Shown: piece by piece, positions 1 through 32,680 of the stretch
Position numbering within the stretch: the stretch's first letter is position 1
How the letters are laid out: every line of letters starts with the position of its first letter
From: a virus
IMG/VR virus record: IMGVR_UViG_3300026519_000045
Span: 1-32,680 of that record
Reading direction: 5' to 3' (one strand)
DNA: 32,680 bases
Notes under the pieces: model-generated
Databases searched by the model: none
Told to the model about the DNA's origin: nothing
Seen by the model: the letters and a program-made list of their open reading frames with translations, nothing else
Made by a program: the position numbers and the translations under genes

Positions 1-201
1 CGGGACATCGCCCGCTGGTCCGGCATGTCCCTGGCTCGGATCCGAAACCAGCGGGTCCTCCACGCCATCGCCCAGGCCCACCCCCACCGATGGCACCTGT
101 GCCCGGACCCCCTCCACCACGGACGGGGCCGGCCCCAGTGGGCCCTAGTGCCGGTGGAGTACCCACACGGAGAGCCCGAGGATGGCACCACGCCCGGGTA
201 G
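1..201 (+). CDS. C-terminal end of a phage protein with possible helix-turn-helix (5' truncated)
   Basis: Frame 1 is open from the first base and stops at TAG 199-201, giving 66 residues of a gene that begins before the window. The first 25 or so residues (RDIARWSGMSLARIRNQRVL) read like the second and recognition helices of a helix-turn-helix domain. The tail is proline-, histidine- and glycine-rich. It overlaps the next gene by 20 bases, which suggests translational coupling and a shared operon with the resolvase. With the N-terminus missing I cannot assign a family; a phage replication or regulatory protein is possible but unproven. Confidence 0.5.
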   Translation, partial: RDIARWSGMSLARIRNQRVLHAIAQAHPHRWHLCPDPLHHGRGRPQWALVPVEYPHGEPEDGTTPG

Positions 202-607
202 CGTCCATTTCGAGATCCACGACCCGGCCCGAGGCTCCCAGGCCCTGGTCCAGAGCTGGAACCGCTACTGGGCCGGGATGCACTGGTCCAAACGGCGAAA
301 ATACATGGAGCGGGTGGCCTACACCGTGGCCCAGGCAGCCCAGGAGGCCGCGGGCGGCCGGGTGGAGCTGGCCACCCCGGTGGCGGTGGAGATCGCCCTG
401 GTATCCCGCCATCCCGGCTACCTGATGGACCCGGACAACGTGTGCGTCAAGCCCATCGTGGACGGCCTGGTGCTGGCCGGACTGATCCCGGACGACGACT
501 GGCGCCACGTGGCCCGGGTGTCCGTGTCGTGTGTCCTGGACCGGGAGGAGGCCCCCAGGCGGGGCCGTCTGGTCCGGGTGTCCATATCATCCACCAAGGA
601 GGCGTAA
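182..607 (+). CDS. RusA-like Holliday junction resolvase
   Basis: 141 residues, the usual size of RusA endonucleases. The diagnostic C-terminal half is present: DPDN (residues 83-86), K90, D94 and DDD (104-106), matching the RusA pattern of DxDN-x3-K-x3-D and a later DD that binds metal. The N-terminal segment around SWNRYW (25-30) fits the usual substrate-groove strand. In phages this homodimeric enzyme resolves four-way junctions made by recombination and replication before packaging. The start at 182 lies inside the end of the preceding gene and has only a weak GAGG upstream; Met33 is an alternative start but would remove family residues. The next gene begins one base after the stop. Confidence 0.8.
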   Translation: MAPRPGSVHFEIHDPARGSQALVQSWNRYWAGMHWSKRRKYMERVAYTVAQAAQEAAGGRVELATPVAVEIALVSRHPGYLMDPDNVCVKPIVDGLVLAGLIPDDDWRHVARVSVSCVLDREEAPRRGRLVRVSISSTKEA

Positions 608-608
608 C

Positions 609-2009
609 ATGCTCAGCTGGCACTGGATCCCGGTGCATCGGGACAACGGGGACCTGGTGGCCCTGGAGGCCATGCAGCCCCGAACCCTCAAACTCCTGGA
701 CCCGGACCCGGAGCTGGTCCGGGAGGTCTTCCGTCGGGTCCCGAACCTGGCCCTGCTGGTGGTCCGGGACTGGGCTCTGACGGAGCAGCATAACTACATG
801 CTCGAGGACCCGGAGGGCCTAGGGCGGGTCCACGCCCAGCGCTATATGGCCTGGGTCCGGGACAACGGCTTAGAGCAGCATCTGGAGCGGATGGCGTTTG
901 AGTCCATCAACGAGCCCCGGGTCTGGCTGGACGGGGTGCCGGAGGCTTTGGATCTTTACTCCGCCTCCTTTGCCAGATCCCTCCGGGCCATGGGGGGGAC
1001 GGCTGTGCTGGGTAATTTCAGCGTGGGGTGGCCAGGCAACGACGGGCCGGACATGCCGCCCCGGTGGGACCGGTACCCGGAAATGGAGGAGGCCCTCCAC
1101 GAGCACCGGGCTATCCTGGGGCTCCACGAGTACTGGGGCCGTGGTGGCGTGGATGAGGGGTGGTCCTGGTACGCGGGCCGCTATGTCCGCTGCCCCTGGC
1201 GGGTACCCATCTACATCGGGGAGTGCGGTCTGGAGCAGGCCGCGCTTGAGGACATCCCCACCGGCGCGGGCTGGCGGCGCTATGTGGACGCGGACACCTA
1301 CCTGGCCCAGCTCCGGGACTATGCCGGCCGGCTGCTGGAGGATGGCCGAGTCATCGGTGGGGCCGTGTTTACGTACGACTGGGGTTCGGACAACTGGGCG
1401 GACATGGACATCCGGCCCATCCGGGACCGGTTCGCACAGGTGTTCAGGGGCGACCGGTGGCCTCCGGTATACCCGGACTGGGATGAGGAGTGGCCGGGGC
1501 AGGACGACCTGGAGCTGTGGACCCTCCAGGATGACCCCCGGGTGGTGTGGCCGCTGCCGGGCCGGGCCCACGTCCGGATCTCCCAGTGGTGGGGCGAGCA
1601 CCCGGACGCCTACTGGGGCAAGGGCCACAACGGCCTGGACATCCCCGCGCCCACTGGAACGCCGGTCCTGGCCATGGCGGATGGGGTGGTCCTCTGGGCC
1701 GGCTACGATGAGAGCTATGGCAACTACGTCCGGATCCTCCATCCGGACGTGCGGTGGGCCGGCAGCGTCGTACAGACGTTCTACGCCCACATGGTGGACA
1801 CCCCGAAAGTCCGCCGGAACGAGCGGGTGACCGCCGGCCAGGTCATCGGCAACGTGGGCAGCACTGGACGTAGCACCGGCCCGCACCTGCACCTGGAGGT
1901 TCGGCTGTCGGATGAGTCAGGGGTCTACCTGGCGGGGGCCAACGGCTGGGGCAAGGGTCGCCGGCCGGTGGAGGGATGGCTGGCGGCCATGGGGCTGCAG
2001 ATCGGCTGA
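609..2009 (+). CDS. Two-domain endolysin: clan-A glycoside hydrolase plus M23 metallopeptidase
   Basis: 466 residues. The ATG at 609 follows AAGGAGG at the correct distance, so it is preferred over the longer frame starting at 531. Residues 1 to about 285 look like a TIM-barrel glycosidase: the acid/base motif is visible as SINEP (E102) and a probable nucleophile as IGECG (E205), the pair expected in clan GH-A. Residues about 320-435 are an M23 (LytM-type) zinc endopeptidase: HNGLD supplies H340 and D344, YAHM supplies H393, and HLHLE supplies H427/H429. Together these would cut peptidoglycan glycan and peptide bonds for lysis. No signal peptide is visible, so a holin or other export route is needed. 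Strong hairpins follow the stop. The exact glycosidase family is uncertain. Confidence 0.82.
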   Translation: MLSWHWIPVHRDNGDLVALEAMQPRTLKLLDPDPELVREVFRRVPNLALLVVRDWALTEQHNYMLEDPEGLGRVHAQRYMAWVRDNGLEQHLERMAFESINEPRVWLDGVPEALDLYSASFARSLRAMGGTAVLGNFSVGWPGNDGPDMPPRWDRYPEMEEALHEHRAILGLHEYWGRGGVDEGWSWYAGRYVRCPWRVPIYIGECGLEQAALEDIPTGAGWRRYVDADTYLAQLRDYAGRLLEDGRVIGGAVFTYDWGSDNWADMDIRPIRDRFAQVFRGDRWPPVYPDWDEEWPGQDDLELWTLQDDPRVVWPLPGRAHVRISQWWGEHPDAYWGKGHNGLDIPAPTGTPVLAMADGVVLWAGYDESYGNYVRILHPDVRWAGSVVQTFYAHMVDTPKVRRNERVTAGQVIGNVGSTGRSTGPHLHLEVRLSDESGVYLAGANGWGKGRRPVEGWLAAMGLQIG

Positions 2010-2016
2010 CGCGCAG

Positions 2017-2044
2017 AGGGCCCGGCCATGATTGGCCGGGCCCT
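2017..2044 (+). terminator. Hairpin terminator after the endolysin
   Basis: Perfect 11-bp inverted repeat AGGGCCCGGCC / GGCCGGGCCCT with a 6-base loop, eight bases after the endolysin stop. Only two T's follow, so it is a strong hairpin with a poor U tract. With the neighbouring hairpin it separates the convergent plus and minus transcripts. Confidence 0.6.
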
Positions 2045-2054
2045 TGGAAAGAGA

Positions 2055-2090
2055 AAGCCCCCCGGCGGCGAGGGATGCGCCGGGGGGCTT
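2055..2090 (-). terminator. Hairpin terminator for the minus-strand operon
   Basis: Perfect 13-bp inverted repeat AAGCCCCCCGGCG / CGCCGGGGGGCTT with a 10-base loop, five bases beyond the stop of the 319-aa minus-strand gene. On the minus strand it is followed by TCTCTTTCC, a T-rich tail, so it probably ends that transcript. Confidence 0.65.
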
Positions 2091-2094
2091 GGTG

Positions 2095-3054
2095 TCAGTC
2101 TATCGGTCGGGCCACGTAGAGGACGCCGGGCTCGGTGTCCTCCGCGTAGCCCACATACAGGCAGGGCCATGGGATGTGCCCCTTCTCCGGGTACACGCTG
2201 ATGTACGTGTACCCTACTATGAGGTTAGGCTCCTGGATCGGGGACCAGGTGGCCCCCAGGACAGGGCTCTCGTAGAGATGGAGAGCCCAGATGGCCTTCT
2301 CCCGGTCGACCTCAGCAAAACTGAGGTCGACCGGTGTATAGGCGACCCTGGTGCACCCGACCTGGCGGGTGGCCACTGTCGGGTGTTCCAGGTCCTTCAA
2401 GGCCTCGGCCGCCTTGAGGACGGCCGCCTCCAGGGCGGCCGCCTCTACCGCCAAGGAGGTGGTGGGCCTTTCCTTAGCGGCCTCCCCGACGAGGCCATAG
2501 TACCGCATGGCCTCGGTGGGAAGCTCCAGGTGGCCCCGCCGTACCAGGGACTGGACCACTGGGGTCCAGTCCGTGATGTCCTGGTCGGCGGCCTCCACCA
2601 AGGCCTCAATGGCCGAGGCGTGACAGAGGGACGCCTCGGCATCGGCGGCCACACGTTGTGGCCGCCATCTGGCGTCCAGGACCACGGACGCTAGATGCCC
2701 CAAGATGCGCCCCCCGTACCCACCGCCATCCTGGGCATGGCGGCGGAGGGTCCCCGGGAGTCGGACGTCCACTCCCGGGGGGAGGGCCATAGCCGATGTG
2801 GTGGCCCGCCGGTGTCGGGCCGCCCACTCCACCCACGGAGTGGGCGGAGGCTGAACACGGTCACGGCCCGGGGCCCAGGTCTCGTCCTGGAGGGCCCAGG
2901 CTGTGGCCTGGGCCAGCCGGGCCACGGCCACCATCCGCACGTGGGCCGGCGTCCGGGATGTGTGCCCCACCCACCAGGGCAGGTCCGGGTTCATTCGGCC
3001 CCAGGCCCGGTGAATGAGGGCCAGGGCGGTAGGAGATCGGAAAATGCTGATCAT
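2095..3054 (-). CDS. Unknown protein with a C-terminal domain shared with the 134-aa protein at 15167
   Basis: 319 residues, starting at the ATG that follows GGAGGTGACACC on the minus strand; a start 12 codons further upstream lacks a ribosome site. Residues 1 to about 215 are alanine/arginine-rich and helical, with no family I recognise. The last 100 or so residues align by eye with nearly all of the low-GC 134-aa protein at 15167-15571: EHPTVATRQVG with GHPDVHVRRIG, YTPVDL with LIPIDL, and YVGYAEDTEPGVLYVARPID with the matching end of the other protein. It is the last gene of the minus-strand unit that starts at the promoter at 3830-3858. Function unknown; the promoter context suggests an early accessory role. 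Confidence 0.7.
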   Translation of the reverse strand: MISIFRSPTALALIHRAWGRMNPDLPWWVGHTSRTPAHVRMVAVARLAQATAWALQDETWAPGRDRVQPPPTPWVEWAARHRRATTSAMALPPGVDVRLPGTLRRHAQDGGGYGGRILGHLASVVLDARWRPQRVAADAEASLCHASAIEALVEAADQDITDWTPVVQSLVRRGHLELPTEAMRYYGLVGEAAKERPTTSLAVEAAALEAAVLKAAEALKDLEHPTVATRQVGCTRVAYTPVDLSFAEVDREKAIWALHLYESPVLGATWSPIQEPNLIVGYTYISVYPEKGHIPWPCLYVGYAEDTEPGVLYVARPID

Positions 3055-3081
3055 GGTGTCACCTCCGTTTGGTGGATGGGC

Positions 3082-3107
3082 CCCCGGCATCCATCGCCGG
3101 GGGCAGA
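3082..3107. other. Intergenic hairpin between the two minus-strand genes
   Basis: GCCCCCGGC and its near complement CGCCGGGGGC flank a short loop in the 64-base gap between the 95-aa and 319-aa genes, just before the ribosome site of the latter. No T tract follows on either strand, so it may shape mRNA stability or partial readthrough and not termination. Ends are approximate. Confidence 0.35.
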
Positions 3108-3118
3108 TGGAGCGAACA

Positions 3119-3406
3119 TCAACCCAGTGGCGTCAGGGTCCGGTACTCGAACCCAGACGCCGGCCCCCCGTGCCACAGGCGCCATTCGTAGGCGCCCATG
3201 GCCTCGTGGATCCCGTCCACGCCATCGGGCGCGGACAGAACCACGAGCCGCCGGGCCGGAACGTACCCGTCGAGGTACCGTTCTTCGGGTACGTCCTCCC
3301 ACTCCCCTATGGGGTGGACACCCACCCCAGGGGCAGGGATTCGCCGGCGAGGGTTCCAGATGTCTGCCCCACCCTCGACGAGGGTGAGATTTTTAAATTT
3401 GATCAT
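3119..3406 (-). CDS. Unknown 95-aa protein, first gene of the structured-leader operon
   Basis: 95 residues starting MIKFKNLTLVEGG at ATG 3406-3404; GAGGGG lies just upstream on the minus strand. The frame stays open further upstream to 3799, but that stretch is the GC-rich structured leader and reads as low-complexity Pro/Gly/Arg, so I exclude it. The protein has beta-like N and C termini and no motif I know. It is preceded by a 9-bp hairpin (3420-3441) and the roughly 400-nt leader, and followed after 64 bases by the 319-aa gene. Its promoter belongs to the same family as the AcrIII-1 promoter, which makes an early host-takeover role plausible. Confidence 0.65.
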   Translation of the reverse strand: MIKFKNLTLVEGGADIWNPRRRIPAPGVGVHPIGEWEDVPEERYLDGYVPARRLVVLSAPDGVDGIHEAMGAYEWRLWHGGPASGFEYRTLTPLG

Positions 3407-3522
3407 GGTCCCCTCTGTTGCATCCCCGGCACCGGGGATGCCTGTTTGTGGACTTCCCGGAGCCCCACCCCACACGCTCCGGGCCTGGCCAGGCCGGGCC
3501 TCTGGCCGTCCCCGTCTCACTG

Positions 3523-3593
3523 GCCTGGGTTCCCGCCGCCCGGTCGGCGGTGTTGCTATCCGGGGCATTGCCGGCGCCCCCCGGCACCCAGGC
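3523..3593 (-). ncRNA. 71-nt three-way-junction element in the leader
   Basis: On the minus strand GCCTGGGT (3593-3586) pairs perfectly with ACCCAGGC (3530-3523). Inside are a CCGGGG/CCCCGG helix and a CCGCC/GGCGG helix joined by an A-rich linker (ATAGCAACA), the layout of many riboswitch- or aptamer-like junctions. I do not recognise a known riboswitch class. Helices in GC-rich DNA can arise by chance; covariation in relatives would decide. Confidence 0.3.
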
Positions 3594-3631
3594 TGTAGGC
3601 GCCCCCGGCCCCGCAGGGCCGGGCATTGTAC

Positions 3632-3808
3632 ATCCCCCGGCGGGATTCGAACCCGCACCTCCCGGCGCCTCCTCCCGCTGGCCAGGCGGGCGAGGCTGGC
3701 CACCCTTCCCCCCATCCCCAGGCCCCGGCCCAGTGGCCAACCGGGCTGTACCCGTTTCAGGGGTTGGGGTATAGCCTGCCGGGTGTGCACCCATCGCACC
3801 CCGGGGGC
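3632..3808 (-). ncRNA. tRNA-like domain: canonical T-arm, D-like arm and acceptor-like stem around a large insert
   Basis: On the minus strand GCCCCCG (3808-3802) can pair with CGGGGGA (3639-3633), 6 of 7 pairs with only the first mismatched. Exactly two bases later lies a D-like arm GTGC-GATGGGT-GCAC (3799-3785). A canonical T-arm, 5-bp GCGGG/CCCGC with loop TTCGAAT (3656-3640), abuts the acceptor strand as in tRNA. An anticodon-like arm CCCGC-CTGGCCA-GCGGG (3690-3674) carries T33 and anticodon GGC. A 94-nt segment separates the D and anticodon arms, so this is not an ordinary tRNA. Position 37 is C and the discriminator is T with no CCA. No tmRNA tag sequence is visible. It may be a tRNA remnant, a phage attP-derived tRNA 3' end, or a tRNA mimic. 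Confidence 0.4.
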
Positions 3809-3829
3809 TCATTTGTTAATTGCATCTAT

Positions 3830-3878
3830 ACTATACCACGGGCCCGACCGTTTGTCAAGACCCAATTTCGAGATTGGG
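3830..3878 (-). promoter_or_regulatory. Promoter with inverted-repeat operator for the structured leader operon
   Basis: On the minus strand TTGACA (3858-3853), a 17-base spacer ending GTGG, and TATAGT (3835-3830). Two bases upstream of the -35 box lies the inverted repeat CCCAAT-6-ATTGGG (3861-3878), a likely operator. Downstream is ATAGATGCAATTAACAAAT, the transcribed box shared with the promoters at 5862 and 14031. Transcription should start near 3823. Confidence 0.8.
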
Positions 3879-3901
3879 GGAAATTGCCTAGGCCATTGGG
3901 C

Positions 3902-5566
3902 CTAGATCCAGGGCCGGTCCCCGTGGATGATGCCGGCTCGCTCCAGGCCGGCCATCAGGCGATCCACGGCCCGGATGGCCATGGCGTGGCCGATGGCCTG
4001 GCTGGCCTGCCCCCGGGTCATCTCCGGTGTAGCCGGCACGCCCAGTCGGGCCAGCATGGACCGCTGGCGGGCCGTGGCGGGTTTTCGGCGCCAGGCCGCG
4101 GACCGGCGGGCAATGCCACCGCCAGGGTGGCCCCGGACGAACCGTTCCGCCTGGGCCATGGCGTCCTCCACGTCATCATACCGGCCCAGGAGCTCCAGGC
4201 GCCCGCCAACCAGGTTGTACAGCCGGACCCGGTGGCCCCGGATGGGCACCTCATGCGCCAGGACCACCACGGTGCCGCCCATGTAGCCGGCACTGGCGAC
4301 CTGGTACTCCAAGCCGGCCCGCTTGTGGTCCGTCATGGTCCACTGGAGCCGGTTGGCCGTGGCCCATTCCAACAGGCGGACCCGGATCTGGTTCGGGTCC
4401 GCGTCTATGCCCCGGCGGACTGGCTCCGCCGAGGAGAACGCATCCAGGAGCACGCCCCGGCTGGATGCCCGGGCCTCGGCCCTCCGCTCCGGCCTGGGCC
4501 GGCCCAGCAGGTCCCCGGCCAGGAACAGGTCCCGGGCGTCCTGGGGGGCCAGGTCAATGATCACCGCGTCCGATTTGCCCGGCCACAGCCGCAGGGCCCG
4601 ACCCACCATCTGGAGATATAGTGTATCGGACCGGGTGGGTCGGGCCACCACCACGGCCCCGGTGGCCGGCGCGTCGAACCCCTCCGTCCACAGGGCACAG
4701 TTGACCAGGACCTGGACCTGGCCCTCCCGGTAGCGGCGCACCAGGTCGTCCCGGTCCTCGGCCCGGGTGGTGCCGTCCGCGGCCTCTGCCGACACCCCTT
4801 GGCATTGGAGATACTCGGCCAGCCGGTAGGCCATGCGGACGCCGGGAACAAATATCATTGTCTGCCGGTCTCCGGCGTACTCCGCCCAGGCCCGGTGGAG
4901 GATCTCGTGGACGTTGTCCACGTCCATGGCCGCGGCCAACTGCCCCTCGTCCCAGTCCTCTCCCCGGACCTCCACCCCGGCCAGGCTCACCGGCACCTCC
5001 ACGGCATAGGCGGCAAATGGCACCAGGGCCCCCATCTCGATGGCGTCCAGAACCGAGATCCGGGCCGCCACCGTGTCGAAGACCTCCGTCAACCCCTGGC
5101 CGTCAGCCCGCCGTGGAGTGGCCGTCAGCCCCACCACCCGGACATCGTCCGGCAGGTCCCCCAGGACCGCCCGGTAGGTGGGCGCGGCTGCGTGGTGGGC
5201 CTCGTCCACAACCACGCAGTCCACCGGCAACACCTCTCCAAGACCACGGCTGTGGAGGGTCTGGATGGAGGCCGAGACCAGCCGGCCCGTGGGGTCCGAC
5301 TCCGGCCCCATGTAGACCGTCGCCGGCTGGAGCTCAGGCCAGTGGTCCCGGACCCGCTCAACTACCTGGTGGACCAGCTCCCGCCGATGGCTGATCCACA
5401 GGCAACGGCCCTGGGGCCGGCCCTCCAGCCATCGCTGGACCAACCCCAGGGCCGTCTCGGTCTTGCCCGTTCCCGTGGCCATGGCCAACAACGGCCTGGC
5501 CCCACTGTGCCAGGCCGTCAGCGCATCCTCAACGGCCCGAACCTGGTAGTCTCGCAGCTCGATCAT
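3902..5566 (-). CDS. Superfamily 2 DEAH-box helicase
   Basis: 554 residues, starting MIELRDYQ at an ATG preceded by AGGAGGTGACACC. SF2 motifs appear in order: Q-like RDYQ (5-8), Walker A MATGTGKT (29-36), motif Ia-like SHRRELVHQ, DEAH (121-124), TAT (148-150), and in the second RecA domain GFDAP and motif VI as QMVGRALRLWPGK. This is the UvsW/type I restriction-like helicase group often found in phage replication modules, an ATP-driven duplex or branch-remodelling enzyme. The C-terminal 200 residues contain an extra beta domain and a helical tail carrying RQRSMLARLG, similar to the small search domain seen in other phage helicases. It is transcribed alone from a promoter at 5599-5626. Specific substrate unknown. 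Confidence 0.85.
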   Translation of the reverse strand: MIELRDYQVRAVEDALTAWHSGARPLLAMATGTGKTETALGLVQRWLEGRPQGRCLWISHRRELVHQVVERVRDHWPELQPATVYMGPESDPTGRLVSASIQTLHSRGLGEVLPVDCVVVDEAHHAAAPTYRAVLGDLPDDVRVVGLTATPRRADGQGLTEVFDTVAARISVLDAIEMGALVPFAAYAVEVPVSLAGVEVRGEDWDEGQLAAAMDVDNVHEILHRAWAEYAGDRQTMIFVPGVRMAYRLAEYLQCQGVSAEAADGTTRAEDRDDLVRRYREGQVQVLVNCALWTEGFDAPATGAVVVARPTRSDTLYLQMVGRALRLWPGKSDAVIIDLAPQDARDLFLAGDLLGRPRPERRAEARASSRGVLLDAFSSAEPVRRGIDADPNQIRVRLLEWATANRLQWTMTDHKRAGLEYQVASAGYMGGTVVVLAHEVPIRGHRVRLYNLVGGRLELLGRYDDVEDAMAQAERFVRGHPGGGIARRSAAWRRKPATARQRSMLARLGVPATPEMTRGQASQAIGHAMAIRAVDRLMAGLERAGIIHGDRPWI

Positions 5567-5598
5567 GGTGTCACCTCCTGTCATTATATATATAACCT

Positions 5599-5626
5599 AT
5601 TGTACCACGGCCCCGTCGGTTGCCAA
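5599..5626 (-). promoter_or_regulatory. Promoter of the helicase gene
   Basis: On the minus strand TTGGCA (5626-5621), a 16-base spacer ending CCGTGG, and TACAAT (5604-5599), followed by an AT-rich run and the AGGAGGTGACACC ribosome site. It shares the GTGG just before the -10 box with other promoters here but lacks the AGATG...CAAA downstream box, so it is probably regulated differently. Confidence 0.65.
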
Positions 5627-5634
5627 TGGCGTGT

Positions 5635-5663
5635 TTGCGCCCGAGGGGAGGCTGCGGTACAAT
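5635..5663 (+). promoter_or_regulatory. Possible plus-strand promoter for an intergenic RNA
   Basis: TTGCGC (5635-5640), a 17-base spacer ending GCGG, and TACAAT (5658-5663). It is divergent from the helicase promoter and about 200 bases upstream of the AcrIII-1 promoter, with no coding sequence between. The -35 box matches the consensus only moderately. Confidence 0.4.
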
Positions 5664-5815
5664 ACCCATCGGACCGGGGCAGGTGGGCGGGGCGGGCACC
5701 TCCACCTCCCGACAGAGCGGGTCACAGCCAGCGCGGCACGCGGTCCATGAGCACCCGCCCCGCCCCACCCGAGTCCGGTGGATGGGTGGATGGGCGGATG
5801 CCCGGTGAGACCACA
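5664..5815 (+). ncRNA. Possible structured RNA in the helicase/AcrIII-1 intergenic region
   Basis: Downstream of the TACAAT box, GTGGGCGGGGCGGG (5683-5696) can pair over 14 bp, with one bulged base, with CCCGCCCCGCCCCAC (5754-5768). This closes a 57-base loop that holds a smaller CCCG/CGGG hairpin. No ribosome site or sensible reading frame is seen. The 3' end is not defined: there is no T tract, so transcripts may read into the AcrIII-1 gene and act as a leader. Simple GC-rich composition could also produce this pairing. Confidence 0.3.
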
Positions 5816-5831
5816 GGTCCGGCCCCAATAG

Positions 5832-5909
5832 GCCAATTTGCTCAAATCGGCAAACTGGGTCTTGACATGGGGCCGGACCTGTGCTATGTTACAGATGTAA
5901 TCGGCAAAC
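5832..5909 (+). promoter_or_regulatory. Promoter with operators for the AcrIII-1 gene
   Basis: TTGACA (5862-5867), 17-base spacer, TATGTT (5885-5890). Upstream is the inverted repeat GCCAATTTG-CT-CAAATCGGC (5832-5851, one mismatch). The 11-mer AATCGGCAAAC occurs perfectly on both sides of the promoter (5845-5855 and 5899-5909). The downstream ACAGATGTAATCGGCAAAC matches the box seen at 3830 and 14031. This looks like a regulated early promoter. Confidence 0.8.
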
Positions 5910-5961
5910 GCAGGCGGGCTCGCCTGGAGCCCGCCCCATCCACCACCGAGGAGGTGACACC

Positions 5962-6333
5962 ATGGCCAATCTGTACATCACGAACGCTTTCACAATCAAC
6001 ATGTTTACGGGCCAGGTGGCCCGGGCCCGGGTGGACATGATCCACCTGGGGGGCCCGGCGACTGCCCGGGCCCAGTTGGATATGGCCATCAAGGGCGGGT
6101 ATGAGATCGTGCCCGCCATTGGCCACGAGGACCTGGCTCGTATCGTGGCCAATGACCTGGGCTTGGACATGGTCCAGGTCCACGACCGGGCCACCGTGGA
6201 GTTGGGGCCCCAGGATGCCATCCTGGTGGCCCAGTACCGGGGCCCCCGGCTGGCCCCGGGAACCACGGCTCTCCCAGAGGGGGCCACCATCCAGTACTGG
6301 TGGGTGGTGGCCCAGTACGAGCACAACGCTTAG
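5962..6333 (+). CDS. acrIII-1: AcrIII-1 family viral ring nuclease (DUF1874), type III anti-CRISPR
   Basis: 123 residues, ATG preceded by GAGGAGGTGACACC. The protein follows the DUF1874 pattern throughout: an N-terminal YITNAFTINMF strand, then VPAIGHEDLARIVANDLGLD (50-69) with the conserved catalytic histidine H55 in AIGH, then AILVAQYRGPRLAPGT and LPEGATIQYW. Characterised members (for example SIRV1 gp29) are dimers that rapidly cleave cyclic tetra-adenylate, shutting off the Csx1/Csm6-type and related effectors of type III CRISPR systems. Cytoplasmic. It has its own promoter with operators and is followed by a 17-bp terminator, so it is largely a single-gene unit. The family assignment is strong; activity is inferred. 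Confidence 0.9.
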   Translation: MANLYITNAFTINMFTGQVARARVDMIHLGGPATARAQLDMAIKGGYEIVPAIGHEDLARIVANDLGLDMVQVHDRATVELGPQDAILVAQYRGPRLAPGTTALPEGATIQYWWVVAQYEHNA

Positions 6334-6335
6334 TT

Positions 6336-6384
6336 GCAAGCCCCCCACCGGGTAATCCATGCCCGGTGGGGGGCTTGCGTTTTT
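6336..6384 (+). terminator. Strong rho-independent terminator after the AcrIII-1 gene
   Basis: Perfect 17-bp stem GCAAGCCCCCCACCGGG (6336-6352) with CCCGGTGGGGGGCTTGC (6362-6378), 9-base loop, then GTTTTTA. It lies two bases after the AcrIII-1 stop and directly before the ribosome site of the next gene. Confidence 0.9.
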
Positions 6385-6397
6385 AGGAGGTGACACC

Positions 6398-7018
6398 GTG
6401 ATCGTGGACAATGCGCAGCCAAGGGAGATCGCAGATCTCCCGTTCCGCCTTCGGTCAGGCCATGCCGCCCGGCCCCTGGCCCTGGCCACCATCCGGGTGG
6501 CCTGGGACGGGGACCTGCCGGCCCTGGCCCAGGTGTCGGTCTGGCGCCACGTCGTCCTGGGCGCGGATCGGTACCCGGTGGCCCGGCTGGTGGACCTGCC
6601 GGAGACCGGGGCCATCGTCCCCACCCGGGAGCAGGCCCAGGCCCTGGCCCACGCGGCCATCGGCCTGGACATGGTGGCCCGGGTGGACCCGGCCACCGGT
6701 GGTCTTGCGGAGGTCCGGGTCCACCACAGCCCGGACCTACGGGATGTCCTGGCCTGGACGGACCCTGGACAGGGCATCGAGTACCAGGGCCTGCCCCTGG
6801 CCCACATCCCCACCCAGTGGCGGGCCATGATGGTGGTACCCCGCCACTGGGGCCGGGAGCAGATCCAGGCCGCGGCCCGGGCCACCGCGGCCATCACGTC
6901 CTACATGGCCAGCATGGCCAGGGCGCTCACCTATGCGCACCTGGTCGAGGATGGCCTCCCGATCCATGACCTCCTGGAGGAGGCGGTCAGGGAGGCGGAG
7001 CAGGCCCAGGCGCCATGA
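6398..7018 (+). CDS. Unknown phage protein upstream of the primase
   Basis: 206 residues from GTG 6398, chosen because AGGAGGTGACACC sits at the standard distance; the ATG at 6359 lies inside the terminator. The protein is mixed alpha/beta with an alanine-rich helical C-terminus that ends acidic (HDLLEEAVREAEQAQAP). I see no catalytic motif and no membrane segment. Its last four bases overlap the primase start (ATGA), so the two are coupled and may act together in replication. No promoter is seen between the terminator and this gene, so it depends on readthrough or on an unseen promoter. Function unknown. Confidence 0.65.
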   Translation: MIVDNAQPREIADLPFRLRSGHAARPLALATIRVAWDGDLPALAQVSVWRHVVLGADRYPVARLVDLPETGAIVPTREQAQALAHAAIGLDMVARVDPATGGLAEVRVHHSPDLRDVLAWTDPGQGIEYQGLPLAHIPTQWRAMMVVPRHWGREQIQAAARATAAITSYMASMARALTYAHLVEDGLPIHDLLEEAVREAEQAQAP

Positions 7019-8082
7019 CCGACTGGGCCCATGCCTACGAGCACCTCATCGGGCCCCCGGCCCGCGGTCCCCACGGCCGCTGGCTGGGGGCCTGGCTGTG
7101 TCCGCTGCACCCGGACAGTGACCCATCGTTCCTGGTGGACCGGGACGGGGTCCACCACTGTTTCGGGTGCGGCGCCCATGGCACCATCCAGGACCTGGCC
7201 CGGGCCCTGGGTAGGGAGCCGGTCCAAACGCCTGGGCTCTCCCCACGGGGACACCGTGAGCATCGGCCCCGGCGTCGGGTCCCTGCCACCCTCCAGTCCC
7301 GGATGGAGGAGGCAGTCCGACGGGGCCTGGCCCACCCGTCCCGGCTCCGGGCCTGGGCCACCAGGGGCGTGGCCCCGGAGACGGCCAACCGGTGGGAGCT
7401 GGGCCTGGGCCGGCTGCCCGGAGGCAGGCACGTCCGCCTGCTGGTGCCCGTGGTGGAGGGCGGCCGACTCCGGACCATCAAGGCCCGGGCCTGGGAGGAC
7501 GGAGACCGAGGGCCCAAATGGCTCTCGGTCAAGGGGGCACCAAGCGCCCTGTTCGGCGCGGACCACGCCCGGGCTACAGCCGACGGCTCCCAGGTCCTGG
7601 TGGTGGCGGAGGCTCCCCTGGACGCCATCCTGGCCATGCAGGCCAGGCCGGACGTTCTGGCGGTGGCCTCCGCGGCCGGCGCATCCGCGGACCACGGCCG
7701 CCTTGCCGACCTGGTCCGAGAGCTGGCACCCCGGATCGCCGGGGTGCTGGTGGCCTACGACAACGACCTGGCAGGATGCCCCAACCCCACCGCCCAGGTG
7801 GAGGGCCTCCTGCGCCTGGCGGAGCGCCGGGACCTGGAGGGCCTGGCTGCCTGGGCCGTTGAGCACGCGTGGGCCACGGACCTCCTGGACCGGTACGACC
7901 AGGTCAGGGAGACCCATGGCTGGCCCCGCATCCCCCAACCCCACGGATACCGCCTGGCCCAGCGCATGGCCAGGGCCCTGGCAGGGACCGTCGTCCCGGT
8001 CCACACCATGGCCTGGCCCGAGGACAGGCCCTACGGCTGGGACCTGGCGGACGAGGTCACAGCCAACAAAATTGACCGTTGA
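7015..8082 (+). CDS. DNA primase with CHC2-type zinc finger and TOPRIM domain
   Basis: 355 residues. The N-terminal zinc ribbon is C29-x2-H32 ... C49-x2-C52 (CPLH and CFGC), the CHC2 type found in DnaG-like primases. The TOPRIM core follows: VVAEAPLDA with catalytic E199, and VAYDND with D249 and D251. It is shorter than host DnaG (about 600 aa) and lacks a clear DnaB-binding helicase-interaction domain, which is usual for phage primases. It would make RNA primers for phage DNA replication. It overlaps the preceding gene by 4 bases. Its TGA stop is embedded in the -35 box of the next promoter. Confidence 0.85.
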   Translation: MTDWAHAYEHLIGPPARGPHGRWLGAWLCPLHPDSDPSFLVDRDGVHHCFGCGAHGTIQDLARALGREPVQTPGLSPRGHREHRPRRRVPATLQSRMEEAVRRGLAHPSRLRAWATRGVAPETANRWELGLGRLPGGRHVRLLVPVVEGGRLRTIKARAWEDGDRGPKWLSVKGAPSALFGADHARATADGSQVLVVAEAPLDAILAMQARPDVLAVASAAGASADHGRLADLVRELAPRIAGVLVAYDNDLAGCPNPTAQVEGLLRLAERRDLEGLAAWAVEHAWATDLLDRYDQVRETHGWPRIPQPHGYRLAQRMARALAGTVVPVHTMAWPEDRPYGWDLADEVTANKIDR

Positions 8083-8119
8083 CATATCGCCGGCAACATG
8101 CTAATATGATTTTGTCGGC
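8062..8119 (+). promoter_or_regulatory. Promoter bracketed by an inverted repeat
   Basis: TTGACA (8079-8084), 17-base spacer, TAATAT (8102-8107). GCCAACAAAAT (8062-8072) and ATTTTGTCGGC (8109-8119) form an inverted repeat with 10 of 11 matches that brackets the whole promoter, so a dimeric regulator could loop or occlude it. The right arm runs into CGGCAAAT, related to the CGGCAAAC box of the AcrIII-1 promoter. The -35 box contains the primase stop codon. Confidence 0.8.
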
Positions 8120-8149
8120 AAATACAATTAAGTACATGGAGGTGACACC

Positions 8150-8428
8150 ATGGCCCAGATCACTGAGATCAAGATATCTTACACGCGCAGGGTCACCCTG
8201 CCGCGGTATGAGCACGCGGTGGCGACGGTGACCCTGGGTGCCCTCCTGGACGAGGGGGAGGACGTCCAGGAGGCGATTGATGGCCTGTTCGCCCTGGCCA
8301 CCCAGGGCGTCCGGGCCAAACTCCTCCCCCTGGTGAGCCACACCCACTCCCGGGTGGAGGAGGGTGTGGAGGTCCAGGTCAATGGCCGGCCCTACACCGG
8401 GGGGCCTGCCGTTGAGGCGGATACGTGA
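8150..8428 (+). CDS. Small conserved-type phage protein of unknown function
   Basis: 92 residues, ATG after TGGAGGTGACACC. The sequence opens ITEIKISYTRRVTLPRYEHA and continues with DEGEDVQEAIDGLFALA. From memory this resembles small phage proteins in replication modules with the pattern of beta strands followed by an acidic EDxxEAI helix, but I cannot name a family securely. It is the first gene after the operator-flanked promoter at 8079, between the primase and the RDF-like gene. A single-strand DNA binding or replication accessory role is possible. No catalytic motif. Confidence 0.65.
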   Translation: MAQITEIKISYTRRVTLPRYEHAVATVTLGALLDEGEDVQEAIDGLFALATQGVRAKLLPLVSHTHSRVEEGVEVQVNGRPYTGGPAVEADT

Positions 8429-8432
8429 TGCC

Positions 8433-8486
8433 GCAGGGCCCATCCGGCTGCCATCCCTCGAGCGGCCGGGTGGGCCCTGCTGTGTT
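8433..8486 (+). terminator. Hairpin terminator or attenuator
   Basis: GCAGGGCCCA (8433-8442) pairs perfectly with TGGGCCCTGC (8471-8480), extended inward by CCGGC/GCCGG, then TGTGTTTGCC. It starts five bases after the 92-aa gene stop. The T tract is weak, so it may attenuate and not fully stop transcription into the following genes, which have no other promoter. Confidence 0.55.
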
Positions 8487-8502
8487 TGCCAGGAGGTGCG
8501 CC

Positions 8503-8559
8503 ATGGATCGTCATCCAGTCTCAGTGCGCCCACGTCCGGTGTGGACGTGGAGCATCTAG
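8503..8559 (+). CDS. Possible 18-codon small peptide or leader ORF
   Basis: ATG 8503 follows AGGAGGTGCGCC at ideal spacing and opens an 18-residue frame, MDRHPVSVRPRPVWTWSI, ending TAG 8557-8559, 18 bases before the next gene. The ribosome site is as good as those of the real genes here. Rich in Arg, Pro and Trp, it could be a leader peptide that regulates the gene below, or a chance frame. No homology can be judged at this size. Confidence 0.3.
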   Translation: MDRHPVSVRPRPVWTWSI

Positions 8560-8577
8560 CCACCGGGAGGTGATACC

Positions 8578-9672
8578 ATGATTCCACGACTTCAGAGCAC
8601 CCAGGCGGGCATCGGACTCCCCCGCCTGGGGCGGATCGCAAAGGGGGCCAAAGATGACAGGGACCGGCCGGTGGACCTGGACCATTTCCGCTTTGTCCCC
8701 GATGTCCAGGGTGATGAGGCGGAGGAGGTCCTGGAGACCCTGCGCCGGGTCTACGGGGATCGGCCCACGGTGATCCGGGCCATCCTGCCCCACGTGGACC
8801 CGGACGTGGTGTTTGAGGCCTGGTGCGAGGAGTGGGGCGCCGGCGGGCTCAAACACCGGTGCGACGGGGATAACGTGGTGCTGTACTACGACGCCAAAGC
8901 CCAGGTGTACGTGCAGCCCGCGTCCCCCATGCCATGCCCTGGGGGATGCCGGCCGGTGGGGAGGCTACACCTGATCATACCGGAGCTAAACCGGCTGGCC
9001 ACATGGACCCTCACCACATCCAGCGTCAACGACATCATCCACATCAGCCGCACCCTCCGCCATGCCGCCCAGGCCCTGGAGGGGATCGGCGGCCTGCCCC
9101 GGGTTGTGTTCCAGGTGCGCCGGGTCCCCCGCCCGGTGTACTATACGAACAAGCGGGGCCAGCGGGTGCGGCGAATGTCCCACCTGGTCCAGGTGGAGAT
9201 CGATCCGGTCTCCGTGGCCCGGGCCATGACGGCCCTGGCTGGCCAGGAGACGGTGGCTGCCCTGTACGGTGCGGCGTCTCCGCAGGCCCTGGTGGACACC
9301 GGAGCCGGTCCGGATGCCCTGGACATCCCGGCCCCGGAGGTGGAGGTGGATGTCAAAGATCAGAGCGACGACCAGGACGAGCCGCCCTGGGACCGGCTCA
9401 TCGAGCACGTGGAGGCCCTGGCCCAGATGGCCGCGGACGCCCACGCCATGGGGGCGGATCGGGTGGACATCACTGTGCCCACCCGGGACCTGGCGTGGAG
9501 CGTGGCCACCGCCATGGTCCGATCCAGCGAGGCGGACCTGGTGGACGCCATCAGGCGGGCCCTGGGGCGTCCTCTCCAGGGCTACGATGCCGGGGGCCGT
9601 CCGGCCGCCCGCCTGGAGGCCATCCGCCATGCCCTCCGGGACCTGGCGGCCACGCCGCCGCAGGAGGATTAG
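8578..9672 (+). CDS. Gp3-like / recombination directionality factor-like protein
   Basis: 364 residues, ATG after GGGAGGTGATACC. The start MIPRLQSTQAGIGLPRLGRI, then LDHFRF, VYGDRPTVIRAILPH, a cysteine-bearing region around PCPGGC, and GRLHLIIPEL matches my recollection of the actinophage Gp3-like family (often annotated as hydrolase or metal-binding protein). That family includes the phiC31 recombination directionality factor that flips serine integrases toward excision. An acidic linker near residues 250-280 separates a helical C-terminal extension. If right, it implies a serine integrase outside this window. Many members of the family occur in phages without a proven RDF role, so the function is tentative. 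Confidence 0.55.
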   Translation: MIPRLQSTQAGIGLPRLGRIAKGAKDDRDRPVDLDHFRFVPDVQGDEAEEVLETLRRVYGDRPTVIRAILPHVDPDVVFEAWCEEWGAGGLKHRCDGDNVVLYYDAKAQVYVQPASPMPCPGGCRPVGRLHLIIPELNRLATWTLTTSSVNDIIHISRTLRHAAQALEGIGGLPRVVFQVRRVPRPVYYTNKRGQRVRRMSHLVQVEIDPVSVARAMTALAGQETVAALYGAASPQALVDTGAGPDALDIPAPEVEVDVKDQSDDQDEPPWDRLIEHVEALAQMAADAHAMGADRVDITVPTRDLAWSVATAMVRSSEADLVDAIRRALGRPLQGYDAGGRPAARLEAIRHALRDLAATPPQED

Positions 9673-9675
9673 GCC

Positions 9676-10143
9676 ATGCTGATCCGCAGGACAGATCATA
9701 TGTGGATCTGCCCCCCGGACCCGGTGCCAGAGGAGCTGGCCCACCGGGCTGTGTTCCTGGCCGGCACGTGCCAGGACAACCCGGTGAGCTGGCGGCTCCA
9801 CGTGGCCACTGCCCTGGACCGGGTCCCGGTGGTGCTGGTTGACCCATGCCGCCAGGACTACCACCCTCTCCGGGCCACCGCGTGGGAGCGCCGGGCCATT
9901 CGGGATGCGGCCATGCTGATCCTGTGGGCCCCAGCCGATGGGCCGGGGCCCACAGCGGCCTACGAGGTGGCCCTGGCGGTGGAGGCCCGCAAACCCACCG
10001 TTGTCATCGGGCCGCCGGATGGATTCGCCCTGGTGGTCCTGGCCCATGCCAGGGCCCTGGGCATTGACGATCGGGTGGTGCAGATGGACACCACCCGGGG
10101 GCTGGCGGAGCAGGTCCGCCGGCTCATCCACCTGGAACGATGA
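9676..10143 (+). CDS. Nucleoside 2-deoxyribosyltransferase-like protein
   Basis: 155 residues, ATG 3 bases after the preceding stop, with AGGAGG at 9661-9666. Features of the nucleoside 2-deoxyribosyltransferase-like (Nuc_deoxyrib_tr_2 type) family are visible: FLAGTC (27-32), SWR (38-40), DPCRQDY (56-62), AWERRAI (69-75), ILWAP (82-86), AAYEVALAVE (94-103) with probable catalytic E97, and the closing VVIGPPDGFAL. Such enzymes exchange or remove bases from deoxynucleosides, so it could salvage nucleotides or alter the nucleotide pool. The fold is shared with TIR-type NAD+ glycohydrolases, so action on NAD-like molecules cannot be excluded. Confidence 0.65.
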   Translation: MLIRRTDHMWICPPDPVPEELAHRAVFLAGTCQDNPVSWRLHVATALDRVPVVLVDPCRQDYHPLRATAWERRAIRDAAMLILWAPADGPGPTAAYEVALAVEARKPTVVIGPPDGFALVVLAHARALGIDDRVVQMDTTRGLAEQVRRLIHLER

Positions 10144-10157
10144 GAGGAGGTGACGCC

Positions 10158-10874
10158 ATGACGACACGACAGCCGATACCGCCCAGAGCACCCATCCCCA
10201 TCACGCCAAAGGCCAGGGCCATAGTCCGGCACACCCTCCGACGGTGGCGGTGGGGTGTGCTGCTGGGCCTGCGCCTGATGGTGCATGACCAGATGGACAC
10301 CACGTGGATCGGCGCCAGCGGGATCCACGTGGTGGACCTGGAGGCCATGGGCCTGGCCCAGGAGCTGCCCACTCCGGTTCCCATGGCATTGGGGATAGAG
10401 CGGGCCGGGAGGCCCGCGATGGCCGATGCCATCCGCGAGCTGGCCCCATGGCTGCCGGCGGACTACGTCCGCTGGCATATGCACAAGGCCCGCCGGATAG
10501 GTTGGTTCTGGTCTCGCATGTTCGAGATGGAAGACCGAGTCCTCCATGTCTACCTGGCTCCATACGGTGCCAGGCCAGGGGGCGGGGCCTGGGACATCCC
10601 AGAGGGTACCTGGTGGCTGGATCCCAGGTATCTCATGTGGGCCCGAGAGCACTACGGCCGGCCCGTCTATGGCCTGGCCATGGCCCTCATCGCAGAGCAT
10701 GGTCCGGAGATCGCCACGGTGGACCTGGAGGCCTGGCTGGGCTACAACGTGAGCCAGGTCTACCGGATCATGCGGATCCTGCGTGATGATGGTCACATCG
10801 AAATAAACAACTCGGGTGCAAAAGGCATTCGCATTTACAATATAAAGACTTTGGATTTGATGATCAGGAGGTGA
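10158..10874 (+). CDS. Double winged-helix-like protein, paralogue 1
   Basis: 238 residues, ATG after GAGGAGGTGACGCC; an upstream ATG at 10140 lacks a ribosome site. It is one of three paralogues in the next 3 kb. Shared landmarks: an N-terminal PIPITPKA then a Trp-rich helix (RWRWGVLLGLRLM); a middle helical block; WWLDPRYLMWAREHYGRP; and a C-terminal winged-helix-like end, VDLEAWLGYNVSQVYRIMRI followed by LRDDGHIEI. The last 80 bases fall sharply in GC, unlike the rest of the gene. DNA binding is likely from the C-terminal domain, but targets are unknown. Transcriptional control of the operator-bearing promoters in this genome is one possibility. Confidence 0.65.
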   Translation: MTTRQPIPPRAPIPITPKARAIVRHTLRRWRWGVLLGLRLMVHDQMDTTWIGASGIHVVDLEAMGLAQELPTPVPMALGIERAGRPAMADAIRELAPWLPADYVRWHMHKARRIGWFWSRMFEMEDRVLHVYLAPYGARPGGGAWDIPEGTWWLDPRYLMWAREHYGRPVYGLAMALIAEHGPEIATVDLEAWLGYNVSQVYRIMRILRDDGHIEINNSGAKGIRIYNIKTLDLMIRR

Positions 10875-10877
10875 CAT

Positions 10878-11687
10878 ATGTCCAACATTTTGCCCAATGC
10901 GATCAGAGGGCACTTGCCGCCACCCATCCCCAGCATGGGGGAGGTGGACCGGCGAGGTCCCATCTACGTGCCCGAGTCCATCGTCAGGACGGTCCTGCAG
11001 GGGACCATCCGGTGGGGGTGGCGGACGATGCTGTCCCTGGCCATGACATCGCCGCCGGACGCAGGGCCGGCGGACATGTTGCCAACTGTCCACCGGTCAA
11101 TGGTGAGCCGGCCCGGCCTGCATCTGGTATCAGCGGATGCGGTGGACATGGACACAGGGCCCAATCTGGCCGTGTGGGTCCACACGGCATCCCGCGGGGA
11201 GCGGGGGCGGATCTGGGATGACGTGATCCGGTACCTGGCCCCGTGGTACCGGCCTGGCCTGGATGTCCAGGCCATCTACGAGCAGGTGCGCCACTTGCGC
11301 CGGCTCAACCTGGTCGGTATTGTCCGGCTCCACCACGGCCAACTGGTCCACCAGATCCTGGTGTCCCAGATCGACATGCGGGACGACGGATACTGGATCT
11401 GGCCCGGTTACCTGGTCTGGGCCATGCGGCGGTTCCGCCGGCCCCAGCCGGCCCTGGTGCTGGCGGCCATCGACGGCCTTTACAAGGCCGGCGGGGCCCA
11501 CACCACTGGCTGGGGCCAGGTGGACCCAGTGGACCTGGCCGGTGCCCTGGGCATCGGCCGGGAGTACGCGGACATGTTGATCAGCCGTCTGGCCGGCTCC
11601 GGCGCCATCCAGGTCCGCCGCGGTCCGGCCGGACGGAAATCCGTGCGGATTGCGTGGGATAGGATCATTTACCAGTGCCCCCTGTAG
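10878..11687 (+). CDS. Double winged-helix-like protein, paralogue 2
   Basis: 269 residues, ATG 10878 after CAGGAGGTGACAT, 3 bases after paralogue 1. Shared landmarks: PIYVPESI, then IRWGWRTMLSLAM; a middle block YEQVRHLRRLNLVGIVRLHH; WIWPGYLVWAMRRFRRPQ; and the winged-helix-like end VDPVDLAGALGIGREYADML with ISRLAGSGAIQVRR. The similarity to paralogues 1 and 3 covers the full length at low identity, so the duplication is old or fast-evolving. Basic residues cluster in the C-terminus (RRGPAGRKSVRI), as expected for DNA contact. No membrane segment or enzyme motif. Confidence 0.65.
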   Translation: MSNILPNAIRGHLPPPIPSMGEVDRRGPIYVPESIVRTVLQGTIRWGWRTMLSLAMTSPPDAGPADMLPTVHRSMVSRPGLHLVSADAVDMDTGPNLAVWVHTASRGERGRIWDDVIRYLAPWYRPGLDVQAIYEQVRHLRRLNLVGIVRLHHGQLVHQILVSQIDMRDDGYWIWPGYLVWAMRRFRRPQPALVLAAIDGLYKAGGAHTTGWGQVDPVDLAGALGIGREYADMLISRLAGSGAIQVRRGPAGRKSVRIAWDRIIYQCPL

Positions 11688-11702
11688 GAGAGGAGGTGAG
11701 CC

Positions 11703-12311
11703 ATGACAACCTGGGATCGTGTTGCGAACGAAATGATCCGGTCCATCGAGACCGGGCAGCAGATGAGGCAGGTGGGGCCGGCTGGCCACTGGGTGGTGGC
11801 CAGCCATGGCCGGGCCTGGGCTGTGGCCAAGCCGGCCACCCTGGCCCGGCGATGGGCCCGATGGCTCCTGACAGTGCTGTTGAGCCTGGCCCTGGTGGTG
11901 GCGGTGCTGCCGGCCAGGGCCCAGGCCGCCCCGGCTCCCCATGGGGGGGTCGGCCTGTACGACGGGTGCGGTGAGTTCGACCACCACCGCCCGACCCGCT
12001 GGCTCTACCAGGCCATACGCAACCCGACGAAATCCTGGTACAACCCGGACACCCAGGATGCGATCATCGCCTACTGGGCGGCCAAGTGCGCCAGGTGGTT
12101 GATTGTTATATTTAGGGACGGCCAGTTCCGGACACATTTCTGGGCGTCCTGGCGGTACATCATCCGCCAGGTGGCCAGGGGTGCCATGCAGCGGGTCAGC
12201 GGCGCGGCCGTGGCCGCTGCGGTTCGATTCCGGGCCACCATCATCCTGCTGGTCCAGCCCTGCCAGGGATGGATCCAGTACGGCAGGTGTATGTACGTGG
12301 AGCTCAATTGA
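11703..12311 (+). CDS. Membrane-anchored or secreted cysteine-containing protein
   Basis: 202 residues, ATG after GAGAGGAGGTGAGCC. A hydrophobic helix (WLLTVLLSLALVVAVL, about residues 54-69) is preceded by RRWAR and followed by PARAQAAPAP, which looks like a signal peptidase site (AQA). That makes the helix a late signal peptide or an internal anchor after a 50-residue cytoplasmic segment. The predicted outside part has four cysteines (DGCG, AKCAR, PCQG, GRCM), which could form disulfides, and a second hydrophobic stretch near the end. It lies inside the winged-helix paralogue cluster. A role at the envelope such as superinfection exclusion is conceivable; I recognise no family. Confidence 0.6.
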   Translation: MTTWDRVANEMIRSIETGQQMRQVGPAGHWVVASHGRAWAVAKPATLARRWARWLLTVLLSLALVVAVLPARAQAAPAPHGGVGLYDGCGEFDHHRPTRWLYQAIRNPTKSWYNPDTQDAIIAYWAAKCARWLIVIFRDGQFRTHFWASWRYIIRQVARGAMQRVSGAAVAAAVRFRATIILLVQPCQGWIQYGRCMYVELN

Positions 12312-12331
12312 CACGGCGAGGAGGTGACACC

Positions 12332-13129
12332 GTGATGCCACTGACCATAAGGGGGTACGTGCCCCCGTACCTGGACTGGAAATATGACAGGCTGCCTGGC
12401 CCGATACCAGTACATCCCAACATGGTGTTGGGCCGAGGCCACTGGTCCTGGCCGCTGATCCTGGCCCTGCGAATGGTGTACCACGAGATGATCCCCCGGT
12501 ACATGCGGATGTCGGGCCCACTGGGACGGGAGCTCCTGTCCGACAACCCGGCGTCCTATGCCGTGGTGCCGGTGGACATCCGTGATGGCCTGGGGGACGA
12601 CACCCTGGCCCAGGTGGCCGAGCGGGCCGGGGTGTCGGTGGCGTTCGCCCGCCGGTCCCTGTACCCGCGGATGGGGCGGGTCCAGGGGCTGGTCTCCACG
12701 GGCCTGGTCCCATGGGCCCAGGACACATACCGGCTGGCCAAGCAGCTTGGGTACGCCATCGGCAGGGGATGGCTGCATTACAGCCGGATCCGTGCGGCCG
12801 ATGGCACGTACCTGCACGTGTACGTGCCCACCCTACAAGTGGACCTGGAGACGGCCTACTATATCCGGCCGTCCTATCTCGTCTGGGCCGCCCGGGTAGG
12901 TGGCCGGCCTACCCATGCGGTGTTGTTGTCCGTGCTGGCCAGGCTGGGAGTCAACGGCAACGAGGTCAGCATGGACGACGTTGAGGCCGCCATGGGCATG
13001 GAGCGGCCATCCACGTACATGGCCCTGCGGGAGCTGGAAGCTATGGGAGCGGTCTATGTGGAGCGTGTGGCCCCCAGGCACATACGGGCCATCATGCGTG
13101 GGGATGAGATACAGAGGCAGATGGTATGA
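12332..13129 (+). CDS. Double winged-helix-like protein, paralogue 3
   Basis: 265 residues from GTG 12332, chosen for its spacing to GAGGAGGTGACACC; the next codon is ATG (12335), which is also possible. Landmarks shared with the other two: PIPVHPNM, then HWSWPLILALRMVYHEM; a middle helix-turn-helix that is clearest here (LAQVAERAGVSVAFARRSL); YYIRPSYLVWAARVGGRP; and the winged-helix-like end VSMDDVEAAMGMERPSTYMA with LRELEAMGAVYVERV. The two helix-turn-helix blocks suggest DNA binding at two half-sites or as a dimer. The stop overlaps the next gene by four bases (ATGA). Confidence 0.65.
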   Translation: MMPLTIRGYVPPYLDWKYDRLPGPIPVHPNMVLGRGHWSWPLILALRMVYHEMIPRYMRMSGPLGRELLSDNPASYAVVPVDIRDGLGDDTLAQVAERAGVSVAFARRSLYPRMGRVQGLVSTGLVPWAQDTYRLAKQLGYAIGRGWLHYSRIRAADGTYLHVYVPTLQVDLETAYYIRPSYLVWAARVGGRPTHAVLLSVLARLGVNGNEVSMDDVEAAMGMERPSTYMALRELEAMGAVYVERVAPRHIRAIMRGDEIQRQMV

Positions 13130-14007
13130 GCGATCCACGGTTTGTCAACGCTCGTGAGTTTTTGGCTGACTCCTGGGGCCGGGTCATCGGCGTGATGTTG
13201 ACCGTCATCCCGGTCACCGGGGCCCGGTACGAGGTGGACCAGGTGCGCCTGATAGACGAGGTGGAGGCGGCAGGACGCCACGTGGTCCAGGTGGAGGTCC
13301 TTGACCGAGACGGGATGCGTGTCTGTGGCCACCGGGCCATCCTGGTCTGGCCCTGGCATCCCTGCGACATGGATCTGGTGGAGGGCCTGGACCAGGTCCG
13401 ATGGCCCCTGGCCCGGTGCAGCCCCTACGAGCTGCCCCTGGACCACATGTATGACCCCAGCATGGACCGCCAGGGCCCGGTGGCGGTCCAGGTGGTGGAC
13501 GAGGACGGCCGCCGGATATCCGACGTGGTGGCCGGCCTGGGTCTCCCATCGGGCCGCCACGTCTCATACGATATCGTTTACCGTGAGCGAAACCATGACG
13601 ATGCACCGGGTCACACGGGCCATGCAGGCAGGGACCTGGCTGGCCTGTCGGACCAGGAGATCGACCGCATCGCGGCCCGGGCGGCCGGGGAGGCCCAGGT
13701 CCTGGGGTATGCCGGCGTGATGATGGTGGCCCGGACCATCCTCAACCGCCTGGCCAGCCCCGACTACCCGGACGACCTGGGCCAGGTCCTCCGGGCTTAC
13801 TATGCCCCGGACGTGCCCCAGGTCCTGCCCTGGCACCGGGCCGCGGTCCAGGCTGCGATCCAGGACGACACCATGCCCCGGGACCTGGTATACGCCCTGT
13901 CCCGGGACGACCTGCGCACTCTCGGGGTCCACCCCGATCAGGCCGACATGGCCCTGGAGCAGGGCCCCTGGGGCCTGTACCTGTTCCGGAACTGGCCCCG
14001 GAACTAG
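13126..14007 (+). CDS. Possible SleB-like cell wall hydrolase with extra N-terminal domain
   Basis: 293 residues, ATG overlapping the previous stop. Residues about 180-293 resemble the SleB/Hydrolase_2 cell wall hydrolase fold: IAARAAGEAQVLGYAGVMMV with a candidate catalytic Glu (GEA), then ARTILNRLASPDYPDDLGQVL, where VILNRV-SP-FP is the family signature, and LPWHRAAVQAA. Residues 1-150 form a beta-rich domain (EVDQVRLIDEV...) not seen in standard members. No signal peptide, so it would need a holin. It may be a second lytic or a cortex/peptidoglycan-modifying enzyme alongside the endolysin at 609-2009. The assignment rests on local similarity only. Confidence 0.45.
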   Translation: MSDPRFVNAREFLADSWGRVIGVMLTVIPVTGARYEVDQVRLIDEVEAAGRHVVQVEVLDRDGMRVCGHRAILVWPWHPCDMDLVEGLDQVRWPLARCSPYELPLDHMYDPSMDRQGPVAVQVVDEDGRRISDVVAGLGLPSGRHVSYDIVYRERNHDDAPGHTGHAGRDLAGLSDQEIDRIAARAAGEAQVLGYAGVMMVARTILNRLASPDYPDDLGQVLRAYYAPDVPQVLPWHRAAVQAAIQDDTMPRDLVYALSRDDLRTLGVHPDQADMALEQGPWGLYLFRNWPRN

Positions 14008-14016
14008 GCATTTTTG

Positions 14017-14080
14017 CCCCAAATTGGGGCTTGACAAACGGGGCTGGGGTGTGGTATAGTATAGATGTAGTTAGCAAACA
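14017..14080 (+). promoter_or_regulatory. Promoter with palindromic operator for the 78-aa gene
   Basis: TTGACA (14031-14036), an 18-base spacer ending GTGG, TATAGT (14055-14060). The perfect palindrome CCCCAAATTGGGG (14017-14029) ends one base before the -35 box. Downstream ATAGATGTAGTTAGCAAAC matches the transcribed box of the promoters at 3830 and 5862. Very likely regulated together with them. Confidence 0.85.
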
Positions 14081-14105
14081 GTGCTAGCCCACAGGAGGTG
14101 ACACC

Positions 14106-14342
14106 ATGAAGCGGATGCTGATCAACCTGGAGCCCAGCTACCTCGGAGCCGATGCCGGCATGGAAGACGCTTACGGATGGATGAATTTTGCGGTAGACTG
14201 GGCGTATGAGAACGGGTACAATCCGTACATTGCAGACAATGTGGATTATGAGATCTGGCTTCATGAGGATCCCGGGCACCGCGAGATCATTGAGCGGTGC
14301 TGGGAGGACTACCTGAAGTACCTGCACCAGGATAACCAATAA
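14106..14342 (+). CDS. Small acidic protein with its own operator-bearing promoter (anti-defence candidate)
   Basis: 78 residues, ATG after CAGGAGGTGACACC. It has 16 Asp/Glu against 5 Lys/Arg, a strong net negative charge, plus many aromatic residues (Tyr and Trp throughout, for example YLKYLHQ at the end). GC is lower than in the surrounding genes. Size, charge and isolation between a regulated promoter and a terminator resemble DNA-mimic inhibitors and anti-CRISPR proteins, but I see no specific family. It shares its promoter type with the AcrIII-1 gene. The role is inferred from context only. Confidence 0.65.
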   Translation: MKRMLINLEPSYLGADAGMEDAYGWMNFAVDWAYENGYNPYIADNVDYEIWLHEDPGHREIIERCWEDYLKYLHQDNQ

Positions 14343-14348
14343 ATTAAA

Positions 14349-14390
14349 GGGCAGCCGTGGCCACATGGTCACGGCTGCCCCATTATTTTA
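14349..14390 (+). terminator. Rho-independent terminator after the 78-aa gene
   Basis: GGGCAGCCGTG (14349-14359) pairs perfectly with CACGGCTGCCC (14370-14380) across a 10-base loop, followed by CATTATTTT. It directly precedes the ribosome site of the next gene. Confidence 0.85.
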
Positions 14391-14405
14391 ACGGGAGGTG
14401 ACACC

Positions 14406-15089
14406 ATGGCAAGCGCTACATTCGATGTGAGAATCGAGGTCAACGGCGACAAGGTCGCAGTCCACTCGCCTTACAGCCATGATTTCGTCCAGGCCGCCAA
14501 ACAGGCCGGCGGCCGCTGGAATCCCAAGGCCCGCACCTGGGAGTTCCCGGCCGAGGCCATGGACAACGTCCGGGCCATCGTTCGGGGACACTACGGGGCT
14601 GATCCCCTCGAGTACGAGGGGCAGCCCTTGGCGGATGTGGTGATCCGGGTGCCAGCCTGTTGTGAGCCGGCTGATGGCAGCACGTGGTTCCTGGCCGGGC
14701 GGCTCATCGCCGAGCGCCGGGGCCGGGACAGCCACGTCCGCATCGGCCGGGACGTGGTGATCCTCCAAGGGGCATTTGCCCCCAGTGGGGGATCCCGGCG
14801 CCGGCCCCTCATCGGGGCAAATTGCCGGGAGGACATCGTCCTCCTGGTCAAAAACGTCCCGGTGGGCCTGGCCGAGAGGCTGGCCGAGCTCCACAGTGAG
14901 ATCCCCGAGAAGTACCGGGTTGGGTTTGTCGTGGAGGAGGTCCGCCCCCACCCCAGCGAGGCGGACCAGGCCCAGGCGGCCCTGGAACGGGCCATGTCCC
15001 TGGCCCGGGAGCTGGCCGAGGCCATGGCCAGCCTGGACCAGGAGGCCCAGGCCCAGGTGATGGAGGTGATTGCAAACAATATTTCATAA
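14406..15089 (+). CDS. Unknown protein with HARP-like N-terminal motif
   Basis: 227 residues, ATG after CGGGAGGTGACACC. Residues about 18-60, VHSPYSHDFVQAAKQAGGRW followed by NPKARTWEFP, match the short HARP-like motif (a hydrophobic strand, a helix, then GRWxPxxKxWxxP). This motif is found in SMARCAL1-type helicases and in stand-alone phage proteins, where it may bind nucleic acid or a helicase. A central beta region follows, then a long C-terminal coiled-coil helix (about 170-220). No nuclease or ATPase motif. It sits between two terminators, so it may be expressed by readthrough from the 14031 promoter. It could partner the SF2 helicase. Confidence 0.6.
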   Translation: MASATFDVRIEVNGDKVAVHSPYSHDFVQAAKQAGGRWNPKARTWEFPAEAMDNVRAIVRGHYGADPLEYEGQPLADVVIRVPACCEPADGSTWFLAGRLIAERRGRDSHVRIGRDVVILQGAFAPSGGSRRRPLIGANCREDIVLLVKNVPVGLAERLAELHSEIPEKYRVGFVVEEVRPHPSEADQAQAALERAMSLARELAEAMASLDQEAQAQVMEVIANNIS

Positions 15090-15112
15090 TAATTCTAGGA
15101 AATAGAACCGAA

Positions 15113-15140
15113 GGCCCCAGGCGCATTCGCGCCTGGGGCT
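15113..15140 (+). terminator. Hairpin terminator after the 227-aa gene
   Basis: GGCCCCAGGCGC (15113-15124) and GCGCCTGGGGCT (15129-15140) form a 12-bp stem with one G-U pair and an ATTC loop, followed by CAACTTGTTGG. The T content is modest. Confidence 0.7.
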
Positions 15141-15166
15141 CAACTTGTTGGCAATAGGAGGCAGAA

Positions 15167-15571
15167 ATGACAGTCATTAATGAGCGAATGGCCCGAATGG
15201 TACATGAAATCATCATGGACTATGCTGATATGATGAGCTATGCAGACCTGCTGATCTACATGGGCCATCCAGATGTGCATGTGCGCCGGATTGGTCCATT
15301 AAAATTTGCGCTCATACCCATTGATTTGAAAAGCCAGCTTGAAAATATTGATATCAACAACGAAGATGTATTGATCAGCCTGGCAATGTACAACAGTACT
15401 TTAGGGAGGCCATGGTCGAAAATATATACGAGGATACACAGGAGCGAGATAAATGGTATGGAGCACATATGGATCTATATGCGCACCAGCCGCACAGGAT
15501 ATCCCGTACATGTTGGCTATCGGGAGGATACGCCCGCCCACATCATATACGTGGGCAGGGCGATTGATTAA
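15167..15571 (+). CDS. Unknown low-GC protein sharing a domain with the 319-aa protein at 2095
   Basis: 134 residues, ATG with AGGAGG at 15156-15161. Base composition is far more AT-rich than its surroundings, with codons such as ATA, AAT and TTA, suggesting recent transfer. From about residue 30 to the end it aligns with the C-terminal 100 residues of the minus-strand protein at 2095-3054, ending HVGYREDTPAHIIYVGRAID against YVGYAEDTEPGVLYVARPID. It therefore looks like a stand-alone version of a small beta-rich domain. It is flanked by hairpins on both sides, so it forms a near-isolated cassette. Function unknown; the mobile-looking context suggests an accessory or anti-host role. Confidence 0.65.
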   Translation: MTVINERMARMVHEIIMDYADMMSYADLLIYMGHPDVHVRRIGPLKFALIPIDLKSQLENIDINNEDVLISLAMYNSTLGRPWSKIYTRIHRSEINGMEHIWIYMRTSRTGYPVHVGYREDTPAHIIYVGRAID

Positions 15572-15583
15572 TGAAAACGTCAA

Positions 15584-15618
15584 GGCCCTGGCGCACCCCG
15601 CGCCGGGGCCTCTTTTTT
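15584..15618 (+). terminator. Rho-independent terminator separating early and late genes
   Basis: GGCCCTGGCGC (15584-15594) pairs with GCGCCGGGGCC (15600-15610), 11 bp with one G-U and a 5-base loop, followed by TCTTTTTT. This is the clearest terminator upstream of the packaging and structural block. Confidence 0.9.
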
Positions 15619-15622
15619 GTGG

Positions 15623-15650
15623 TATAATCGATCAAAACGATTGATACAAT
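15623..15650 (+). promoter_or_regulatory. Possible -10 element with inverted repeat before the late block
   Basis: GTGG-TATAAT (15623-15628) repeats the GTGG-plus--10 arrangement of other promoters here, but no good -35 box lies 16-18 bases upstream, where the terminator stem sits. Just after it AATCG-7-CGATT forms a small inverted repeat. Possibly an activator-dependent late promoter. Confidence 0.4.
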
Positions 15651-15662
15651 ATGGAGGCAACC

Positions 15663-15941
15663 ATGGACAAGATCAAACTGCCCGGCACACTGTGGACAAC
15701 CCTCATCGTGGCCGTTGCCCTGGCGGCCCAGGCCATATGGGGCACGGAGCCGGTCCTGGAGGTCCTGGACGAGGCCTGGGCCATGGCCCAGATCATGGCT
15801 GCCATCCTCCTGGCAGTGGCCAAGGCCCTCCAGGTGGCCCGGGAGGAGGTGGAGCGGGCTCGGCCGGCAGAGCCCACCCGGGCGGCCCATGTGGACGATG
15901 CGGGCCAGGGCAGCCTGTTCGTCCGCTGGCTCCTGGGGTAG
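15663..15941 (+). CDS. Small membrane protein, holin-like
   Basis: 92 residues from ATG 15663; the ATG at 15651 overlaps the TGGAGG ribosome site and is not used. Residues 8-26 (TLWTTLIVAVALAAQAIW) form a membrane helix and residues 39-57 (AMAQIMAAILLAVAKAL) a second, more amphipathic one, followed by a charged, soluble C-terminus (AREEVERAR). This two-helix layout and size fit many phage holins, though small head-region membrane proteins can look alike. It is the first gene of the late block, directly upstream of the terminase genes and far from the endolysin. Confidence 0.5.
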   Translation: MDKIKLPGTLWTTLIVAVALAAQAIWGTEPVLEVLDEAWAMAQIMAAILLAVAKALQVAREEVERARPAEPTRAAHVDDAGQGSLFVRWLLG

Positions 15942-15944
15942 GCC

Positions 15945-16604
15945 ATGGCCAGCCAGCGCAGGCCCGAGGTGGACCGTGCCCTCGCCCGGGCCTTTGCCGA
16001 TCAGGGCGCCATACCGGACTGGGCCCTGGAGGCAGCGGAGATCCTGGAGGAGTTTGACGGGGCCAACGTGGCCATGGTCCGGGCTGCCGTCTTGGCCATT
16101 GTCCAGGCCCAACTGACCGCCCGGCCGGTCAAACGGGCCCTGGAGGAGATCGGTCTGACCCCGTACCGCTGGCGCCGGATGACCCAGGATAATCCATGGA
16201 TCCAGGAGGCAGTGGAGCGGATCCGGGACCTGGCCATGGCATGGCGGGACGCTACCACCCTGGCGGCCATTGACGAGGCCAGGAGGCGCATGGCCCAGGG
16301 AGCCGTCGCGGCCGTGGCCACCCTGGTGGAGCTGATGCACCCCGTCCAGCCGCCAGAGATCCGGCTCAAGGCGGCCAACTCCCTGCTGGACCGGGCCGAC
16401 TGGTCCACGGCCGGCAAATCAGCCACCCCAACCCACGAGACCCACAACACCGCCTACATCACCCTGTCCCCGGCCGAGCAGCAGGCCATCGAGGCCATCA
16501 TGGAACAGGTGGCCCGGGACATGCCACCGGCCCATCGGACCATTGATGTACCACCCACATCATCCAACGGGAGGGCGGCCCATGGCACGGGCGAAACTGG
16601 ATAA
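15945..16604 (+). CDS. Terminase small subunit-like protein
   Basis: 219 residues, ATG 3 bases after the previous stop, with a weak ribosome site. A helix-turn-helix-like segment (VKRALEEIGLTPYRWRRMTQ, about residues 60-80) is followed by helices (WIQEAVERIRDLA) and the typical oligomerisation-type end PPEIRLKAANSLLDRA. This matches the layout of phage small terminases that recognise the packaging site and form a ring. A disordered tail follows. The position two genes upstream of the large terminase supports the call, although a methyltransferase gene is wedged between. It overlaps the methyltransferase start by 23 bases. Confidence 0.65.
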   Translation: MASQRRPEVDRALARAFADQGAIPDWALEAAEILEEFDGANVAMVRAAVLAIVQAQLTARPVKRALEEIGLTPYRWRRMTQDNPWIQEAVERIRDLAMAWRDATTLAAIDEARRRMAQGAVAAVATLVELMHPVQPPEIRLKAANSLLDRADWSTAGKSATPTHETHNTAYITLSPAEQQAIEAIMEQVARDMPPAHRTIDVPPTSSNGRAAHGTGETG

Positions 16605-17865
16605 CCTGCAGTGGACCCCAGATCAGGTCCGGCTCGGTGACCTGATCCCATGGGAGGACAACCCGCGTCGGCTGTCCAGGGCGGCGGCCCGCCGACTCCT
16701 CCGATCCTGGCAGGAGTTCGGCCAGGTCCATGCCGTGGCCGTGGGACCAGACAATGAGATCTACGACGGCCACCAGCGGCTCCGGGTGCTGATGGACGCA
16801 TACGGCCCGGACCATATGGTGGATGTCCGTCGGTCCAACAGGCCCCTCACCGACGCGGAGCGGCGGGCCCTTGTGCTGGCCCTCCACACCGGAGCGGCCG
16901 GCCAGTGGGACTGGGACAGACTGGCCGACTGGGATGTGGATCTGCTGGCCGAGTGGGGGATAGGCCGGGAATATTTGGACGACCTATACCGGGAGCGGGG
17001 CTATGTTGCCGATCTGATCCGCGAGGCCTCCCAGGCGCAACTGGACACCACAGAGGATGGGCCACTACGGGATCACCCTGCCGATGCCCTGGTGGACAAA
17101 TGGGGCGTTAAGAGGGAGCAGATCTGGTCCATTGGCCCGCACTGGGTGGCATGTATGGACAGCACCGACCCCAATGCGCATGATGCCGTTGTCCATGGCA
17201 GTAAATCTAGCCTTATATTTACAGATCCGCCATATGGTGTGGCGATAGGATCCAAAAACATGAGCCTGGACGAGATCGCAAGGGCCGGACGAGTGGTCCA
17301 TGATATAGACGGTGATGCGGACGTGGCCAGCGCAACCCAGATCATAGCAGACGCCATGATCCATGTGACGGCCTACGCGTCCGGCGCCATCATGGTCTGC
17401 GCCCCATCGGGAACATTTGTGGCGGAAATAATAAATTCTCTGGAGGTTGCAGGCGTAGATGCCAGGCATATCATCGTGTGGGACAAGATAAACCCAACTT
17501 TCTCCATGGGAAGATTGCACTATCCTTACACCCATGAGTTTATCATATACGGCTACGTGGCTGGCCATGAGCCACCGATGATGGGAGAGCATCGCCATAG
17601 TATATGGAGGATAGAGCGGCCCAGGAAAAACAGGTGGCACCCGACATCTAAACCGATCGAGCTGGTCGCAAACGCCATCATGAACCACACCCGCGAGGAC
17701 GATCTGGTGGTGGATCCGTTCCTCGGCTCAGGCACCACAATCCTGGCCGCCCACCGAACAGGGAGGGTCGGGGCAGGCATCGAGATCGATCCGCGGTACG
17801 TGGCCGTGACCCTGGAGAGGATGGCACAGGAGGGCCTGGAGCCCGAGCTGATCCATGCGCCATGA
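16582..17865 (+). CDS. ParB-domain DNA methyltransferase (beta-class N6-adenine/N4-cytosine type)
   Basis: 427 residues, ATG after GGGAGGGCGGCCC, inside the end of the small terminase gene. Residues 16-75 are a ParB/sulfiredoxin-like domain with the box DGHQRLR (62-68). The methyltransferase follows: DPPY (215-218) in TDPPYGV, TSKPIEL, then VVDPFLGSGTT near residues 376-386. DPPY before FLGSGT is the beta-class order, methylating exocyclic amino groups. No restriction enzyme is adjacent, so it is an orphan that probably protects phage DNA from host restriction or marks packaging DNA. The middle part (about 17190-17690) is lower in GC than the ends. It overlaps the large terminase by 11 bases. 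Confidence 0.88.
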   Translation: MARAKLDNLQWTPDQVRLGDLIPWEDNPRRLSRAAARRLLRSWQEFGQVHAVAVGPDNEIYDGHQRLRVLMDAYGPDHMVDVRRSNRPLTDAERRALVLALHTGAAGQWDWDRLADWDVDLLAEWGIGREYLDDLYRERGYVADLIREASQAQLDTTEDGPLRDHPADALVDKWGVKREQIWSIGPHWVACMDSTDPNAHDAVVHGSKSSLIFTDPPYGVAIGSKNMSLDEIARAGRVVHDIDGDADVASATQIIADAMIHVTAYASGAIMVCAPSGTFVAEIINSLEVAGVDARHIIVWDKINPTFSMGRLHYPYTHEFIIYGYVAGHEPPMMGEHRHSIWRIERPRKNRWHPTSKPIELVANAIMNHTREDDLVVDPFLGSGTTILAAHRTGRVGAGIEIDPRYVAVTLERMAQEGLEPELIHAP

Positions 17866-19336
17866 TGACATCGTCCGCCTGTTGCCCCATGCCGCCCGAC
17901 GCAACACGGCCCTGTTTGCCCGGTGCTGGCTGCGCATGGCCCCGGCAGCCCACCAGTACGAGATGGCCAGGCGATTTGACGGGCCGACCCGATACCAGGC
18001 AGATTTCTGGCCCCGGGACCACGGCAAATCCACCATATTTTGCATTGCAGGGCCCCTGCGCCGGATCTGCGAGGATCCAAACATACGAATCCTGATTGTC
18101 CAGAAAACGGCCACGGAGGCTGAGAAAACGCTGGGAGCAATCCGGCGCGAGCTTGAGAGAAATCAAGCCCTCAAATCATTTTACCGCGGCCACTGGCTGG
18201 AGACCGTGGGCCACGCGGATATCGCCAACATCGGCGGCATCATCGAGGACGGGGGCCGGAAACAGGGGGCCTGGACGAGTCGGCGGATCTACGTCAAACG
18301 GACTCGCACAGGCAAGGACCCGACTTTGGAGGCGGTGGGCGTGGGAGGGACCATCACCGGAGGTCACTACGACCTGATCATCCTGGACGACGTGGAGGAC
18401 GACGAGAACACCCGGACCGATGCCCGACTGGCCTGGCTCAGGCAGTGGTTCGAGGGGACGATCCTGCAGCTACGGGAGCCACATACCAAAATCGTGATTG
18501 TGGGCACCCTCAAAACGGCCCGCCGAGACATCTACAACCTGATCCGGGACAATCCCATGTGGGATGTATACCTGACCGGGGCCATCCTGCAGCCGGACCC
18601 GGATGACATCGAGTACCGGCCCATCCACAACGAGCAGGGCGTCCTGGTGGACGTGGAGATCCTGACGCCTAACGTACGGGTGCTGTGGCCACAGAAATGG
18701 GATGCCCGGGCCCTGATCCTGGAGCGGCTTGCCTCCACGGACCCCGGGATCTGGCGGCGAGAGAAACAGAACGACCTAGTGGCCATGCAGGGGACCGTGT
18801 TCCGGCCTGAGTGGATCCGCTACGTGGATCCAGCCGACGCCCATGGGCCATGGGACATGGTGATCCAGGCCTGGGACACGGCATGGACCCAGGGCGCAGA
18901 CTCCTCCTGGTCCGTCTGCGTCACCGTGGGCATACAGGGCCAGGTGGCCACCATCCTACATGTCCACCGGATCCGGGTGGACACAGTGGGCCTGCTGCAG
19001 GAGGTCCGGGCCATGTACGAGCGGTATCGCCCCCACCTGGTGGTGGTGGAGCGGGCCGCATCGGGGCTGGCCGTCCTGGACATCATGCGCCAGCACGCAT
19101 CTGTGCCCATGGAGGCGGTGGACACCGGGGCCCGGGACAAGGTAACCCGAGCCCGTATGGTCTCACCCCTCTGGTCAGCGGGCCAGGTCCAGGTGGTCCG
19201 AGACCACTGGACCCCGGCGTTCGTGGATGAGCTGACATCGTTCCCGGAGTCGGCCCATGACGACCAGGTGGACGCCATGGTCCATGCCCTCCATTACCTG
19301 TTCCAGCGGGTGCGTTCGCCCGGAATCTATGTATAA
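17855..19336 (+). CDS. Terminase large subunit
   Basis: 493 residues. The ATPase half has the variant Walker A PRDHGKST (about residues 53-60), common in TerL, and Walker B LIILDDVEDDEN. The RNase H-like nuclease half shows AWDTAWTQGADSS, VVVERAASG and AHDDQVDAMVHAL, the three acidic clusters of the family. It drives DNA into the prohead and cuts concatemers. The ATG at 17855 overlaps the methyltransferase gene by 11 bases. A 56-base lower-GC gap follows, then the CHAT gene, an unusual break before the portal. Confidence 0.9.
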   Translation: MRHDDIVRLLPHAARRNTALFARCWLRMAPAAHQYEMARRFDGPTRYQADFWPRDHGKSTIFCIAGPLRRICEDPNIRILIVQKTATEAEKTLGAIRRELERNQALKSFYRGHWLETVGHADIANIGGIIEDGGRKQGAWTSRRIYVKRTRTGKDPTLEAVGVGGTITGGHYDLIILDDVEDDENTRTDARLAWLRQWFEGTILQLREPHTKIVIVGTLKTARRDIYNLIRDNPMWDVYLTGAILQPDPDDIEYRPIHNEQGVLVDVEILTPNVRVLWPQKWDARALILERLASTDPGIWRREKQNDLVAMQGTVFRPEWIRYVDPADAHGPWDMVIQAWDTAWTQGADSSWSVCVTVGIQGQVATILHVHRIRVDTVGLLQEVRAMYERYRPHLVVVERAASGLAVLDIMRQHASVPMEAVDTGARDKVTRARMVSPLWSAGQVQVVRDHWTPAFVDELTSFPESAHDDQVDAMVHALHYLFQRVRSPGIYV

Positions 19337-19392
19337 TGATGTCATGATATCGCAATGTTGATCGTGGCCATCATGTTGGATGAGGTGACGGC
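19331..19392 (+). promoter_or_regulatory. Weak -10-like element upstream of the CHAT gene
   Basis: TATAAT occurs at the very end of the terminase gene within TATGTATAATGATG, and the 56-base gap after it is AT-richer than its surroundings. No convincing -35 box lies upstream. The gap ends in GATGAGGTGACGGC, the ribosome site for GTG 19393. A separate promoter for the CHAT gene is possible but weakly supported. Confidence 0.3.
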
Positions 19393-20226
19393 GTGCCCAT
19401 CTATGAGTATCTCAATGTCGTCCTGATCGTCGTTGCCGTCTCCGCGTGGGGATATGCATGGTGGATCCACCGAACTCGCTCTGGTCGCATCCGTGCCCTG
19501 GAGCAGGAGGTGGTGATCCTCCGGGCCAAACTGCATACCCTAGAGGCCCAGTTCGCCAACCTGATGGAGGTCAATCAACGCATGGTGATCCGAGAGCGGG
19601 ATCTGCTGCGGGCCATTGACCGGCTGGAGCGCGACCTGGCCCGGGCCCGCCAGCGGATCATGGAGCTGGAGCAGGCATCGGGCATCTCGAGGCTGTCCAT
19701 CCTCGCGGTATGGCCACGGGCCGGCGGCGAGGTGACCTCCCCAGCAGATGCCCTCTACAACACATCCCCCAATGTGGACTATATCCTCATCCCCCCGCCT
19801 GTCACACGGGAGCGTGTGCTGCGCTACCTGGACATGGGCCGCTACAATGTGGTTGAGGTGGATGCCCACGGCACCGACAGCGGGATCCTCCTGGACACCG
19901 AGGAGGGAGGACAGGACATCACCCGGCCGGGATGGTGGGCCCGAGTGCTGCGGGACCGGGGCATCGAGCTGGCCGTCCTCATGGCCTGCCGAACCGCCGA
20001 GATTGGCGACAGCCTGAGCCGGGCCGGCATCCCCTATGTGGTGGCAACCATCGGCGACATCACCGAGCGGGCCGCGTCCATGTTTGTGCGGTCGTTTTAC
20101 CGGTACCTGGCCGACGGGATGTCCATACCCGACGCGTTCGATCGGGCAAGGGGAGCCCTGCCCCAGGAGGACTACCAGCGGGTGCGGCTCTGGCGCAACC
20201 CGGCCACCGTAACGGAGGTCATGTGA
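19393..20226 (+). CDS. Membrane-anchored CHAT-domain (caspase-like) protease
   Basis: 277 residues from GTG 19393, with GAGGTGA at good spacing. Residues 7-24 (NVVLIVVAVSAWGYAWW) are a membrane helix, residues about 33-95 a coiled coil (repeated Leu/Ile, Arg and Glu). Residues 100-265 match the CHAT peptidase: VVEVDAHGTDSG carries catalytic H159, LAVLMACRTAEIGDSL carries catalytic C199, and the typical end follows (GIPYVVATIGDITERAASMF, then SFYRYLADGMSIPDAFDRAR). CHAT proteases are clan CD cysteine proteases that cut partner proteins, including gasdermins and type III CRISPR-linked substrates. Its place between terminase and portal is not standard; the prohead protease is a separate gene at 24190. 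A 54-aa membrane peptide follows after one base. Confidence 0.8.
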   Translation: MPIYEYLNVVLIVVAVSAWGYAWWIHRTRSGRIRALEQEVVILRAKLHTLEAQFANLMEVNQRMVIRERDLLRAIDRLERDLARARQRIMELEQASGISRLSILAVWPRAGGEVTSPADALYNTSPNVDYILIPPPVTRERVLRYLDMGRYNVVEVDAHGTDSGILLDTEEGGQDITRPGWWARVLRDRGIELAVLMACRTAEIGDSLSRAGIPYVVATIGDITERAASMFVRSFYRYLADGMSIPDAFDRARGALPQEDYQRVRLWRNPATVTEVM

Positions 20227-20227
20227 C

Positions 20228-20392
20228 ATGGATCCCAGGCAGATCATCACCACAGCGGCCTATCTGAGCCTGATCGGCCTCGGCTGGTGGGTGCTGATCC
20301 ACGGCATCACCTGGTACGTGGCCGTGGCTGCGGCCCTGTGGCTGGTCATCGGCACCGTCGCGGCCATTGACCCGGACGAGTGGACCCGGTAG
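20228..20392 (+). CDS. 54-aa two-helix membrane peptide next to the CHAT protease
   Basis: ATG 20228 lies one base after the CHAT stop; the frame ends TAG 20390-20392. Residues 6-25 (IITTAAYLSLIGLGWWVLIH) and 28-47 (ITWYVAVAAALWLVIGTVAA) are both strongly hydrophobic, separated by a tight turn, with a short acidic tail (DPDEWTR). This is a membrane hairpin of holin or small-toxin size. Tight coupling to the protease suggests a functional pair, either as substrate/effector or as a membrane partner. A plain small head-operon membrane protein is the alternative. Its ribosome site would be inside the end of the CHAT gene (AACGGAGG). Confidence 0.65.
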   Translation: MDPRQIITTAAYLSLIGLGWWVLIHGITWYVAVAAALWLVIGTVAAIDPDEWTR

Positions 20393-20411
20393 ATCCAGGA
20401 GGAGGGGGCAG

Positions 20412-21722
20412 ATGATCGCAGATCTGATCATGAGGGGACTGGGATATCGCCGCATCCGAGGGCCTAGCCGGGCCAAAGAGGCAGACCTGCCCTACACGTG
20501 GCCGGTCTGGGCCGAGGGCACGCCGGACCCATCGCCGTCCACCATGGCCACCATGGCCCAGGAGGGCTACAGCGCCAACGCGATCATCTACTCCTGCATA
20601 GCACGCAAAGCCGAGTCCGCGGCCCTGGCCCCACCTCGGGCCTACGTGGGAGAGCGTGACGCGCCAGAGCCCCTGCCAGACGACCATCCCCTGGCCCAGA
20701 TCCTCCGATGGCCCAACAGATACATGTCGTGGTTCGAGCTCCAGGAGATGTGTATTGTCTACCTGGAGCTGGACGGCAACGTGTTCTTGTACAAGGCCCG
20801 GGAGGACCAGAACGGGCCGGTTGTGGGTCTGTACCCACTGAGACCGGATCGTGTGCGGCCTGTCCCCAAAGGCGGGCAGATTTTGGGGTACGTCTACGAT
20901 GGCCAGGACACCGGCATGTTCCAGGGGCTGGAGCCATTTCTGCCGGACGAGATCATCCACATCAAATATCCCAACCCGGATGACCCGTTCGAGGGCCTGG
21001 GCCGGGGGGCATCCCCTCTGGCCAGCATCGTCCGCACGGTGGACCTGGACAACGCCAACACCACGTTCCTCACCCAGTTTTTCCGCAACGCCGCAGTTCC
21101 GTTCGGGCTCCTGACAACCAAGGTCAAGCTCATTGACGAGGAGGTGGAGCGGATCCGGGCCCGCATCCGTGCCCAGTACGCCGGCATGCGCAACTGGCAT
21201 GAGATGATGATCCTGGACGCGGACGCGGAGTACCAACGCCTGGGCCTCAACCTCCAGGAGCTGGATTTCTCCAGCCTGGACGCCCGCAATGAGGCCAGGA
21301 TCTGCGCAGTCCTGCGAGTGCCATCCATCATCGCTGGGGCCAAAATCGGCATCGAGCGGAGCACATATAACAACTATGGAGAGGCCCGCCGATCGTTCTG
21401 GGAGGACACCCTGGTACCCATGTACCGCCGGTTCGAGGACGCCCTCAATGCCGGCATGCGGGATGAGTTCGAAGACCGGCCCTGGATCGCCTACGATTTC
21501 TCGGCGGTCCCTGCCCTGGCGGAGCCGGTGATTGACCGGGATAAACGGACCGTGGAGGCATGGAGGGCGGGCGTCCTTCGCCGCAACGAGGCCCGGGCCC
21601 GTCTGGGCCTGGAGCCAGATGCTGAGGTAGATGGGTTCATCGAGGAGATCCTGGGCGGGATCAAGTCGGGCGGCCCGGAGGTGCCGCCGTCAGAACCCTT
21701 TCCGTGGCACGATTACCCGTAA
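20412..21722 (+). CDS. HK97-type portal protein
   Basis: 436 residues from ATG 20412, after AGGAGGAGGGGGCAG. Family landmarks are clear: an N-terminal YSANAIIYSCIARKAESAA, LPDDHPLAQILRWPNRYMSW, LELDGNVFLYKAREDQ, GLYPLRPDRVRPVP, IIHIKYPNPDDPFEGLGRGA, and a C-terminal FRNAAVPFGLLT followed by the stem helices. The portal forms the dodecameric ring through which DNA enters and leaves the capsid and is the docking site for the terminase. It is preceded by the 54-aa membrane peptide gene and overlaps the MuF gene by 92 bases if that gene starts at 21631. Confidence 0.92.
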   Translation: MIADLIMRGLGYRRIRGPSRAKEADLPYTWPVWAEGTPDPSPSTMATMAQEGYSANAIIYSCIARKAESAALAPPRAYVGERDAPEPLPDDHPLAQILRWPNRYMSWFELQEMCIVYLELDGNVFLYKAREDQNGPVVGLYPLRPDRVRPVPKGGQILGYVYDGQDTGMFQGLEPFLPDEIIHIKYPNPDDPFEGLGRGASPLASIVRTVDLDNANTTFLTQFFRNAAVPFGLLTTKVKLIDEEVERIRARIRAQYAGMRNWHEMMILDADAEYQRLGLNLQELDFSSLDARNEARICAVLRVPSIIAGAKIGIERSTYNNYGEARRSFWEDTLVPMYRRFEDALNAGMRDEFEDRPWIAYDFSAVPALAEPVIDRDKRTVEAWRAGVLRRNEARARLGLEPDAEVDGFIEEILGGIKSGGPEVPPSEPFPWHDYP

Positions 21723-23415
21723 ACAGCGAGATCCTCGAGACCTGCCCGGCTTCGAGGATGGTGCGGACCAGAAACGGGCCGAGATCGAGGGCCGCTACAT
21801 CCCCAGGCTGACCCGGGCCCTGCGCAGGATGCTGCGGGCCGTTGCGCCCACCGGGATCCGGCCGGACAACGCCGACCCAGAGCAGGCGGTCCGGGCCATG
21901 CGGGAAGCGTCCTGGGACCTGATCGCCACCATGCGGACCATGCTGGCGGATGCCGGCGTGCTGGGCGCAGACGTGGGCCTGCGCCAGGTGGAGCACATCC
22001 TGGGGCTCGCCGGCCGCAAACAGGAGGACCCAGCCAGGGTACAGGTCATCGGCACCAACTGGGACCTGGTCAACGAGGCCGTCCTGGAGTGGGTGCTGGG
22101 AGACGACCAGGTTTTTGGCACCGGCTACGCTGATCAGGTGGTAACCCAGATGTTGCGCACCCGAGAGCGCCATGTCCGCCGGGCCATCGCCGACTGGATC
22201 CGGACAGGTGGCACCCGGGCCGACCTGATCCGGGCCCTGGAACCCATGTTCGACGGGCGCCGGGCCGAGATGGTGGCAACCACCGAGGTCACCCGGGCCT
22301 ACGCGGAGGGCAACCGAATCGCATGGGCCCAGTCCGGCGTGGTGGAGGCCATGGAGTGGGCCACCGCCAACGATGAGCGGGTCTGTCCCATCTGCGCCCC
22401 CCTCGGTGGACTGACCGTCCAGGAAGGCCAGGCCCAGCCAGCCAGCGTGGCCGACCAACTGGAACGGGCCGTCACTGCAGGGCTGGATGGTGGGTTCGTC
22501 CATCCCGGCGGCTCGGGCGGGGCCGCCCGCTACCAGGGCCAGACATACCGTATGCCCCCGGCCCATCCCCGCTGCCGATGCTGGGTTCGGCCCGTGGTGT
22601 CCGGGTTCGAGGTGCCGCCGCCCACATCCCGAGATGAGATCCGCACCTCCAGGGATGCCCAGCGCTACCTGGAGAGCCGCTACCCGGACATATACTGGGA
22701 GGTGGATCAGGTGGATGATAACCTGATCCATGATCTGGTAGCCGAAATTGATGAGACCCTGGATGAGTACCCGGAAATTGGCCGTGCTCTCAACGGACTC
22801 GGCACCATGAGCTCACAGAGAGCACGAGATCACGGGTTCACCACCCGGGAAACTGATGGTATACCTGCAACATCATGGTACACACCAAGCACAAAGGTAA
22901 AATATATTTCGCTAAATCCACGATATTGGGAGAAAAATGGTGACCTTGTCCACGAAATCATTGATCCTCCTGAACGGATGCAAAAATGGTTGGTAGGTGG
23001 CGGATCTGCACGCAGCATCGTACGACATGAGCTGGGCCATATCCTGCACTATAGATTGTCCGAGATGGACAGTTGGACAATCACGCCATATGTAGATGAC
23101 AGCGGCCTGGGTATTGTCAGCGAGACGCTGTATATGTGGCTGTCCAAACACAAGCCAACATATAGCCTGTCCGGTTATGCATTACGAAACAAAAATGAGG
23201 CATTTGCAGAGGCATTTACGGCCCTGAAATACAGGCCACGCCGAAGGTGGCCCGTGTTTGTGAGGAGATTTAACCGCCTTATAAATATCCTTAGGAGGTC
23301 ATCCGATGTGGGTGATCTGTCGTCCATCCGATGGGTATCCGAGATATCCGAGCCAGATGAGCGACGTCGTGCCATGGAGGCCCTGGATGAGCTCAGACAG
23401 AGGTTGGAGCTATGA
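21631..23415 (+). CDS. MuF-type head morphogenesis protein fused to a C-terminal zincin (HELGH) domain
   Basis: 594 residues. Residues about 60-330 are a MuF/SPP1 gp7-like minor head protein: [35 protein letters not shown] and [15 protein letters not shown] are its signatures. Residues about 365-594 form a separate domain with HELGH (H466, E467, H470) and a downstream [10 protein letters not shown], whose Glu is a likely third zinc ligand, as in gluzincins such as lethal-factor-like proteases. GC falls from about 22700 to 23320, so the C-terminal part appears to be a swapped-in module. MuF proteins ride in the capsid and can be injected. The start is uncertain: 21631 lies inside the portal gene, but no later in-frame ATG/GTG precedes the conserved part. 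Confidence 0.82.
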
Positions 23416-23615
23416 CAACTGTAACAGCCCCCATGTGTATGTGGTGCCGCCGATTCCACCAGGATCCAGGGTCCACCGAGCTAACATGCGATGCGTTCCC
23501 TGATGGGATCCCAGAGGCCATCCTCAACAGCGACCATGACCACCGCCAGCCCTACCCAGGCGACAATGGGATGACGTTCCTGCCCACGGACGACTGGCCT
23601 GGGGAGGAGGCATAG
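23412..23615 (+). CDS. Small cysteine-containing head-region protein
   Basis: 67 residues, ATG overlapping the MuF stop (ATGA). CMWCRRF and a later CDAF give three or four metal-ligand candidates, followed by [20 protein letters not shown]. The layout of a CxxC, a third Cys, FPxGIP and a His-rich loop before GD-G resembles a small phage protein seen next to MuF genes in other HK97-type phages, from memory. It probably binds zinc. Role unknown; an immunity factor to the fused zincin toxin is one idea its position allows but nothing proves. Confidence 0.65.
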
Positions 23616-23617
23616 CC

Positions 23618-24082
23618 GTGCCGTTCATCGAGATCCGAGGGGTGGATCGGCTGGTCCGCCGGCTGGGATGGCTGGACTCCCTGGCGGTCCTGGAGCCGCC
23701 GATGAAGCGGGCCCTAAACCAGTTGCAGCGGGCCCTGGCTGCGTACCCGCCACAGACTCGCCGGAGGATGCGGTTCGTCAGCGACCGCCAGCGCCGCTGG
23801 TTTTTCGCGGCCCTGAACTCGGGCCAGATCAGTATACCCTACAGCCGGACAGGCAACCTGGGCAGGAGCTGGACTACGGAGATCCGCACCTCGCCCATGG
23901 AGCTCATCGGCGAGGTGGGGAACAATGTGCCCTACGGTCCATACGTCCAGGGCGAGAACACCCAGGCATCCATCCACCAGGGGATCTGGCAGACGGACCA
24001 GGACGTGTTCGACGACCTCCGGGACCAGATCGTGGCCGATTTCGAGCGATCCATTGGGGCCGCCCTGGACCGAGGTGATTGA
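23618..24082 (+). CDS. Minor head or tail-completion-type structural protein
   Basis: 154 residues from GTG 23618, with GGGGAGGAGG upstream. The central part, RRMRFVSDRQRRWFFAALNS, then RTGNLGRSWT, GEVGNNVPYGPYVQGE and HQGIWQT, matches the pattern of phage neck/tail-completion proteins of the HK97 gp10-like group (RTG.L..SW, then a later YGPYVQGE...H). The order before the protease and capsid genes is unusual for such a protein, which commonly follows the capsid gene. Its stop TGA is embedded in the -35 box of the next promoter. Confidence 0.6.
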   Translation: MPFIEIRGVDRLVRRLGWLDSLAVLEPPMKRALNQLQRALAAYPPQTRRRMRFVSDRQRRWFFAALNSGQISIPYSRTGNLGRSWTTEIRTSPMELIGEVGNNVPYGPYVQGENTQASIHQGIWQTDQDVFDDLRDQIVADFERSIGAALDRGD

Positions 24083-24107
24083 CACCGGACAGAAAACCTG
24101 CAATAAT
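24079..24107 (+). promoter_or_regulatory. Promoter for the protease/capsid genes
   Basis: TTGACA (24079-24084), a 17-base spacer and AATAAT (24102-24107). The 80 bases down to the next ATG are AT-rich for this genome and contain a TTTGA-5-TCAAA inverted repeat (around 24149-24163), a possible operator. The stop codon of the preceding gene is part of the -35 box, as at 8079. Confidence 0.75.
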
Positions 24108-24189
24108 CGGTATCAAGGTTGCATTACTCAAAACAACATCGCCGGTCCGTTTGAATTTATCAAATCGGGCCACGTAGAGGAGGGAACAC

Positions 24190-25443
24190 ATGGACACAGA
24201 CCGCATTGCTGTGGAGGCCAAGGCCTGGAGGGTTGGGGCCGCCAGGGACCTGCGCATCGTGGAGCGGGACCGCTGGGATGGCGACGCAGCCCGGGCCCGG
24301 ATCTTCGAGTGGGCAGGGTGGCCCGATGACCCGGATCCGCGTCGGGCCAGACGGGGGTTTTTGATCTACGACGACGAGAACCAGGAGGTCCGGGCCGGGT
24401 ACAAGCTGCCCTTTGCGGACGTGGTGGACGGGGAGCTGGTGGCCATCACCGCGGGCATCCGAGCTGCCGCGTCCCGACTGCCCCAGACGGATGCGCCCGA
24501 GGAGGTGCTGCAGCGGGCCCGGGCCGTCCTGGATCGGTACCTGGAGAGGATGCGAGAAGACAGGGAGGAGATGGCCATTGTCCCCATCGTCACCCCCAGC
24601 GGTCCACGGCGCATGGAGATCAAGTCCACGCCGCAAGCCATCCTGGACGTGGACGGCCGGACCGTCACCGGCATCGCGTCGGTGATGGGCATCGTGGACG
24701 ACGGTGGCGACGTCATCCACCCAGGAGCATACCGCAAGACGATCAGCGAGCGGTCCCACCGGTTCCGGTGGCTGTGGCAGCACGACGACCGGCAGCCGCC
24801 CATCGCAGCCATCCAGGAGATCCGAGAGATCGGCCGGGATGAGCTACCCCGGGAGATTCTGGAGCGGTGGCCAGAGGCCACCGGCGGCCTGTGGGTCAAA
24901 CGCCGCTACCTGGACACACCCAGGGGCAACGAGGTGCTGGAGGCCATTCGGGCCGGCGCGGTGGACGAGATGTCCATCGGCTACGATGCCATCCGCACCC
25001 GCCCCGGCAACGGTTCCACCGTTGGGGGCCGCAAGGTCCGGCGCCACCTGGACGAGATCCGCCTCTGGGAAATGTCCGATGTGAACTGGGGCATGAACCC
25101 AGCAACCACAAACCTCGACATCAAAAATATTGTGGAAAATGCCCCGTCTGACGCAAAGCAATTGAAGGACTGGCTGGAGTCACAGATATTCCGGCGGGGG
25201 ATGGAGATCATCACGGAGCTGAGGGGTGCCGGGGAGATCACCCGGGACGAGGCCCGGGCCATGATTGACATCCTCCAGGACACCATGGACATGTTCCACG
25301 AGCGGATGATGGCCAGCGATGAGCTGGCTCGACTCCACCAGGAGGAGATGGAGGAGGGCATGGAGGCCATGCCCCGCATGGCCATGGCCCACCAGATCGC
25401 CATCGAGCGGCTCCGGGCCGACCTGGCCCGGATTGCCGGGTAG
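24190..25443 (+). CDS. Prohead protease (S78-type) with N-terminal and C-terminal extensions
   Basis: 417 residues, ATG after GAGGAGGGAACAC. The protease core is at about 142-285: VTGIASVMGIVDDGGDVIHP, GAYRKTI, WLWQHDD (H198) and DEMSIGYD (S262), the His and Ser of the S78 prohead protease family. Residues 1-125 form an extra domain (AGYKLPFADVVDGELVAITA, then GIRAAASRL) often fused to head proteins of large phages. The C-terminal part (about 300-417) is helical and Glu/Met-rich, like a scaffold (delta) domain. It would guide capsid assembly, then cleave scaffold and capsid N-termini. Confidence 0.88.
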   Translation: MDTDRIAVEAKAWRVGAARDLRIVERDRWDGDAARARIFEWAGWPDDPDPRRARRGFLIYDDENQEVRAGYKLPFADVVDGELVAITAGIRAAASRLPQTDAPEEVLQRARAVLDRYLERMREDREEMAIVPIVTPSGPRRMEIKSTPQAILDVDGRTVTGIASVMGIVDDGGDVIHPGAYRKTISERSHRFRWLWQHDDRQPPIAAIQEIREIGRDELPREILERWPEATGGLWVKRRYLDTPRGNEVLEAIRAGAVDEMSIGYDAIRTRPGNGSTVGGRKVRRHLDEIRLWEMSDVNWGMNPATTNLDIKNIVENAPSDAKQLKDWLESQIFRRGMEIITELRGAGEITRDEARAMIDILQDTMDMFHERMMASDELARLHQEEMEEGMEAMPRMAMAHQIAIERLRADLARIAG

Positions 25444-25560
25444 ATTGCCCACCATGGCCGCCACACCATGGACCGTGGGCCGTCCCCATCGGGCCACCCA
25501 TGGGCCATGTCGCCAGGCACCACAGGGGGCGAGTGGATCACGACATCACAGGAGGTCACC
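25444..25560. other. Protease-to-capsid spacer
   Basis: 117 bases without a gene. It contains several short CCATGG and GGGCC palindromic units but no clear promoter, T-tailed hairpin or credible coding frame. It ends with the AGGAGGTCACC ribosome site of the capsid gene. Confidence 0.4.
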
Positions 25561-26925
25561 ATGGATCGATATGAGACCATGATCGAGCAGGCCAAGAGCT
25601 ACCTGGCCCAGGCCGAGGCCCTGCTGGATGAAAACGGCAGCGTCCCGGATGACAGGGCACAGGAGTTCGACGACCTGATGGACCGGGCCCGCAAGGCCCG
25701 GGAGCAGGCGGAACGGCTCCGGGAGCTGAGCCGCCTGGCCCAGGAAGTGCAGGGCGTCCAGGAGCAGGCCCAGGACCGGGTCCGGGAGGACAAGGCCTTT
25801 TGGGCCGCGTGGCAGGTCCGGTTCGGCAACCCGGACGAGGCCATGGACGCCATCCTGGCAGACATCATCGGGAGCGATTACCGCCACACCATCTGGCGGC
25901 AGAACCAGGCGTTCGCCAAATACCTCCGGGCCGGCACCGTGGCCCTGGATCCCGAGGACCACAAAATTCTCCGGCAGCAGATCTTTCCCGCCGAGACCAT
26001 CAAAGCCATGATCCAGGACGGCCTGTCGGTGCGGGAAATCAAGGTGATCATGGTAGAGGCCCAGGGCACATTGGGCGGATATGCGGTGCCACCCAACGTG
26101 CAGGCGGAGATCATCCGGCGCTTGCCCGGCCTGACCGTCGTCCGACAGGCTGGCGCCCGGGTCATTACCCTGACCACGGGCAACGCGGTGGAGATCCCCG
26201 TCCTGACCGGGGGCAACGACCAGTACCCGGCCGGTGTCCGTGGCCAATGGGGCACCGAGACCCAGACCCCGGCCGAGCAGAACGCCACCCTCGGCATGGT
26301 CCAAGTGGTGGCCGGCGTCTACACCTACAAAGTGCCCATGAGCCAGTCCCTGGTGGAGGATGCGGCCAACCTGGTCCAGCTTGTCCAGGCCATCATCGCC
26401 GAGACCCTGGCGGTGGACGAGGACCAGGCGTTCCTGGTTGGGGACGGCACCGGCAAACCACTGGGCATCCTGCCCGGCGGGGCCAACACCCTGGGTCTGC
26501 GGGAGGTCAACAGCGGCAGTGCCAGTGCCCTGACCGCCGACGGGATCAAACGGCTCAAACGTGGTGTCCCGTCCCAGTACCGCCGGAACGCGGTCTGGGT
26601 GGCCAACAGCGCCACCTGGGAGGCCGTGGAGCTCCTCAAAGACGCCAACGGCCAGTACCTGTTCCCGGACATGTCGGACGAGGACATGCTGCTGAGCCGC
26701 CGGGCCATGGAGAGCGAGGCCCTGCCGGACGTGGCCGCCAACGCGTACCCAATCGTGTTCGGCGACATGACCGGATATTACATCGTGGAGCGGGCCGGCC
26801 TCACCATTGCCCGGTACCAGGACTCCAACACCGGCCCCAATGTGGTGGAGTTCCACGTCCGCCGGCGCGTGGGCGGACGTGTGGCCGAGCCGTGGAAGTT
26901 CGCTGTCCAGAAGGTTGCGGCCTAA
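25561..26925 (+). CDS. Major capsid protein, HK97 fold
   Basis: 454 residues from ATG 25561 after CAGGAGGTCACC; the frame is open upstream to 25468 but that part lacks a ribosome site. Residues about 1-100 are a coiled coil (delta-domain-like), a target of the prohead protease. The HK97 core follows: GTLGGYAVPPNVQAEIIRRL, a loop region EIPVLTGG, VYTYKVPMSQSLVEDAANLV, AFLVGDGTGKPLGILPGGAN, and ESEALPDVAANAYPIVFGDM, typical of the P-domain and A-domain. It forms the icosahedral shell. Confidence 0.93.
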   Translation: MDRYETMIEQAKSYLAQAEALLDENGSVPDDRAQEFDDLMDRARKAREQAERLRELSRLAQEVQGVQEQAQDRVREDKAFWAAWQVRFGNPDEAMDAILADIIGSDYRHTIWRQNQAFAKYLRAGTVALDPEDHKILRQQIFPAETIKAMIQDGLSVREIKVIMVEAQGTLGGYAVPPNVQAEIIRRLPGLTVVRQAGARVITLTTGNAVEIPVLTGGNDQYPAGVRGQWGTETQTPAEQNATLGMVQVVAGVYTYKVPMSQSLVEDAANLVQLVQAIIAETLAVDEDQAFLVGDGTGKPLGILPGGANTLGLREVNSGSASALTADGIKRLKRGVPSQYRRNAVWVANSATWEAVELLKDANGQYLFPDMSDEDMLLSRRAMESEALPDVAANAYPIVFGDMTGYYIVERAGLTIARYQDSNTGPNVVEFHVRRRVGGRVAEPWKFAVQKVAA

Positions 26926-26937
26926 AGGAGGTCCAAC

Positions 26938-27381
26938 ATGATCTACACGTTTACCGAGGACGTCCGCCGGGTCCAGCTCCTCGACCCGCAGACCCTCAAC
27001 AACGCAACCAGCACCAGCGCATACCAGGATGTCTCCGACGCGGAGCGGGTCGTGTTCGTGCTGGAGCTTGGGGCCACCGACACCACGGTGGATGCCAAAC
27101 TGGTCCAGGCCACCGATGCCAGCGGCACCGGGGCCAAGGACATTACCGGGGCAGCCATCACCCAGTTGGCGGCCACGGACGACAACAAACAGGCCATGAT
27201 CGAGGTCCAGACCAATCGGCTGGACATCAACAACGGCTACCGGTACGTGGCCGCCCAGGTGACCGTGGGAGCTGGGACCACCGGGGCCACCCTGGCCGGT
27301 GCCCTGTACCTGGTCAACACCGGAGACCGGCCCGTGACCCAGCCGGCCAGCGTGGCCCAGACCGTGGTGGTGGCCGGATAG
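26938..27381 (+). CDS. Putative capsid decoration or stabilising protein
   Basis: 147 residues, ATG after AAAGGAGGTCCAAC. All-beta composition with high Thr/Ala/Val, no Cys, and a repeat of GAT/GAG turns (GATDTTVDAKLVQATDASGT, VGAGTTGATLAGALYLV). Position directly after the major capsid gene and the beta-rich composition fit a head decoration or capsid-stabilising protein. I do not recognise the exact family. A terminator-like hairpin follows, so this gene and the capsid gene may be the most strongly expressed transcript end. Confidence 0.55.
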   Translation: MIYTFTEDVRRVQLLDPQTLNNATSTSAYQDVSDAERVVFVLELGATDTTVDAKLVQATDASGTGAKDITGAAITQLAATDDNKQAMIEVQTNRLDINNGYRYVAAQVTVGAGTTGATLAGALYLVNTGDRPVTQPASVAQTVVVAG

Positions 27382-27390
27382 TGACAACAT

Positions 27391-27416
27391 GGAGGGGGCT
27401 CAACTGAGCCCCCTCC
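27391..27416 (+). terminator. Hairpin after the capsid decoration gene
   Basis: GGAGGGGGCTCA and TGAGCCCCCTCC (27391-27402 with 27405-27416) form a near-perfect 12-bp stem; the practical loop is 4-6 bases. No T tract follows, so it may attenuate transcription or protect the abundant capsid mRNA. Confidence 0.6.
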
Positions 27417-27440
27417 TGAACCATCCCCAGGAGGTGGGCC

Positions 27441-27857
27441 ATGTGGGTGATCGTCCGCGTGGAGGGGCGCTACAACAATCCCAGGCACCGGGCCCAGTAC
27501 GCCAGGCCAGGGGACCGGATCCAGGTTGCCGACGGCCCCTACGCCCAATCCCTCATCGAGGATGGCCTGGTGGTACCTGCCTACAGCGAGCCGCCAGGCC
27601 CGGACACCGGCCCATCCGAGGCACGCCGCCCAGGCCCCATGGAGACCCTAGATGTCCAGGGGCCCATGGTGGGCGATCTCACCGTTGAGGTGATCCATGG
27701 CATCGGCTCCACCATCGCCCGGCGCCTGACCCGGGCCGGCATCCTCACCGTTGCAGACCTGGCCGGCATGACGCCGGAGTACGTGGCCGAGGTGGCCCGC
27801 ATCTCCGAGGCAAGGGCCAGGGCTCTGGTGGAGCGGGCCCAGTCCATGGTGGAGTAG
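27441..27857 (+). CDS. Small structural-region protein with C-terminal helix-hairpin-helix
   Basis: 138 residues, ATG after CAGGAGGTGGGCC. Residues 1-50 form a short beta domain (MWVIVRVEGRYNNP...GDRIQV), a proline-rich linker follows (about 50-75), and residues 83-138 are a helix-hairpin-helix pair: IHGIGSTIARRLTRAGILTV then DLAGMTPEYVAEVARISEAR. HhH motifs bind DNA backbone nonspecifically. Similar small proteins with this layout lie between capsid and connector genes in several HK97-type phages. It might contact DNA at the portal/neck. Confidence 0.65.
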   Translation: MWVIVRVEGRYNNPRHRAQYARPGDRIQVADGPYAQSLIEDGLVVPAYSEPPGPDTGPSEARRPGPMETLDVQGPMVGDLTVEVIHGIGSTIARRLTRAGILTVADLAGMTPEYVAEVARISEARARALVERAQSMVE

Positions 27858-27860
27858 GCC

Positions 27861-28442
27861 ATGGCCGACTACGCGACCGTGGACCAGATCAGGGCTCGGC
27901 TGGACATCACCGGCACAACATATGATGCGGTCCTGGCGGACCTGGCCACTGCCGCCAGCCGGTGGGTGGACCGATACTGCCGGCTGCCCGCGGACGCGTT
28001 CGCGGTGGCCACGGACTCCACCCGGTACTACAGCCAGGACGACATTGACCGGGATGGCATCCTCCACCTACGGGCCCCCCTGGCCCAGGTGACCCAGATC
28101 GTCAACGGTGATGGGACAACCCTCACATCCAGCCAGTACCGCCTGCTGCCTCGCAACCGGATCGGCCCGGCATGGGCAGTGGAGACCATCGGTGGAACCA
28201 CATGGTCGTTCTCGGACCTGGACAGCGAGATCCAGGTGACCGGCCGGTGGGGGTACAGCGTGACGCCACCGAACCCGGTGGTGGAGGCCACGGCCATGCT
28301 GGCCGCGTGGATGTTCAAACGGTATCAGGGCGCCCTCCAGGACAGATTTCCCAGCCCGGACCTGGGTGAGATGATCTACAGCGAGGCCATGCCCAAACAG
28401 GTGCGGGCCCTGCTGGAGACCTACCAGTGGCTGACCGTGTGA
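27861..28442 (+). CDS. Head-tail connector protein (gp6-like)
   Basis: 193 residues, ATG 3 bases after the previous stop. The opening MADYATVDQIRARLDI, then ATAASRWVDRYCRLP, the middle TRYYSQDDIDRDGILHLRAP, VTGRWGYS and AMLAAWMFKRYQG are typical of phage gp6-like connectors, which form a ring below the portal. Cytoplasmic virion protein. Confidence 0.8.
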   Translation: MADYATVDQIRARLDITGTTYDAVLADLATAASRWVDRYCRLPADAFAVATDSTRYYSQDDIDRDGILHLRAPLAQVTQIVNGDGTTLTSSQYRLLPRNRIGPAWAVETIGGTTWSFSDLDSEIQVTGRWGYSVTPPNPVVEATAMLAAWMFKRYQGALQDRFPSPDLGEMIYSEAMPKQVRALLETYQWLTV

Positions 28443-28452
28443 GGAGGTGATC

Positions 28453-28851
28453 ATGGGACTGGAGGCAGCACTGGGCGGCCTGCAGAACGCCGTGGCCACC
28501 ATGGCGGGCCTGGCCCGGGTCCACAGCGACCCACCGGAGAGCATCAGCGAGTTCCCGGCCGCCATCGTCTACGCCTGGGAGGGCGAGATGGAGGCCAGTG
28601 CCGTGGGGGACCGTGCCATCCACACGGCTGTGGTGGAGATCCACGAGTCCCGCCAGGTCCTCCCCCAGGCCATAGATCGGGCCAAACAGTGGCCGGACAA
28701 ACTGCTGGCCGCCCTCCGGGCCAACCCCACCCTAGGTGGATCCGTGGCTGCCATCGTGTGGCCGGTGCGCTACCGGGCCCGACCCCTCCTCTACGGCAGC
28801 GAGCTGCACTACGGGATTCGGTTCGAGGTCCGCCTTAAAATCATTGACTGA
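28453..28851 (+). CDS. Tail terminator or head-tail completion protein
   Basis: 132 residues from ATG 28453; a GTG six bases earlier lies within the GAGGAGGTGATC ribosome site. The pattern FPAAIVYAWEGEMEASAVGD, HTAVVEIHESRQVLPQAIDR and SELHYGIRFEVRLKIID fits a tail-terminator-like alpha/beta protein that caps the tail tube and joins it to the head. The assignment is mainly by position and secondary-structure pattern. Confidence 0.65.
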   Translation: MGLEAALGGLQNAVATMAGLARVHSDPPESISEFPAAIVYAWEGEMEASAVGDRAIHTAVVEIHESRQVLPQAIDRAKQWPDKLLAALRANPTLGGSVAAIVWPVRYRARPLLYGSELHYGIRFEVRLKIID

Positions 28852-28861
28852 GGAGGCCGAC

Positions 28862-29047
28862 ATGGCAGCGAAATATATAGGTGACGGTGAATTTATCCCA
28901 GGGGTCCCGGCCCGGGACCTGACAGACGACGAGCTGGAGATCTACAGTGAGGCCATCCAGGCACACCTGGAGTCCACTGGCAGGGAGTTGTACCAGATTG
29001 ATAGCCAGTCCGGCCGACGGCGCCGGCGAGATGACAGCGGAGGTTAG
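28862..29047 (+). CDS. Small tail-region protein
   Basis: 61 residues, ATG after GAGGAGGCCGAC. KYIGDGEFIPGVPARDLTDD resembles the short phage protein with IGD-xx-IPGVPARDLT that accompanies tail tube genes in many phages. The C-terminus is helical and ends basic (SGRRRRRDDSGG). No enzyme motif. Probably a minor or assembly-related component. Confidence 0.65.
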   Translation: MAAKYIGDGEFIPGVPARDLTDDELEIYSEAIQAHLESTGRELYQIDSQSGRRRRRDDSGG

Positions 29048-29049
29048 CC

Positions 29050-30042
29050 ATGGCATACGGTGCCTATGCCCTCAACAAGATCCAGCTGGGCCGGGAGGCG
29101 ACCCCGGGGACGGCCGTCAGCGCCACCACCATATGGCGCGGAGAGGCCGTGGACATCGAGGATGCCAGGGAGATGGCATGGCCCGGCGAGGAGGAGAACG
29201 TGGGCCTGCTGGTCCCCACGGCCCGAGCCTATGTGGCCCAGCTCGGAGCCCAACTGGCGTTCCCCGAGACCGAGCTGACCTACGAGCAGATCCTCCACAT
29301 CCTGGAGGCCGGGATCGCCACCGTGACACCGTCCGGCCTGGGTCCCTACACCTACACCTACGAGTGGCCCACCACCGCGACGGTCAACACCATCAAAACC
29401 TACACCATCGAAACGGGCAATGCCCTGGCCGGCGATGTCAATGAGATGGCCTACTCGTTCGTGGAAGAGTTCCAACTGTCCGGCCAGTATGGCGAGGCAT
29501 GGAAAATGAGCGCCACATGGCGAGGGCGCCAAGCGGTGGCATCCACGTTCACCGCTGGACTGGCCGTCCCCGCGGTGGAGGAGGCCCTGTTCGGCAATAC
29601 TAGGCTGTACCTGGACAACAGCGGCGGGACCGTCGGCACCACCCAGATCACAGGCGTCCTAACCCAGGCAGACATCAGCGTGACCACCGGAATTGTGCCC
29701 GTGCCCGTGGGCGATGGCAGCCTCTATTTTGCAGCCCATAAATTCGTGCGGCCCGAGGTCACGGTCTCGCTGACCCTGGAGCTCGAGAACAACACCGGTG
29801 TGGTGGCCGCAGAGCGGGCCAACTACCGCAACCGGGCCATCCGCCTGCTGCGGCTGGAGTGCCCTGGTACCGGCGGCCGCACCTTCCGGTTTGACGCGGC
29901 GGTTATGTGGGAGAGCGTGGACACCTATTCCGAGGAGGACGGGGACACTGTCGTCACGTTCAACGGCAAAGTCCTCTACTCCCCGACTGACGCCCTGTTC
30001 GGCCGGTTTGTAGTTACCAACAATCTGGCTTCCGTGCCATAA
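29050..30042 (+). CDS. Phage tail tube protein
   Basis: 330 residues, ATG after AGGTTAGCC. Family pattern: QLGREATPGTAVSATTIWRG at the start, then YEQILHILEAGIATV, TYTYEWPTTATVNTIKTYTI, a central EFQLSGQYGEAWKMSATWRG and C-terminal YFAAHKFVRPEVTVSLTLEL. This beta-sandwich protein makes the major tube of siphovirus tails. The length is somewhat above the usual range. Confidence 0.8.
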   Translation: MAYGAYALNKIQLGREATPGTAVSATTIWRGEAVDIEDAREMAWPGEEENVGLLVPTARAYVAQLGAQLAFPETELTYEQILHILEAGIATVTPSGLGPYTYTYEWPTTATVNTIKTYTIETGNALAGDVNEMAYSFVEEFQLSGQYGEAWKMSATWRGRQAVASTFTAGLAVPAVEEALFGNTRLYLDNSGGTVGTTQITGVLTQADISVTTGIVPVPVGDGSLYFAAHKFVRPEVTVSLTLELENNTGVVAAERANYRNRAIRLLRLECPGTGGRTFRFDAAVMWESVDTYSEEDGDTVVTFNGKVLYSPTDALFGRFVVTNNLASVP

Positions 30043-30057
30043 AAGGAGTTAATCAGC

Positions 30058-30798
30058 ATGGCAAACAATTTCACATTCAAGGACGCGTCGGCTGCAACTC
30101 TAACAGCGCAGAGTTACGACAACGCCGGCGTCCACACCCCAGCCACCACCCTGGTGGACAGCGCCGGCAATCCCCTGGTGGACGATGCGGCCGCCCAGGG
30201 CCCTGCTGTGCTGGTAGCAGGCCGATATGTCAATGCCAACATACCAGACGCCTTGGACAGCGGAGATGCTGGATGGGTGGCCATGTCCAGACACAGAGGC
30301 CTGATCACCGCATCTGGCATGTCCTATATCGGCCTCACTGCTGCCAACCCCAACCCGGCCGGCAGTGACATTATCATGCACACCGGATCTGCACCTGCAG
30401 CCGGGGATTTCCAGATCCGGGATACCAATGTACACATTTTCCATGTCCCCCTGGCCTCATACGGGTGGCGACGGATCACCATCGGCGCCTTCCTGTCCAC
30501 AGCGTTCGACCAGGCAGTAGATTTCCGCGTTTTTGCCAACTCGTCTCCTGCAACCGGGAGCTACTGGGGGCAACTGCTGTGGTTCTCGATTCCGGCTGGG
30601 TTCGCCAGCGCGTTCATGGTCCTCCCGGCCGGCGGTGGTGTGGGTGCCAATGTGGGGGCAGACCCTGTGTCTGGCCCCAATGTTGTCTACTCAGTGCCTG
30701 CCCTGGATGGGGGGCTGCCGTCCATCTCCATTTGGTTCCAGGCGTCTGTGGCCCCGACCACGGGAGAGTTCGGGCTGCGGATCACCCGCACCACATAG
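30058..30798 (+). CDS. Putative tail or virion surface protein
   Basis: 246 residues, ATG after AAAAGGAGTTAATCAGC. Rich in Gly, Ala, Ser and Thr with alternating beta pattern (VDFRVFANSSPATGSYWGQL; SISIWFQASVAPTTGEFGLR), no catalytic motif and lower GC at the start. Resembles small beta-sandwich virion proteins such as tail tube-associated or carbohydrate-binding decorations. Lying between tube and chaperone genes, it is probably part of the tail, but I cannot name a family. Confidence 0.55.
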   Translation: MANNFTFKDASAATLTAQSYDNAGVHTPATTLVDSAGNPLVDDAAAQGPAVLVAGRYVNANIPDALDSGDAGWVAMSRHRGLITASGMSYIGLTAANPNPAGSDIIMHTGSAPAAGDFQIRDTNVHIFHVPLASYGWRRITIGAFLSTAFDQAVDFRVFANSSPATGSYWGQLLWFSIPAGFASAFMVLPAGGGVGANVGADPVSGPNVVYSVPALDGGLPSISIWFQASVAPTTGEFGLRITRTT

Positions 30799-30809
30799 GA
30801 GGTGACACC

Positions 30810-31199
30810 ATGACAGGGTTTTTCCGGCCGCAGGAGCGAGTCGTCCACCTGGACGACGAGAACCGGATCACCATCCGCAGGTTGACATGGGGCCAGGTCC
30901 AGGGCATCCGCAGCCGCACCATCCGCATGCGGGTGCAAGTTCCCACTAGCCCGACCCGGGGCCTGGCAGCCAACGGCAATCCTCCGGACAACGATCCCGG
31001 CGAGATCGACCTGGACCCGTACCGGTTCCAGGAGGAGCTGGTCGTCGAGAGCGTGGTGTCCTGGGAGGGCCCCGGGTTCGAAGGGCGGCCCGTGACCCGG
31101 GAGAATGTGCTGGCCCTGCCGGAGTGGATCGTCGAGAAACTGCTGGCCGAGATCGACAAACTCAACCAGGGCATCACAGAGTCGGAAAAAAAATCATAG
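30810..31199 (+). CDS. Tail assembly chaperone (G protein)
   Basis: 129 residues, ATG after AGGAGGTGACACC, ending ESEKKS-stop. It precedes the tape measure gene, the standard place of the tail assembly chaperone. Near its end it carries the slippery heptamer A-AAA-AAA (31187-31193), so ribosomes can shift to -1 and enter the next frame, making a G-T fusion. The protein is mostly helical at the ends with a mid region of beta strands. The chaperone pair binds the tape measure protein during tail assembly and is absent from mature virions. Confidence 0.8.
   Translation: MTGFFRPQERVVHLDDENRITIRRLTWGQVQGIRSRTIRMRVQVPTSPTRGLAANGNPPDNDPGEIDLDPYRFQEELVVESVVSWEGPGFEGRPVTRENVLALPEWIVEKLLAEIDKLNQGITESEKKS
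31187..31193 (+). promoter_or_regulatory. Programmed -1 ribosomal frameshift site
   Basis: The heptamer A-AAA-AAA is in the correct phase (GA_A AA_A AAA_ in the zero frame), six bases before the zero-frame stop TAG 31197-31199, at the end of the chaperone G gene. This is the classic bacterial slippery sequence. Confidence 0.8.
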
Positions 31200-31435
31200 A
31201 CGATGCCATGCGCCGGGCCATCATGCATGACATGGACGTACCCATGCCCGGGCGCTACGCGTTGGAGCGGGCTGCCATGGAGGAGCTGCGGTGCTCGTGG
31301 GTCGAGCTGCAACAGTGCCCATTTGATTTGGTGGAGGAGGCCATGGAGGTGCGGGCTGCCCGGGCAAAATGGACCAAACGACGTGAGAAATTGGAGCAGG
31401 CCCGGGCCAAAACGGCCCGCCGACGGAGACGATAG
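31193..31435 (+). CDS. Tail assembly chaperone T extension, made by -1 frameshift
   Basis: After a -1 slip at A-AAA-AAA the frame continues from ATC 31193 for 80 residues: IIDDAMRRAIMHDMDVP, then YALERAAMEELRCSWVELQQ, ending KTARRRRR at stop 31433-31435. The fused GT product would be 208 residues. The Arg/Lys-rich tail and Ala/Glu-rich helix fit the T domain that contacts the tape measure. A separate start at ATG 31208 is possible but has no ribosome site. Confidence 0.75.
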   Translation: MIDDAMRRAIMHDMDVPMPGRYALERAAMEELRCSWVELQQCPFDLVEEAMEVRAARAKWTKRREKLEQARAKTARRRRR

Positions 31436-31438
31436 ACC

Positions 31439-32680
31439 ATGGCTGAGCTGAGCATCATCGTTCGGGCACGCAACCAGGCCAGCTCCGTTCTGCGCCAGGT
31501 CAAAAATGACATCGTTGGCCTGGACCAAGCGGCTGCCACCACCAACCGGGGCCTGGGCATGATGGGCAAGGCCGTTGGTGTGGGGCTCATGGCAGCAGCC
31601 GGCGTGGGCGTAGCTGGAATGGCTGCCCTGGGTGGAGCAGTGGCCAAATCCACCAGCGCCGCCATGGACATGGAGGCACAACTGTCCAACATTGCCGCGG
31701 TGATGGGCAAGACCCAATCTGATGTTGCCCCTCTGGCCGACCTCATCACCGAGCTGGGCCTGGACCCACGGCTACAGGTCACTGCCACCGAGGCCGCCGC
31801 GGCCATCGAGATGCTGGCCCGCAATGGCCTCACCATGGACCAGATCCTGGACGGCGCGGCAGGAGCCACCATTGCCCTGGCCAATGCAACCGGTGGGGAT
31901 TTCGCGACCTCCGCCGACGTGGCCACCGACGTGCTAGGCCAGTTCGGAGCCCGGGCAGGTGATTTTACGACCATCGCCAGCCGGATCACTGGAGTTGTCA
32001 ACAACTCCAAATTCACCCTGGACGATTTCCGCCTGGCCCTGGCCCAGGCAGGCGGTGTGGCGGCAGCTTCCGGCGTCAGTTTCGACGATTTCGTAACCAC
32101 CATTGCCGGCATCTCCCCCCTATTCGCCAGCGGGTCCGACGCGGGCACCTCGTTCAAAACGTTCCTCCAGCGCCTCATCCCACAGTCCGACGAGGCTGCT
32201 CGCACCATGCGGGATCTGGGCCTGTTTTCGGGTTTGACGAATTCTGAATTTCGCAAACTAACCGAAAAGATAGAGGACACCCGGACCGAGATCGCCAACT
32301 TGGATCCAACGTCCGCCAACTATGCGGAGCGGCTGCAGCAACTGAGGACGCGTCTCAAATCACTAGAGGACCAGTTGGTGGCCGGCAATGTCGCGTTCTT
32401 CGATGCCCAGGGAAATCTCAAATCCATGGACGAGATTGCTGGCCTCCTCCAGGACGCCCTCTCTGGCCTGTCCGAGGAGCAGCGCAATGCGGCCCTGTCC
32501 ACCATATTCGGCACAGACGCCATGCGAGCCGCGGTTGCCGTTGCCCAGATGGGCGATGAGGGATTCCAGCAACTCAACAAGGCCATCTCCGGCACAAAGG
32601 TTTTTGACGCTGCTGCCACCAGAATGGACAATGCCAAGGGAGCCCTGGAGATCCTGGGCGGCGTGGTGGAGACGGTCCAG
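31439..32680 (+). CDS. Tail tape measure protein (3' truncated by the window)
   Basis: ATG 31439 follows the chaperone stop by three bases, and the frame is open to the window end (414 codons). The start, MAELSIIVRARNQASSVLRQ, and the first 350 or so residues match the TP901-type tape measure domain: hydrophobic helix VGVGLMAAAGVGVAGMAALG (about 46-65), MDMEAQLSNIAAVMGKT, ATEAAAAIEMLARNGLTMDQ, LDDFRLALAQAGGVAAASGV and the FKTFLQRLIP region, plus NAALSTIFGTDAMRAAVAVA near the end. The length of the full gene sets tail length. Its chaperones are immediately upstream. Confidence 0.92.
   Translation, partial: MAELSIIVRARNQASSVLRQVKNDIVGLDQAAATTNRGLGMMGKAVGVGLMAAAGVGVAGMAALGGAVAKSTSAAMDMEAQLSNIAAVMGKTQSDVAPLADLITELGLDPRLQVTATEAAAAIEMLARNGLTMDQILDGAAGATIALANATGGDFATSADVATDVLGQFGARAGDFTTIASRITGVVNNSKFTLDDFRLALAQAGGVAAASGVSFDDFVTTIAGISPLFASGSDAGTSFKTFLQRLIPQSDEAARTMRDLGLFSGLTNSEFRKLTEKIEDTRTEIANLDPTSANYAERLQQLRTRLKSLEDQLVAGNVAFFDAQGNLKSMDEIAGLLQDALSGLSEEQRNAALSTIFGTDAMRAAVAVAQMGDEGFQQLNKAISGTKVFDAAATRMDNAKGALEILGGVVETVQ

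Follow-up and report, generated by a model that had tools for sequence, protein, structure and literature searches.

A tRNA-like core with an expanded anticodon branch downstream of a phage promoter

INTRODUCTION

What is carried by the ~420 nt that separate a promoter from the first protein gene behind it in a phage genome? The DNA analyzed here (the window) is a virus record of 32,680 bases with a G+C content of 65.8%, and a BLAST search of a phage collection returned no close relatives of its phage. The minus strand carries, in this order, a helicase gene, a promoter, the ~420-nt leader, and a small gene (Table 1), whose 95-aa product has no Pfam match and no relatives that we could find. 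No integrase was recognized among the genes checked in this fragment, yet a Gp3-like (recombination directionality factor-like) protein is encoded at 8578-9672 (+). A gene for a CHAT-domain (caspase-like) protein at 19393-20226 (+) is flanked by terminase and portal genes.

The original prediction saw no apparent coding function in the leader, and our analysis agrees: a coding leader was ruled out, as none of the reading frames tested carries the codon signature of the phage's own genes.

RESULTS

TABLE 1 Positions of the leader elements and flanking genes in the window
Feature	Position	Strand	Remark
Helicase gene	3902-5584	-	
Sigma-70 type promoter	3830-3858	-	TTGACA-17-TATAGT, extended TG
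Short 5' leader, ~17 nt	3809-3826	-	Precedes tRNA-like domain; start site predicted from sequence
Acceptor stem, 5' strand	3802-3808	-	
D arm	3785-3799	-	4 bp
Anticodon-type stem, 5' strand	3778-3783	-	CCCGGC; pairing probability 0.96 for the first five pairs
Insert replacing anticodon loop	3666-3778	-	113 nt; predicted three-way junction and two hairpins; C3778/G3666 may pair
Hairpin within insert	3674-3690	-	CCCGC-CTGGCCA-GCGGG
Anticodon-type stem, 3' strand	3661-3666	-	GCCGGG
Variable loop	3657-3660	-	Class I
T arm	3640-3656	-	Perfect; abuts acceptor; sole T-arm match in window
Acceptor stem, 3' strand	3633-3639	-	No CCA encoded
GC-rich hairpin directly before gene	3420-3441	-	Perfect; GCATCCCCG-GTGC-CGGGGATGC
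First protein gene 3' of leader	3119-3406	-	95 aa

Promoter and architecture of the core

The strong promoter proposed ahead of the element is borne out by 11 of 12 consensus matches at 3858-3830 (-). Transcription from it is predicted to start at about 3823 to 3826, and a tRNA-like core spanning 3808-3633 on the minus strand begins about 17 nt past that position. The promoter flanks recur twice on the plus strand, at 5834-5908 (72% over 75 nt) and at 14021-14078 (83%); because both of these sibling promoters reach a gene with a Shine-Dalgarno site within about 75 nt, the long leader is special to the 3858-3830 copy. A promoter pattern search found two loci, neither with a comparable leader. 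The sequence common to the three copies (GATGTAATTAGCAAAC-like; 5834-5908 and 14021-14098 on the plus strand, 3886-3812 on the minus strand) extends from upstream of the -35 element into the first transcribed bases, and this likeness suggests a possible common operator or early-transcribed element.

Read from 3808, the core runs GCCCCCG, GG, GTGC-GATGGGT-GCAC, A, CCCGG, 113 nt, CCGGG, AGGT, GCGGG-TTCGAAT-CCCGC, and CGGGGGA. The sequence thus shows the spacing of a tRNA for its acceptor, D arm, variable loop, and T arm, and the 113 nt take the place of the anticodon loop. Six of the seven acceptor pairs are Watson-Crick, the G1.A72 mismatch being the sole imperfect pair in the core stems; GG forms the 2-nt gap between the acceptor 5' strand and the D arm, and the anticodon-type stem, of 5 to 6 bp, lies 1 nt past the D arm and 4 nt (AGGT) ahead of the T arm. 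The D arm resembles those of a tRNA-Met at L024 (GTGC-GACGGTC-GCAC) and of L021 (loop GATGGCC). The insert is predicted to fold into a long, GC-rich branch containing a three-way junction.

The acceptor-like stem, two-base gap, 4-bp D arm, and T arm abutting the acceptor that were originally proposed could each be located, stood up to the strict-spacing statistics below, and have analogues in other phages. The inner part of the original model has to be redrawn: the insert measures 113 rather than 94 nt and occupies the anticodon loop instead of separating the D arm from the anticodon arm, and the supposed anticodon arm is a hairpin inside that insert (3690-3674), whereas the CCCGGC/GCCGGG stem adjoining the D arm and AGGT fits better by its pairing probability. 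With the 94 nt excised, ARAGORN does call a tRNA-Ala(GGC), but this model leaves 17 nt before the T arm, has C37, and ignores the better stem.

Comparison with chance

T-arm matches are expected 0.05 times per window, and one is observed (3656-3640, minus strand). With that T arm given, our strict test demanded 6/7 or better pairing in the acceptor, 2 nt between it and a 4-bp D stem whose loop contains GG, and, after 1 nt more, a 5-bp anticodon stem that leaves 4 to 5 nt to the T arm. This arrangement arose at 1 of 30,000 random positions of the phage genome and in 0.7 to 1 per 10,000 Markov leaders, giving an overall control rate for canonical spacing, T arm given, of about 3e-5 to 1e-4. As looser spacing rules are passed by 1 to 3% of controls, it is the strict spacing that carries the argument. 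The tRNA-like core is real.

Folding energy is ordinary: the z value is -0.96 for the leader as a whole, and values for the tRNA-like part range from about -1.1 to +0.25. The cloverleaf exceeds the minimum free energy (MFE) structure by 3.2 kcal/mol. Folded without constraints, the ensemble gives pairing probabilities of 0.96 in the anticodon stem and 0.62 to 0.73 in the acceptor, and the T- and D-arm pairs, at 0.05 or less, are minority structures. The 71-nt three-way junction downstream, which the original prediction listed, has no stability beyond chance (z of -0.2 to +0.6). Of the further stable helices reported before the first gene, only the last hairpin (3441-3420; z of -4.05) stands out, the others being at chance level for 72% G+C. 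Read on the plus strand, this hairpin resembles a weak terminator; none was found on the leader's own, minus strand.

Tests against known RNA families

The core shares with canonical tRNA (RF00005) the acceptor, 2-nt gap, D arm, 1-nt spacer, anticodon stem, 4-nt variable loop, and T arm, all in canonical spacing, but differs in having 113 nt for a loop and in lacking U33, U8, A14, A21, and a score with the model. ARAGORN in default mode found neither a tRNA nor a tmRNA, and Rfam gave no tRNA match even at an E value of ≤10. Around the CCCGG/CCGGG stem and its one-step shift, a 7-nt anticodon loop with U33 is present neither directly nor after any single excision. The bases expected to make tertiary contacts are G8, G14, and T21; tRNAs and tRNA-like elements of other phages with a GAYGG D loop likewise lack some of U8, A14, and A21.

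Like tmRNA (SsrA), the element combines a tRNA-like domain with other RNA in place of the anticodon arm, but this RNA is only 113 nt long, pair 3-70 is C-G rather than the G3.U70 of alanine identity, Rfam found no tmRNA, and ARAGORN made only permuted, low-threshold calls at a 50% cutoff. We therefore rejected a tmRNA, and the tmRNA relative that the original prediction had entertained is not supported; nor is its other suggestion, an unusual tRNA in the decoding sense, given the missing U33 and the empty default searches. No T-box, riboswitch, or other leader matched in Rfam, nor did any ribozyme in the window. What the core does offer is the acceptor/T-arm coaxial stack of an RNase P substrate, with 6 + 5 pairs behind a predicted ~17-nt 5' leader.

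A BLAST search of phages returned no homologue of the leader, nor did a search through the protein relatives of the neighboring genes. Exact searches with the core in viral and genome collections turned up no homologous leader, the 30-nt core being unmatched across 84,980 species genomes, and the capsid relatives (L006-L014) carry no Rfam RNA in the stretches examined. With no homologue, the element itself offers no covariation.

Comparable elements in other phages

An exact search with the 21-mer AGGTGCGGGTTCGAATCCCGC hit 31 public viral loci, and in nearly all of those inspected the string sits in a tRNA or a recognizable tRNA-like element, so that it marks tRNA descent. About half of the loci are ordinary tRNAs. 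At least 11 loci (L020, L021, L023, L025, L027, L028, L035, L038, L040, L045, and L050) depart from the usual tRNA in that the anticodon arm is abnormal or absent or an arm is inserted elsewhere, and keep the acceptor and T arms of a tRNA and, in most, the D arm; as the set was picked by the window's own T-arm string, it establishes that the architecture exists in phages and does not imply homology to the window element.

The anticodon loop is reduced to a few nucleotides, or the arm is missing, in the first eight of these. In L040 (81-198), the acceptor is perfect and the anticodon arm normal (loop CTGCTAA), but ~50 nt are inserted between the D and anticodon arms; the element ends ~20 nt ahead of a 499-aa reading frame; the tRNA-like element at L045 (941-1034) has an extra hairpin in the D loop. 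At a further locus, L030, there is a perfect acceptor pair at 113 nt, with inner arms that are not clearly readable. Across the acceptors of 12 tRNA-like elements from several unrelated phage lineages (window excluded; rows partly unrelated elements), all seven pairs vary on both sides and 96.4% of cells are paired, which shows genuine acceptors and not covariation at one locus. MAFFT aligned the D and anticodon regions of the class poorly. Most of the comparable elements end 14 to 60 nt ahead of a start codon, and that of the window ends ~226 nt ahead. Elements of this kind are either overlooked by automatic tRNA finders or reported as undetermined tRNAs, and we found no description of anticodon-less phage tRNA-like elements in the open-licence literature.

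A further comparison comes from Mu-like phages of Porphyromonas. L050 matches ten Porphyromonas gingivalis phage records (BK068089-BK068096 and PP754929-30) in the region before the transposase gene, and we aligned eight of the ten with L035 and L050 (set L035, L050-L058). All of the aligned Porphyromonas phages carry an unannotated tRNA-like element that ends about 20 nt ahead of the transposase start. Two forms of its anticodon branch occur: most of the phages have a stub of 14 nt, and L050, L051, and L052 have 61 nt. Acceptor, D, and T parts are conserved across both forms; an A-to-G change in the acceptor preserves pairing as U-G, and the sequence upstream changes abruptly at the acceptor. 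In L050, the 61-nt branch is predicted to fold as an anticodon stem that leads into a three-way junction, and this is also the MFE structure. These elements share with the window element a retained acceptor, D, and T core and an aberrant anticodon branch whose long forms open into a three-way junction; they differ in lying ~20 nt before the gene and in scoring as tRNA in Rfam (45.3 bits for L050), and sequence homology to the window element is limited to the T arm and AGGT.

DISCUSSION

We consider the window element to be a noncoding, non-decoding, tRNA-like RNA that is transcribed from its own phage promoter and probably processed by RNase P, a reading to which we assign a probability of about 0.45, somewhat short of even odds. 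A transcript with a short 5' leader and an intact acceptor/T-arm stack is a plausible substrate for that enzyme, whose reported targets include model substrates made of an acceptor/T-arm, the M3 RNA of a phage, and the precursor of the C4 RNA of phages P1 and P7 (PMC11143913). The stack would be recognized by host RNase P, with a cut near 3809/3808, and by a nuclease of tRNA 3' processing, with a cut near 3632; cleavage would free an RNA of ~177 nt, provide the mRNA of the downstream small gene with a defined 5' end, or both. Without a use in decoding, the anticodon branch could vary freely, and removal of that constraint would explain its variation.

The C4 and M3 RNAs (PMC11143913) are similar in being phage RNAs with a stem readable as an acceptor/T-arm substrate, whereas the window element has a complete cloverleaf core and its cleavage is our inference. 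The theta ribozyme-tRNA pairs of gut phages (PMC10879173) also tie a phage tRNA to RNA processing, but those tRNAs mostly have an assigned anticodon and the window has no ribozyme match. In favor of the RNase P reading are the strict tRNA spacing given the T arm, the tie of the T-arm string to tRNA descent, the genuine acceptors and aberrant anticodon branches of the elements in other phages, and the location of most of these shortly before a start codon. Counting against it are the lack of a homologue, the ordinary folding energy, the minority status of the T and D arms, the 1-72 G.A mismatch, the missing U8/A14/A21, the absence of CCA, and the ~226 nt to the gene.

The loss of U8/A14/A21 and U33 and the 1-72 mismatch would suit a functionless relic, left when an insertion broke up the anticodon arm of a tRNA gene of phage or host origin, and fragments of tRNA genes are common around mobile elements (PMC9897764). 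We regard such a relic as unlikely, though still worth weighing: all stems are perfectly Watson-Crick save one pair, a promoter lies ~20 nt upstream, and comparable aberrant elements are kept in many Porphyromonas phage genomes.

Two further functional readings strike us as improbable to the same degree. The first is a decoy or mimic of tRNA that would tie up a host protein able to bind tRNAs (a defense nuclease, processing enzyme, synthetase, or EF-Tu); the promoter and tRNA core would be in keeping with it, and phage tRNAs have been reported to evade tRNA-targeting defenses (PMC10264068), but the window element has no anticodon and we can name no defense target. Known anticodon nucleases require an anticodon. 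The second is an uncleaved cis-acting 5' leader that controls the downstream gene by its fold, as in tRNA-like translational or attenuation control. Its location within the ~420-nt leader agrees with this, as does the position of most comparable elements in the 5' region of a gene; yet with a promoter of its own and a 5' leader of ~17 nt the element resembles the transcription unit of a tRNA, the gene is 226 nt away, and neither a terminator on the leader strand nor a known riboswitch or T-box was found.

A tRNA with an intron in the anticodon loop, spliced to a decoding form, is very improbable. With introns allowed, ARAGORN does place a tRNA-Arg(CCT) at 3631-3809, interrupted by an intron of 86 nt, but we rejected this model for its weak anticodon stem and odd variable arm, and since the good stem yields no U33 by any single excision, the element is not an intron-bearing decoding tRNA. 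Group I introns are longer than 113 nt, the promoter is bacterial, and no tRNA splicing endonuclease is expected in bacteria.

In phages, the attP site may cover the 3' half of a tRNA gene (PMC10865867), but an attP copied from the 3' half of a host tRNA gene seems extremely improbable here, as the 5' half (acceptor and D arm) is also present, the 30-nt core has no exact match in the species genomes searched, no integrase was recognized among the genes checked, and the Porphyromonas phages are expected to integrate by transposase. A chance fold of GC-rich sequence, which the ordinary folding energy and the pass rate under looser rules would allow, is just as improbable given a strict-spacing rate of about 1e-4 on top of a T arm that is itself rarely expected.

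Beyond the window, we suggest, with slightly less assurance than for the RNase P reading of the window element itself, that an unrecognized class of tRNA-like elements, not used in decoding, lies a short way ahead of genes in unrelated phage lineages. Such elements would retain the acceptor, D, and T arms, and their anticodon branch could shrink, grow into a three-way junction, or vanish; they may serve phage mRNAs as sites of processing or control, with the window holding the longest branch seen here. If these are indeed non-decoding processing or regulatory elements, an unassigned part of phage tRNA content would gain a codon-independent role, and host RNase P could be a routine regulator of phage transcripts. 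The two natural anticodon-branch forms at one locus in the Porphyromonas phages make the idea testable.

Several of the loci have features of their own. Anticodon-less tRNA-like elements at L020 (7597-7526), L023 (12238-12306), L025 (681-749), and L027 (2672-2606) have G3.U70 and mostly A73, which is the alanine identity used by tmRNA. By eye, and below the Rfam gathering score, a hammerhead-ribozyme-like sequence (CTGATGAGTCC...GACGAAAC...GTC) lies ~40 to 100 nt upstream of these four. In the GC-rich phage contig L021, five type II hammerhead ribozymes (RF02276) lie at 5953-7835, mostly between small genes, and another intergenic gap holds an anticodon-less tRNA-like element with an encoded CCA (9139-9205); both the ribozymes and this element could be sites of transcript cleavage. 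Finally, at L033 (around 1177-1577), L043 (around 8569-8969), L046, and L039 (around 264-664), the 3' half of a tRNA (T arm and acceptor 3' strand) comes first; 2 to 9 nt later comes the acceptor 5' strand that can pair with it, and then a D arm, as in L033 with CTCCCCC-GACGCAAGC-GGGGGAG, a D arm, and CTGGTC/GATCAG. By their order of parts, these four look like circularly permuted tRNA genes in phages.
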